A program made the position numbers and the translations under genes. DNA of 64,000 bases, from NCBI RefSeq assembly GCF_005876855.1, contig NZ_QLAE01000014.1:1-64000 (forward strand), given 5' to 3'. Positions 1 to 64,000 of the stretch are shown here, piece after piece. Positions within the stretch are counted from its first letter, which is position 1. Each line of letters begins with the position of its first letter. The DNA is from Stutzerimonas nosocomialis. GTDB lineage: Bacteria; Pseudomonadota; Gammaproteobacteria; Pseudomonadales; Pseudomonadaceae. The notes beneath the pieces are model-generated. The model was not told where the DNA came from. It worked only from the letters and a program-made list of their open reading frames with translations, and did no database searches.

Positions 1-347
1 TTTGGCGCGACGGGCAGACGCTTAGCTCGGGCCCAGTCGCTCGAGTTCTTTTGGTTTCTGCAGGCGGCAGGTTCGTGCGCGGTATGGGGCCGTTCCGTGT
101 AGCCAATTTATGTTAATCGGCGCCGGTAGGTGCGAATGCGCCTAGCGCGGTGTAGCGAGGGAGGTGCGAGGCTAATCCGTTAAAGCGCTCCGAACTTGCC
201 CGCCGACAGGGCGTACCAGGATCGCGGCTGCGCCTGGCAGGCCATAAGCCAAATGGCTTTCCGCCGAGTGAATACGCGCAAGGCACCTGCAACCGCTCCA
301 TGGCTAAACACGGCGCACTGCAAGAGGCGCAACCGAGCCGAAGCGAA
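1..347. other. No recognisable gene before queD
   Basis: I see no convincing gene in this stretch. Short open frames on both strands have poor composition and no family resemblance, and no tRNA or clear terminator is visible. A gene lying mainly left of the window cannot be excluded. Confidence 0.5.
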
Positions 348-704
348 TCAATCGCCGCGGTATTCGCAGCCGCTGGTACAGGTTTCGTGAATGCGTATAC
401 GCGACAGTTCCGGTAGCTCGGGCTTGAGCTTGACCCAGATCCAGCGCGCCAGGTTTTCACTGGTGGGGTTTTCGAGGCCCGGCAAGTCATTCAGATAGTT
501 GTGGTCGAGCTGCTCGTAAAGTGGCTTGAAGATCGCCTTCAGTTCACCGAAATCACGTATCCAGCCGGTCTTGGGATCGACCTCGCCTTTTATATAGAGG
601 GCGACGCGGAACGAATGCCCATGCAGCCGCCCACACTTGTGCCCCTCCGGTACATGGGGAAGGCGGTGGGCCGATTCGAAAGTGAATTCCTTGAAAATTT
701 CCAC
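348..704 (-). CDS. queD: 6-carboxy-5,6,7,8-tetrahydropterin synthase QueD
   Basis: QueD converts 7,8-dihydroneopterin triphosphate to 6-carboxytetrahydropterin, the second step of queuosine and 7-deazaguanine synthesis. The 118-residue protein has the family zinc ligands His13, His28 and His30 (SAHRLP and LHGH motifs) and the catalytic Cys24. The open frame extends upstream to 860, but homology begins at the GTG codon at 704 ([13 protein letters not shown]), which has an AGAGAA ribosome site; the 52 residues before it look unlike the family. It is divergent from the antiporter gene at 911. Family assignment is secure; the GTG start is inferred. Confidence 0.9.
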
Positions 705-839
705 GCGAGTTCTCTGATTGCCTTGCCAAAGGCGCATGGTACCGCACCTCCACATGCGGGCGTGGCGATCAGCTGCGAGGTTACTCATGCGTACGTCCGT
801 TCGATTCCGAACAATACGGATCGCCACGCTGCGAATGTT

Positions 840-868
840 TTGACAGCAGAGGATGTGCAACGCAGACT
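840..868 (+). promoter_or_regulatory. Candidate sigma-70 promoter for the antiporter gene
   Basis: A perfect TTGACA -35 (840-845) is followed after 17 bp by CAGACT (863-868), a weak -10. It lies 43 bp before the ATG at 911. Only the -35 is a strong match. Confidence 0.35.
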
Positions 869-910
869 ACCGCCCTTTTTTCAGGCGTTGCCACTGCTGA
901 TGGGGGAGAA

Positions 911-2233
911 ATGAATTCTGTAATAGCCGCGGTGGGGGTCATGCTGATCCTCAGTTTGATACGCGTTCACGTGGTGGTCGCCTTGATCGTTGGCGCACTG
1001 GTGGGCGGTCTGCTTGGCGGGTTGGGCATCCATGGCAGTCTCGAAGCCTTCAACAAGGGGCTTGGCGGTGGCGCGACGGTTGCGTTGTCCTATGCGTTGC
1101 TGGGCGCCTTTGCCGTTGCCATCGCGAAATCCGGATTGGCTCATGCGCTGGCCGATCGGGTGTTGAAGCTGGTCGGGGACAAGAGCGCCACCACCGGTAG
1201 CAGCGGCGTGAAATGGGCGCTGATCGGGTTGCTTCTCGCCGTGGCGGTGTCTTCGCAGAACATCCTGCCCATCCATATCGCGTTCATTCCGCTGCTGGTT
1301 CCGCCGCTGTTGTACGTACTGGCCAAGCTTCGGCTCGATCGCCGCCTGATCGCCTGTGTGATCACCTTCGGCCTGATCACCCCCTACATGTTCCTGCCCG
1401 TCGGCTTCGGTGCGATTTTCCTGAAGGAAATTCTGCTCGCGAACATCACGTCGGCCGGTCTGGACGTTTCCGATGTCAGCGTTACCCACGCCATGTTCAT
1501 TCCCGCGCTGGGCATGGTGTTCGGCCTGCTGGTGGCGATCCTGATCAGCTACCGCAAGCCTCGCGATTACGATCTCGATCGGATCGACCAAGGTGGCCGT
1601 CAATCGACCTCGTTCAGCCCCTGGAGCCTGCTGATGGCCCTGGTTGCGGTGGCCGCGGCATTCATCATTCAGCTGTGGCTGGATTCGATGATCATCGGTG
1701 CGCTGGCCGGCTTTGTGATCTTCTCCGTCTCCGGAGTGGTGCGCTGGAAGGAAGCCGATGACCTGTTCACCGAAGGCATGAAGATGATGGCGATGATCGG
1801 CTTCATCATGATCGCCGCCGCAGGTTTTGCCGAGGTGATGAAAGCCACCGGCGACATCAAGAACTTGGTGGATGCGTCCGCCGCCTGGATCGGCAACAGC
1901 AAGGCGGTCGCCGCGCTGCTGATGCTGCTGGTCGGCCTGCTGGTGACCATGGGTATCGGCTCGTCCTTTTCGACCGTACCGATCATCGCGGCAATCTTCG
2001 TCCCGCTCGGGATGCAGCTCGGTTTCAGCCCCCTGGCGATCGTCAGCATCATCGGCACCGCCGGCGCGCTCGGCGATGCGGGTTCGCCGGCATCCGACTC
2101 GACGCTCGGCCCGACCTCCGGCCTCAACGTCGACGGCCAGCACAGCCATATCTGGGATACGGTGGTGCCGTCGTTCCTGCACTACAACCTGCCGCTGATC
2201 GCGTTCGGCTGGTTCGCTGCGATGACGTTGTAG
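911..2233 (+). CDS. YuiF-like Na+/H+ antiporter-family membrane protein
   Basis: A 440-residue, very hydrophobic inner-membrane protein with about eleven to twelve predicted spans. The organisation resembles the ion-transporter superfamily that includes YuiF/NhaC-like Na+/H+ antiporters and GntP permeases: two similar halves, a re-entrant-looking stretch SSQNILPIH near residue 115, and a conserved C-terminal segment with [19 protein letters not shown]. The cation and direction cannot be read from sequence. The start has a strong GGGGAGAA site 2 bases upstream of ATG. A rho-independent terminator follows, so it is probably transcribed alone. Confidence 0.7.
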
Positions 2234-2253
2234 TCGCGCATCAAGTTCTACAG

Positions 2254-2287
2254 CGGGATGCCGTCAAGCGGCATCCCGTTTTTTTTT
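2254..2287 (+). terminator. Rho-independent terminator after the antiporter gene
   Basis: A 10-bp GC-rich stem (2254-2263 with 2269-2278) and a five-base loop are followed by nine T residues. Confidence 0.9.
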
Positions 2288-2413
2288 GCCTTCTGCATCG
2301 TGCCCGCTTCGTATCCGGCAGGAAAGCCTGTCGGGTGTTCCTTTGTTGCAGATCCACAGCACTCACAGAGCCGCGCGTTGACTAACTGGAACAACGGTCC
2401 AGATGGTTGCGCA

Positions 2414-3475
2414 ATGTTCAATCCAACCCTCGAGTACAAGGTTTTCCTTACCCTGCTGGTCGTGGTGTCCGTGGCGTTCGGCTGGATTCTGCTGCCTTTC
2501 TACGGCGCGGTGTTCTGGGCCGTGATCCTGGCCATCATCTTTGCCCCTTTGCAGCGCTGGCTGTACAAGCGGCTGCACAATCGCCGGAACCTGTCGGCCC
2601 TGATCACGCTACTGGTCTGTCTGGTCGTTGCGGTCCTGCCGGTGATCTTCATCACCGGTCTGCTGGTCCAGGAGGGCGCATCGCTCTACCGCAGGATTCA
2701 GAGCGGGGATCTGGACATAGGAGGCTATGTCACTTACGCCAGGGAAATGCTTCCCACCCCGCTGCAGAACCAGCTGGATCGGTTCGGGCTGGGGGGGGAT
2801 ATGGAAAGCCTGCGTGCCCGGCTGGCCAGCGGAGCGCTCGAGGGTAGCCAGTACCTGGCGACGAAGGCGTTCAGTTTCGGTCAGGGCACCTTCCAGTTCT
2901 TCGTCAGCTTTTTCGTGATGATCTATCTGCTGTTCTTCCTGATCAGGGACGGCAAAGAGCTCGTGGCCCGGATTCGCAAGGCGATTCCGTTGAGCGAAAC
3001 GCAAAAGCGTCGCCTGTTCAGCAAGTTCACCCGGGTCGTGCGGGCGACCGTCAAGGGCAATATCGTGGTGGCCGTGACCCAGGGGGTTCTAGGCGGAATC
3101 ATATTCGCGGTGCTGGGCATACCCAGTGCATCGCTCTGGGGCGTATTGATGGCCTTGCTGTCGTTGCTGCCCGCGGTGGGGGCCGGGCTGATCTGGACGC
3201 CCGTGGCCATCTACTTCCTGATGAGCGGGGCGGTCTGGCAGGGCATCATCCTGACGTTGTACGGCGTGCTGGTCATCGGGTTGGTCGACAATATCCTGCG
3301 CCCGATCCTGGTGGGCAAGGACACCAAGATGCCCGATTACGTGGTGCTGATCTCGACCCTCGGCGGCCTGGCGCTGTTCGGTCTGAATGGTTTCGTCATC
3401 GGGCCTTTGATCGCCGCCTTGTTCATTTCGACCTGGGGTCTGTTCACAGGGCCTCAAGAAGAGCTGCCTCAATAA
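2414..3475 (+). CDS. AI-2E transporter family (PerM-like) membrane protein
   Basis: A 353-residue inner-membrane protein of the AI-2E exporter/PerM family (formerly UPF0118). Members include TqsA and assorted putative permeases or antiporters, and most Pseudomonas copies have no proven substrate. Visible features are two N-terminal membrane spans, a polar central domain (about residues 60-150), then closely spaced spans with the family signature region near LLSLLPAVGAGLIWTP and a C-terminal GFVIGPLIAALF. The frame is open from 2258, but that leader spans the previous terminator, so I chose ATG 2414 (MFNPTLEYK). It converges on phoX. Confidence 0.8.
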   Translation: MFNPTLEYKVFLTLLVVVSVAFGWILLPFYGAVFWAVILAIIFAPLQRWLYKRLHNRRNLSALITLLVCLVVAVLPVIFITGLLVQEGASLYRRIQSGDLDIGGYVTYAREMLPTPLQNQLDRFGLGGDMESLRARLASGALEGSQYLATKAFSFGQGTFQFFVSFFVMIYLLFFLIRDGKELVARIRKAIPLSETQKRRLFSKFTRVVRATVKGNIVVAVTQGVLGGIIFAVLGIPSASLWGVLMALLSLLPAVGAGLIWTPVAIYFLMSGAVWQGIILTLYGVLVIGLVDNILRPILVGKDTKMPDYVVLISTLGGLALFGLNGFVIGPLIAALFISTWGLFTGPQEELPQ

Positions 3476-3477
3476 AA

Positions 3478-3506
3478 AAGAAGCCCGGCATTTGCCGGGC
3501 TTCTTT
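3478..3506. terminator. Bidirectional terminator between perM-like gene and phoX
   Basis: A 13-bp inverted repeat (3478-3490 and 3493-3505) centred on a GC core. It has an A-rich left flank (3471-3479), which gives a U tract for minus-strand transcripts, and T residues in the right arm for plus-strand transcripts. Confidence 0.85.
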
Positions 3507-3516
3507 CAAGATCTCG

Positions 3517-5514
3517 TCACATCAGACGTCGCCCGTCGTCGCGGGTGACGATCACCGTTGCCGAGCGCGGACGGCGGCCCGGGCCGTCGGGCCAGATGCT
3601 GGTGAAGTCGGTCGGCGTCGAGCCTTCGCCCGGATGCTGGATGTTGACGAACAGCGTACGGAAGTCCGGCGTCGCGGTGATGCCGGTGACCTCGCACCCG
3701 TAGGGGCCGACCAGGAAGCGCTTGACCTCGCCGGTCTTGGGGTCCGACACCAGCATCTGGTTGTTGCCGAACGGTCCCGCGGTTTGCTGGCTTCCGCTCA
3801 TGTCGGTCTGAATCCAGAGCCGACCTTCGTCGTCGAACCACAGGCCGTCCGGGCTCGCGAGGATGTTGGTCTGATCCAGCGGCTTGCCCGTCGGATCGAG
3901 ACTGTCGCTTTCCGGGCCTGCGAGCAGGTAGAGATCCCAGGTGAAGCGCGTGCCGGCGAAATCGCTGCTCGCCTCACGCCAGCGGATGATGTGCCCGTAG
4001 GGGTTCGGCGCGCGCGGGTTGGGCGCATCGGCCTCGCGACGCGAACCGTTGTTGGTCAGGGTGAAATACACGTCGCCATTGTCTGGATTCACCGCACCCC
4101 ACTCGGGGCGGTCCATCTTGGTGGCGCCCACGATATCGGCGGCCAGGCGGGTGTTGATCAGCACCTCGCCCTGGTCGGCGAAGGTGACCCCAGCTGCTAC
4201 GCAGGCGCGCTGGAAGTTCGCGTCGTTGATGTCCAGCGCCAGCCAGTCACCGCTGCCGTCCGGGTTGTAGCGGGCGACGTAGAGGGTGCCGTCATCGAGC
4301 AGGCGGCCGTCGCTGCGCTGCGGACGATACTGGTCGCGGCTGACGTACTTGTAGATGTACTCGTTCTGCGAGTCGTCGCCCGAATAGCAGACGACCGGGC
4401 GTCCGGCCCTGACCGGTGCGAACACCAGGCCTTCGTGGGCGAAACGGCCCAGCGCGGTGTGCTTGACCGGCACCGCATCGGGATCGAAGGGATCGATCTC
4501 GACGATCCAACCGAAGGTATTCGGCTCGTTACGGTAATCGCCGGTGGCGTCGCGGGCGGTACGGGTGCAGTTGAAACGCTGGAACTCGTCACCCGGCACG
4601 GTTTCCCAGCCGTAGCGTCCGGAGCGGCCGATGCCGTAACGCGAGAGTTCGCGCGGCAGCGTTTCGTCGGTGCTGGCGAAGTAGCCTGCCCAATTCTCTT
4701 CGCAGGTCAGGTAGGTCGCCCAGGGCGTGAAACCGTTGGCGCAGTTGTTCAGCGTGCCGCGGGTCGAGGTGCCGCTCGGGCTGTAGCGCGTTCTCATCAG
4801 TGCATGGCCACGGGCGGGACCGGCGATGTGCATCGGCGTTGCGCCTGTGATGCGGCGGTTGCGCGCAGTGGGCATCACGTCCCAGTCGCCCCGTGGTCCG
4901 CGGCGAATTTCCACGACCGAAACACCGTGGGCGTTGATTTCCTTGCGGACTTCATCGACGTTCACCCGGCGACCGTTGACCACGGTGGGGCCGTTCGGGT
5001 GCAGCAGCGGTGCATCGATGTACTCGTGGTTCAGGCAGAGCATGCCATGGTCGCTCTGGCGACCGATGCCGTTCTTCGAGTCCATCGGGAAGAAGTGCAT
5101 GCCATCGTGATGCATGCCGGTCTGCTGGGCCTGGTCCTGAGCGCTGTTGCCGGCATTATCGAGAAAGGCCGGGTAGCTGCCGCAGATGGGGGTGCCCCAT
5201 GGAATGAAGGCTCTGGCGGTATAACCGGCAGGGACCGTGATGGTGTCGGCGCGGGTGACCATGACCGGCTCGAAGGGCAGGCGGGTGCGCAGTTTGAAGG
5301 GCGGGGTGTTCGCGGCTTTCGCCAGGGCCTCGGCGGCCGAAGCGGCGCCGGGCATGGTGACGCCGAGAAACGCCAGCGCGCCGAGCGTGGCGCCTCCTGT
5401 CAGGACCTTGCGCCGGCCCAGGGCGATGACTTCGTTGATGTGCGGGTTGGTCGAGTGATTGCTGGGCAACTCATCGCCATTGCCGAACAGGGCGTTCTCT
5501 TTTTCTATAGTCAC
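3517..5514 (-). CDS. phoX: PhoX-family phosphatase, Tat-exported
   Basis: A 665-residue DUF839/PhoX alkaline phosphatase, a calcium/iron-dependent phosphomonoesterase that releases phosphate from organic esters outside the cytoplasm. A twin-arginine signal is visible (RRKVL at residues 34-38, then a hydrophobic segment and an ASA cleavage region), so it should leave the cell folded with its metals. Family landmarks include the CEENW stretch, repeated beta-propeller strands and the C-terminal NIQHPGEGS motif. It is flanked by terminators and appears monocistronic. A candidate Pho box lies just upstream, consistent with induction by phosphate starvation. Confidence 0.9.
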   Translation of the reverse strand: MTIEKENALFGNGDELPSNHSTNPHINEVIALGRRKVLTGGATLGALAFLGVTMPGAASAAEALAKAANTPPFKLRTRLPFEPVMVTRADTITVPAGYTARAFIPWGTPICGSYPAFLDNAGNSAQDQAQQTGMHHDGMHFFPMDSKNGIGRQSDHGMLCLNHEYIDAPLLHPNGPTVVNGRRVNVDEVRKEINAHGVSVVEIRRGPRGDWDVMPTARNRRITGATPMHIAGPARGHALMRTRYSPSGTSTRGTLNNCANGFTPWATYLTCEENWAGYFASTDETLPRELSRYGIGRSGRYGWETVPGDEFQRFNCTRTARDATGDYRNEPNTFGWIVEIDPFDPDAVPVKHTALGRFAHEGLVFAPVRAGRPVVCYSGDDSQNEYIYKYVSRDQYRPQRSDGRLLDDGTLYVARYNPDGSGDWLALDINDANFQRACVAAGVTFADQGEVLINTRLAADIVGATKMDRPEWGAVNPDNGDVYFTLTNNGSRREADAPNPRAPNPYGHIIRWREASSDFAGTRFTWDLYLLAGPESDSLDPTGKPLDQTNILASPDGLWFDDEGRLWIQTDMSGSQQTAGPFGNNQMLVSDPKTGEVKRFLVGPYGCEVTGITATPDFRTLFVNIQHPGEGSTPTDFTSIWPDGPGRRPRSATVIVTRDDGRRLM

Positions 5515-5568
5515 GACGCAGCTCCATGAAGGGGATAATCAACGGAGTCTTGACGCTAGTGTGCCTGT

Positions 5569-5586
5569 GCGACAAAACCATGACAC
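5569..5586 (-). promoter_or_regulatory. Candidate Pho box upstream of phoX
   Basis: Read on the minus strand this is GTGTCAT-GGTT-TTGTCGC, two degenerate CTGTCAT-like repeats in exact 11-bp phase, as PhoB sites require. It is 55-72 bp before the phoX ATG. The second repeat is imperfect, so this is a candidate only. Confidence 0.45.
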
Positions 5587-5633
5587 TGTCCGCTTCGCTC
5601 GACGAGCTGCATTCTGGATGTGCGCCCGAACGA

Positions 5634-5660
5634 AAAAGCCCCGGCATTGCCGGGGCTTTT
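5634..5660 (-). terminator. Rho-independent terminator of aceA
   Basis: A 12-bp stem (5634-5645 and 5649-5660) with a 3-base loop. On the minus strand it runs into five U residues, 17 bp beyond the aceA stop. Confidence 0.9.
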
Positions 5661-5676
5661 CGGTTTCAGGAGGCGC

Positions 5677-7272
5677 TTAGTGGAACTGGTTCATGGTGTT
5701 GTCTTTGCCGCTGGCCTTGAGCGCTGCCTCGCCGGCGAAGTACTCCTTGTGGTTGTCGCCAATGTCCGAGCCGGCCATGTTCTGATGCTTGACGCAGGCG
5801 ATGCCCTGGCGCAGTTCCTGACGCTGTACGCCCTTGACGTAGGCCAGCATGCCCTCGTCAGCGAAGTAACCCTTGGCCAGGTTGTCGGTGGACAGCGCGG
5901 CGGTGTGGTAGGTCGGCAGGGTGATCAGGTGGTGGAAGATGCCGGCGTGAGCCGAGCCGTCGCGCTGGAAGGTGCGGATCTTCTCGTCGGCGACCTGAGC
6001 CAGTTCGGTATCGTCGTACTCCACGCTCATCAGCTTGGCGCGGTCGTAGGCGGACACATCCTTGCCTTCGGCCACGAAGGCGTCGAACACCTGCTGGCGG
6101 AAGTTCAGGGTCCAGTTGAAGGACGGGCTGTTGTTGTAGACCAGCTTGGCGTTGGGGATGACTTCGCGGATGCGGTCGACCATGGCCTTGATCTGGCCGA
6201 CGTGCGGCTTCTCGGTCTCGATCCACAGCAGGTCCGCGCCGTTCTGCAGGGAAGTGATGCAGTCCAGTACGCAACGGTCTTCACCAGTGCCTTTGCGGAA
6301 TTGGAAGAGGTTGCTCGGCAGGCGCTTGGGACGCAGCAACTTGCCTTCACGCTTGATCACCACGTCGCCGTTGCCAAGCTCGGCTTCGGAGATTTCCTCG
6401 CAATCGAGGAAGGAGTTGTACAGGTCGCCCAGATCCCCGGGCTGGTTGGTGACGGCGATCTGCTTGGTCAGGCCGGCGCCAAGGGAGTCGGTACGGGCGA
6501 CGATCACACCGTCGTCCACGCCCAGTTCGAGGAAGGCGTAGCGCACGGCGTTGATCTTGGCGAGGAAGTCGGCGTGCGGCACGGTGACCTTGCCATCCTG
6601 GTGGCCGCACTGCTTCTCGTCGGAGACCTGGTTTTCGATCTGAATGCAGCAGGCGCCGGCTTCGATCATTTTCTTGGCCAGCAGGTAGGTGGCCTCCGGG
6701 TTGCCGAAGCCAGCGTCGATGTCGGCGATGATCGGCACCACGTGGGTTTCGAAGTTGTCGATCTGCGACTGGATTTCGCTGGCCTTGGCCTGGTCATCGG
6801 CGGCGCGGGCGGCGTCCAGCGCGGTGAACAGCAGGTCCAGTTCACGGGCATCGGCCTGGCGCAGGAAGGTGTAGAGCTCTTCGATCAGGCCGGAAACGGC
6901 CGTCTTCTCGTGCATCGACTGGTCGGGCAGGGGGCCGAAATCGGAACGCAGGGCGGCGACCATCCAGCCGGAGAGGTAGAGGTAGCGCTTGTTGGTGGTT
7001 TTCAGGTGCTTCTTGATAGAGATCAGCTTCTGCTGACCGATGAAGCCATGCCAGCAACCGAGCGACTGGGTGTAGAGCGACGAATCCGCATCGTACTCGG
7101 CCATGTCCTTGCGCATGATGGCGGCGGTGTACTTGGCGATGTCGAGGCCGGTCTTGAAGCGGTTCTGGGCCCGCATGCGAGCGACGGATTCCGGGTTGAT
7201 AGCGCTCCAGCTATTGCCAGCTTTTTCTTTCAGAGCGGCAACGGTCTTGATGTCGTTTTGATAAGCGGACAT
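5677..7272 (-). CDS. aceA: Isocitrate lyase AceA, long type
   Basis: Cleaves isocitrate to glyoxylate and succinate, the first step of the glyoxylate shunt that allows growth on acetate and fatty acids. The 531-residue length is that of the long isocitrate lyase subtype common in Pseudomonas. The active-site loop KQCGH (Lys220, Cys222, His224) is present, as are the metal-binding DIDAGFGN region near residue 185 and C-terminal SPSFNW. ATG 7272 has an AAGGA site 8 bases upstream. It competes for isocitrate with the two dehydrogenases encoded 7-10 kb away. The upstream region suggests an unusually long leader with its own promoter and operator. Confidence 0.97.
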   Translation of the reverse strand: MSAYQNDIKTVAALKEKAGNSWSAINPESVARMRAQNRFKTGLDIAKYTAAIMRKDMAEYDADSSLYTQSLGCWHGFIGQQKLISIKKHLKTTNKRYLYLSGWMVAALRSDFGPLPDQSMHEKTAVSGLIEELYTFLRQADARELDLLFTALDAARAADDQAKASEIQSQIDNFETHVVPIIADIDAGFGNPEATYLLAKKMIEAGACCIQIENQVSDEKQCGHQDGKVTVPHADFLAKINAVRYAFLELGVDDGVIVARTDSLGAGLTKQIAVTNQPGDLGDLYNSFLDCEEISEAELGNGDVVIKREGKLLRPKRLPSNLFQFRKGTGEDRCVLDCITSLQNGADLLWIETEKPHVGQIKAMVDRIREVIPNAKLVYNNSPSFNWTLNFRQQVFDAFVAEGKDVSAYDRAKLMSVEYDDTELAQVADEKIRTFQRDGSAHAGIFHHLITLPTYHTAALSTDNLAKGYFADEGMLAYVKGVQRQELRQGIACVKHQNMAGSDIGDNHKEYFAGEAALKASGKDNTMNQFH

Positions 7273-7683
7273 GGGTCAATCCTTCAAAAGTTTAGGTTGT
7301 TAGAGCACCGACTTTTCCCACTGGAACCTGCGTGCTAACGCTGATGGAGATGGCACACAAGGCAGAGCGTCGAAATATCGACCGGGACGAGGATTGAAAC
7401 CGAAGGAGGGGTTCGCCGAAGACGACTACCTGGGGACTCAGCGGCTGACGATGGATTCGTCGGAGCGCTTACCGGTTCGTGGATACCGTTGGGCGGCTCG
7501 CTCGCTGTCGTGACTGTCATCAGGCTGTACGCAAATCGCTTCCCCGTCCCTCAGGACGACTCGTTCCAGTCGCAACCTCGTCAGTCCGCCTTGTGGGCGA
7601 TGCAGTCACGGAACGGCTCGGCTGGTTGGCTGGAGCGCGCTCCGGAGGCCTTTTCAGGTCCTCTGGTTAGCGGGAGCGAGGCC
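7273..7683 (-). other. Probable long untranslated leader of aceA
   Basis: About 400 bases between the proposed aceA promoter and the start codon hold no convincing gene. The only open frames are short and lack ribosome sites. If the promoter at 7684-7712 is real, this is a long 5' leader that could carry post-transcriptional control. No known riboswitch was recognised. Confidence 0.4.
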
Positions 7684-7712
7684 ATCATGCGCTGGGGGAA
7701 AGCGCTCGTCAA
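7684..7712 (-). promoter_or_regulatory. Candidate sigma-70 promoter for aceA
   Basis: On the minus strand: TTGACG (7712-7707), a 17-bp spacer, then CATGAT (7689-7684). Spacing is ideal, with 5/6 and 4/6 matches. Confidence 0.5.
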
Positions 7713-7718
7713 ACGTTT

Positions 7719-7744
7719 TGTAGTGTATTTTTTCAGGCACTACA
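7719..7744. promoter_or_regulatory. Inverted-repeat operator upstream of aceA promoter
   Basis: TGTAGTG (7719-7725) and CACTACA (7738-7744) form a perfect 7-bp inverted repeat with a 12-bp AT-rich spacer, 7 bp upstream of the proposed -35. TGTAGT/ACTACA half-sites recall, from memory, those reported for the Pseudomonas regulator RccR, which controls glyoxylate-shunt genes. The match in spacing was not verified. Confidence 0.5.
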
Positions 7745-7774
7745 TTTTTGGAGGGGCTTTGAAAAAATGACTGT

Positions 7775-8581
7775 TCAGTCGAGAACATCCACCTTCAGGC
7801 GCAGCGAAAGGTCCTGCTGACCCTGGGTGGAATGGCGGCGCAGGGTGCCGTTCTGGGTGCTGCTCTGGCTTTCCGAAACGCCGCCGAGCGTCATCCATTC
7901 GCCGACACGCCCGCTGATCCGGGTTTCGGTCGTCTGCACGTCGATCACGCCTGGCTGATGCTGGTTCAGCCGGTCGCGGTTGTTGCTGATGGTGACCTGC
8001 ACCCGCTCGCCCGACAGGGTGGCGGTGGCGTAGAAGCCGCGCATCACGTTGCGGTACTGGGTGTTCTGGTAGACCTGGCCGTAGCCATCCGTGCCGGTTG
8101 TGGTGAGCGGGACGCTCTGGCCGACCTGGATCAGCGCGGGATAGCCTTCGGTGGCCTGCACCTGCTGCACGCCGGCGTCACGGGTCTGGGTGCTGTGGCG
8201 AATGATGCGCACCTGGTCGCGGCCACGAACCTCGCCGCGGCCCGCCTCGATTTCGACATTGCCGGCACTGATCGAGCCATCGACGCCGTAACCACGCGCG
8301 CTGAGGTTGCCCGAATCCTGGGTGTCGACGCTGATCAGCAGACGCTTGGGGGCGCTATCGAGCTGGGAGAGCACCGTGCGCAGCTCGGCGATGACGGCAT
8401 CGGGTGCGTTGACGATCAGCTGATTGCCGTAGGCGCTGACCCGGCCCTGGTCGCCGACCACGGACTGGGCGATCGGGATGACGTCTTCTGCCATCCGGAA
8501 ATCGAGGGTGATCACTTCGGTGGCTGCCTGCAGGGGGAGGCTGACAGCGATCATCAGCGCAGTAAGGAGATGGCGCTTCAT
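7775..8581 (-). CDS. Exported secretin N-domain-like protein
   Basis: A 268-residue protein with an N-terminal Sec signal (about 1-19, cleaving near LQAA). Residues 23-85 resemble the N-domain fold of secretins (LDFRMAEDVIPIAQSVVGDQGRVSAYGNQLIV), including the asparagine-rich loop region of N1 domains. No secretin pore domain follows, so it is not an outer-membrane channel; the remainder is a beta-rich region. It corresponds in position to P. aeruginosa PA2633 (from memory). The start overlaps the preceding gene by 4 bp (ATGA), so the two are translationally coupled. Function is unknown; a periplasmic or envelope role is inferred. Confidence 0.7.
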   Translation of the reverse strand: MKRHLLTALMIAVSLPLQAATEVITLDFRMAEDVIPIAQSVVGDQGRVSAYGNQLIVNAPDAVIAELRTVLSQLDSAPKRLLISVDTQDSGNLSARGYGVDGSISAGNVEIEAGRGEVRGRDQVRIIRHSTQTRDAGVQQVQATEGYPALIQVGQSVPLTTTGTDGYGQVYQNTQYRNVMRGFYATATLSGERVQVTISNNRDRLNQHQPGVIDVQTTETRISGRVGEWMTLGGVSESQSSTQNGTLRRHSTQGQQDLSLRLKVDVLD

Positions 8582-9207
8582 AGCAGAAAGCTCCGCAGGT
8601 CGGGATCCGAGAGGCTGCTGTCCCAGGCGCGATCGAACTCCGCCTGGCGCAGGCGAACCCTGCCGGGGTCCCGGTAAAGGGCGTAACCGCCGTAGCTGTC
8701 GAGCTCCGGGCGCAGGATCAAGCCACTGGTATCGGCAAGCAGGAAGGCGGGGTCGCTGGCCGGGTAGTCCGGGTTGATCTTGCGGATGTGCAGGTTGCTG
8801 GTCAGCCGACGGGCCAGATTGAGGAGGCGATGTCCTTCCTTCACGGCTCGGCTGGAGTCACCAACCAGGATGCGCAAGCGATTGCGCGGATGGGCCAGCA
8901 GGAATTGGCTGCAAGCCTGCTGGATGCTGCTGTGGTGATACAGCCAGGGCTCGAGGTCGGGGGTATACAGGCAGAGGCTGCGGCGCGCCTGTTGCAGCAT
9001 CGCCAAGGCGTGGGGGCGAATCTGTTCGGGCAGGGTGAAGCGCTGCAGCGCCTCGGTCGTGCCGAGCACGAACGGCGCGGGCTCCCAGCGCTCCGGTTCG
9101 GGTACGTCGGGGGCGGGGTTGTTGATGGCGAAGCGTCCCGGAGACTCGAACTCGATGGCGGGCAGCTCATCGAGCGGCTCCGTGTCTTCCGGGACGTACT
9201 CGCTCAT
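8578..9207 (-). CDS. Conserved protein, phospholipase D-like fold
   Basis: A 209-residue cytoplasmic protein without signal or membrane segment. The acidic N terminus (about 1-50) is followed by a region resembling the PLD-like/DUF7931 proteins of pseudomonads (ARRSLCLYTPDLEPWLY, then LRILVGDSSRAVKEGHRLLNLARRL). I do not see an intact HxK(x)4D catalytic motif, so enzymatic activity is doubtful. It sits between a GNAT gene and the secretin-like gene, overlapping the latter, in the order seen around PA2632 in P. aeruginosa. The role is not known. Confidence 0.65.
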   Translation of the reverse strand: MSEYVPEDTEPLDELPAIEFESPGRFAINNPAPDVPEPERWEPAPFVLGTTEALQRFTLPEQIRPHALAMLQQARRSLCLYTPDLEPWLYHHSSIQQACSQFLLAHPRNRLRILVGDSSRAVKEGHRLLNLARRLTSNLHIRKINPDYPASDPAFLLADTSGLILRPELDSYGGYALYRDPGRVRLRQAEFDRAWDSSLSDPDLRSFLL

Positions 9208-9214
9208 GCTGCCC

Positions 9215-9640
9215 TCACTGGCTCTGGCGGATCATGTCGACGTGGGGGATGCCGGCGTCGAGGTATTCCTCGCTGACCACGGAGAATCCCAGTCGCTCGT
9301 AGAAGGAGGTCGCATGGACCTGGGCGGTGAGTTTCTGCTGGGACAACCCGCGGCGTTCGGCTTCGGCGATCACCGCGTGAAGCAGGGCATTGCCGACGTT
9401 CATGCCGCGCCAGTCCTTGAGCACGGCGACGCGGCCGATGTGGCCGTCGCGCAGCAGGCGCGCGGTGCCGACAGGGTAATCGCCTTCCTGTGCCAGGAAG
9501 TGAATCGCCTCGGCGTCGTCGGCATCCCACTCCAGCTCCGGCGGCACCGACTGCTCGGCAATGAAGACCGTCTCACGAATTCTCCGCAGCTCCGTGTAGT
9601 CCTTCTGCCAGTCGGCAATCCGCACGTGGATGTCATTCAT
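9215..9640 (-). CDS. GNAT-family N-acetyltransferase
   Basis: A 141-residue single-domain Gcn5-related acetyltransferase. It has the acetyl-CoA pyrophosphate-binding loop in motif A (GRVAVLKDWRGMNVGNALL, about residues 70-88) and the C-terminal FYERLGF motif. The acceptor substrate cannot be inferred. An upstream TTG at 9646 is also in frame, but ATG 9640 has a GGAG site 7 bases upstream and is preferred. The gene overlaps the end of the ribosomal oxygenase gene by 8 bp, implying one transcript. Confidence 0.88.
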   Translation of the reverse strand: MNDIHVRIADWQKDYTELRRIRETVFIAEQSVPPELEWDADDAEAIHFLAQEGDYPVGTARLLRDGHIGRVAVLKDWRGMNVGNALLHAVIAEAERRGLSQQKLTAQVHATSFYERLGFSVVSEEYLDAGIPHVDMIRQSQ

Positions 9641-10799
9641 CAGCAAACTCCAGACTTCCCTGTAGGACCAGTTGCCGGACTAGATTACGCCCATCCTCGT
9701 CGTCGAGCCATGGCCCCAGGTTATCGGCATGTAACGCGTCGGCCGAGCAGATCAGCTTGAGCAGCTCGCGCAGGTGCCCGGGCAGCAGCCGGCTCTGGCC
9801 GCTGGCGAACAGCAGCAGGCCGATGTCCACTTCGCTCCAGGCCAGGCGCGCGGCGGGGTTGCGCAGCAGCACGGCACCCTCGCCGAGTGCCGAGAGGAAC
9901 TCGTCCTCGTCGATGTCCGCTTCGGCGACCCGCTCGGGATAGCGCGGCTCGGTCATGAACTGCCCGAACCAGGTCAGCAGCAGGCGCTCGTCGCTCATGT
10001 GCTCGGCCAGCAGCTTCTTCAGCCGGTCGAGCGCGTCCTGCTGGATCTGGAAGGGATCGTCGGTCGGCTCGAGATCGGCGTCGCTGTAGCGTTCTTCGTC
10101 TGGCAGGAACTGGGCGAGAAAGTCGGTGAAGTGAGTCAGCACTTCGGCGGCGCTAGGTGCCCGGAAGCCCAGCGAGTAGGTCATGCAGTCGTCTTCGGCG
10201 GTGCCGTAATGGGCCAGCCGCGGAGGCAGGTAGAGCATGTCGCCCGGCTCCAGCACCCATTCCTCGGTGCCTTCGAAATCCGCGAGGATGCGCAGGTCGG
10301 CGTGATCGAGCAGCGGGCTTTCGCTGTCGCACATCTGGCCGATGCGCCAGCGGCGTTTGCCCTGCGCCTGGAGCAGGAACACGTCGTAATTGTCGAAATG
10401 CGGGCCGACGCCGCCGCCTGGCGTGGCGAAGCTGATCATGATGTCGTCGATGCGCCAGTTGGGCAGGAAGCGGAAGTGTTCGACCAGTTCGGCCACCTCG
10501 GGCACGACCTGATCGACGGCCTGCACCAGCAGCGTCCAGTCCCGCTCGGGCAGTTCCTGATAGGTCTGCTCGGTGAAGGGACCGCGGCGCAGCTCCCAGG
10601 GGCGATCGCCATGCTCAAGCACCAGACGGGATTCCACGTCTTCCTCGAGGGACAGCCCGGCCAGCTCGTCGGCGTTGATCGGACTCTGGAACCCCGGTAG
10701 CGCCTGACGGATGAGCAGAGGCTTTTTCTGCCAGTAGTCACGCAGGAAAACCCGTGCGCTGATCCCACCGAGGATTTCGAGTGCTTTATCAGAAGTCAT
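9633..10799 (-). CDS. roxA: RoxA-like ribosomal protein oxygenase (JmjC/cupin 4)
   Basis: A 388-residue Fe(II)/2-oxoglutarate oxygenase of the YcfD/RoxA family, which in E. coli hydroxylates an arginine of 50S protein L16. The iron-binding triad is visible: His134 and Asp136 in GPHFDNYDVF, and His197 in LPPRLAHYG. The C-terminal half is the helical dimerisation and winged-helix region typical of the family. The frame is open from 10820, but ATG 10799 (MTSDKALEI) has an AAGGA site 8 bases upstream. The L16 target is inferred from the family. Confidence 0.88.
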   Translation of the reverse strand: MTSDKALEILGGISARVFLRDYWQKKPLLIRQALPGFQSPINADELAGLSLEEDVESRLVLEHGDRPWELRRGPFTEQTYQELPERDWTLLVQAVDQVVPEVAELVEHFRFLPNWRIDDIMISFATPGGGVGPHFDNYDVFLLQAQGKRRWRIGQMCDSESPLLDHADLRILADFEGTEEWVLEPGDMLYLPPRLAHYGTAEDDCMTYSLGFRAPSAAEVLTHFTDFLAQFLPDEERYSDADLEPTDDPFQIQQDALDRLKKLLAEHMSDERLLLTWFGQFMTEPRYPERVAEADIDEDEFLSALGEGAVLLRNPAARLAWSEVDIGLLLFASGQSRLLPGHLRELLKLICSADALHADNLGPWLDDEDGRNLVRQLVLQGSLEFADE

Positions 10800-10829
10800 G
10801 CCTAAGTCCTTGCCGCACAAGGCGGCAAT

Positions 10830-10855
10830 AAAAAACGCCCGGCTCAGCCGGGCGT
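10830..10855 (-). terminator. Rho-independent terminator of purB
   Basis: A hairpin with arms ACGCCCGGCT/AGCCGGGCGT around 10835-10855, followed on the minus strand by six or more U residues. Confidence 0.9.
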
Positions 10856-10874
10856 GGTGAGTCGCAAGGATCGG

Positions 10875-12365
<1,491 letters not shown>

Positions 12366-12992
12366 TCAGTCGTGACCACGGATCATCGGATACAGCGCGT
12401 CCAGCAGCTTGCGGCGGCTGAAGACGAGCTGCCAGCGATGGCCGCCGAGCTGCCGCCAGAGCCGTGCCGAGCGGATACCGCACAGCAGCAGTGCGCGAAT
12501 CTTTGCCGCATTGTCGCTCTGCTGCAGGTAGCGCATGTCGCCATGCACCTGGATCCGCTGGCGGAAGGTGCTGAGGGTGTCCTCGTAGAGGCCTCCGCAG
12601 GCGGCCACGACGTTTTCGTGGGTCAGTCCGAAGTGTTCGACCTGCTGCTGGATCTGATCCAGGCGGCTTCCGATCAACTGCAGCATGTCGCCGCGCTTGT
12701 CCAGCTGACGCTCCAGCGCCACCAGCGCCAGGGCGTAGCGAAGAGGCTCCCGCTGCAGCGCGTTGGCATCGCGTTCGAGCGCGCTGCTCAGGGCACGGTA
12801 GCCGTCGCGCAGATTCAGGTCGTCGCCGCCGTAGACATCCAGGGTCGATGGCGGGTCGCGTACCAGCAGGCTGCCGAGCATGCATGCCAGCGAAGCCTGG
12901 GGGATCTGACCGGTGCGGGCGATGCGATCCACCAGCACCGCAGCCTCGAAAACCGCACCCAGCGCGACCAGCTGCTCCTGAATCGGGGTCAT
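12366..12992 (-). CDS. hflD: High frequency lysogenization protein HflD
   Basis: A 208-residue all-helical HflD protein. In E. coli HflD is a peripheral inner-membrane protein that binds lambda CII and influences lysogeny; its native role is less clear. Family landmarks are ALGAVFEAA near the N terminus and the conserved helices [20 protein letters not shown] and [15 protein letters not shown]. Its start overlaps the mnmA stop by 4 bp, so they are coupled. The mnmA-hflD-purB order is conserved across gammaproteobacteria. Confidence 0.93.
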
Positions 12993-14116
12993 GGGCGTGC
13001 ATCCTCGACGCGTTCGGCCTGCTCGATGACGCCACCGCCCAGGCAGACCTCGCCGTCGTAGAACACCACCGACTGCCCGGGCGTCACGGCCCGCTGGGGC
13101 TCGTCGAAGAGGACCCGGTAGCCCGAGCCCTGTCGCTCCAGGGTGCAGGCCTGGTCGGCCTGGCGGTAGCGCACCTTGGCCGTGAGGCGGCGCGGCGCTG
13201 TGGTATCGATCGGATTGACCCAGTAGATATCCGAGGCCTGCAGCGCGCTGGAGAACAGCCAGGGGTGGTTGTTGCCCTGGCCGACGATCAGCACGTTGCG
13301 CTCGAGGTCCTTGCCCAGCACGTACCAGGGATCGTCGCCGGCATCCTTGAGCCCGCCGATGCCGAGCCCCTGGCGCTGACCGATGGTGTGGTACATCAGC
13401 CCATGATGACGCCCGATCACCGCGCCCTCGGTCGTTTCGATATCGCCGGGCTGTGCCGGCAGGTACTGCTTGAGGAAATCGCTGAAGCGGCGTTCGCCGA
13501 TGAAGCAGATGCCGGTGGAGTCTTTCTTCTTCGCGGTGGCCAGGCCGTGGCGTTCGGCAATGGCGCGTACCTGCGGCTTTTCCAGCTCGCCCACCGGGAA
13601 CAGGGTGCGGCCGATCTGCTCGCCGCCCACGGCATGCAGGAAATAGCTCTGGTCCTTGTTCGGGTCCAGGCCCTTGAGCAGTTCGCTGCGTCCGTCGACG
13701 TCTCGCCGCCGGACGTAATGACCGGTGGCGATCAGGTCCGCGCCCAGCGACAGGGCGTAGTCGAGAAAGGCTTTGAACTTGATCTCGCGGTTGCAGAGGA
13801 TGTCGGGATTGGGCGTGCGGCCGGCCTTGTACTCCGCCAGAAAGTGTTCGAAGACGTTGTCCCAGTATTCGGCGGCGAAGTTGGCGGTGTGCAGCTTGAT
13901 GCCGATCTTGTCGCAGACCGCCTGGGCATCGGCCAGGTCATCCATCGCCGTGCAGTACTCCGTGCCGTCGTCCTCCTCCCAGTTCTTCATGAACAGGCCT
14001 TCGACCTGGTAGCCCTGTTCGAGCAGCAGCAGGGCCGAAACGGACGAGTCGACGCCGCCGGACATGCCGACGATGACGCGTTGTGATTGGGGTGCAGGGT
14101 GGGTCTGGGCGGACAT
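12989..14116 (-). CDS. mnmA: tRNA-specific 2-thiouridylase MnmA
   Basis: MnmA adenylates and thiolates C2 of the wobble uridine in tRNAs for Lys, Glu and Gln, taking persulfide sulfur through the Tus relay. The 375-residue protein has the PP-loop ATP motif GMSGGVDSS (17-25) and both catalytic cysteines, Cys108 ([10 protein letters not shown]) and Cys204 ([12 protein letters not shown]). Its sulfur donors TusDCBE are encoded near 35 kb. ATG 14116 is in frame with the family start. Confidence 0.97.
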
Positions 14117-14166
14117 GGCGATTCAGCAGGACGTTCGAAAGGGGCGAATTCTATCAGAAGCGACGG

Positions 14167-14607
14167 TCACTCACGGATGACTGCCAGCGGGTAGGGCGAG
14201 CCGGCCAGATAATCATCGATGCAGCGCATCACCAGATGGCTGCGCCAGCGCTCCGATTGCGCCGCCAGCTCGTCGCGGCTCAGCCAGCGGGCGGCATGGA
14301 TGCCGGTGTCCAGTGGGCGCTGTGGATGATGGCGCACGGGATCGGCGCTGAAGCAGATCCGCTGATAGGTGACCCCGTTGCTGGGAGCGGTGTAGAGGTA
14401 GATGCCGACCACGCCGGTCAGCGCAACGTCCCAGCCGGTTTCCTCCAGGGTTTCGCGGATGGCAGCTTCGCGCAGGGTCTCGTTGGCTTCCAGGTGGCCG
14501 GCGGGCTGGTTGAACACGAGCTGCCCGGCGATCTCTTCCTCGACCAGCAGGAAACGGCCCTGATCTTCGACGATGGTGGCGACGGTGACATGGGGTTGCC
14601 AGCGCAT
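14167..14607 (-). CDS. Nudix hydrolase, NudJ-like
   Basis: A 146-residue Nudix pyrophosphatase resembling NudJ, which hydrolyses nucleoside di- and triphosphates and thiamine pyrophosphate precursors in E. coli. The full Nudix box is present from Gly37 to Trp59, with Glu43, Arg51, Glu52, Glu55 and Glu56. The frame is open far upstream into idh, but homology starts at [13 protein letters not shown] 14607 has GGAG 7 bases upstream, better placed than the alternative ATG 14613. It lies between idh and mnmA on the same strand, with a terminator separating it from idh. Confidence 0.88.
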
Positions 14608-14667
14608 GGGCATGCTCCTGAAGCGAAAGGGGCCGAGCATAGCAGGGCCGTCCGGCCCGCTGCGCCC

Positions 14668-14699
14668 AAAAAGAAAGCCCCGGCCGGGGCCGGGGCTTT
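14668..14699 (-). terminator. Rho-independent terminator of idh
   Basis: An 11-bp GC-rich stem (14674-14684 and 14689-14699) that on the minus strand runs into CTTTTT at 14673-14668. Confidence 0.88.
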
Positions 14700-14717
14700 C
14701 GGTGACGCAAGAGGCGA

Positions 14718-16940
<2,223 letters not shown>

Positions 16941-17280
16941 TAGCGTTGACTCTCTCTCTTTGCTGAGCGTGCACGGAATCGCGATTCGCGCGGGTAGGCG
17001 CTCCGACCCCGTCGAGGGCCAGTTATCGAAATTCGCCGCGGTGATGTGGATGCACCAGGTGGGATATCGAAACGCAATAGCAGGACGTCCCGGAAAGGCG
17101 AGCTATTCGTCGAACGGACTCGCCCCTATGACTCGGCAGTCATCGTGCGAGTATACCATCGCGCCGGTGCGCAGCAGAATGGATTGCTACCTAAGACCAA
17201 TGCAGTGTGGTTCGGCCTGGAATATCTGCGCTACCCTCGGAGGGCGTACACGTCGTTTAAACAACTAAACGGAGTCCAGC
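16941..17280. promoter_or_regulatory. Divergent idh/icd control region
   Basis: No gene is seen in this 340-bp region. On the minus strand TATACT at 17155-17150 is a good -10 for idh, though the -35 is weak. The perfect inverted repeat ATGACT-CGGC-AGTCAT (17128-17143) would lie at about +1 to +16 of that transcript. GGAG lies 8-9 bases before the icd ATG. Confidence 0.45.
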
Positions 17281-18537
17281 ATGGGTTACGAAAAGATCCA
17301 GGTGCCGGCGGGCGGCGAAAAGATCACCGTCAATGCCGACCATTCCCTGAGCGTGCCGAACAATCCGATCATCCCCTATATCGAAGGCGATGGTATCGGT
17401 GTGGACATCAGTCCCGTGATGATCAAGGTCGTCGATGCCGCGGTGCAGAAAGCCTACGGTGGTGAGCGCAAGATCGCATGGATGGAAATCTATGCCGGCG
17501 AGAAGGCGACCCAGGTGTATGACCAGGATACCTGGCTGCCCAAGGAAACCCTGGAGGTCGTTCGCGACTACGTCGTCTCCATCAAGGGGCCGCTGACCAC
17601 GCCGGTCGGTGGCGGCATACGCTCTCTGAACGTCGCCCTGCGCCAGGAGCTGGATCTGTACGTCTGCCAGCGCCCGGTGCGCTGGTTCACCGGCGTGCCC
17701 AGTCCGGTGAGGAAACCGGGCGATGTGGACATGGTGATATTCCGCGAGAACTCCGAAGACATCTACGCCGGTGTCGAGTGGAAAGCCGGCTCTGCCGAGG
17801 CGCAGAAGGTGATCAAGTTTCTCACCGAGGAAATGGGCGTCAAGAAGATCCGCTTCACCGACATGTGCGGCATCGGCATCAAGCCCGTCTCCGAGGAAGG
17901 CACCAAGCGCCTGGTGCGCAAGGCGCTGCAGTACGCGGTGGACAACGATCGCAGCTCCGTCACCCTGGTGCACAAAGGCAACATCATGAAATTCACCGAG
18001 GGCGCCTTCAAGGAGTGGGGTTACGAGATCGCGCGCGACGAGTTCGGTGCCGAGCTGCTCGATGGCGGTCCGTGGATGCAGTTCAAGAATCCCAAGACGG
18101 GCAAGAACATCGTGGTCAAGGACGTGATCGCCGACGCCATGCTCCAGCAGATCCTGCTGCGTCCGGCCGAATACGACGTGATCGCCACGCTCAACCTGAA
18201 TGGCGACTACCTGTCCGATGCGCTGGCGGCGGAAGTGGGTGGCATCGGTATCGCGCCGGGGGCCAACCTGTCCGATACCGTCGCCATGTTCGAGGCGACC
18301 CATGGCACGGCGCCGAAATATGCCGGGCAGGACAAGGTGAACCCGGGTTCGCTGATCCTGTCGGCCGAGATGATGTTGCGCCACATGGGCTGGTACGAAG
18401 CGGCGGATCTCATCATCAAGGGCACCGAAGGCGCTATCGCTGCGAAGACGGTCACCTACGACTTCGAGCGCCTGATGGAGGGCGCGCAGCTGATGTCCTG
18501 CTCGCAGTTCGGCGATGCCATGATCAGCCACATGTAA
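17281..18537 (+). CDS. icd: Dimeric NADP-dependent isocitrate dehydrogenase
   Basis: A 418-residue homodimeric isocitrate dehydrogenase of the E. coli Icd type. The substrate-binding serine that AceK phosphorylates in E. coli is preserved as Ser115 in [12 protein letters not shown], so kinase control is possible; no aceK lies in the window. NADP-specificity and substrate regions such as [17 protein letters not shown] are intact near residue 340. ATG 17281 has a GGAG site. It is divergent from the monomeric isozyme gene and ends at a strong terminator. Confidence 0.97.
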
Positions 18538-18553
18538 CGCGGTCGAGCGAAAG

Positions 18554-18584
18554 AAGGCCGGTCTTTTCTGACCGGCCTTTTCGT
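18554..18584. terminator. Terminator between icd and cspD
   Basis: A 10-bp stem (18554-18563 and 18570-18579) with a TTTTCT loop, followed by T residues. It serves icd and possibly the convergent cspD. Confidence 0.85.
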
Positions 18585-18595
18585 TTGTTCGCTGC

Positions 18596-18856
18596 TCAGG
18601 CGCCTACGGCAGATGCGTTCTCTGCCGCCGGCTCCAGGACTTCCGCCGAAGTCGTCAGCGCTCGAATATTGGTGGCGTGCAGGCCCTTGGGGCCCTGCAG
18701 GATGTCGAACATGACTGCCTGCCCAGCTTTGAGTGTCCGGTATCCATCCATCTGGATGGCCGAATAGTGGGCGAACAGGTCCTCATCGCCGCCGTCTGCT
18801 ACGATGAATCCATAGCCTTTGGCGTTGTTGAACCACTTGACCTTACCGCTTAGCAT
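18596..18856 (-). CDS. cspD: Cold-shock-domain protein CspD
   Basis: An 86-residue single cold-shock domain protein with the nucleic-acid-binding RNP1 (KGYGFI) and RNP2 (DLFAHY) motifs and a short alanine-rich tail. In E. coli CspD inhibits replication in stationary phase; it binds single-stranded nucleic acid. Homology begins at MLSGKVKWFNN, so I chose ATG 18856, which has an AGGG site; six extra in-frame codons precede it. It is divergent from clpS-clpA, the conserved cspD/clpS arrangement of gammaproteobacteria. Confidence 0.95.
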   Translation of the reverse strand: MLSGKVKWFNNAKGYGFIVADGGDEDLFAHYSAIQMDGYRTLKAGQAVMFDILQGPKGLHATNIRALTTSAEVLEPAAENASAVGA

Positions 18857-19074
18857 GCTGTTATCCCTCTGCAAAGGACTCCATCACTGGAGTAACATCC
18901 ACTCGATGACGCGCTGGTGAACCTTGTGAGCGAAAGCGCGTGACCCGGAGTGCCGTTAGGCACTTAATTGTTTGTATCACCGTTTTGCAGATAGTCAAGC
19001 CAGCTCATCGGGTGGCTGCGAAGCTCGTCAAATTCCACCGGCCCAGAAGCCCCGAACGAAGAACCGTTATCCGC

Positions 19075-19437
19075 ATGCGTGCAATCCCGCAGATTCGACT
19101 AACATTCAATCAGGACCGTCCGTCGCAGGACGAGGACGACGCCTCCGGGCTGGCCTTGGAAGAGGCGAAGCCGGAACTCAAGGCACCTCCGATGTTTAAA
19201 GTTGTCATGTTTAATGATGACTACACGCCGATGGATTTCGTCGTAGAAGTGCTGGAAGGTATCTTCAATCACAACCGGGAATTGGCAACCAAGATCATGC
19301 TGACCGTCCATACAGAGGGGCGGGCGGTGTGCGGTGTCTACACGCGAGACGTTGCCGAAACCAAGGCAATGCAAGCCAACCAATACGCAAGGGAATGTCA
19401 GCATCCACTGCTCTGTGAGATCGAGAAGGACGGTTAA
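19075..19437 (+). CDS. clpS: Clp protease adaptor ClpS
   Basis: A 120-residue adaptor that binds N-terminal destabilising residues (Leu, Phe, Tyr, Trp) and delivers those proteins to ClpAP. The N-degron pocket region [11 protein letters not shown], the [17 protein letters not shown] helix and the C-terminal core are intact, and the disordered N-terminal extension is about 35 residues. The frame is open from 18940, but ATG 19075 fits the family start. It lies 30 bp upstream of clpA and is surely co-transcribed. Confidence 0.95.
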
Positions 19438-19467
19438 CCCCGACTGCTTGGGTAAGAGGTGAAAGTT

Positions 19468-21738
19468 ATGTTGAACCGTGAGCTCGAAGTCACTCTGAAC
19501 CTGGCTTTCAAAGAGGCACGTACCAAGCGCCATGAATTCATGACGGTTGAGCACCTCTTGTTGGCGCTACTGGATAACGAGGCCGCCGCCACCGTGCTGC
19601 GTGCATGCGGCGCCAGTCTCGACAAACTGCGGCATGACCTGCAGGAATTCATCGATTCCACCACACCCCTGATCCCGCAGCATGACGAAGAGCGCGAAAC
19701 CCAGCCGACGCTGGGCTTTCAGCGTGTGCTCCAGAGAGCCGTGTTCCATGTTCAAAGCTCCGGCAAGCGCGAAGTCACCGGCGCCAACGTGCTGGTGGCG
19801 ATCTTCAGCGAACAGGAAAGCCAGGCGGTGTTCCTGCTCAAGCAGCAGAACGTCGCCCGCATCGATGTCGTCAACTACATCGCTCATGGGATTTCGAAAG
19901 TACCGGGCAATTCGTCCGCGCCGGAAAGCGAGTCCGAAATGCAGGACGAGGAGGGTGGCGAGTCCGCCTCTTCCGGCCATCCGCTCGACGCCTACGCCAG
20001 CAACCTCAATGAGCTGGCCCGGCAGGGCCGGATCGATCCCCTGGTCGGACGCGAGCATGAGGTCGAGCGTGTGGCCCAGATTCTCGCGCGGCGCCGCAAG
20101 AACAATCCCCTGCTGGTAGGCGAAGCCGGCGTCGGCAAGACCGCGATCGCCGAGGGCCTGGCCAAGCGAATCGTCGACAACCAGGTACCCGAGCTGCTGA
20201 CCGATAGCGTGGTCTATTCCCTCGACCTCGGGGCGCTGCTGGCCGGTACCAAGTACCGGGGTGATTTCGAGAAGCGCTTCAAGGCGCTGCTCGGCGAGCT
20301 GCGCAAGCGTCCGCAGGCGATCCTGTTCATCGACGAGATCCATACGATCATCGGTGCCGGCGCGGCCTCGGGCGGGGTGATGGATGCGTCCAACCTGCTC
20401 AAGCCGCTGCTGTCGTCGGGCGAGATTCGCTGTATCGGGTCGACGACCTTCCAGGAGTTCCGCGGCATCTTCGAGAAGGACCGCGCGCTCGCCCGCCGTT
20501 TCCAGAAGGTCGATGTGATCGAGCCTTCCGTCGAGGATACCGTGGGCATTCTCAAGGGGCTCAAGTCCCGCTTCGAGCAGCACCACCACATCGAATACAG
20601 CGACGAGGCGCTGCGCGCGGCGGCGGAACTGGCCTCGCGCTACATCAATGACCGGCACATGCCGGACAAGGCGATCGACGTGATCGACGAGGCCGGCGCC
20701 TATCAGCGTCTGCAGCCGGAGGACAAGCGCGTCAAGCGTATCGATGTGCCCGAGGTCGAGGACATCGTGGCGAAGATCGCGCGGATTCCGCCCAAGCATG
20801 TCAGCAGCTCGGACAAGGAGTTGCTGCGCAACCTGGAGCGCGACCTCAAGCTCACGGTGTTCGGCCAGGACGATGCGATCGATTCGCTGGCCACGGCGAT
20901 CAAGCTGTCCCGTGCAGGCCTGAAGGCGCCGGACAAGCCCGTCGGTTCGTTCCTGTTCGCAGGGCCTACCGGGGTCGGCAAGACGGAGGCGGCGCGTCAG
21001 CTGGCCAAGGCCCTGGGGATCGAGCTGGTGCGTTTCGACATGTCCGAATACATGGAACGCCACACAGTGTCGCGACTGATCGGTGCTCCGCCGGGTTACG
21101 TCGGATTCGATCAGGGCGGTCTGCTGACCGAGGCGATCACCAAGATGCCGCACTGCGTGCTGCTTCTCGATGAAATCGAGAAGGCGCATCCCGAGGTCTT
21201 CAACCTGCTGCTGCAGGTGATGGACCACGGCACCCTGACCGACAACAACGGGCGCAAGGCGGATTTCCGCAACGTCATTCTGATCATGACCACCAACGCC
21301 GGCGCGGAAACCGCAGCGCGTGCGTCGATCGGGTTTACCCACCAGGATCACGCGTCGGATGCGATGGAAGTGATCAAGAAGAGCTTCACGCCCGAGTTCC
21401 GCAACCGCCTGGATACCATCATCCAGTTCGGCCGCCTGAGCCACGAAGTCATCAAGAGCATCGTCGACAAGTTCCTCATCGAGCTGCAGACCCAGCTCGA
21501 GGACAAGCATGTCACGCTCGAGGTCACCGACGCGGCGCGCAGCTGGCTGGCTGAGCGGGGGTATGACGTGCAGATGGGGGCTCGTCCGATGGCCCGGCTC
21601 ATTCAGGACAAGATCAAGCGGCCATTGGCCGAGGAGATCCTGTTCGGTGAGCTGGCCGAGCATGGCGGCGTGGTGCACGTGGATGTGCGGGACGGCGAAG
21701 TGTTCTTCGAGTTCGAGACAGCGGCGGAGATGGCCTGA
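19468..21738 (+). CDS. clpA: ATP-dependent Clp protease ATPase subunit ClpA
   Basis: A 756-residue double-AAA+ unfoldase that forms hexamers and feeds substrates to ClpP. It has an N domain (1-145) that docks ClpS, an acidic linker (about 150-170), AAA1 with Walker A GEAGVGKT (218-225), and AAA2 with GPTGVGKT near residue 497. A GTG at 19459 is also in frame, but ATG 19468 has AGAGG 8 bases upstream and matches the family [10 protein letters not shown] start. clpP is not in the window. Confidence 0.97.
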
Positions 21739-21795
21739 AGCGATAGGCCTGGAGTCTGAGCAATCAGGCGCCGGGCTCGATTTTGGAGCAGCTAC

Positions 21796-21824
21796 AAAAA
21801 AACCCGGCTCAAGCCGGGTTTTTT
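21796..21824. terminator. Bidirectional terminator between clpA and infA
   Basis: A 9-bp stem (21801-21809 and 21812-21820) flanked by an A tract at 21796-21802 and a T tract at 21819-21824, serving both convergent genes. Confidence 0.92.
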
Positions 21825-21838
21825 CATTCGCCTGCGTT

Positions 21839-22057
21839 TTAGCGCGCGCGATAGGTGATGCGACCCTTGCTGAGGTCATACGGGGTCAGTTCGACGCGAA
21901 CTTTGTCCCCGGTGAGAATCCGGATGTAGTTCTTGCGCATCTTTCCGGAGATGTGCGCAGTAACGACGTGCCCGTTTTCCAACTCCACACGAAACATGGT
22001 GTTAGGCAGGGTGTCGACGACAGTACCTTCCATTTCGAAGCTGTCTTCTTTCGACAT
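21839..22057 (-). CDS. infA: Translation initiation factor IF-1
   Basis: The 72-residue IF-1 OB-fold protein binds the 30S A site during initiation. The sequence is essentially the canonical bacterial IF-1 ([20 protein letters not shown], then [13 protein letters not shown]). The frame is open further upstream; ATG 22057 is the standard start. It is the last gene of the trxB-aat-bpt-infA minus-strand group, as in P. aeruginosa. Confidence 0.98.
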
Positions 22058-22156
22058 GCAGTAAAGCCCTCGGTGTTCAGTGGTGGCCTGGCGCGAATTG
22101 TGCCCAGGCAAAAGCGGCAAGCATTGTGCCTGAAACGCACCTGTGAGCCAAGGGCT

Positions 22157-22864
22157 TCAGCTAAGGCTTACCCAGCGCTGATTCACGAGAAGCTCGATGG
22201 GGCGGTACTCGGTCTTGTAGTTCATCTTGCGGCAGTTCTTGATCCAGTAACCGAGGTAGACCGCCTGGAGACCCAGGCGAGCGGCTTCGCCGATCTGCCA
22301 GAGGATGGCATAGCGGCCGAGACTGCGGCGTTCTTCGTTGGGATCGTAGAAGGTGTACACCGCCGAGAGCCCGTTCGGCAGCACGTCGGTCACCGCCACG
22401 GCGAGCAGGCGGCCCTCAAGGCGAAACTCATAGAAGTGGCAAAAGGGCAGGTCACGCACCAGGAAGGTATGGAACTGGTCGCGGCTCGGCGGGTACATGT
22501 CGCCGTCGGCGTGGCGCTGTTCGATATAGCGCGCATACAGGGAATAGTATTCCTCAGTGAAAACGGGCCGGACCTTCCTGACCTGGAGGTCGGCGTTGCG
22601 TTTGAGGATGCGTTTCTGCTGGCGGTTCGGCGTGATGCCTGCCGCGGGGATGCGGGCCGGAATGCAGGCGGTGCAGCGTTGGCAATGCGGGCGGTAAAGA
22701 TGGTCGCCGCTGCGTCGAAAGCCCATTTCCGAAAGCTCGGCATAGACCTGTACATCCATCGGCTGGCTGGGATCGAGAAACAGCGTGGTCGCCTGCTCGT
22801 CCGGCAGGTAACTGCAGGGGTGGGGCTGGGTTGCATAAAACTTGAGGCGAGCCAGTGAGGTCAT
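22157..22864 (-). CDS. bpt: Aspartate/glutamate leucyltransferase Bpt
   Basis: A 235-residue aminoacyl-tRNA-protein transferase of the Ate1/Bpt family. Bpt adds leucine to proteins starting with Asp or Glu, creating N-degrons recognised by ClpS. It has the N-terminal cysteine-rich segment CQRCTAC with an upstream cysteine (CSYLPDE), and the C-terminal [13 protein letters not shown] motif. ATG 22864 is preferred over the in-frame TTG 22870. Adjacency to aat and proximity to clpS-clpA support a shared N-degron role. The choice of leucyl over arginyl transfer follows from the bacterial family. Confidence 0.93.
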
Positions 22865-22916
22865 GGTCAACTCTCAGCGATCTTGAACTGAGTGTAGGTC
22901 AGGCTCGTGTCATCGA

Positions 22917-23597
22917 CTAGATGATCCAGTCTGCAGAACTGTCCTGATCCAGGCACCTCGTCAGGGTTTCGGCAAATTGCTCGCGGGGAATCGGGCGCGC
23001 GCCGAAGCTGGCCAGATGCTGCGTCGGCATCTGGCAGTCTATGAGTTCGAATCCCCAGTGACGAAGACGTTCCGTCAGGCAGGCGAAGCCGACCTTGGAC
23101 GCATCGCTGGCGCGGCTGAACATCGACTCGCCGAAAAACAGACGGCCCATGGCCAGGCCGTACAGCCCGCCAACCAGCTGATCGTCGCGCCACACCTCGA
23201 CCGAGTGGGCGATGCCCTGGGCGTGCAGCTCTATGTAGGCCGATTGCATCGGTGACGTGATCCAGGTGCCGTCCGTGTAGTCACGCGGTGCGGCGCATTC
23301 CCGGATGACCTGGGTGAAAGCTCGATCGAAGGTCACCCGGTAGTCGCCCTGGCGAATGCGCTTGCGCAGGCTGCGCGACACGTGGAGTTCGTCCGGGTAA
23401 AGCACGGTGCGTGGGTCGGGCGACCACCAGAGGATCGGCTGGCCGTCCTGATACCAGGGAAAGCAGCCGTGGCGATAGGCCGCAATCAGGCGCGCGGGGG
23501 ACAGGTCCCCGCCGGCGGCCAGCAACCCGTTGGGCTGGCGCAGCGCCTTTTCCAGAGGCGGAAAGCTCAGGTCGTCGCGCTGCAGCCAGGTCAACAT
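22917..23597 (-). CDS. aat: Leucyl/phenylalanyl-tRNA-protein transferase Aat
   Basis: A 226-residue L/F-transferase that adds Leu or Phe to proteins with N-terminal Lys or Arg, marking them for ClpS-ClpAP. Family blocks are the N-terminal [22 protein letters not shown], the HGCFPWY segment, and the GNAT-fold [18 protein letters not shown] stretch. ATG 23597 is chosen; an in-frame TTG at 23603 is possible, and neither has a good Shine-Dalgarno sequence. It lies 29 bp after trxB and 52 bp before bpt. Confidence 0.95.
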
Positions 23598-23625
23598 GGG
23601 CAATAGGGCCGGCGGGGTAGGGGAG

Positions 23626-24582
<957 letters not shown>

Positions 24583-24788
24583 TCATAAGCCTTTGTTGCG
24601 AATAGAGAAGCGTGCTCGAATCGAGCCGCAGGGGAAAAGTTGCCGGTTATGCTACACCGAAGCTCGGGTAAAAGCCCAAGCGGCCAGGGAACCGACATGG
24701 CATCGCGTCGACAAACCCGTACAATGGCCAGGTTCCGGCCGGCCACGGCTAAACAGATCGCGCCCAACGGCGCAGGAAAGAACGCGTT

Positions 24789-27194
24789 TTGAAGAATACC
24801 TCCGTACCTTCACTTGCCGCCGCCTGGCGTCAGCAGCTGCACTACCGTCTCAAGGAAGGCGCCCTCATCGCGCTGGGCGCCTTGTGCGCCTACCTGTGGA
24901 TGGCCCTGCTCACCTACGATGCGGGCGACCCGGGCTGGACCCACACCAGCAACGTCCAGCAGGTGCAGAACGCCGCGGGGCGTGCCGGCGCCTGGTTTGC
25001 CGACGTGCTGTTCATGGCGCTCGGCTATTTCGCCTACCTGTTTCCGCTGCTGCTCGGCATCAAGACCTGGCAGGTGTTTCGTGCCCGCCATCAGCCCTGG
25101 TCGTGGAGCGGCTGGCTGTTTTCCTGGCGCCTGATCGGCCTGGTATTCCTGGTGCTGTCAGGCTCGGCGCTTGCCTACATCCATTTCGATGCGGCCAATC
25201 ATCTGCCCGCGTCCGCAGGTGGCGCGCTGGGCGAAAGCCTTGGGCAACTGGCGGTTATGTCGCTGAACGTTCAGGGCAGTACGCTGGTTTTCCTGGCGTT
25301 GTTCCTGTTCGGCCTGACCGTGTTCACCGACCTGTCCTGGTTCAAGGTGATGGACGTCACCGGCAAGATCACTCTGGATCTGGGTGAGCTGATCCAGAGC
25401 TTCTTCAGCCGCTGGTGGGCCGGTCGCACGGAGCGCCAGCAGAAGGTCGCGCGCCTGCGCGACGCCGATGATCTGGTCAACGAAGTCGCCGCGCCGATGG
25501 TTGCGGACAAGCGCGAGCGTGCCAGGGTCAAGGAGCGCGTCATCGAGCGCGAGGAGGCGCTGGCCAAGCACATGAGCGAGCGCGAGAAGCGTCCCGCTCC
25601 GGTGATCACCCCGCCGGTGCCGGCCAAGCCGGTGGAGCCGAGCAAGCGGGTCCTGAAGGAGAAGCAGGCCAACCTGTTCGTCGACACCGCGGTCGAGGGC
25701 AGTCTGCCACCGATCTCGCTGCTCGATGTCGCCGAAAAGCAGCAGAAGCAATATTCGCCCGAATCGCTCGAAGCGATGTCGCGGCTGCTGGAAATCAAGC
25801 TCAAGGAGTTCGGCGTCGAGGTAATCGTCGAGTCGGTGCATCCGGGCCCGGTGATTACCCGTTTCGAAATCCAGCCCGCGGCGGGCGTTAAGGTCAGCCG
25901 CATCTCCAACCTCGCGAAGGACCTGGCGCGCTCGCTGGCGGTGATCAGCGTGCGGGTGGTGGAAGTGATCCCCGGCAAGACCACCGTCGGCATCGAGATC
26001 CCCAACGAGGACCGGCAGATCGTCCGCTTCTCGGAAGTGCTTTCCTCGACCCAGTATGACGAGGCCAAGTCGCCGGTCACCATCGCGCTCGGCCACGATA
26101 TCGGCGGCAAGCCGGTGACCGCCGACCTTGCCAAGATGCCTCACCTGCTGGTGGCCGGTACCACCGGCTCCGGTAAATCCGTCGGGGTCAACGCCATGAT
26201 CCTGTCGATCCTGTTCAAGTCGACGCCCGAAGAGGCGCGGCTGATCATGATCGACCCGAAGATGCTGGAACTGTCGATCTACGAAGGCATCCCGCACCTG
26301 TTGTGTCCGGTGGTCACCGACATGAAGGAGGCGGCCAACGCCTTGCGCTGGTCCGTGGCGGAGATGGAGCGGCGCTACAAGCTGATGGCGGCAATGGGCG
26401 TCAGGAACCTCGCCGGCTTCAACCGCAAGGTCAAGGATGCCGAGGAGGCGGGCACGCCGCTGATCGACCCGCTCTATCGGCGTGAGAGCATGGAAGACGA
26501 AGCGCCGCTGCTCAAGACGCTGCCAACCATCGTGGTGATCGTCGACGAATTCGCCGACATGATGATGATCGTCGGCAAGAAGGTCGAAGAGCTGATCGCC
26601 CGTATCGCGCAGAAGGCACGGGCGGCCGGTATCCATTTGATCCTCGCGACCCAGCGCCCCTCGGTGGACGTCATCACCGGTCTGATCAAGGCCAATATCC
26701 CGACGCGGATGGCGTTCCAGGTGTCCAGCAAGATCGACTCGCGGACCATCCTCGATCAGGGTGGCGCCGAGCAGTTGCTCGGCCATGGTGACATGCTCTA
26801 TCTGCCACCTGGCACCGGCCTGCCGATCCGGGTGCACGGCGCCTTCGTTTCGGACGACGAGGTTCACCGGGTGGTCGAAGCCTGGAAGGCCCGTGGCGCG
26901 CCGGACTACATCGAGGAAATCCTTGCCGGCGTCGAAGAAAGCGGCAGCGGTTTCGAGGGTGGCGGCGAAGGCGGTGGCGGCGAGGGCAGCGAAGAGGATC
27001 CGCTGTATGACGAAGCGGTGCGCTTCGTGCTCGAAAGCCGGCGCGCCTCGATTTCCGCGGTCCAGCGCAAGCTGAAGATCGGCTACAACCGCGCTGCGCG
27101 CATGATCGAAGCCATGGAAATGGCCGGCGTCGTGACCTCCATGAATACCAACGGCTCGCGCGAAGTGATCGCGCCGGCCCCGATTCGCGATTGA
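24789..27194 (+). CDS. ftsK: DNA translocase FtsK
   Basis: An 801-residue septal DNA pump that clears chromosome ends from the division site and activates XerCD at dif. It has four to five N-terminal membrane spans (about residues 20-185), a short charged linker (to about 300, much shorter than in E. coli), and a motor with Walker A GTTGSGKS near residue 457 and Walker [11 protein letters not shown] glycine/glutamate-rich stretch precedes the C-terminal gamma winged helix that reads KOPS. The start is TTG 24789 with AGGAAAG upstream, so the exact start is less certain. It is followed after 14 bp by lolA. Confidence 0.95.
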
Positions 27195-27208
27195 TTGCCG
27201 AGGTACCA

Positions 27209-27832
27209 ATGCATCTGATACGCGTGCTGTTCGCCTCCGCTCTGCTGTTCGTGGGCCCGGCCCAGGCCGATCAGGCCGCTTCCACCGAACGGCTGACGGC
27301 CTTGTTGAGCAAGGCCGAAACGCTCAGCGGGCGTTTCTCCCAGCTGTCCCTCGACGGCACCGGCACCCAGCTCCAGGAGGCCTCGGGCGAGCTGGCGCTC
27401 AAGCGCCCCGGGCAGTTCCGCTGGCACACCGACGCGCCGATGGAGCAGCTGCTGGTGTCCGATGGCAGCAAGGTCTGGCTGTACGATCCGGATCTCGAGC
27501 AGGTCACCATCCAGACCCTGGACCAGCGCCTGACCCATACTCCGGCGTTGCTGCTTTCCGGTGACGTTTCCGAAATCAGCCAGAACTTCGAGATTTCCCA
27601 CAAGGAAGCCGGCGACGTGGTGGATTTCGTGCTCAAGCCCAGGGCGAGCGACACGCTGTTCGACAACCTGCGACTGTCCTTCCGGGGTGGGGTGATCAAC
27701 GACATGCAGCTGATCGACAGCGTCGGTCAGCGCACCAACATTCTCTTCATGGGTGTGAAGATGAACGAGCCGATCCCGGCTGACCAGTTCACCTTTGAAA
27801 TTCCCGCCGGCGCGGACGTCATCAGCGAGTGA
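27209..27832 (+). CDS. lolA: Outer-membrane lipoprotein carrier LolA
   Basis: A 207-residue periplasmic chaperone that takes lipoproteins from LolCDE and carries them to LolB. It has a Sec signal peptide of about 20 residues (cleaving after AQA), then the LolA beta-barrel with the conserved GRFSQ and [11 protein letters not shown] stretches. ATG 27209 has a GAGG site; an in-frame TTG at 27191 is less likely. It belongs to the ftsK-lolA-rarA-crcB-serS string, conserved in gammaproteobacteria. Confidence 0.95.
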
Positions 27833-27889
27833 CGTCCGACCACGCATGATCTGCCGCGGCCCATGTGGCCGCTTGAGGCCCTAAGCTCG

Positions 27890-29211
27890 ATGGACCTGTT
27901 CAGTCGCGAACCCGTATCCCAGCCACTGGCCGCGCGTTTGCGCGCGACCACGCTGGACGAGTACGTGGGGCAGGAACATCTGCTGGCCCGGGGCAAGCCC
28001 CTGCGCGAGGCGCTGGAACAGGGCGCACTGCACTCGATGATCTTCTGGGGGCCGCCCGGGGTCGGCAAGACCACCCTGGCGCGACTGCTGGCGAAGGTTT
28101 CCGATGCTCACTTCGAGACGGTTTCGGCGGTGCTCGCCGGGGTCAAGGAAATCCGCCTGGCGGTCGAGGTGGCCAAGCAGCAGGCCGCCCAGTACGGGCG
28201 GCGGACGATACTCTTCGTCGACGAGGTGCATCGCTTCAACAAGTCCCAGCAGGACGCCTTCCTGCCCTATGTCGAGGATGGCACGCTGATCTTCATCGGC
28301 GCGACCACCGAGAACCCTTCGTTCGAGCTGAACAACGCACTGCTGTCCCGCGCCCGCGTCTACGTGCTCAAGAGCCTGGACGAGCAGGCGATGCGCCGTC
28401 TGGTCGAACGCGCCCTGACCGAGCCCAAGGGGCTGGGCGATCTCCACCTGAGCCTGCCGGAGGAGAGCTTTCGCATGCTGCTGGCCGCCGCCGACGGTGA
28501 CGGGCGGCGGTTGCTCAATCTGCTCGAGAACGCCTCGGACCTGGCCGAGCCGGGCGAGCCTATCGCCGCGTCCCTGTTGCAGGATCTGCTGGGCGACAGC
28601 AGGCGTCGCTTCGACAAGGGCGGGGAGGCGTTCTACGACCAAATTTCCGCCCTGCACAAGTCGGTGCGTGGATCGAATCCCGACGCGGCACTGTACTGGT
28701 TCGCCCGGATGCTCGATGGTGGCTGCGATCCGCTTTACATCGCCCGGCGCGTCGTGCGCATGGCGAGCGAGGAGATCGGCAATGCCGACCCGCGTGCGCT
28801 GGGCCTGTGCCTCAATGCCTGGGACGTGCAGGAGCGTCTGGGCAGCCCCGAGGGCGAGCTGGCCGTCGCCCAGGCAATCGTGTATCTCGCCTGCGCACCG
28901 AAGAGCAATGCGGTCTATACCGCCTTCAAGGCGGCCATGCGCGATGCGGCGGAAAACGGCTCGCAGGAAGTCCCGCTGCATCTTCGCAACGCCCCCACGC
29001 GGCTGATGAAGGAGCTCGGCTACGGCGAAGAGTATCGCTACGCCCATGACGAGCCGGATGCCTACGCCGCGGGCGAGGACTATTTCCCCGAAGCCCTGGC
29101 GCCGCGTCAGTACTACCAGCCGGTGCCGCGCGGCCTGGAGGGCAAGATCCGCGACAAGCTCGAGCACCTGGCTCGGCTGGACCGGGAAAGCCCCCGCCAG
29201 AGACGAAAACC

Positions 29212-29215
<4 letters not shown>
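27890..29215 (+). CDS. rarA: Replication-associated recombination protein RarA
   Basis: A 441-residue AAA+ ATPase (RarA/MgsA), related to clamp-loader subunits and RuvB, that acts at stalled replication forks. It has Walker A GPPGVGKT (54-61), Walker [10 protein letters not shown], a sensor GATTENPSF, and the C-terminal helical tetramerisation region. ATG 27890 (MDLFSREP) is the family start; the nine upstream codons are ignored. It overlaps crcB by 4 bp. Confidence 0.96.
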
Positions 29216-30937
<1,722 letters not shown>

Positions 30938-30998
30938 GCCGCCGGGCGGCCTCATGCCGCCCGCCCGTTTCGCCGTTATCGCCTGCAGGACCGTTTCG

Positions 30999-32402
30999 AT
31001 GGATTACCTACCGCTGTTCCACATGCTCCGCGGGCGCACCGTTCTGGTGGTCGGCGGTGGCGAAATCGCGCTGCGCAAGGCGCGACTGCTTGCCGACGCC
31101 GGCGCTCGGCTGAAGGTCGTCGCGCCGGATATCGAGGCGTCGCTGCGCATCCTGGTGGAAGAGGGAGGTGGGGCGTGCGTGGAGCGGGTCTACGCCGCCG
31201 AGGATCTGGGCGGATGCGTCCTGGCGGTCGCTGCGACCGACGACGAACCGCTCAATGCCCAGGTGTCCGAAGACGCCAACCGCCTCGGCATGCCGGTCAA
31301 CGTGGTCGATGCGCCCGCGCTGTGCAGCGTGATTTTCCCGGCCATCGTCGACCGCTCTCCGCTGGTCGTCGCGGTGTCCAGCGGTGGTGATGCGCCGGTG
31401 CTGGCGCGGCTTGTCCGCGCCCGGCTGGAAACCTGGATTCCCGCCGCGTATGGGCGCCTCGCCGGTCTGGCCAAGCGCTTTCGTCGCGAGGTCAAGGCGG
31501 CGCTGCCGAACCTTCAGCAGCGCCGGGTCTTCTGGGAAGATGTATTCCAGGGGCCGATCGCCGAGCGCTGCCTCGCCGGCCAGGACGAGCAGGCCAGCAC
31601 CTTGCTCGCCGAGAAGCTTGCAGGCGCGGCACCGCGCGAGCTGGGTGAGGTCTATCTGGTCGGCGCCGGCCCTGGCGATCCGGACCTGTTGACCTTCCGT
31701 GCCTTGCGCCTGATGCAGCAGGCCGATGTGGTGCTCTACGACCGCCTGGTTGCGCCTGCGATTCTCGAACTCTGCCGCCGCGACGCCGACCGCATCTACG
31801 TCGGCAAGCAGCGGGCGAATCATGCCTTGCCGCAGGATCAGATCAACCAGCAGCTGGTCGAACTGGCCCGGCAGGGCAAGCGCGTGGTGCGTCTCAAGGG
31901 CGGCGACCCCTTCATCTTCGGCCGTGGCGGCGAGGAAATCGAGGAGCTCGCCGCTCACGGCATTCCGTTCCAGGTGGTGCCTGGCATCACCGCGGCGAGC
32001 GGCTGCGCGGCCTATGCCGGCATCCCCCTGACCCACCGCGACTATGCCCAGTCGGTGCGTTTCATCACCGGTCACCTGAAGGACGACAGCTGCAACCTGC
32101 CCTGGCAGGAAATGGTCGCGCCCGGCGAAACCCTGGTGTTCTACATGGGGCTGGTGGGGCTGCCGGTCATCTGCCAGCAGTTGATCGCCCACGGGCGACG
32201 GCCGGACACACCGGCCGCGCTGGTGCAGCAGGGCACCACGGCCAACCAGCGGGTGTTCACCGGCACGCTGGCCGATCTGCCGCTACAGGTGGCGCGTCAT
32301 CAGGTCCAGGCGCCGACCCTGATCATCGTCGGCGACGTCGTCTCGCTGCGCGACAAGCTGGCCTGGTTCGAAGGCGCCCAGGCCAGCCATCCGGGTGACT
32401 GA
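30999..32402 (+). CDS. cysG: Siroheme synthase CysG, bifunctional
   Basis: A 467-residue fusion that makes siroheme from uroporphyrinogen III. The N-terminal CysG-B half (about 1-205) has an NAD-binding [10 protein letters not shown] motif (19-28) and catalyses dehydrogenation and ferrochelation. The C-terminal SUMT half begins near residue 215 ([14 protein letters not shown]) with conserved [13 protein letters not shown] and PGITAASG. Siroheme serves assimilatory sulfite and nitrite reductases and is also the precursor for heme d1, so it may feed the nir pathway alongside NirE. ATG 30999 is the family start. Confidence 0.96.
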
Positions 32403-32407
32403 CGTCG

Positions 32408-33409
32408 TCAGCGTCGCGTCCAGATCCCTCGCCCCGGTAATCGACCGCGGTCGTGAGGGCGGTCCAGGGCGAGTTCGGGGCCCTTGGGCACCAGCCCGTT
32501 GGCGTTGATGTTCCGGTGGCTGCGGTAGTAGTGGCCCTTGATGTGCTCGAAATTCACCGTCTCGGCGATGCCGGGCCACTGATACAGCTCCCGCAGCCAG
32601 TTCGACAGGTTGGGGTAGTCCTCGATGCGCCTGAGATTGCACTTGAAGTGCCCGTGATAGACGGCGTCGAAGCGCACCAGGGTGGTGAACAGGCGCCAGT
32701 CGGCTTCGGTGAGAAAGGTGCCGGTCAGGTAGCGCTGGGTGCCCAATAGCGCCTCCAGGTGATCCAGCTCGGCGAACAGCTCGTCGAACGCTTCTTCGTA
32801 AGCCGGTTGGGCCGTGGCGAAGCCGGCGCGATAAACGCCATTGTTGACGGCCGGGTAGATACGTTCGTTGAGGGCGTCGATCTGCTCGCGCAATGGCTCG
32901 GGGTAGAGGTCGAGGGTCGAGCCGGTGATTGCGTCGAACGCATCGTTGAAGATCCGGATGATTTCGGCGGACTCGTTGTTGACGATGCGCCGCTCCTTGC
33001 GATCCCACAGCACCGGTACCGTTACCCGGCCGGTGTAGTTCGGGTCATCGGCGGTGTAGCGCTGGTGGAGGTAGTCGAAGCCGTCCAGCGCATCGCCGCT
33101 CGAGCCGGTGCTGCGATCGAAGGTCCAGCCATGTTCGGCCATCAGGAAACTGACCACCGAAACGTCGATCAGCGCGTCGAGCTGCTTGAGCTTGCGGAAG
33201 ATGAGCGTGCGGTGAGCCCAGGGGCAGGCCAGGGACACGTAGAGATGGTAGCGCCCCGGCTCGGCAGGGGCTGCGGGCTGGCCGTCCGGACCGGGCCCGC
33301 CGTCCGAACTGATCCAGTTTCTGCGTTGAGCCTGCTCGCGCTGAAATTTCCCGTCTTTGCTGTTTTCGTACCAGCGGTCCTGCCACTGGCCGTCGACCAA
33401 AAGTCCCAT
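32408..33409 (-). CDS. Glutathionyl-hydroquinone reductase (Xi-class GST)
   Basis: A 333-residue Xi-class glutathione transferase, like E. coli YqjG and Sphingobium PcpF, which reduces glutathionyl-hydroquinones. The catalytic cysteine is Cys62 in SLACPWAHR. An N-terminal extension (1-50) precedes the thioredoxin fold, and the C-terminal helical domain contains the substrate tyrosines (YHGHFKCNL region). Its stop is 5 bp from the cysG stop (convergent) with no clear hairpin between. It appears monocistronic. Confidence 0.92.
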   Translation of the reverse strand: MGLLVDGQWQDRWYENSKDGKFQREQAQRRNWISSDGGPGPDGQPAAPAEPGRYHLYVSLACPWAHRTLIFRKLKQLDALIDVSVVSFLMAEHGWTFDRSTGSSGDALDGFDYLHQRYTADDPNYTGRVTVPVLWDRKERRIVNNESAEIIRIFNDAFDAITGSTLDLYPEPLREQIDALNERIYPAVNNGVYRAGFATAQPAYEEAFDELFAELDHLEALLGTQRYLTGTFLTEADWRLFTTLVRFDAVYHGHFKCNLRRIEDYPNLSNWLRELYQWPGIAETVNFEHIKGHYYRSHRNINANGLVPKGPELALDRPHDRGRLPGRGIWTRR

Positions 33410-33470
33410 ATCTGCCTCCTCTCGCTTCAGATAGGAGGCAGTCTAGGGGCGTTGGTTCGATCGAAGCGCG

Positions 33471-34475
33471 CTAAACCCCGGTCAAATCCATCGCCGGATT
33501 CGATGAATTGCGCGCCGCCCAGTAACGGTTCGCCAGCGCGAAGGCTTCGTCGCGGCTGCGGCCGAGTGCACGCAGGCCCAGGGCCATGGTCGCCACGACG
33601 GCCAGCTGCGCGTAGTCGTCTTCGGCCGTGCCGTTCCAGACGGTCAGCATCTGCTGCGGGTCGAGCGTGGCCGGCTTCACGTGGCGCTGCGGCGACAGGG
33701 GCGGCCATTCCTCGTCCCAGGCTTCACCGGCCTGGGTCCCGTACAGGTGCGACCGCGCGTCGGGGTTGATCTCGATCTCGCCGCCCTCGCCCTTGATCAC
33801 GATGGAGGTGTCGCCGAGCAGCCGGCTGGCTTCGCGGTGGTTCTCCTGATAACCGGGGTGGAAGATGCTCTGCAGCGCGCAGCGCGCGCCGAGGGGGTTG
33901 AGGATGCGAGCCAGCGAATGGATCGGCGAGCGCAGGCCGAGCACGTTGCGCAGATCGATCATGCGCTGCAGCTCGGGCATCCAGGCGCCCAGCGGGATGA
34001 ACGCCGGCGTACCGTTGTCGAGTGCGGCGGCAACCTCGTGCCAATCGCTGCATAGGGGGATTGCGAGCAGCTCGAGTTGCTGTTCGGTATAGATCCGGCC
34101 GGCGGTATGGGCGCCGCCGCCGTGCAGGAGGATGCGCACCCCGTTCTGAGCCAGGCATTTGCAGGCCAGCAGGTACCAGGGCAGGTGGCGCTTCTTGCCG
34201 GCGTAGCTCGGCCAGTCCAGGTCGACGGGGATCAAGGGTGCCTCCAGTCGTTCGCGGACCGCTTCGGTGAAGCCGGCCAGTTCCTGGGCGCTTTCTTCCT
34301 TGTGCCGCAGCAGCATCAGGAACGCGCCCAGCTGGGCTTCCTCGACCTCGCCGTCGAGCAGCATGCCCATGGCTTGCCTGGCTTCCTCACGGGTCAGATC
34401 GCGGGCTCCCCGCTTGCCCTTGCCGAGAATACGGACGAAGGGGGCGAAGGGGTGTTCGGCAGGTGTCACCATCAT
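33471..34475 (-). CDS. ybiB: YbiB/TrpD2-like nucleic-acid-binding protein
   Basis: A 334-residue protein of the anthranilate phosphoribosyltransferase superfamily, TrpD2/YbiB branch. E. coli YbiB has the TrpD fold but binds nucleic acid and lacks the phosphoribosyltransferase activity. Here the usual glycine-rich PRPP loop is replaced by HGGGAHTAGR near residue 118, supporting YbiB rather than TrpD. ATG 34475 overlaps the tusE stop (ATGA), so it is the last gene of the tusDCBE-ybiB operon. Confidence 0.85.
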   Translation of the reverse strand: MMVTPAEHPFAPFVRILGKGKRGARDLTREEARQAMGMLLDGEVEEAQLGAFLMLLRHKEESAQELAGFTEAVRERLEAPLIPVDLDWPSYAGKKRHLPWYLLACKCLAQNGVRILLHGGGAHTAGRIYTEQQLELLAIPLCSDWHEVAAALDNGTPAFIPLGAWMPELQRMIDLRNVLGLRSPIHSLARILNPLGARCALQSIFHPGYQENHREASRLLGDTSIVIKGEGGEIEINPDARSHLYGTQAGEAWDEEWPPLSPQRHVKPATLDPQQMLTVWNGTAEDDYAQLAVVATMALGLRALGRSRDEAFALANRYWAARNSSNPAMDLTGV

Positions 34476-34810
34476 AGGCAGTTGCTCGGCTTGGGCAGGC
34501 CAGCCAGCTTGGCGGCAAGTTTGGCTGGCGTGCCGTTGAAAAGGCGGTTGAGGTGCTGGCTGTTGCCCTTTTCAGGGCCCAGTTCCCGCGCCACGTACTT
34601 GACCAGCGGACGGGTCGCCGGTGACAGCTGGAACTCCCGATAGAACTGCCGCAGCAGACCGATGATTTCCCAGTGGTCGGCTTCGAGCGCGATGCCCTCG
34701 GCCGCGGCGAGCTGGAGGGCGACCGCCTCGTTCCAGTCGTCGAGGTCGACCAGGTAGCCTTCCTTGTCCAGGGCGACGGGGTGTTCGCCCACGATCAGTC
34801 GGTCATTCAT
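34472..34810 (-). CDS. tusE: Sulfur relay protein TusE (DsrC-like)
   Basis: A 112-residue DsrC-family protein that accepts persulfide from TusBCD and passes it to MnmA for tRNA 2-thiolation. The essential penultimate cysteine is present (Cys111 of the terminal NCL). The family motif DHWEIIGLLRQFY is near residue 46. It overlaps tusB and ybiB by 4 bp each. Confidence 0.94.
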   Translation of the reverse strand: MNDRLIVGEHPVALDKEGYLVDLDDWNEAVALQLAAAEGIALEADHWEIIGLLRQFYREFQLSPATRPLVKYVARELGPEKGNSQHLNRLFNGTPAKLAAKLAGLPKPSNCL

Positions 34811-35109
34811 AGCCAGCTGTTGACCCGGGCGTAGCGCGCGCAGAGTTCGACGAACCCGCTGTAGTCGACAGCCGTCAGGCGCGCCGGCAGCGCGACCACT
34901 GCGCGGGCTTGCAGGTCTTCGTCCAGGGCGAACAGCGCCACGCTATCGGGCATCAGCTCCAGTGCCTGCCGCTGCGCGGTATCCGCCGCCAGCGCGTACA
35001 CCGCATCGCCGGTGAGCAGCAGCGCATCGCCCGGCGCGAGCAGGCGCAGGCAGCTCGCAAGGCGGTCGTCGCTGAAGGGGGAGTGGGAGAGCACGTGCAG
35101 GGTACCCAT
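34807..35109 (-). CDS. tusB: Sulfur relay protein TusB
   Basis: A 100-residue DsrH/TusB-family subunit of the TusBCD heterohexamer. It is recognised by MGTLHVLSHSPF at the start, the GDALLLTGDAVYA segment and the C-terminal DYSGFVELCARYARVNSW. Its start abuts the tusC stop. Assignment is strengthened by the strict tusD-C-B-E gene order. Confidence 0.9.
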   Translation of the reverse strand: MGTLHVLSHSPFSDDRLASCLRLLAPGDALLLTGDAVYALAADTAQRQALELMPDSVALFALDEDLQARAVVALPARLTAVDYSGFVELCARYARVNSWL

Positions 35110-35468
35110 CAGAGCGTGATCACCTGGTCATATCGGTTGATGAGTTCGGCGAGGCCCTGCGCATCGAGGGTCTGCACCGCGGGCGTCAGGCCGGAACCGG
35201 CCATGCCCCGCTCGGCAAGGCTGCGGGCGCAGGCATAAAGCTCATCCACGCCGAACAGCGAGAGCGCCTTGAGGTTGGCGGTGAGGTCCTTCTGCTGCAA
35301 GGCCGCTGCCTGTTGTCCGGGGGCCAGCTGCAAGACGCCGTCGTCCAGGAAAAGCAGCCCGATGGGCAGCTCGAAAGCGCCGCCGGCCAGTGCGATGTCC
35401 AGTGCTTCGCGGGCACCGGGCCCGGACCAGGGCGATTGCCGGCTGATGATCAGCATCGAGCGAGCCAT
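35109..35468 (-). CDS. tusC: Sulfur relay protein TusC
   Basis: A 119-residue DsrF/TusC-family subunit of TusBCD. It has the N-terminal LIISRQSPWSGPGAREALDIAL segment and YACARSLAERG, whose cysteine is at the position seen in relatives. The in-frame TTG at 35471 precedes ATG 35468; the ATG overlaps the tusD stop by one base and is preferred. Confidence 0.91.
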   Translation of the reverse strand: MARSMLIISRQSPWSGPGAREALDIALAGGAFELPIGLLFLDDGVLQLAPGQQAAALQQKDLTANLKALSLFGVDELYACARSLAERGMAGSGLTPAVQTLDAQGLAELINRYDQVITL

Positions 35469-35860
35469 CAATGACCTCCGAAGCAGATCAGACGATCTGC
35501 CTGTTGCGCGGCTTCATGCAATTGACCGAGCCCCGAAAGCTCCCAGCCCTGGGCGAGGTTGGCGGCGGGGCGGCCATGGCGATCGGCCTCACGTGCATCC
35601 AGTACGCCTCGACGCAGAGCGGCAGCGATGCAGACCACGCCGTCCAGCTGCTTGGCCGCGATGAAGCGCGACCACTCGGCGGCGGTGTCCGGTTCATCCT
35701 GCGGGGTGACGACATTGGCCGAGGCGCTGTGGACGCCATCCTGATAGAAGAACAGCCGTACGATCTCGTGGCCACCGGCCAGGGCCGCCTCGGCAAAGCG
35801 CAAGGCCCGGCGCGAGGCGGGGCTGTAGGGGGCGGAGAAGAGGGCGATCGCGAATTTCAT
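35468..35860 (-). CDS. tusD: Sulfurtransferase TusD
   Basis: A 130-residue DsrE/TusD-family subunit that carries the relay persulfide received from TusA. The active cysteine is Cys77 in VVCIAAALRRG. It is the first gene of the tusDCBE-ybiB operon; a terminator of the preceding Bax-inhibitor gene lies 51-72 bp upstream, so a promoter must fall in the short gap. Confidence 0.94.
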   Translation of the reverse strand: MKFAIALFSAPYSPASRRALRFAEAALAGGHEIVRLFFYQDGVHSASANVVTPQDEPDTAAEWSRFIAAKQLDGVVCIAAALRRGVLDAREADRHGRPAANLAQGWELSGLGQLHEAAQQADRLICFGGH

Positions 35861-35910
35861 GGTTCACCATGGCAGAGCATGGGCGCAATGATACGCCAGC
35901 TGCAGAAACG

Positions 35911-35932
35911 AAAAAGCCCGCCGAAGCGGGCT
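35911..35932 (-). terminator. Terminator of the Bax-inhibitor-1 gene
   Basis: A 7-bp stem (35915-35921 and 35926-35932) with a tetraloop. On the minus strand it is followed by five U residues. Confidence 0.85.
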
Positions 35933-35949
35933 CTTCCGACGCCGTTGGA

Positions 35950-36618
35950 TCAATCGTTGTTGCTGAAGATGCCGAGCAGCTGCAGCAGGCTGATGAACAG
36001 GTTGTAGATCGAGACGAACAGGCTGATGGTGGCCATGATGTAGTTGCGCTCACCGCCATGGATGATGGCGCTGGTCTGGAACAGGATGCAGGCCGAGGAG
36101 AACAGGACGAAGCCTGCGCTGATGGCCAGTTGCAGACCGCTGATCTGGAAGAAGAAGCTCGCCAGCATGGCGCCGATCAGGACGAAGAACCCTGCGGTGA
36201 TGAAGCCGCTGAGGAAGCTCATGTCCTTGCGGGTGGTCAGCACGAAGGCGGACAGACCGAAGAACACCAGGGCGGTCATCGACAGGGCCGAGGCGATCAG
36301 CTCGCCGCCATTGGCCAGTCCCAGGTACATGTTGAGGATCGGGCCGAGGGTGTAGCCCATGAAGCCGGTCAGGGCGAAGGTGGAGACCAGGCCCCACGCC
36401 GAATTGCGCAGCTTCGCGGTGAGGAAGAACAGGCCGTAGAAGCCGATCAGCACCACGAAGATGTTCGGGTAGGCCGCGTTGGCCTGCATCGCGAGGTAGG
36501 CGACCAGTCCGCTGAAGCCCAGGGTCATGGCCAGCAGGCCATAGGTATTGCGCAGCACCTTGCTGACTTCCCGTTCCTCGACCTGCGCGCTGTTTACTGC
36601 GTAGTTCTGTTCGTGCAT
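35950..36618 (-). CDS. yccA: Bax inhibitor-1 / YccA family membrane protein
   Basis: A 222-residue inner-membrane protein with seven predicted spans (TMBIM/BI-1 family). E. coli YccA is a substrate and modulator of the FtsH protease; other members are pH-sensitive calcium leak channels. It has the conserved C-terminal tail with acidic residues near the end (IFSNND) and the [11 protein letters not shown] helix. In this lineage it follows tusDCBE, as in P. aeruginosa. Confidence 0.92.
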
Positions 36619-36704
36619 GACGACACTCCTGATGGTGCAGACAAACCTGAAGACGATCTGCCCGGATCATAGCAGAGGCTGAAAACCGTACCAGGGGGCA
36701 GTGT

Positions 36705-36732
36705 TTGACAGTGTGTTTCGATTCGGTAATAT
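36705..36732 (+). promoter_or_regulatory. Promoter of tRNA-Ser
   Basis: TTGACA (36705-36710), a 16-bp spacer, TAATAT (36727-36732), 17 bp before the mature tRNA 5' end. Confidence 0.7.
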
Positions 36733-36749
36733 TGCCGCCCGCTTTATGC

Positions 36750-36839
36750 GGAGGTGTGGCCGAGTGGTTTAAGGCAGCGGTCTTGAAAACCGCCGAAGGG
36801 GAAACTCTTCCGTGAGTTCGAATCTCACCGCCTCCGCCA
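36750..36839 (+). tRNA. tRNA-Ser (UGA)
   Basis: A 90-nt class II tRNA with encoded CCA. The acceptor stem GGAGGTG/CGCCTCC has one wobble pair. The anticodon loop CTTGAAA gives anticodon UGA, and there is a long variable arm and a GTGAG/CTCAC T-stem with TTCGAAT loop. Its last 24 bases are repeated in degenerate form at 39425-39447, so it may be an integration site. Confidence 0.97.
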
Positions 36840-36848
36840 TCTTGAAGT

Positions 36849-36882
36849 CCGAAGGCCCCGAATTCCGGGGCCTTCGGCGTTT
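36849..36882 (+). terminator. Terminator-like hairpin after tRNA-Ser
   Basis: A stem of about 11 bp (CGAAGGCCCCG at 36850-36860 with its complement at 36866-36876) and a short loop, followed by only a weak CGTTTC tract. Confidence 0.7.
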
Positions 36883-37406
36883 CTGAGGAATCGAAAAGCG
36901 GGTGTGGGCGTTCCCGCATCGTTCCCGGCTACTGTTTTTCTGCGCAACCAGAAAGGCGGCAGAGTGGTGCGTGGCTCAGGATTTCTGCCTGATCGGTCAT
37001 CGCCGCCCCCCATCTGGCCCAAGGCGAAGGGCTTTCTCTATCCAGCCGTCACCTGCATGGCGCAGCGCCATCAGCGGGAATGCTCGCGCCGTCGACGAAC
37101 TGACATATGAGCGGTTCGTGTATGCCTCCGCGCTGTATTCCAGGCGCAACTCCCTCGATATCCGAACAGATCGCAACTGAGCCTCCGGCTTGCCCTTGTT
37201 GAATTGGCCAGCTGTCCGAAACGAATAGGCCTCGTGATGACGGAAGAGGCTTCGAAGACCGGTGCGGTCAACAACCACGCCATCAACAGACAGCGGCTCG
37301 TCTCGGCGGGACGGTAGGGCTTTCCATAGGTCTCCGTCGGGCGGGGAAGCCAAATTGTCCAGACGCATGATGCCTCATTCTCATGCTTGATTATCGTCAG
37401 TCACCT

Positions 37407-37433
37407 TCTAGCGAGTTGTCTGTGCGCCGATAA
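37407..37433 (+). promoter_or_regulatory. Candidate sigma-28 (FliA) promoter of the chemoreceptor
   Basis: GCCGATAA (37426-37433) is a perfect FliA -10. Fifteen bases upstream lies TCTA, a poor match to the -35 TAAA. It is 58 bp before the receptor ATG. Confidence 0.5.
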
Positions 37434-37490
37434 CGAGAGAGGAATATCGGAACGCTAATTTCGCTCAGCTCTAGACACTGGATAATCGAC

Positions 37491-39116
37491 ATGTATCTTC
37501 GACGCATTAAAATCGCGCCGCGCGCGTTTCTCAGTTTTTCACTAATCGCATTGCTTGTAATGTTGCTGGGAGCCTTTTCTCTTATTGAGATGAAGACAAT
37601 CCGGGGTGCGGCTGTCGAATTAAGGGAAAACAGCATGCCCAGCTACGCTGCGCTGGGGCGAATTAACGAAAACATCCTTCGAATTCGAATCGTTTCCTTC
37701 CGCATACTGGTCGACCGTCAGCCAGAGGAACTGGCAATCAGTATTGCTCGTGCGGCGGAGCTCACGGAGCTGTTAAAGACGGCCAAAGAGCGGTATGAGA
37801 CGCTGCTCTCCAATGACCGCGAGCGCCAACAGTTCTTGCGCTTGGAACAAGCACTCAACGCCTACTATGCGGTTAACGACAAGCTAATCCGATTGTCGAA
37901 CGAAGGGCGCCTGGATGAGCTTGCTTCTCTGCTCGGCACTGAATACAAAGCACTTTCGGATGACCTTGGGGCGCAATTTGGCGCGCTTATGAAAATTAAC
38001 GCAGAAGTGGCGGATTCATCCTCGGCATTGGCCGATCAGGTATATGACCGCTCTGTCACGTCTGTAATCGGTCTCGTCATATTCGCGGCCTTGCTTACTG
38101 CGGCTCTGGCGTTGGCGCTGACGCGGAGTATCGTCAAGCCGCTGTCTGAAGCCGTACGGGTGGCGGAGACGATCGCGGCTGGCAATTTAACTGAGACTAT
38201 TATTGTTGCTGGATCGGATGAGCCAGCCACTCTGCTTCGCTCCATGCAGACGATGCAACAAAACCTGAAGGACGCCATCCAGAGCATCGCCAGTTCGTCG
38301 GATCAACTGGCTTCGGCAGCCGAAGAGCTAAATGCTGTCACCGAGGATTCGAGCAAAGGTTTGCATCAGCAAAATAACGAACTGGAGCAAGCTGCGACCG
38401 CAGTCAATGAAATGACCACGGCAGTCGATGAAGTCGCGCGAAATGCGGTTGCCACATCCGAAGCCTCCCGCGACTCTGATAAAACAGCCCGTGAAGGGCA
38501 GCGCCAAGTCATCAAAACCGTCGAATCGATCACCAGTTTGGCCGAGAACGTGACCGGGACGGCAACTCAGGTCGAACAGCTTGCCGACAGAGTACGTAGT
38601 ATCAGCAGCGTGCTAGACGTAATCCGTTCCATTGCTGAACAGACGAACCTGCTCGCTCTCAACGCGGCAATCGAGGCTGCCCGGGCTGGTGAGGCTGGCC
38701 GTGGTTTCGCTGTGGTGGCCGACGAGGTCCGTGCCCTGGCGCACCGGACGCAGCAATCCACCCGAGAAATCGAAAGCATGATTGCTGGAGTGCAAGAAGG
38801 CACCAATGAGGCAATGTCTGCGATGCGCAACAGCAACGAGCTGGCTCACAGCACCCTTGATGTCGCCCGCGCCGCAGGCCAGGCACTGGAAGAAATTACC
38901 CAGGCAATCAGCCACATTACCGAGCGTAACCTGGTCATAGCCAGCGCCTCTGAAGAGCAAGCCCAGGTGGCGCGAGAGGTCGATCGCAATTTGGTCAATA
39001 TCCGTGATCTAGCGGTGCAAACCTCTGCCGGCGCACATCAGACCAGTGCGGCTAGTCAAGATCTCTCCCGTTTGGCGATTGATCTGAACAGCTTGGTCAT
39101 GCGCTTCAAAATCTAA
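37491..39116 (+). CDS. Methyl-accepting chemotaxis protein
   Basis: A 541-residue chemoreceptor. Membrane span 1 (about 12-33), a periplasmic four-helix-bundle sensor (about 35-185), span 2 (about 189-210), a HAMP domain (to about 265) and a cytoplasmic signalling coiled coil with the hairpin tip [19 protein letters not shown] near residue 385. No C-terminal CheR-binding pentapeptide is present. The ligand is unknown. The coding sequence is visibly less GC-rich than its neighbours, especially in the first 200 codons, and the gene sits between tRNA-Ser and a degenerate copy of that tRNA's 3' end, suggesting acquisition by transfer. Confidence 0.95.
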
Positions 39117-39584
39117 CGCCATTCGCACTCGCTTGGCCGGCATTCAAGTGGAGGATGCCGTAGCCGAGCGGAGGGGACACATGTTCACGCGATGATCCGC
39201 CGGCTATGCATAAGGATCAGCAGCTACGTGTAGGACATGACCGTCCTGTAGGAAGGGATGGCTCGGCGCCTTGAAATCCCACCGACGTTGCAGTTGGGAG
39301 TTCCAAACAATCGGGCCTCCCAGCTGTCGGGTATTCCCGAAATGTCCCCAATATGCACCCTTCGCAGACTTGCGAAGTTTGCATGCCTCCGTAGAATGCC
39401 CGGCCCGACGTCGCGGGTAATGATTTCGACTCTCACTGCCTCGCCATTTTGTGCAGTGATGGTATTCGGCCTGCGCGCAAGTCGCTGGATGCTGCGTTAG
39501 ATCATGGTTTTTTTGTTAGAGTTCGGCCACTCTTGGTGCGATCTGACGACCCAGCCACTTATCCATGCACAATGAGGTGTCCGC
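39117..39584. other. Gap between chemoreceptor and gacA
   Basis: No secure gene; two short overlapping frames (39224-39436 minus and 39258-39500 plus) look accidental. The stretch contains the degenerate tRNA-Ser 3'-end copy at 39425-39447. The last 100 bases presumably hold the gacA promoter. Confidence 0.5.
39425..39447 (+). repeat. Degenerate copy of tRNA-Ser 3' end (att-like)
   Basis: TTCGACTCTCACTGCC followed by TCGCCAT matches the T-arm and acceptor end of tRNA-Ser (36817-36840) at 21 of 24 positions, with two substitutions and one missing C. It is in the same orientation and ends at the same base past CCA. This is what a decayed attachment-site repeat would look like; no integrase is seen. 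Confidence 0.6.
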
Positions 39585-40229
39585 TTGATTAGGGTGCTTG
39601 TGGTCGATGACCACGATCTGGTTCGTACGGGCATTTCCCGAATGCTCGCCGATATCGATGGGCTGCAGGTGGTGGGCCAGGCCGAATCGGGCGAAGAGGC
39701 GATCAAGAAAGCGCGCGAATTGAAGCCCGATGTCGTCCTGATGGACGTCAAGATGCCAGGCATCGGCGGCCTCGAGGCTACCCGCAAGCTCCTCCGAAGC
39801 TACCCGGACATGAAGGTCGTCGCCGTTACCGTCTGCGAGGAAGATCCCTTCCCGACGCGGCTGTTGCAGGCCGGCGCCGCCGGTTATCTGACCAAGGGTG
39901 CCGGGCTCAACGAGATGGTCCAGGCGATCCGCCTGGTCTTCGCCGGCCAGCGATACATCAGCCCCCAGATCGCCCAGCAGCTTGCGCTGAAATCCTTCCA
40001 GCCCCAGGTAAACGGTTCGCCGTTCGACCTGTTGTCCGAGCGCGAGATCCAGATCGCCCTGATGATCGCCAATTGCCAGAAGGTCCAGGTCATCTCCGAC
40101 AAGCTCTGCCTATCGCCCAAGACCGTGAACACGTACCGCTACCGGATATTCGACAAGCTTTCGATCACCAGCGACGTGGAGCTGGTATTGCTCGCGGTTC
40201 GCCATGGCATGGTCGACGCCATCAACTGA
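39585..40229 (+). CDS. gacA: Response regulator GacA
   Basis: A 214-residue NarL/UvrY-type response regulator of the GacS/GacA system, which activates the small RNAs that titrate RsmA. The receiver domain has the acidic pocket Asp8-Asp9, phosphoacceptor Asp54 (LMDVKMPG) and Lys104, and a LuxR-type HTH begins near residue 148 ([12 protein letters not shown]...[12 protein letters not shown]). The start is TTG 39585 with GAGG upstream; TTG is, from memory, the usual gacA start in pseudomonads. The stop overlaps the uvrC start by one base. Confidence 0.96.
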
Positions 40230-42052
40230 TGTCCAGCACCTTCGATTCTTCCGCATTCCTCGCCTCCTGCAGCGGGCGGCCCGGTGTTTACCGGATGTTC
40301 GATGCGGACGGCAAGATCCTCTACGTCGGCAAGGCGAAGAACCTCAAGAAGCGTCTGGCAAGCTACTTCCGCAAGGTGGGGCAGGCGCCGAAGACGGCTG
40401 CCCTGGTCAGCAAGATCGTCCAGGTCGAAACGACCATCACGGCCAACGAGACCGAAGCGCTGCTGCTGGAGCAGACGCTCATCAAGCAGCTGCGTCCGCC
40501 CTACAACATCCTGCTGCGTGACGATAAATCCTACCCGTACGTGTTTCTCTCGAGCGGCGACTACCCCCGCCTGAGCATCCATCGCGGTGCCAAAAAGGAG
40601 CCGGGGCGCTATTTCGGACCCTATCCGAGCGCCGGCGCGATACGCGAGAGCCTGGGCCTGCTGCAGAAGGCGTTCCAGGTACGCCAGTGCGAGGACAGCT
40701 ATTTCCGCAACCGTACCCGGCCGTGCCTGCAATATCAGATCAAGCGCTGCAAGGCGCCGTGCGTCAGCCTGGTGGACCCGGCCGAATATGCCGAGGACGT
40801 GCGGCATTCGATCATGTTCCTGGAAGGGCGCAGCAACACGCTTTCGGCCGAGCTCTCGGCGAACATGGAGAAGGCGGCGATGGCCCTGGATTTCGAGCGC
40901 GCCGCCGAGATCCGCGACCAGATCGGCATCCTGCGCCGCGTTCAGGATCAGCAGAGCATGGAAGGCGGCACCGGCGACGTGGACATCGTTGCCGCGACGG
41001 TGAGTCCGGGCGGTGCCTGTGTCCACCTGATCACGGTGCGTTCCGGGCGGGTGCTGGGCAGCAAGAACTTCTTCCCACAGGTGGCCATCGAGGAGAGCGT
41101 CGCCGAGGTCCTGCAGGCTTTCCTGGAGCAGTATTACCTCGCTTCGATGGAGCGCGATCTGCCGGGAGAGCTGATCGTCAACGCGGTGCACGAGGATTTT
41201 CCGACCCTGGTCAGCGCCATTGCCGAGCTCAAGGGGCGCGAGGTCGCAATCAGCCACAGGGTCCGCGGGACGCGTGCGCGCTGGCAGCAGCTGGCCCTGA
41301 CCAACGCCGAGCAGGCACTGAGCGCCCGGCTGGCGAACCGCCAACACCTGGCGGCGCGTTTCGATGCGCTGGCCGAGGCGCTGGAAATGGACGAGGTGCC
41401 GATGCGGCTCGAATGCTTCGACATCAGCCACTCCAGCGGCGAGGCGACGGTGGCCTCCTGCGTGGTCTTCGGGCCGGAGGGACCGCTGAAGTCGGATTAT
41501 CGGCGCTACAACATCGAAGATGTCACGGCGGGCGACGATTATGCTGCCATGCATCAGGCGCTGACGAGGCGTTTTCGCAAGGCCGCCGAAGGCGAGGGCA
41601 AGCTGCCGGACGTACTGCTCGTCGACGGCGGCAAGGGCCAGTTGAACATGGCGCGGGAGGTGCTGGACGAACTGGCGGTGCCGGACATGATCCTGCTGGG
41701 CGTGGCCAAGGGCGTGACCCGCAAGCCGGGGCTCGAAACGCTCTACCTCAACGATGCCGAGCACGAGTTCACGCTGCCGGCCGACTCGCCGGCACTGCAC
41801 CTGATCCAGCAGGTGCGCGACGAGGCCCACCGTTTCGCCATTACCGGACACCGCGCACGGCGCGGGAAAACCCGCCGTACCTCCACGCTGGAGGACATCG
41901 CGGGCGTTGGTCCGAAGCGCAGGCGCGAACTGCTCAAGCACTTTGGTGGTCTTCAGGAACTGTGCAGGGCCAGCGTGGATGAGATCGCCAAGGCGCCGGG
42001 CGTGAGTAAAAAGCTGGCCGAGTCGATTTATGCCGCCCTCCACAGTGAGTAG
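40229..42052 (+). CDS. uvrC: Excinuclease ABC subunit C
   Basis: The 607-residue UvrC makes both incisions around UvrB-bound lesions in nucleotide excision repair. It has an N-terminal GIY-YIG nuclease ([27 protein letters not shown]), a central cysteine-rich region, a UVR motif (near [15 protein letters not shown]), an RNase H-like nuclease ([11 protein letters not shown] and [10 protein letters not shown]), and a C-terminal double helix-hairpin-helix. ATG 40229 lies in TGATG with the gacA stop, giving translational coupling. Confidence 0.98.
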
Positions 42053-42085
42053 AATGCCCCTCAAATCGGCGGAACTCTGGTACTG

Positions 42086-42643
42086 ATGAACATCCCAAAC
42101 CTGCTTACCGTCCTGCGCGTCCTGCTGATTCCCTTCTTCATTCTGTTGTTCTACCTGCCGTTCCACTGGAGTTATCTGGCCGCAAGCGCCGTGTTCACCA
42201 TCGCCGCGGTGACGGACTGGCTGGACGGCTACCTGGCGCGTCGGCTGCAGCAGAGCACGCCGTTCGGTGCCTTCCTCGATCCCGTGGCGGACAAACTCAT
42301 GGTCGCCGTGGCGCTCGTGCTGCTGGTCGAGCACCACGCCAATCTCTGGCTGACCTTGCCCGCGGCGATCATCATCGGGCGTGAGATCGTGGTGTCGGCG
42401 CTGCGTGAGTGGATGGCCGAGCTGGGCGCCCGTGCGCGGGTTGCGGTTTCGAATCTGGGCAAGTGGAAAACCGCCGCTCAGATGGTGGCGCTGGTGATCC
42501 TGCTGGCCAACCCGCCGGTCTTCACGGCGTGGGTGGCCCTGGGCTACGGTTTGCTCATCGTGGCGGCGGCACTGACCCTGTGGTCGATGGCTAATTACCT
42601 GATTGCCGCATGGCCTCACTTGAGCGCTACGGAAAAGAAATAA
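42086..42643 (+). CDS. pgsA: CDP-diacylglycerol--glycerol-3-phosphate phosphatidyltransferase
   Basis: A 185-residue inner-membrane enzyme that makes phosphatidylglycerol phosphate, the committed step to PG and cardiolipin. The CDP-alcohol phosphotransferase motif runs from Asp44 ([10 protein letters not shown]) to DPVADK around 65-70, with all catalytic aspartates. There are four to six membrane helices. It sits 33 bp after uvrC and just upstream of the tRNA-Gly promoter, matching uvrY-uvrC-pgsA-glyW in E. coli. Confidence 0.97.
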
Positions 42644-42663
42644 AAACTTTTTTAATCAAGGGG

Positions 42664-42691
42664 TTGACGCGCCGCTCCGAAACTATAGAAT
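42664..42691 (+). promoter_or_regulatory. Promoter of the tRNA-Gly/tRNA-Cys unit
   Basis: TTGACG (42664-42669), a 16-bp spacer, TAGAAT (42686-42691), 18 bp before mature tRNA-Gly. Confidence 0.6.
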
Positions 42692-42709
42692 GGCGCCCGT
42701 CACCACGAC

Positions 42710-42785
<76 letters not shown>

Positions 42786-42829
42786 GTTTGTTGACGCTGA
42801 CGCCGCAGTATGCGGCGTCTTCGTTTTGA

Positions 42830-42903
42830 GGCCGGTTGGCAGAGTGGTTATGCAGCGGATTGCAAATCCGTGTACGCCGGTTCGATTCCGACATCGGCCT
42901 CCA
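42830..42903 (+). tRNA. tRNA-Cys (GCA)
   Basis: A 74-nt tRNA with encoded CCA. Acceptor GGCCGGT/ATCGGCC, anticodon loop TTGCAAA (anticodon GCA), T-arm GCCGG-TTCGATT-CCGAC with one mismatched or weak end pair. A strong terminator follows. Confidence 0.97.
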
Positions 42904-42910
42904 TCATTGA

Positions 42911-42944
42911 AGCCCTGTAGATCATTGATCTACAGGGCTTTTTT
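42911..42944 (+). terminator. Terminator after tRNA-Cys
   Basis: A near-perfect 13-14-bp inverted repeat (42911-42924 with 42926-42939) then six T residues. It separates the Gly-Cys unit from tRNA-Leu. Confidence 0.92.
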
Positions 42945-42980
42945 GTTTCTGTTCGAGTTCGCGTCCCAGCCGTTGCGCGG

Positions 42981-43009
42981 TTGCATGGGTGAAAGAGGGT
43001 GGTTATAGT
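42981..43009 (+). promoter_or_regulatory. Promoter of intron-containing tRNA-Leu
   Basis: TTGCAT (42981-42986), a 17-bp spacer, TATAGT (43004-43009), 30 bp before the mature tRNA 5' end. With the upstream terminator this makes tRNA-Leu a separate transcription unit. Confidence 0.65.
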
Positions 43010-43038
43010 CCTGCGCGCCGCGAGCGCAGATGCGGCAT

Positions 43039-43353
43039 GCCCGAGTGGTGAAACTGGTAGACACAGGGGACTTGAATCAATTTGAGCCCTCCGGAGGAAA
43101 CTCCAGAGGTGAAGCCCGTCAAATTCGGCGAACGCCCTGGATGCTCGATGCATCCGAGCCAACGCCGAGCCAAGCCCGATGCGTAAGCGCCGGGAAGGTG
43201 TAGAGAGCAGACGGCGGGCACCTAAGGCGCAAGGCTAAGGTGAAGGCGTGCTCCAGACCACGAACAGCGACGCTGCTGGCGGTGAAAGCCGAAGTGGTAA
43301 GAAAATCCCCCGACTTAACCGTCGTGCCGGTTCGATTCCGGCCTCGGGCACCA
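43039..43353 (+). tRNA. tRNA-Leu (UAA) interrupted by a group I intron
   Basis: Exons are 43039-43073 (35 nt) and 43302-43353 (52 nt); joined they give an 87-nt class II tRNA-Leu with encoded CCA. Acceptor GCCCGAG pairs CTCGGGC, anticodon stem GGGGA pairs TCCCC, loop CTTAAAA gives anticodon UAA, the variable arm is CGAC/GTCG and the T-arm GCCGG-TTCGATT-CCGGC. The intron splits the anticodon between U34 and A35. Position after uvrC-pgsA, tRNA-Gly and tRNA-Cys matches glyW-cysT-leuZ of E. coli. Scanners expecting an uninterrupted tRNA are likely to miss or mis-call it. Confidence 0.93.
43074..43301 (+). ncRNA. Group I (IC3-like) self-splicing intron in tRNA-Leu(UAA)
   Basis: A 228-nt intron. 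The 5' exon ends in U (43073) and CTT can pair with the guide GAG at 43084-43086, giving the conserved U.G splice-site wobble; the intron ends in G (43301). Helices drawn by hand: P2 88-96/101-109 with GAAA loop; P3 114-118/215-219; P4 125-129/164-168; P5a 139-144/150-155; P6 175-178/191-194 with P6a 181-183/188-190; P7 205-209/249-253; P8 220-223/238-241 (add 43000). Core blocks such as GTCAAATTCGGCGAA and GAAGGTGTAGAGA resemble the Azoarcus tRNA-Ile intron as I recall it. No homing endonuclease is encoded. Confidence 0.93.
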
Positions 43354-43360
43354 ATATCGA

Positions 43361-43393
43361 AGCCGTCTCTGTTCAAGCAGAGGCGGCTTTTTT
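43361..43393 (+). terminator. Terminator after tRNA-Leu
   Basis: An 11-bp stem (43361-43371 with 43378-43388, one wobble) and six T residues, 8 bp past the CCA end. Confidence 0.92.
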
Positions 43394-43563
43394 CGTTATG
43401 TCCTTCGGATAGCCATGCAGGGCGCCCGAGTCGGTCCTGGGTTGGCCCGGGAACGGGCGAGCGCCTTTGGCGGCGGCCAGCGGATCACGGCGGCAGGCGC
43501 GCGCACGGAACTGCACCTGGAGAGAGCGGCCAGATATAGCAAGCGTGCTTTGGAGGCCGGCTC

Positions 43564-43788
43564 ATGAGTGATGCGTTTTCCTACCTGGCGATCATCGGCG
43601 CCGTGGCCATCATCCTGCTGGATCTTTGGGCCATCGTCAGCGTGTTCCGCAGCGATCGCGGCGTCGGGGCGAAGGCGCTCTGGGCCATCGGCATTTCGCT
43701 CTTTCCCATCGTTGGGCTGATCGTCTGGGCCATTGCCGGGCCGAGGGCCGCCAAGACCGGTCCCGTTTGGCGCAGCCCCGAGCCATGA
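43564..43788 (+). CDS. Small membrane protein with PLDc_N domain
   Basis: A 74-residue protein with two membrane helices (about 6-28 and 39-59) separated by a basic loop FRSDRGVGAKALW. This is the PLDc_N (cardiolipin-synthase N-terminal-like) domain found alone in many small bacterial membrane proteins. GGAGG lies 7 bases before ATG 43564. The function of stand-alone members is unknown. It stands alone between the tRNA cluster and galU. Confidence 0.75.
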   Translation: MSDAFSYLAIIGAVAIILLDLWAIVSVFRSDRGVGAKALWAIGISLFPIVGLIVWAIAGPRAAKTGPVWRSPEP

Positions 43789-44143
43789 GGCGTCTGCTGG
43801 AGCGTTAGATAGCCAATCCCTGTCAGTCGGGCCGATAGCCTCGATCAGCCTGCGGCAATGCGTTCGTGGCCCCGGCAGTAGACAGACGGCATCGCCCGGA
43901 TCACTCTATGCCGCCCGCGAAGACCTGGCTCCAATCCAGGTGGCGGTCGACCGATCCGAGCTGATGCGTACCGTTTGTTAGGGCCCTGCGAACCCCCCGG
44001 TCGTTCGGTGGTCGTAGCCTCTAGATTCGGCCCCCTACGCGGTTTTTCCCGTCTCGAAAGGCGTCGGCCGGTCACCTCAAGGCAGCTGTTGCCTGTCGTT
44101 CAAGCGGCACATCGATTGGACCCTATCCAACAAGGACTCAGTA
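43789..44143. other. Gap before galU, no gene recognised
   Basis: A 355-bp stretch without a convincing gene on either strand; a minus-strand open frame (43845-44075) looks accidental. It must hold the galU promoter. CAAGGA lies about 7 bases before the galU ATG. Confidence 0.5.
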
Positions 44144-44983
44144 ATGATCAAGAAATGCCTTTTCCCCGCGGCCGGATACGGTACCCGCTTCTTGCCGGCC
44201 ACCAAGGCAATGCCCAAGGAAATGCTGCCGGTGGTCAACAAGCCCCTGATTCAATACGGGGTCGAGGAGGCGCTGGAGGCTGGGCTCAACCAGATCGCGA
44301 TCGTCACCGGGCGGGGCAAGCGTTCGCTGGAAGATCACTTCGACATCAGCTATGAGCTGGAACACCAGATCCGCAATACCGACAAGGAAAAGTACCTGGT
44401 CGGCATCCGCAGGCTCATCGACGAATGCAGCTTCTCCTACACCCGTCAGGTTGAAATGAAAGGTCTGGGTCACGCCATCCTCAGCGGCCGCCCGCTGATC
44501 GGCGATGAGCCGTTCGCCGTGGTGCTGGCCGACGACCTCTGCATCAACCTCGAAGGCGACAGCGTTCTGTCGCAGATGGTCAAGCTGTACAACCAGTTCC
44601 GCTGCTCGATCGTCGCCATCCAGGAAGTACCGCCGGAAGAAACCAGCAAGTACGGTGTGATCGCCGGCGAAATGATCCGCGACGACATCTTCCGCGTCAG
44701 CCACATGGTCGAAAAACCCAAGCCGGAAGACGCGCCGTCGAACATGGCGATCATCGGCCGCTACATCCTGACGCCGGACATCTTCGAGCTGATCGAGCAG
44801 ACCGAGCCGGGCAAGGGCGGGGAAATCCAGATCACCGACGCGCTGATGCGCCAGGCGAAGGACGGTTGCGTGCTGGCGTACAAGTTCAAGGGCCAGCGTT
44901 TCGACTGCGGTAGCGCAGAGGGCTACATCTCCGCTACCAACTTCTGCTACGAGCACTTCTACCAGACCGGCAAGGCGTTCTAA
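44144..44983 (+). CDS. galU: UTP--glucose-1-phosphate uridylyltransferase
   Basis: A 279-residue enzyme that makes UDP-glucose for LPS core, exopolysaccharide and osmolyte synthesis. It has the nucleotide-binding signature GYGTRFLPATKAMPKEMLPV near the N terminus, the sugar-binding VEKPKPEDAPSNMAIIGRY region and the C-terminal FDCGSAEGYISATN. Length is normal for Pseudomonas GalU. It is monocistronic and ends at a hairpin shared with the convergent VOC gene. Confidence 0.97.
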   Translation: MIKKCLFPAAGYGTRFLPATKAMPKEMLPVVNKPLIQYGVEEALEAGLNQIAIVTGRGKRSLEDHFDISYELEHQIRNTDKEKYLVGIRRLIDECSFSYTRQVEMKGLGHAILSGRPLIGDEPFAVVLADDLCINLEGDSVLSQMVKLYNQFRCSIVAIQEVPPEETSKYGVIAGEMIRDDIFRVSHMVEKPKPEDAPSNMAIIGRYILTPDIFELIEQTEPGKGGEIQITDALMRQAKDGCVLAYKFKGQRFDCGSAEGYISATNFCYEHFYQTGKAF

Positions 44984-45006
44984 GCCCGCCGTCTGCAGCA
45001 GCAAGC

Positions 45007-45028
45007 AAAGCCGCCTTCGGGCGGCTTT
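45007..45028. terminator. Terminator between galU and VOC gene
   Basis: A 9-bp stem (45007-45015 and 45020-45028) with a TTCG tetraloop, with only short A/T tracts inside the arms. Confidence 0.75.
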
Positions 45029-45034
45029 GTCGCA

Positions 45035-45457
45035 TCAGGGGATCGGCAACGCCTCGGCTCCGGGCCCCAGCGGCTGGCCGTAGCTGAACTCGACATAGTT
45101 GCCGGCCGGGTCGCGCAGGCCGCAGTAATAGCCGACCGGATATTCGTCTTCGCGCGGCTCCCAGATGAGACAGCCGGCGGCTCGCGCCCGTGCGGCGATC
45201 TCGTCCACGGCCTCGCGGCTTTCCAGGGCGAAGCCGAAATGGCTGTAGTCGGTATCGGCCAGCGCGCGGGCCTGGCCTCCGGGCATGATCACGAAGATGA
45301 ACTCGCGTTCCTTGCCGGGCTCGGCCATCCAGACGATGCGAGAGCCCTTGCCGGGGCGCTCGTGGAACACGTGCAGGCCGCAGAAGCGCTCATAGAAATC
45401 GATGCATGCCTCGAGGTCAGGCACGTGGAGGGCCAGGTGGGTCAGGGCAGGGCGCAT
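45035..45457 (-). CDS. VOC-family (glyoxalase-like) protein
   Basis: A 140-residue vicinal-oxygen-chelate protein related to lactoylglutathione lyases. Metal-ligand positions are recognisable: His in LTHLALHVPD near residue 7, His73 region in SHFGFAL, and Glu in GNYVEFSYGQ near 125. The frame extends upstream, but ATG 45457 has AGGAG 6-7 bases before it. True glyoxalase I activity is not certain; adjacency to glutathione reductase (divergent) suggests a thiol or detoxification link. Confidence 0.82.
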   Translation of the reverse strand: MRPALTHLALHVPDLEACIDFYERFCGLHVFHERPGKGSRIVWMAEPGKEREFIFVIMPGGQARALADTDYSHFGFALESREAVDEIAARARAAGCLIWEPREDEYPVGYYCGLRDPAGNYVEFSYGQPLGPGAEALPIP

Positions 45458-45529
45458 GCGATACTCCTGGAATGATCTCGGGTGAAGGCCTGGGGTATGC
45501 TTGATGGTTCTAGAAGGAGACAACAGCCC

Positions 45530-46888
45530 ATGACCTATGACTTCGACCTGTTCGTGATCGGTGCCGGTTCAGGCGGCGTGCGGGCCGCACGTTTCGCCGC
45601 CAGCTATGGCGCGCGGGTTGCGATCGCCGAGAGCCGTTATCTGGGCGGAACCTGTGTGAACGTCGGTTGCGTGCCGAAAAAGCTGCTGGTGTACGGCGCC
45701 CACTATGCCGAAGATTTCGGGCAGGCGCAGGGCTACGGCTGGACCCTGGACGGAGCGACCTTCGACTGGGCGACCCTGATCGCGAACAAGGACAAGGAAA
45801 TCAAGCGCCTCAACGTCATCTACCAGAACCTGCTGGTCGACAGCGGCGTGACGCTCCTGCAGGCGCACGCCCGCATCGTCGACGCGCATAGCGTGGAGGT
45901 CGACGGCAAGCGCTACACCGCGCAGCACATTCTCGTCGCCACCGGTGGCTGGCCGTTCGTGCCGGAGATTCCGGGCCGCGAACACGCCATCACCTCCAAC
46001 GAAGTGTTCTACCTGGAACGCCTGCCGCGGCGGGCGATCGTGGTGGGCGGTGGCTACATCGCGGTCGAGTTCGCCTCCATCTTCAACGGCTGCGGCGCCC
46101 AGACCACCCAGGTCTATCGCGGCGAGCTGTTCATGCGTGGGTTCGATGGCTCGCTGCGCGATCATCTGAAGGACGAGATGATCAAGAAGGGCATCGACCT
46201 GCAGTTCAACGCCGACATCGTCCGCATCGACAAACTGCCCGATGGCAGCTTGCTCGCGACGCTCGGAGACGGTCGCACGCTCGAAGCCGACTGCATCCTC
46301 TATGCGACCGGGCGCAGGCCCATGCTCGAAGGGCTCGGCCTCGAGGCCGTGGACGTCGCGCTGGATGACGACGGCTACGTGAAGGTCGACGAGCGCTATC
46401 AGACCTCGGTGCCCTCGATCCTGGCGATCGGCGACGTCACTGGCGGCGTTCAGCTCACGCCGGTCGCGCTGGCCGAAGGGATGGCCGTTGCGCGCCGCCT
46501 GTTCAAGCCCGAGGAATATCGCCCTGTGGACTACCGGCTGATCCCTACCGCCGTGTTCAGCCTGCCCAACCTCGCGACCGTCGGCCTGACCGAAGAGGAA
46601 GCGAGGCAAGAGGTGGGGCAGGTCCGCGTCTACGAAAGCCGGTTCAGGCCGATGAAGCTGACCATGACCGACAGCCTCGAGCGCAGCCTGATGAAGCTGG
46701 TGGTCTGCGTCCAGACCGACCGCGTGCTGGGTTGCCACATGGCCGGACCCGATGCCGGGGAAATCATGCAAGGGTTGGCGGTGGCGCTGAAGGCGGGCGC
46801 CACCAAGCAGGTGTTCGACGAAACCATCGGCATCCACCCGACGGCCGCCGAAGAGTTCGTCACCATGCGCACGCCCACCGGCATCTGA
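45530..46888 (+). CDS. gorA: Glutathione-disulfide reductase
   Basis: A 452-residue NADPH-dependent flavoenzyme that keeps glutathione reduced. It has the FAD motif [10 protein letters not shown] (11-20), redox-active CVNVGC (Cys42 and Cys47), the NADPH motif [10 protein letters not shown], a second FAD motif ([10 protein letters not shown]), and the dimer-interface [10 protein letters not shown] with the catalytic histidine. ATG 45530 has AAGGAG upstream. A hairpin without a T tract follows at 46900-46925. Confidence 0.96.
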
Positions 46889-47065
46889 CGCCAGGCCAGG
46901 GAAGCCGCCCGCTTGGGTGGCTTCCGCTGGCCCCGGCGCCAGCAATCGCGACGCGCAGTTTCTCAACGCCCCATCGAGCCCGGACCCTCCGGGCTCGCTT
47001 CGTCACGCAGCAGGGTTAGCGCTAATCCTCATCACAAAGGGTTACATTCGGCCTGAGCCGGCGAA

Positions 47066-47096
47066 TTGACCTTGCCACCGCGGTAAGCCCTAACGT
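47066..47096 (+). promoter_or_regulatory. Candidate CueR/MerR-type metal promoter
   Basis: TTGACC (47066-47071), a 19-bp spacer, TAACGT (47091-47096). The over-long spacer is the MerR-family hallmark, and the interval contains ACCTTGCC-N5-GGTAAGCC, similar to the CueR operator ACCTTGCC...GGCAAGGT. The -10 is weak. Confidence 0.55.
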
Positions 47097-47126
47097 CGAG
47101 GCCTTACAACCCTGGAGGTAGGTTCG

Positions 47127-47495
47127 ATGATGAAGAGATTCGTGGTGGGTACCCTGGCATGCATCATGGGCTCAGTTGCGCTGGCGAACGAGGCGCCTCA
47201 TGCGCACGACCATGGTCCGGGCAGCCACGCGGCCGGTCCTGCCAACGAGGCCTACATGAAGTCGATGCAGGCCATGCACGACGACATGCACGACGGCATC
47301 CTGGCGAAGGACCCAGACGTGGCGTTCGCATCCGGAATGCTGGCTCACCACGAAGGGGCCATCGAGATGGCGCGAATCCAGCTGCAGTACGGCAAGGATC
47401 CCGAAATGCGAGCGCTGGCCGAAGCGGTGATCGCGGCGCAGGAACAGGAAGCCGATCAGCTTCGTGCGTGGCTCAAGGCGCACTCCGCCAAATAA
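47127..47495 (+). CDS. Exported DUF305 protein, probable copper binding
   Basis: A 122-residue protein with a Sec signal (about 1-20, cleaving after ALA), a histidine-rich mature N terminus ([13 protein letters not shown]) and one DUF305 helical unit with HDDMHDGI and [15 protein letters not shown]305 includes the periplasmic copper-binding CopM; the many His and Met residues fit copper or silver binding. GGAGG precedes ATG 47127; ATG 47130 is also possible. The preceding MerR-type promoter supports metal induction. The metal is an inference. Confidence 0.82.
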
Positions 47496-47632
47496 GCCTG
47501 TCGTGCGGCGGACTGCCCGGCTCGCCGTTGCCTGTCAGGTTCGCGCCCGGTACGCTCCCTTATCCGGTCATGCCCGGATGAGCAGGCGTAAACGATCCCT
47601 CCTGCCCGCGGCATTTGCTCTCTTTGAAAAAG

Positions 47633-47646
47633 CTGATTGCGATCAA
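47633..47646. promoter_or_regulatory. ANR/DNR box upstream of nnrS
   Basis: CTGAT-TGCG-ATCAA, 9 of 10 positions of TTGAT-N4-ATCAA. TAAAAG at 47669-47674 is a -10 at the spacing expected for a box centred at -41.5. Confidence 0.65.
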
Positions 47647-47762
47647 GCCTGCCGGGCGCACCTACCTGTAAAAGTAAGCCAGGCTCCCGCATCCTGAGGG
47701 GCTGCCATTCAGTCCGGTGCGTGACGCTTGCGTAGCCGGGCACAGAGCGTCTGGAGGCTTCC

Positions 47763-48953
47763 TTGCACGTCATCGATCGACGAAAAGCGTTGAGTGTCGC
47801 GCCTATCTGGCGGCTCGCATTTCGCCCGTTCTTTCTCGCCGGCAGCCTTTACGCGCTGCTAGCGATCCCGCTCTGGGTCGCGACCTGGACCGGCCACTGG
47901 CCGGGCTTTCAGCCCACCGGCGGCTGGCTGGCCTGGCATCGCCACGAGATGCTATTCGGCTTCGCCATGGCCATCGTCGCCGGCTTTCTGCTCACCGCAG
48001 TGCAAACCTGGACCGGCCAGGCCGCACCCTCCGGCAATCGCCTGAAAGGGCTGGCGCTGGTCTGGCTGGCGGCGCGCCTGGGCTGGCTGTTCGGTCTGCC
48101 GGCCGAGTGGCTGGCGCCGCTGGACCTGCTGTTCCTGTTGGCCCTGGCCTGGCTGATGGCGCAGATGCTCTGGGCGGTTCGGCAGAAGCGTAACTACCCG
48201 ATCGTTGCGGTACTGGCGCTGATGGCTGGAGCCGATCTGCTGGTGCTGATCGGCCTGCTGCAGAACAGCGATGCGCTGCAGCGCCAGGGCGTGCTGGCCG
48301 GTCTGTGGCTGGTCGCGGCGCTGATGGCGTTGATCGGCGGACGGGTGATCCCGTTCTTCACCCAGCGTGGGCTGGGCAGGGTGGAAGCGGTCAAGCCCTG
48401 GGTATGGCTGGATGTGGCCCTGCTGACGGGCACCGGGCTGATTGCCCTGACGCACGCCTTCGGCCTTGCCATGCGCCCTCAGCCGTGGCTGGGCGTGCTG
48501 TTCGCCGCCATCGGCGCTGGCCATGTGCTGCGCCTGGCGCGCTGGTACGACGAGGGTATCTGGACCGTCGGCCTGCTCTGGTCGCTGCACGTGGCCATGC
48601 TCTGGCTGGTGGTGGCGGCGTTCGGCCTGGCGCTCTGGCATTTCGGCCTGCTGGCGCAGTCCAGCCCGGCGCTGCATGCGCTGACGGTCGGCGCCATGAG
48701 CGGGTTGATCCTGGCGATGATCGCCCGGGTGACGCTCGGCCATACCGGCCGCCCGCTGCAGCTGCCGCCCGGCATCGTCGCCGCCTTCGTCTTGTTCAAC
48801 CTCGGCACGGCGGCGCGGGTGTTCCTCGCCGTCGCCTGGCCGGTTACCGGCCTGTGGCTGGCGGCGACCTGCTGGGCGCTGGCCTTTGCCCTCTATGTCT
48901 GGCGTTACACGCCGATGCTGGTGGCCCCGCGCGTGGACGGTCATCCGGGCTGA
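47763..48953 (+). CDS. nnrS: NnrS-family membrane protein
   Basis: A 396-residue inner-membrane protein with about twelve spans. NnrS binds heme and copper and protects cells against nitric oxide stress, often under NO-responsive control. Family features include FRPFFLAGSLYALL, WHRHEMLFGFAMAIVAGFLLTAVQTWTG and GGRVIPFFT, with conserved histidines near 59-61. The start is TTG 47763 with GGAGG five bases upstream. The ANR/DNR box ties it to the nearby nir/nor genes. Confidence 0.92.
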   Translation: MHVIDRRKALSVAPIWRLAFRPFFLAGSLYALLAIPLWVATWTGHWPGFQPTGGWLAWHRHEMLFGFAMAIVAGFLLTAVQTWTGQAAPSGNRLKGLALVWLAARLGWLFGLPAEWLAPLDLLFLLALAWLMAQMLWAVRQKRNYPIVAVLALMAGADLLVLIGLLQNSDALQRQGVLAGLWLVAALMALIGGRVIPFFTQRGLGRVEAVKPWVWLDVALLTGTGLIALTHAFGLAMRPQPWLGVLFAAIGAGHVLRLARWYDEGIWTVGLLWSLHVAMLWLVVAAFGLALWHFGLLAQSSPALHALTVGAMSGLILAMIARVTLGHTGRPLQLPPGIVAAFVLFNLGTAARVFLAVAWPVTGLWLAATCWALAFALYVWRYTPMLVAPRVDGHPG

Positions 48954-49013
48954 GCAGCCGGCGATGGGCGCCGGGGCTGGTGTTCACACCTGCTTATCCA
49001 AATACTAGGCTCC

Positions 49014-49037
49014 AAAAAAACGCAGCCTCTGCGAGGC
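49014..49037 (-). terminator. Terminator-like element after the LysR remnant
   Basis: A 5-bp GC stem (49025-49029 with 49033-49037) followed on the minus strand by TGCG and seven U residues. Confidence 0.55.
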
Positions 49038-49040
49038 GGC

Positions 49041-49694
49041 CTATGACTGGCATTCCGCCAGATCGAAAGGTAAAGGCTTTGGGCTCGGTGGCATTGGAGT
49101 GCCGGCGACTCGCTGGCGCGGACGTGGGCCAGATGGATCGGGTAGGAGAACTCCGGAGCCTGTTTCACCCGCTTGAGAATCTCCCTTGTCCAGATAGCGC
49201 TGCATCACGCGGGTACGGAATAGCCACGCCCGCCGCACTGCATCAGGTTCTGCAGGGCCAGCGGCCCGAGGTTGAACGACAGCGCCGCGCGGCTGCATTC
49301 CGGCGGCGCCTGGTTGTGCTGCTTGCGAAACGCCGGGCCCCCAGGTCCACGTACAGGTAGGGCGGGATTCTGCGTCTGCACCACCTGGATCAGCTTTTCC
49401 TCCAGCAGCTGCTCGGCCTGCAGGCCCGGCCAGTACCCCGGCTGGTGCGCAGCGCGGCGTCCAGCACGCCCAGATCGAGCTTCTTCTGCAGTTCTTAGCT
49501 ACTGGCCACTTCGAGCCGTATCGCATGGCTGGCCAGCCCCTGCCGCAGACGCTGGGCCCGCGCCAGCATCAACAGGTTGCACAGACTCACCTCGGAGCCG
49601 AGGGTGAGCAGCTACCTACCGCTCTGCGACAACGGCGATGAAACCTGCCGCTGCGAATGATCTCGAGAAAGGTGCGGGCGAGATCGATGTCCAT
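49041..49694 (-). pseudogene. Decayed LysR-family regulator
   Basis: Reading the minus strand in several frames recovers pieces of one LysR-type regulator: an intact start MDIDLARTFLEIIRSG from ATG 49694, then a deletion removing most of the HTH. Next come effector-domain fragments NLLMLARAQRLRQGLASHAI and KLDLGVLDAAL separated by an in-frame TAA (49497-49495), then YWPGLQAEQLLEEKLIQVV, RAALSFNLGPLALQNL and TRVMQRYLDKG in shifted frames. At least three frameshifts plus the stop make it non-functional. It lies directly after nirN on the same strand. Confidence 0.85.
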
Positions 49695-49790
49695 GGTCGG
49701 CACTTCAGTGCGATGAAAGCGATGGACCAGCGATTGTATTGGCTTGCGGATGACAGGTCGCCCGCCGTTCTCGGCGGCGACCCGCCGGTG

Positions 49791-51284
49791 CTAGTGCGAG
49801 GTGCCTTCGGCGAACTCGATCTTGTTGCCGACATTGTACTTGCCCGATGGCTTGTTCATCGGGATGCGCTTGATCTCTTCCAGCGTGTTGGCGTCGTAGA
49901 CGATCAGCGCACCGTCGGCGTCCCAGACGCTGAGCAGGGCGTAGCGGCCGTCGTTGGTGAACTCCACGTGGGCGGCGTTCTTGCCCGGCATCGGCCGCAG
50001 GGTGTGGGCGACTTCCAGGGTCTGCTTGTCGATCAGGTGCACGGCGTCGTTGTTCGGGCCGAAGAACACGTCGGTCCAGGCGTAGGGCGAGTTCGCCTGG
50101 CTGCGCATGAAGAAACCCGGGCCTTCCGTGGGGATCTCCTTGATCAGCTTCCAGGTTTCCAGATCCAACACCGAAATCAGCCCCTTGCTGACGTTGGGGG
50201 TGGCGAACACCCACTTGCCGTCGCGCTTCCAGTAAATGCCCGAGCCCAGGTGCGGCATGCCCGGAAGAGGAATGTCGGTGACCGCCTGGCCGTTGTCCAG
50301 GTTGATCACTTGGCCGCCATGGGCCTTGCGCGAGGTGGCGAGCAGATAGCGGTAGCCCGGGGTAAAGGAGAAATCGTCGAGGAAGTCGGCAGCCTCGATG
50401 CGCCGCGGTTCGAAAGTCGGCTCGCCGGCATAGGAGAGCTCCCAGGCCTCTTTCACGTCCTTCAGCGCAACCACGAAGCTGTCGCGCGGCGGCGCGGTGT
50501 ACACGGCGCTGACCCGTGACGGCGTGCCATCCCGGCCTACGGTGGGGATGTGCTTGACCAGCGACAGGTCGCGGGCGTCGAGCAGCACCAGGTTGCCCGG
50601 CAGGTAGTTGCCCACGAGCACCCAACGGCCGTCGTTGCTCACCGCCAGGTTGCGGGTGTTCAGCCCGGCGCGGACCTCGGCGAGCATGGTCAGGTTGTGC
50701 AGGTCGTAGACGCTGACCCAGCCGTCACGGGAGGCGAAGTAGACGAAGCGGCCGTCGGGCGAGAACTTCGGCCCGCCGTGGAGGGCGAAGTGCGACTGGA
50801 AGTTGGCCAGTTCCTCGAAGCGATCGCCGTCCAGCACGCGGACGTGATGATTGCCAGCCTCCACCACGACGAACAGGTTGCGCAGGTCGGCGCCGTGCTG
50901 CGGGGTCGTCGGTAGCGTGGCGACGTCGGTGAGAATGCGGTGGCTGGCGCGGATGTCGGCGTCGCTCCAGGTCGGCGGCACCGCCGAGGGCTGGTAGAGG
51001 TAGTCGACCAGGCCGGCGATCTGTGTCTCGTTCAGCATGCTGGAATAGGCGGCCATCTGGCTTGCCGGGCGGCCGTCGCGGATAACCGCATAGGCCTCGC
51101 CCGGTTTGATGCGAACAAGGCTCTCCGGCAGCAGCGCCGGACCGGCCCCGCCGAGGCGGTTGACGCCGTGGCAGCTCTGGCAGTGTTTTTCGTACAGCGT
51201 GCCGGCCTGCTCCAGACTGTCGTCGTGCGTCGCCGCCCCGGCTGCGGCACAGAGCGCTATCACAAGAAACGGGACTACTCGCAT
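49791..51284 (-). CDS. nirN: NirN, dihydro-heme d1 dehydrogenase (cytochrome c/d1)
   Basis: A 497-residue periplasmic protein similar in build to NirS. It has a signal peptide (about 1-18), a c-type heme domain with CQSCH (Cys35, Cys38, His39), then an eight-bladed d1-type propeller. NirN carries out the last step of heme d1 maturation, introducing the acrylate double bond of dihydro-d1, and hands the cofactor on. It is the last gene of the nirSCFDLGHJEN series and overlaps nirE by 10 bp. A GC-rich hairpin lies beyond its stop at 49756-49782. Confidence 0.94.
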   Translation of the reverse strand: MRVVPFLVIALCAAAGAATHDDSLEQAGTLYEKHCQSCHGVNRLGGAGPALLPESLVRIKPGEAYAVIRDGRPASQMAAYSSMLNETQIAGLVDYLYQPSAVPPTWSDADIRASHRILTDVATLPTTPQHGADLRNLFVVVEAGNHHVRVLDGDRFEELANFQSHFALHGGPKFSPDGRFVYFASRDGWVSVYDLHNLTMLAEVRAGLNTRNLAVSNDGRWVLVGNYLPGNLVLLDARDLSLVKHIPTVGRDGTPSRVSAVYTAPPRDSFVVALKDVKEAWELSYAGEPTFEPRRIEAADFLDDFSFTPGYRYLLATSRKAHGGQVINLDNGQAVTDIPLPGMPHLGSGIYWKRDGKWVFATPNVSKGLISVLDLETWKLIKEIPTEGPGFFMRSQANSPYAWTDVFFGPNNDAVHLIDKQTLEVAHTLRPMPGKNAAHVEFTNDGRYALLSVWDADGALIVYDANTLEEIKRIPMNKPSGKYNVGNKIEFAEGTSH

Positions 51285-52120
51285 GCGGCCTCCATGAGGA
51301 CGGCTTCTTCGGAACGCACCGAGAGCATGCGGGCGGGGTACTCCATGCCGTGTTCGGCAAACAGGCCAACGACCTGGCCGATGACGGTCAGGGTCGGTGG
51401 AACCAGTTGTTTCTCCTGTGCGATGGTCGGCAGTTGTCGGAGGGTGCAGCGCACCACGCGTTGGTCTGGTCGGGTGCCGCTGCCGATCAGTGCTGCCGGC
51501 GTATCGGGCGGCAATCCGGCGGCGATCAGGTTGCGTGATATTTCATCGACGCTGGCCAGGCCCATATAAAACACCAGTGTCTGTTTGCCTTCGACGAGGC
51601 TGCCCCAGGGCAGTTGCAGGGCGCCGTCTTCCTGGAGATGCCCGGTAACGAATTGGCAGGAATGCGCCAAGTCACGGTGAGTCAGCGGAATGCCGGCGTA
51701 AACACTGCAACCGGCAGCGGCGGTAATGCCAGGAACGACCTGGCTGTTGATGCCGTGGGCCAGCAAATATTCGAGCTCTTCCGCGCCGCGACCGAAAATG
51801 AACGGATCACCGCCCTTGAGGCGCACCACCCGCAGGTTCTGCTTTGCCAGATCAACCAGCAACTGGTTGATCTGCGGCTGCGGCAGACTATGGTTGCCGC
51901 TGGATTTGCCGACGTAATGGCGTGCGCAACTGGTGGGCAGTTGTTGCATCAGACTGTCGCTCACCAGGCGGTCGTAAACCACCGCATCGGCCTGCTGCAA
52001 CAGGCTCCAGGCATGCAGTGTGAGCAGCCCGGGGTCGCCGGGTCCGGCGCCGACCAGGGCGACCTCACCAGCCGCCAGCGTGGTGCCGAGCGAAGCGGGG
52101 AGGGTGTGTGGCTGATCCAT
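51275..52120 (-). CDS. nirE: Uroporphyrinogen-III C-methyltransferase NirE
   Basis: A 281-residue SUMT that methylates uroporphyrinogen III to precorrin-2 for heme d1. It has the SAM-binding GAGPGDPGLLT near residue 24, [15 protein letters not shown] and VPGITAAAG motifs. It parallels the SUMT half of CysG encoded at 31.6-32.4 kb, giving a pathway-dedicated copy. ATG 52120 has AGGAG five bases upstream. It lies 63 bp after nirJ. Confidence 0.94.
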   Translation of the reverse strand: MDQPHTLPASLGTTLAAGEVALVGAGPGDPGLLTLHAWSLLQQADAVVYDRLVSDSLMQQLPTSCARHYVGKSSGNHSLPQPQINQLLVDLAKQNLRVVRLKGGDPFIFGRGAEELEYLLAHGINSQVVPGITAAAGCSVYAGIPLTHRDLAHSCQFVTGHLQEDGALQLPWGSLVEGKQTLVFYMGLASVDEISRNLIAAGLPPDTPAALIGSGTRPDQRVVRCTLRQLPTIAQEKQLVPPTLTVIGQVVGLFAEHGMEYPARMLSVRSEEAVLMEAACE

Positions 52121-52183
52121 ACGAACTCCTGAATTCTCAACGGGCTGCGGTGTTGGGTGTGGCGGACTCGGGCCGCTCTCTGG

Positions 52184-53365
52184 CTAGATCACGACGCTTG
52201 GAATGCATTGGGATTGCGGCAGGCCAATCTCCTGATCGCTCAGATAGCAGCCGGGATCTTCGCCCCAGAGATTGCCTTCGGCCCAGGCACGGGTGCGGGT
52301 GTTGCCGTTGCAGATCGACAGCCAGCGGCACTGGGCACAGCGCCCGCCGACGGCGCGGGGGTATCGACGCAGTTCGCTCAGCAGCGGGTCGGGCCGCTCC
52401 ATCCACAATTCGCGAAAGGATTGCCGCCGCACGTTGCCGACGGTGTACTGCCACCAGTAAGTGTCCGGATGGACGTCGCCGATGTTGTCGATATTGGCGA
52501 TGCCGCTGCCCGACGCATTTCCGCCCCAGGCACGCAGCAACAGCTCGAGCCGGTCGCGGTGTTGCGGCAGCCTGGATTCGACCCACTGCAGTAGCAGGAT
52601 GGCGTCGGCATCGTTGTTGCCGCTGACGAAGTCCGTCTCGCGGCCGTGCTGTACGTCCTCCCAAGCCTGTTCGAACAGCTGGTGCATCGCGTCGCGGGTC
52701 ATCTGGTGAAGGGCGTCGGCCTTGCGGTTGCGTTTGCCGCGCCCACTGTAATTGAGGTGCGAGAGATAGAACTTTTGCACGTCGTGTTCATGCATCAGGG
52801 CCAGCAGAGCGGGCAGCTGTGGGTAGTTGTCCTGGGTCAGTGTGGTGCGAAGGCCAACGCGGATACCGTATCGGCGGCACAGGTCGATGGCATGCATGGA
52901 TGCTGCGAAGCTGCCCTTGAGCTGGCGCCAGTCATCGTGCACCGCCTCCAGCCCGTCGATGCTGATGCCCACATAGTCATAGTGGGAGGCGGCGATGCGC
53001 TCGATGTTGCCGTCGCCGATCAGCGTGCCGTTGGTTGACAGTGCGACGTAAAATCCCCTCAGGCGCGCGTAGTCGGAAAGCTCGAAGATGTCATCGCGCA
53101 GCAGCGGCTCGCCACCCGACAGGATCAATACGCGAACCCCCGCTTCGTGGAGGTCATCGATGACCTCGAGCGCTTCGCCTGTATCCAGTTCGTTGCGGAA
53201 TACGCTGTCCGCCGATGTCGCATAGCAGTGCTTGCAGGTCAGGTTGCAGCGGCGCAGCAGGTTCCAGATCACTACGGGCGGCCGGCGCGTGTCGGCGCTC
53301 CGTGCACCCAGTACCGGCATGGCTGGCCGGGTGAGGGCCCGCAGGTAATGGCTGATTCTCAACAT
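52184..53365 (-). CDS. nirJ: Heme d1 biosynthesis radical SAM protein NirJ
   Basis: A 393-residue radical SAM enzyme that replaces propionates of didecarboxysiroheme with oxo groups during d1 synthesis. The radical SAM cluster motif is CNLTCKHC (Cys40, Cys44, Cys47), and a C-terminal SPASM-like cysteine region CAQCRWLSIC is near residue 345. The open frame runs up to 53563 into nirH; I chose ATG 53365 (MLRISHYLRA) because it has GGGAGAG upstream and fits the family length. That leaves 178 bp between nirH and nirJ. Confidence 0.93.
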   Translation of the reverse strand: MLRISHYLRALTRPAMPVLGARSADTRRPPVVIWNLLRRCNLTCKHCYATSADSVFRNELDTGEALEVIDDLHEAGVRVLILSGGEPLLRDDIFELSDYARLRGFYVALSTNGTLIGDGNIERIAASHYDYVGISIDGLEAVHDDWRQLKGSFAASMHAIDLCRRYGIRVGLRTTLTQDNYPQLPALLALMHEHDVQKFYLSHLNYSGRGKRNRKADALHQMTRDAMHQLFEQAWEDVQHGRETDFVSGNNDADAILLLQWVESRLPQHRDRLELLLRAWGGNASGSGIANIDNIGDVHPDTYWWQYTVGNVRRQSFRELWMERPDPLLSELRRYPRAVGGRCAQCRWLSICNGNTRTRAWAEGNLWGEDPGCYLSDQEIGLPQSQCIPSVVI

Positions 53366-53543
53366 GAGCGTCTCTCCCGCGTCACGCACGTCGCGTGGTT
53401 CGATGAACGCAGCATCCCCGAGCGGCAGTTGCCGGTCCTTGATCGGAAACAACAAACAGGCGGCGTTCGTGGCGATAACCGGCCGATGGGGAAGCCAATC
53501 AGCCGGGCGTAATAGCTGCTGGCGCATCGCTGGCCGCGCCTGC

Positions 53544-54092
53544 TCAGCGCGCCGCAGCAGCAATCCGCAGCCCGGTCTTTTTCAGGATGCGGCTGCTGAC
53601 CAGCATTTCGTCGGCACGGCAGGCGCTGCCTAGCAGTTCCCGGATCAGGCTGCGGTAGGTGTCGATTTTCTCGGCGCTGCGGCCGTGGACCATGGCGAAC
53701 AGGTTGTAGCGCCAGCCCTGCTGCCGAGGTCGGCGATAGCAGTGGCTGACGAAAACCTGGGCACCGATCAAGGGGCCGAGCCGGGCCATTTCCCGGTCAT
53801 CCACGTCCCAGACGGTCATGCCGTTGTGCCGGTAGCCGAGGCGGTAGTGATTGGGCACCGCGGCGATGCGGCGAATCACTCCGTCGGCCTGCAATCGTTG
53901 CAACAGCGCGAGGGTCGCCTCGATGTCGATGCCAAGGCGCTCGGCCAGCCAGGCCCAGGGGTCATCCACCAGAGGAAGGCCCCCTTCGGTGAGTTCCACC
54001 AGGCGCGTCGCCAGCGAACGGTCGACAGGTCCAGACGTTGCGATCGAGCCAGGGGGGGCCTTCGATTCACACCGAAAAGTACAGGCCGACAT
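53544..54092 (-). CDS. nirH: Siroheme decarboxylase subunit NirH
   Basis: A 182-residue Lrp/AsnC-like protein. NirD, L, G and H together decarboxylate siroheme to 12,18-didecarboxysiroheme. It has a winged-helix-like N-terminal part (WAWLAERLGIDIEATLALLQRLQADGVIRR) and a RAM-like C-terminal domain with the conserved FVSHCYRRPRQQGWRYNLFAMVHG segment. ATG 54092 has an excellent GGAGGAG site and overlaps the nirG end by 26 bp; the longer open frame to 54320 runs antiparallel to nothing recognisable and is rejected. Confidence 0.9.
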   Translation of the reverse strand: MSACTFRCESKAPPGSIATSGPVDRSLATRLVELTEGGLPLVDDPWAWLAERLGIDIEATLALLQRLQADGVIRRIAAVPNHYRLGYRHNGMTVWDVDDREMARLGPLIGAQVFVSHCYRRPRQQGWRYNLFAMVHGRSAEKIDTYRSLIRELLGSACRADEMLVSSRILKKTGLRIAAAAR

Positions 54093-54510
54093 GATAAGTC
54101 TCCTCCTTTGGCAGGTTGAGCACCGGCAGGCCGGTCTGTGCCTCGATACGGGCGATGGCCTGGGCGACACCCTCCGGCGTCGCGCAGCCGAGCACGAACC
54201 ACATGTTCCATGCGTGCTCGCGACGGTAGTTGTGCGCCACCTCGGGCATCTCCGCGAGTTGCTCGGCCACCGCATCGAAGCGCGCCTCTGGCACAGCGAG
54301 CGCAGCGAGGGTAAAGGCACCGCCCAACCGGTCGATGTCGAACATCGGGCCGAAGCGGGTCAGGATGCCGTCATCGAGCAACACCTGGACACGCTCGCGC
54401 AGCGTTCGCGAGTCAGTGCCCAGCTCCTCGGCCAGGGCCTGCCAGGGATGGCGAACCAGCGGCAATCCGGTTTGCAGACGATTGATCAGAAGGCGGCCCA
54501 GGTCATCCAT
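54067..54510 (-). CDS. nirG: Siroheme decarboxylase subunit NirG
   Basis: A 147-residue Lrp/AsnC-like siroheme decarboxylase subunit. The N-terminal helices ([23 protein letters not shown]) and the conserved [17 protein letters not shown] segment identify it. The upstream ATG 54543 gives 158 residues, but ATG 54510 ([11 protein letters not shown]) has AGGAG ten bases upstream and matches the family N terminus. It overlaps nirL by 8 bp. Confidence 0.9.
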
Positions 54511-55021
54511 TTCCTGCAGGCTCCTGCGCAGCGGGTGGCGCATAGCGGCCCCCGCACTGCTTGAACGCGCGACTGCTGAACAGCAGCTGATGAGGTACAT
54601 CGCTCAGCCCATGTTCGGCCAGCAGTGCCTCGATCAACTCGCAAACCTGCCTGCGCTCGTGACCGTGAACCATGCAGAACAGGTTGTAGGTCCACTGCGG
54701 CAGACGCCGCGGGCGTTGATAGCACAGGTTGATTCCGGGGGCTTGGGCGAGGGCGCGACCGACGGCGTCGACCTGCTCGTCAGGGATATCCATCACCAAC
54801 ATGGCGTTGGCCTGAAAGCCCAAGGCGCGGTGTTTGACTACCAGCCCGACGCGGCGAAACAGACCGCTCTCGCTCCAGCACCGGACCTGTTCGATCACCG
54901 CCTGCTCGCTGGCCCCGATGCGCGCGGCCAGCAACTGATAGGGGCGCGTGGCGAGCGGGAGTCCGGTTTCCAGCAGGCGGCGCAATTGCAGGGATTGGCG
55001 GTCATCGAGAGACGATGTCAT
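54503..55021 (-). CDS. nirL: Siroheme decarboxylase subunit NirL
   Basis: A 172-residue Lrp/AsnC-like siroheme decarboxylase subunit. Landmarks are [24 protein letters not shown] at the N terminus and [23 protein letters not shown] in the RAM-like domain, which mirrors the NirH motif. Its start overlaps nirD by 4 bp. Confidence 0.92.
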
Positions 55022-55476
55022 GGCATGTCTCCAATGGGAAAGCCGAGGTCGATGCGGTAGGCAACCTGCATGGGCAGGTCCAGTGGCGTCAGTCCGGTCT
55101 CCTCGGCAATTTCGATGAGCAGCCGATCGATATGTGCGCGGTCGGGGCCGGTGAGCACGAACCAGAGGTTGTAGCGGTGCTCGCGAAGGTAGTTGTGGTT
55201 GACCTCGGGGTACCGGTTGATCCGCTCTGCGACCTGATCCAGTCCTGACTCCGGCACGGAAAGGGCAACCAGGGTGCTGGCACCGGCGCGGCGGTGTTCG
55301 AACACCGGGCCGATGCGTGACAGGCCACCGTCCTGCGCCAATCGTTCGAGGCAGGCCAGTACCTGGTCTTCACTGCAATCAAGCGCTTCGGCCATGGCTC
55401 GGTAGGGTTCGGCACACAAGGGCATGCCGTGCTGGAAGCGGTCGATCAGGCGCCGGCTGAGGGGGTCGATTCGCAT
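55018..55476 (-). CDS. nirD: Siroheme decarboxylase subunit NirD
   Basis: A 152-residue Lrp/AsnC-like siroheme decarboxylase subunit, closest to NirG within the cluster ([19 protein letters not shown]). The frame extends to 55521 into nirF, but ATG 55476 ([15 protein letters not shown]) is one base after the nirF stop and fits the family. This is heme d1 NirD, not the assimilatory nitrite reductase small subunit of the same name. Confidence 0.91.
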
Positions 55477-55477
55477 A

Positions 55478-56656
55478 TCACAACCCCGTCTCGTGGGCGC
55501 GGCTGGTGAAAAAAATGCCACTCGGGCTGTCGGCGGGCAGGCGCGCGGTCAATTCGAGGGTGTAGGGATCCCAGACCTGGACTTCGTTACCGTCGCGTAC
55601 CGACAACCAGAGTTGGTCGCCTCGCGCGGTGAATTCCATGTGCAGCACCGCTGGACCTGGTTCGAGGGTGGCGATGATGTCGTGGGTCTCGCTGTCGATC
55701 ACCTGCACCTTGCCGTTGTCCGGGTGGGCGAAGTTGACCCAGATCTGACGGGCGTCCGGCCGGGCCATGACGAATACCGGCTGGCCAGCCACGTCGATGA
55801 CGTCCGTCTGCTTCCAGCTCTGCGAGTCGATCACCAGCACTCGATGCTGACCGATGGCGGGAACGAAGGTCTGGTTGCCGGCCACCGCCCATCCTTCCAG
55901 ATGGGGCATCTTGTAGACCGGCAGTTTTTCCTGACCGCGACCGTAGCCGTCGATGATGCGCTCGACACCGCGGGCCGTGTGCCAAAGGTCGATCTTGGCC
56001 ATGCCGTCCTCGCCGAACAGGCCGGCCACGTAATAGCGGCCGTCGGGCGTCAACAGCGCGTCGTAGGGCTGCTTGCCGACATTCTCGAAGCGGGTGACGA
56101 GAGGTGCATCGCCTTGGCTGAAATCCAGCAGCCAGGTCTCGTTGGTATCGAACAGGCTGTAGATGAAGCGCTGGCCGGGGGCATCGATGACGCCGACCAC
56201 ACGGGCGTTGCGGCTGCCGTCGGCCAGGGGCGTAGCAGGAATGTCGGCCACCGGTTCCAGCGTCTCGGCATCGAAGACCTTCACTCCGCCCGGTTCATAG
56301 TTGCCGACCGCGATCAGGCGGCCATCCTGGCTGATCGCGCCGCCGATGCTGTTGCCCGCCTGGATCACGCGCTTCTCGATACGCTGGCGCAGCAGGTCGA
56401 CCTTGGTCAGCCCGCCATCACGGCCAAAGACATAGGCGAAACGTTCATCGCGGGAAAACACCACCGAGGCGTGGGACAGATCGCCGAGCCCCTCGATGCG
56501 CGCCAGGCGGGTCTTGCCGCTGGTCTCGATGATCTGAAGCGAGCCGGTGGCGCGTTCGACCACTACGCCCATGTCACCGGTGCCGCGCAGCGGTTGCTGG
56601 GCACAGGCACCGAGCAGCAGGCTGGCGATGGCCAGCGGAAGAGATGAGCGAATCAT
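55478..56656 (-). CDS. nirF: Heme d1 biosynthesis protein NirF
   Basis: A 392-residue d1-type propeller protein needed for late heme d1 synthesis in the periplasm. The N terminus ends in a lipobox LLGAC (Cys18), so it is probably a membrane-anchored lipoprotein. It has no heme c motif, unlike NirN and NirS. The conserved MPHLEGWAVAGN and LHMEFTARGDQLWLSVR segments are present. It overlaps nirC by 4 bp. Confidence 0.93.
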   Translation of the reverse strand: MIRSSLPLAIASLLLGACAQQPLRGTGDMGVVVERATGSLQIIETSGKTRLARIEGLGDLSHASVVFSRDERFAYVFGRDGGLTKVDLLRQRIEKRVIQAGNSIGGAISQDGRLIAVGNYEPGGVKVFDAETLEPVADIPATPLADGSRNARVVGVIDAPGQRFIYSLFDTNETWLLDFSQGDAPLVTRFENVGKQPYDALLTPDGRYYVAGLFGEDGMAKIDLWHTARGVERIIDGYGRGQEKLPVYKMPHLEGWAVAGNQTFVPAIGQHRVLVIDSQSWKQTDVIDVAGQPVFVMARPDARQIWVNFAHPDNGKVQVIDSETHDIIATLEPGPAVLHMEFTARGDQLWLSVRDGNEVQVWDPYTLELTARLPADSPSGIFFTSRAHETGL

Positions 56657-56994
56657 GGCTGTGGATATCCTTCCAGTAGCAGATCGACCAGCCAGGCGAT
56701 GTCGTGCTCGTCGAGCAAGGCACTCCAGCCGGGCATGGCGGTGCCTGGCCGTCCGTAGGTCACGGTGGCGATCAGGTTGGCGCGCGGCGTATCGGCAATC
56801 GCATCACGTGTCAGCGCAGGACCCAAGCCTCCGGTCATGCGCAAGCCGTGGCAGGAGCCGCAGTCCTGCACCAGCAAATGTTCGAGTTGGCCCTGACGGC
56901 CGGGTGAGGGGACGTCGGCCAAGGCGGCAGAACAGGGGAGGAGGGACGCCAGGATGAGTCCGGCACCGAATAGCGTATGCAGATGCTGAACCAT
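56653..56994 (-). CDS. nirC: Cytochrome c55X NirC
   Basis: A 113-residue periplasmic monoheme cytochrome c with a signal peptide (about 1-26) and CGSCH (Cys45, Cys48, His49). A methionine ligand candidate lies in GTAMPGW. NirC can donate electrons to NirS and is linked to d1 maturation. It follows nirS by 193 bp; the cytochrome c551 gene nirM found here in P. aeruginosa is missing. Confidence 0.92.
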   Translation of the reverse strand: MVQHLHTLFGAGLILASLLPCSAALADVPSPGRQGQLEHLLVQDCGSCHGLRMTGGLGPALTRDAIADTPRANLIATVTYGRPGTAMPGWSALLDEHDIAWLVDLLLEGYPQP

Positions 56995-57159
56995 GGCGTC
57001 CTCCTTTGTGCGTCTGGCCCGGAACCCGCCAGGCGAGAGTTCTCGTTTCCTTCAACGAATGGGCTGGCCGCTGGCCTTGTACCGTTCTGATGTGGTGACG
57101 AACGTCTCGGCATTGCCTTCGCGCTCACGAACCCTGGAGCCGGACGACCGCGGCCAGAT

Positions 57160-57177
57160 GGAGGGGCAAGCCCCTCC
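57160..57177 (-). other. Hairpin in the nirS-nirC gap
   Basis: A 7-bp GC stem GGAGGGG/CCCCTCC with a 4-base loop, 10 bp past the nirS stop and without a U tract. It may slow or process the transcript and lower expression of the cofactor genes relative to nirS. Confidence 0.5.
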
Positions 57178-57187
57178 GGCTGGGCAC

Positions 57188-59122
<1,935 letters not shown>

Positions 59123-59289
59123 TTAGGCCAGGGCAGGGAGATGTGGCCTCGGTCGATGGGTTCCTGGTCGGACGACTACATCCCAGGGCCTGCCCCAGCC
59201 AGCGGTTCGCCAGAGAGCCGGGCTGTCTGCGCCAGATAAAACGCCACCCTGTCAACGCCCCTAAACCCGAGTGCCGTGTTCGGGTTTTC

Positions 59290-59303
59290 TTGATTGCTAT
59301 CAA
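59290..59303. promoter_or_regulatory. ANR/DNR box of norC
   Basis: TTGAT-TGCT-ATCAA, a perfect consensus. TTAAAC at 59326-59331 fits a -10 for a box at -41.5, about 23 bp before the norC ATG. Confidence 0.85.
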
Positions 59304-59360
59304 GCAGGTTTCGGTAGGCCGCTTCTTAAACTGGCCACGCCAAGCCATGAGGAGGCGACC

Positions 59361-59801
59361 ATGTCCGAGACCTTCACCAAGGGAATGGCCAGGAATATCT
59401 ACTTCGGGGGAAGCGTGTTTTTTCTCCTGGTATTCCTGGGCCTGACCTATCACACGGAGCAGACCTTTCCAGAGCGATCCAACGAGTCGGAGATTTCCGA
59501 AGCGGTCGTTCGTGGCAAAGCGATCTGGGAAAACAACAACTGTATCGGCTGCCACAGCCTGCTTGGCGAAGGCGCCTACTTTGCGCCGGAGCTGGGGAAC
59601 GTCTTCGTTCGCCGCGGTGAGGATGCGGCCTTCAAACCATTCCTGCAGGCATGGATGAAGGCTCAGCCGTTAGGTATTCCGGGTCGTCGCGCCATGCCGC
59701 AGTTCCACCTGAGCGAGCAGGAAGTGGACGACATGGCTGAGTTTCTAAGGTGGACCTCGAAGATCGATACCAATAACTGGCCGCCGAACAAGGAGGGTTG
59801 A
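59361..59801 (+). CDS. norC: Nitric oxide reductase cytochrome c subunit NorC
   Basis: The 146-residue membrane-anchored cytochrome c of cNOR. It has one N-terminal span (about 12-30) and a periplasmic heme domain with CIGCH (Cys61, Cys64, His65) and an axial methionine in RAMPQFHLS. It passes electrons to NorB. ATG 59361 has GGAGG upstream; earlier in-frame codons are non-homologous. It lies 3 bp before norB. Confidence 0.97.
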   Translation: MSETFTKGMARNIYFGGSVFFLLVFLGLTYHTEQTFPERSNESEISEAVVRGKAIWENNNCIGCHSLLGEGAYFAPELGNVFVRRGEDAAFKPFLQAWMKAQPLGIPGRRAMPQFHLSEQEVDDMAEFLRWTSKIDTNNWPPNKEG

Positions 59802-61229
<1,428 letters not shown>

Positions 61230-61250
61230 GACGGTTCGCAATGAGCATCG

Positions 61251-61281
61251 ACGGCCCGGCTGGGTAGCGGCGGGCCGTTTT
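61251..61281 (+). terminator. Weak terminator or attenuator between norB and norD
   Basis: An 8-bp stem (ACGGCCCG at 61251-61258 with CGGGCCGT at 61271-61278) around a 12-base loop, followed by four T residues. It could reduce norD relative to norCB. Confidence 0.5.
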
Positions 61282-61313
61282 GCGTTTCAGCTGCCAGCAC
61301 GGAGTAACCCGCC

Positions 61314-63155
61314 ATGGCTTTTACCATCGAAGTGGAGGAGTGGGTCGGTAGTGTCTGGCACCGCTTCATCACCCGTCGCGCCAGCCCGGACTTCCCGGAG
61401 GCGCGGGTGGAGCTGGAGAGCATGCAGCGGCCGCTGTCGCTGCTGTTCCGCGCCATGGGCGGCGCCAGCGGCGTCGGTGTCGAAGCCGCCAGCGCGCGTG
61501 ACATGCTCGTGCGGCGCAACCTGCTGCAGCAGGTCGCCGGCACCTGCAAGCAACTGCCGGTGGCCTGGTGCGACGCCAGCAACCTGCGGCTGCCACAGAG
61601 CCTGGCGGTGTACCCGGAAGTCTCGCTGAACCAGGACCTGTATCGCTGGCTGGCGCTGCTCGCCGCGCAGGCGGGTCAGATGCGCCATTGGGCGCGGGAC
61701 AACCAGCGCTGGACCCAAGCCATCCTCGAGCAGCTCCCGGCCATGCGTGCGCGTTACCGGCGCCTGGTCGAGGCCCATCTGCAGTTGCGCCCGGACCCGA
61801 GCCAGCTGCCGAAGGCCGAGGCCGCACTGGAAAGTGCGCTGTGCCAGGCGCTGCGTGAACCGGGCAGCGTCAGCCAGTTCCCACGTAGCGAGCGCGCGCC
61901 CTGGCCGTTGCCGCTGTGGCTGTATCCGGCTGACAACCTCGGTGAACCCCAGGCCGCGCAGCGCGCCGAGGAAGGCGACGGCAATCTGGAAACCCCACCC
62001 GGCGGCGAGTCGCGCCAGCGCAAGCGGGCTCGGCGGGTCGAGGAAAGCTCGAGCAAGGGCGGCCTGCTGCTGTTCCGTCTGGAAAACCTGTTCAGTTGGT
62101 CCGAGCACATCGAGTTGGATCGCTGCGGCGACGACACCGAAGATCTGGACGCGGCCCGTGTCGCCGAGGACCTCAACGAGCTGGCCCTGTCGCGTCAACG
62201 TATGCGTCAGGGCGGTGGACTGAAGCTGGACCTGGACCTCCCGGCCGCAGACTTCGACGATGTGCCGTTGGGCGAGGGCATCAAGCTGCCCGAGTGGGAT
62301 TATCGCAAGCAATGCCTGCAGAAGGACTTCGTCAACCTGCAAATGATGTTGCCACGTGGCTCCGAGGCCAAGCCGTTGCCGCTGCACCTGTCGCCCCTGG
62401 CGCGGCGGTTGCGCCGGCAGTTCGAGCACCTGCGCAACGACCGCCAGTGGCTACGCCAGCAACCCCAGGGTTCCGAACTGGACATGCAGGCCTGGCTCGA
62501 TTTTCACGTCGAGCGGCAGAACGGCCAGTGCGCCGAGCGCGGCCTGTTCATGGAACAGCGGCAGAACCGCCGCGACCTGGCCTGTCTGCTACTGGCCGAC
62601 CTGTCGATGTCCACCGATGCGCACCTGGACAACGATCACCGGGTGATCGACGTGGTGACCGACAGCCTGCTGCTATTCGGCGAGGCGCTGTCGGCGGTGG
62701 GCGATCCCTTCGCGCTGTACGGATTCTCCTCACTGCGTCGCCATCAGGTACGCCTGCAGGAGCTCAAGGGCTTCGGCCAGCCCTACGGCGACGAGACCCG
62801 CGGCCGCATCCAGGCGCTCAAGCCCGGTTACTACACGCGCATGGGCGCGGCGATCCGTAGAGGCAGCGAGTTGCTCGGCAACTGTAAACAACGGCGCAAG
62901 CTGCTGTTGCTGGTGACCGATGGCAAGCCCAACGACCTGGACCTCTACGAGGGCCGCTACGGTGTCGAGGACACCCGCCAGGCGGTACTCGAAGCACGTA
63001 GCCTGGGGCTGCTGCCGTTCTGCATCACCATCGACCGCGAGGCTGGAAGCTACCTGCCTTACATGTTCGGCGCCAACGGTTACACCCTGATCAGGGACCC
63101 AAAACAACTGCCGCTACGGCTGCCGCAGCTTTATCGGCAACTGACCCAGCCATAG
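61314..63155 (+). CDS. norD: Nitric oxide reductase activation protein NorD
   Basis: A 613-residue soluble accessory protein required for active cNOR, normally acting with the MoxR-type ATPase NorQ/NirQ. A C-terminal von Willebrand A domain starts near residue 420 with a MIDAS motif DLSMS and VTDGKPNDLD later. A charged, Arg/Glu-rich linker lies about residues 215-260. No norQ is present in the window. It follows norB by 84 bp. Confidence 0.95.
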   Translation: MAFTIEVEEWVGSVWHRFITRRASPDFPEARVELESMQRPLSLLFRAMGGASGVGVEAASARDMLVRRNLLQQVAGTCKQLPVAWCDASNLRLPQSLAVYPEVSLNQDLYRWLALLAAQAGQMRHWARDNQRWTQAILEQLPAMRARYRRLVEAHLQLRPDPSQLPKAEAALESALCQALREPGSVSQFPRSERAPWPLPLWLYPADNLGEPQAAQRAEEGDGNLETPPGGESRQRKRARRVEESSSKGGLLLFRLENLFSWSEHIELDRCGDDTEDLDAARVAEDLNELALSRQRMRQGGGLKLDLDLPAADFDDVPLGEGIKLPEWDYRKQCLQKDFVNLQMMLPRGSEAKPLPLHLSPLARRLRRQFEHLRNDRQWLRQQPQGSELDMQAWLDFHVERQNGQCAERGLFMEQRQNRRDLACLLLADLSMSTDAHLDNDHRVIDVVTDSLLLFGEALSAVGDPFALYGFSSLRRHQVRLQELKGFGQPYGDETRGRIQALKPGYYTRMGAAIRRGSELLGNCKQRRKLLLLVTDGKPNDLDLYEGRYGVEDTRQAVLEARSLGLLPFCITIDREAGSYLPYMFGANGYTLIRDPKQLPLRLPQLYRQLTQP

Positions 63156-63260
63156 CCGTGACGGGATGGCGCGGCGCTGCCCCGCCCAGCCGCGCAGATG
63201 TGGTGGGATGAAATCCATAGGTCGCGGGTCTGCACTGACGGTATTCGGTCGTTCTGGATC

Positions 63261-63452
63261 TCAGAAGAGATGGCGCGGCAGCCAGACGATCATCACCGCA
63301 CAGAACAGCGCCAGGGCGATGCAGAACCACAGGAAGCGGCGCTGTCGACGCGCCGGGGCCGCGTCAGCCAGCACGGGAAGCGGCATGCCGCAACCGTGAC
63401 ATTCGGTTTCGCCGGGCGGTGCGTCTCGCTGGCAGTACAGGCATCTGGGCAT
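63261..63452 (-). CDS. dnrP: DnrP-like zinc-ribbon membrane protein
   Basis: A 63-residue protein with an N-terminal zinc ribbon (CLYCQ...CHGCG, four cysteines within residues 4-22) and a single C-terminal membrane helix (about 40-57). Proteins of this type are annotated DnrP in P. stutzeri relatives (from memory) and lie next to DNR-family regulators. The function is not established. It starts 5 bp after the regulator gene stop, so it is probably co-transcribed with it. Confidence 0.75.
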   Translation of the reverse strand: MPRCLYCQRDAPPGETECHGCGMPLPVLADAAPARRQRRFLWFCIALALFCAVMIVWLPRHLF

Positions 63453-63456
63453 CAGG

Positions 63457-64000
63457 TCACTCGAACTGCTCGAGGCGCTGGCGGTCGAGGATCGTGATCA
63501 GCCGGCCCTCCAGCTCGATGATCCCCTCGTCAAGGAGGCGGCGCATGATTCGCGAGAAAGTCTCCGGCTGGATCGACAGGTGACCCGCTACCAGCTGCTT
63601 TGCCATTGGCAGCTCGAATCGGTTGCCACACTCGGGCACCCGCACCGATTGGGTAAGCAGGTATCGGATCACCCGGTGGGTGGCGTTCTTCAGCGACAGG
63701 GTCTCGATCTCGTTGATGCGCTGGTGCAGCCGCATGCTGAGCTTGCCGAGCAGGGCGAAGGTGAGCCGCTGGTTGGCTTCCAGAAGCCGCATGTAGGAAG
63801 CGTTGGAGAAACGGTAGGCCTGCGTCGGACATAACGCCTGGGCCGACGCCACGTAATTGGGCGTGTCCATGAGCATCATGGCTTCGGCGAAGGTCTGGCG
63901 ATTGCCGACCACTTCGAAGACCTTTTCCTGGCCGTCCGGAGTCAGCCGATAGATCTTCGCCGCGCCGGAAATCAGAAAGTAGAACGAATCCGCCGGCTCA
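63457..64000 (-). CDS. dnr: DNR-type Crp/Fnr regulator, 5' part outside window
   Basis: The C-terminal 180 codons of a Crp/Fnr-family activator; the frame stays open to the window edge, so the start lies to the right. The visible part has the end of the effector beta-roll (SFYFLISGAAKIYRL, FEVVGNRQTFAEAMML), the dimer helix, and an HTH with IQPETFSRIMRRL. The recognition helix carries the E..SR pattern of FNR, so it should bind TTGAT-N4-ATCAA boxes. No FNR-type cysteines are seen in this part. This fits DNR/DnrD, the NO-responsive heme regulator of denitrification, which would activate nirS, norC and nnrS here. Confidence 0.88.
   Translation of the reverse strand, partial: EPADSFYFLISGAAKIYRLTPDGQEKVFEVVGNRQTFAEAMMLMDTPNYVASAQALCPTQAYRFSNASYMRLLEANQRLTFALLGKLSMRLHQRINEIETLSLKNATHRVIRYLLTQSVRVPECGNRFELPMAKQLVAGHLSIQPETFSRIMRRLLDEGIIELEGRLITILDRQRLEQFE

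Follow-up and report, generated by a model that had tools for sequence, protein, structure and literature searches.

On its forward strand, the window (the whole analysed stretch of 64,000 nucleotides of Stutzerimonas nosocomialis DNA) contains a tRNA-Leu(UAA) gene at 43039–43353 that is split within the anticodon, between U34 and A35, by a group I intron of 228 nt (43074–43301). That this feature of a pseudomonad is a group I intron follows from sequence analysis, and self-splicing is predicted. The split gene is the only UUA-reading tRNA that we found in the draft genome, and in beta- and gamma-proteobacteria its relatives are located at the left end of integrative elements. For these relatives, the target, the cut, the matching replacement and the intron in the core of this replacement are shown at the sequence level. 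Taken together, we consider it likely that an intron-split, sole UUA tRNA represents a family spread on integrative elements, which replaces the host gene broken upon insertion and is hidden from the integrase, and that the copy in the window is a resident leftover.

The split tRNA-Leu(UAA) gene and its intron

The 5′ exon (43039–43073, +) ends in ...GGGGACTT, with U34 as its last residue, whereas the 3′ exon (43302–43353, +) starts at A35 and encodes the CCA end, both as delineated from the sequence and by ARAGORN. The intron between them, with its terminal G at 43301, is indicated by the Rfam model RF00028, ARAGORN and covariation; the preliminary description of this DNA had placed all of these boundaries exactly, including the insertion between U34 and A35. 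By eye, a putative promoter-like stretch (TTGCAT ... TTATAGT; 42981–43009, +) lies 5′ of the split gene, and the TATAGTCC motif, in the same or a similar form, precedes the eight unsplit tRNA-Leu genes of the genus that were read. On the 3′ side follows a terminator-like hairpin with a T-run (43360–43393, +), which resembles one behind several element-borne copies; no comparable hairpin was seen behind the eight unsplit genes compared (all by eye).

Plain ARAGORN did not detect a tRNA at 43039–43353 and Rfam at its gathering threshold gave no report for the split gene, illustrating how a tRNA can drop out of annotation. When introns were allowed, ARAGORN returned a tRNA-Leu(taa) interrupted by a 228-nt intron. 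After joining, the exons yielded an 87-nt tRNA-Leu(taa) fold. Using an E-value threshold, RF00028 matched 43064–43256 over model positions 1–253 with E = 2.4e-10 and 45.1 bits, below the curated gathering score of 50 bits. This score is a reporting threshold, and the intron assignment is based on the E-value, the structure and the covariation. The Infernal search with RF00028 that the preliminary description had proposed as a check was hence positive by E-value and fell short of the gathering score. Genome-wide, the intron was the sole RF00028 match at E ≤ 0.001 (E = 5.3e-10), and the match was lost under stricter filters.

The features expected of a group I intron could be located along the + strand. 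An internal guide GAG (43084–43086) pairs with CUU of the 5′ exon in P1, placing the U34·G pair at the splice site. P2 (43088–43109), closed by a GAAA loop, showed two-sided changes in seven of its eight pairs. Based on RF00028 and covariation, the 5′ strand of P3 (GCCCGUC, 43114–43120) pairs with 43213–43219, P4 (43125–43130/43163–43168) encloses P5 and P5a within 43125–43168, and the P6 region spans 43170–43198. The 5′ strand of P7 (GAGCA, 43205–43209) and its partner TGCTC (43249–43253) were 100% paired, with a two-sided change in one sequence only (L096). The full-length model match and the covariation thus both point to a conserved P3–P8 core with pseudoknotted P3/P7. From the covariation analysis we further delineated P8 (43220–43241), the inner part of which was the weakest helix, with 88.2% of cells paired and no two-sided changes, as well as P9, P9.1 and P9.2 (43258–43297; GAAA loop).

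For the covariation analysis, 34 introns were picked from 97 extracted ones (99 tried; L101 and L151 omitted). The drawn P2–P9.2 helices were paired in 96.4% of 1859 cells, compared to 89.5% for shuffles and no more than 41% in the slide control, which favors the drawn structure since it was derived from one of the 34 sequences, that of the window. Two-sided changes occurred in 25 of 55 pairs, a number equalled by none of 500 shuffles, and many core residues were invariant. The preliminary description had read a group I intron in a pseudomonad tRNA-Leu(UAA) with a GAG guide, U34·G at the splice site, an intron-terminal G and pairable helices P2, P3, P4, P5a, P6, P7 and P8, all of which is borne out by the sequence, the 45.1-bit match and the pairing across the 34 introns. 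Close to the intron start, GAGCC was present in 96 of the 97 extracted introns, and by eye the remaining one (L096) has GAG; the terminal G in all 97 is a requirement of the extraction pattern. Position 34 was U in 71 and C in 26. These 26 belong to tRNA-Leu(CAA) loci (L104, L113, L135, L165 and others), where C34 faces the guide G and a C-G pair replaces U·G at the splice site. For tmRNA, PMC11915505 reports introns in which C pairs with A.

The genome is a draft assembly in 86 contigs with a completeness rating of 100%. A further intact tRNA-Leu(UAA), which the preliminary description had named as an observation that would speak against its reading, was not found among the 46 RF00005 genome hits, the nine long ones of which were read and comprised five tRNA-Leu (CAA, UAG, GAG, CAG, CAG) and four tRNA-Ser. 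Likewise, the spliced tRNA sequence matched the split copy alone in its own genome. No TTA codon was present in the two counted window ORFs having Pfam matches; this rarity of UUA counts against our reading, in which a cellular need for tRNA-Leu(UAA) is presumed. Elsewhere in the window, the small RNA SrbA was located at 7434–7667 on the − strand (136.5 bits).

Relatives of the split gene on integrative elements

Among 56 genomes of the genus, including that of the window, the spliced tRNA was matched in 54 and gave no match in two. The gene was split in nine of the 54, each confirmed by ARAGORN with introns, and contiguous in 45, eight of which were read and confirmed as tRNA-Leu(taa). These unsplit genes were mostly 71–83% identical to the window exons, and one genome (G008) had an unsplit gene with element-like exons at 89% identity. 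This gene (L049) and the split gene of G009 (L047), with similar exons, apparently occupy the same locus without and with the intron, respectively, a candidate for clean intron loss or gain. As a separate observation, a tRNA-Leu of G049 read as CAA (L002) has a group I intron earlier in the anticodon loop, matching RF00028 at 59.6 bits.

Just upstream of the split gene, five of the nine genomes contained a native-type tRNA-Leu 5′ half (G006, G033, G036, G066, G017), which was not seen in the other four (the window genome G000, G059, G009, G011). In three genomes the native 3′ half was found further on, so that the two halves bound 68 kb (G006), 47 kb (G033) and 14.5 kb (G036), and they overlap by CTTAAAA, seven nucleotides that make up the whole anticodon loop. 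The host tRNA-Leu is cut at this sequence (UAA group) or at CTCAAAA (CAA group) and left in two halves. Just inside attL and in the same orientation, the element carries a tRNA-Leu of the host's isoacceptor with its loop split by the intron, an arrangement of which the equivalent with tRNA-Leu(CAA) exists in a sister group.

At the other end of the elements, the integrase gene starts about 170–180 nt from attR. In G006, this is a tyrosine integrase with Arm-DNA-bind_3, Phage_int_SAM_3, Phage_int_M and Phage_integrase domains, and in G033 a PF00589 match adjoins attR. In the two elements examined for Trb-type conjugation genes, G006 and G033, TrbI lies next to the split tRNA; the G006 element also encodes TrbL, a TrbE-like protein, a T2SSE-type ATPase, a coupling protein, a DUF3363 protein (relaxase match below cut-off) and ParA-like and ParB_N proteins. 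G006 combines conjugation genes with an integrase and att sites in a single element, the predicted gene content of an integrative and conjugative element (ICE). In the G036 element, transport, regulatory and metabolic genes were present in the ten ORFs scanned, and an arm domain was found on a 77-residue piece.

Another kind of mobile element likewise breaks this tRNA and carries a copy of it. Directly after CTTAAAA of a tRNA-Leu(UAA), at approximately 8858–11415 of L045 and in a matching stretch of L046, lies a group II intron that itself contains a tRNA-Leu(UAA) gene. It sits in the attL half in L045 and in another tRNA-Leu, with the 3′ half following, in L046; its protein is encoded by two ORFs in the former and one in the latter.

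For each of 21 elements (15 UAA, 6 CAA), joining the 5′ and 3′ host halves yielded a tRNA-Leu carrying the expected anticodon, while none of 40 single halves (from 20 of the 21) did so alone. The 21 stem from the genus (3), the order and family searches (4) and the named genomes described below (14), with the Pseudomonas jinjuensis genome (G517) counted once. Both element ends were on one contig in G006, G033, G036, G517, G589 and G678, and on different contigs in G471 and G430. Searching from the integrase instead, a match at E ≤ 1e-215 was present in 8 of 398 Pseudomonadaceae genomes, and in seven of these, from four genera, attR in tRNA-Leu(UAA), the upstream half and the intron core were all found. 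Four of the seven were known from the intron searches (G006, G033, G430, G517) and three were new (G589, G471, G678). The intron pattern matched with zero mismatches in all seven, its backwards control once (G589, up to one mismatch). In the eighth carrier (G071), the integrase is near a contig end, the tRNA-Leu match is contiguous, and a tRNA-Leu core beside the integrase, the upstream half and the intron core are all absent.

In the order survey, the core pattern occurred in 10 of 390 genomes, corresponding to six tRNA-Leu(UAA), one tRNA-Leu(CAA) and three tRNA-Arg(CCU), identities that were assigned by ARAGORN and by eye, as ARAGORN labels three of the six tRNA-Leu(UAA) genes Phe. A tRNA-Leu 5′ half was located upstream of four UAA genes (G353, G246, G266, G430). 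The tRNA-Arg(CCU) genes (L087, L088, L089), from one family of the order, have group I-like introns, and no tRNA half was seen by eye in the 330 nt upstream of these introns.

Across one-per-species genomes, a 30-base core pattern matched at least 118 stretches, of which 80 were read; ARAGORN assigned 51 to tRNA-Leu(UAA), 25 to tRNA-Leu(CAA), two to Phe (tRNA-Leu(UAA) by eye) and two to none. The host 5′ half was upstream in 30 of the 80 loci and not seen in 50, with at least 300 nt of upstream sequence available in 76; controls gave 0/80 downstream, 1/80 shuffled and 0/80 in the other orientation or on the other side. It starts 111–288 nt before the carried gene. Carried and broken isoacceptor agreed in all 29 assignable loci (23 UAA, two of these upstream halves with one changed base in the core, and 6 CAA), the thirtieth (L151) being cut by the locus end. 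Among 21 named genomes from the 30 loci, 15 contained an integrase relative at E ≤ 1e-60, which in one case is a fragment, and six had no match at this level. In 14 of the 21 (8 UAA, 6 CAA), the relative adjoined a native 3′ half whose isoacceptor agrees with that of the upstream half. Both the 29 isoacceptor matches and the 21 joins come from related sequences and are not independent events. Integrase relatives without a tRNA-Leu core were left uncounted: those of the genus were 61–68% identical (by eye, 8 of 9 places shown), and those in the named genomes made up 8 of 22 matches, one being the fragment in Ottowia.

The window gene was matched by 1280 plasmid records, 1248 of them over at least 80% of the gene (two opened). 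Six phage records matched, none over 80% of the gene, and a phage origin was dismissed. Separately, about 0.7 kb from aac(3)-IId, plasmid NZ_CP139688.1 (L269) carries what by eye is a tRNA-Leu(UAA) split by a group I intron from a different lineage; ARAGORN reads this gene as tRNA-Stop and assigns it an intron of 223 nt. In an uncultured phage record of 595 kb (LR756511.1, L271), ARAGORN indicates a tRNA-Leu(UAA) with an apparent 700-nt intron. Rfam at gathering reported neither.

Probable origin of the window gene and proposed role of the intron

In the window, native tRNA halves were not found (best E 4.4) and no element was seen, the search for transfer genes near the locus covering four window ORFs; a match to the integrase of the elements was absent from the genome at E ≤ 1e-60. 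We placed the gene in a quick tree of 95 genes, in which 39 of 87 inner branches were open. The UAA and CAA labels require three changes, carried genes of different families are intermixed, and Lysobacter concretionis, G471 (Pseudomonadaceae) and a metagenome-assembled genome (MAG) share an identical carried gene. Achromobacter genes, none with an upstream half, group together and include one Pararobbsia gene. Two MAG contigs, in records named Mycobacterium (L146, 4.8 kb) and Chloroflexi (L148, 17.8 kb), have genes that group among the proteobacterial ones and are perhaps misbinned. The sequences indicate that the family includes element-borne and apparently resident members. The window gene branches near the base of the UAA group, beside other UAA genes, and pairs with G059, followed by two Pseudomonas genes without upstream halves (group support 84).

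Given this basal branching and the lack of native halves and integrase, the window gene could be kin of the source. The lineage of the window may have held the intron gene for long without ever being hit, and the elements may have acquired it from a pseudomonad, a scenario consistent with the grouping of these four genes, which we nevertheless hold to be doubtful. It is at odds with the 45 of 54 matched genomes of the genus that have an unsplit gene, mostly of 71–83% identity, and by eye the window exons and terminator look like those of element-borne copies. The window gene is probably a resident descendant left behind without its element.

In the elements, we propose that the tyrosine integrase would recombine at the anticodon loop of the host tRNA-Leu, leaving the host gene in two halves, and that the carried tRNA-Leu would replace it. 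The carried gene would be transcribed by read-through from the stranded host promoter, and splicing would join U34 to A35 to give a UUA-reading tRNA. As the intron parts the two core halves, the carried gene would escape the element's own integrase. Since the joined exons would recreate the target loop, the intron is what distinguishes carried from native genes at the core. We lean towards the view that conjugative elements use a self-splicing ribozyme as camouflage, the intron being selected to hide the copy from the integrases of the element and its relatives and rendering the host immune to a second insertion.

As elements carrying an intronless tRNA, which would allow a comparison, were not found, the intron could also be a passenger, with the element carrying a tRNA-Leu to repair damage and an old intron tolerated at a common site without any anti-integrase role. 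Related tRNA-Leu(UAA) introns without a visible upstream half (L096 in G057, L270 in Mycetohabitans) and the lack of this half in 50 of 80 loci would fit such an account, which we give a minor share of the probability: the intron form was present in all seven tRNA-Leu(UAA) elements found via the integrase, it is kept in both isoacceptor groups, and joining the exons would restore CTTAAAA flanked by GGGA and TCCC or similar, as in native targets. Decay of the intron or a silent locus, to which the sub-threshold Rfam score and the match lost under stricter filters might point, is very improbable in view of the covariation, the many invariant core residues in the 34 sequences and the gene being the only UAA tRNA found in the genome. 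If camouflage by the intron holds true, element traffic would account for much of the scattered occurrence of tRNA-Leu group I introns among proteobacteria, a group I intron would gain a concrete benefit, and a proposal made for archaeal tRNA introns would become a simple recombination question.

Comparison with known systems

The elements share a tyrosine integrase and a tRNA target, and the two examined also Trb transfer genes, with the Tn4371-like Trb-type ICEs that have P4-type integrases in tRNA genes. The usual elements rebuild their target by supplying one part, whereas the present ones leave it split and provide a complete intron-bearing copy in its place. According to PMC6563490, tRNA-targeting elements use mostly the 3′-distal region.

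In cyanobacteria and plastids, the tRNA-Leu(UAA) intron is located between U34 and A35. The statement of the preliminary description that these carry a group I intron in tRNA-Leu(UAA) agrees with a review (PMC4033280). The present intron is alike in being a group I intron in tRNA-Leu(UAA), but its lineage is proteobacterial, resides on integrative elements and is also found in tRNA-Leu(CAA). The tRNA-Ile(CAU) of Azoarcus carries a group I intron as well. The review tabulates group I introns in tRNAs of cyanobacteria, alpha- and beta-proteobacteria (PMC4033280), and the authors of tRNAscan-SE 2.0, which is not designed for such introns, report them in tRNA-Ile2 of Acidovorax and Burkholderia (PMC8450103). 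Compared by description, these introns and ours are all proteobacterial tRNA group I introns; theirs are in another tRNA, and the available portion of PMC8450103 mentions no link to integrative elements.

A prior description of such introns on integrative elements was not recognised in the open-licence PMC literature, which does not imply its absence from print. In tmRNA, another island target, group I introns occur across 21 phyla (PMC11915505). According to a proposal of Randau and Soll, cited in PMC4390854, PMC4090602 and PMC4033280, introns protect tRNA genes from integration. Of 39 tRNA insertions in Thaumarchaeota, 10 lie in tRNA genes that contain an intron (PMC6563490), indicating that an intron is not always protective. 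Common to the Randau and Soll proposal and the present system is the disruption of an att site within a tRNA gene by an intron; the proposal concerns archaeal hosts, whereas here the split gene is introduced by the invading element itself.
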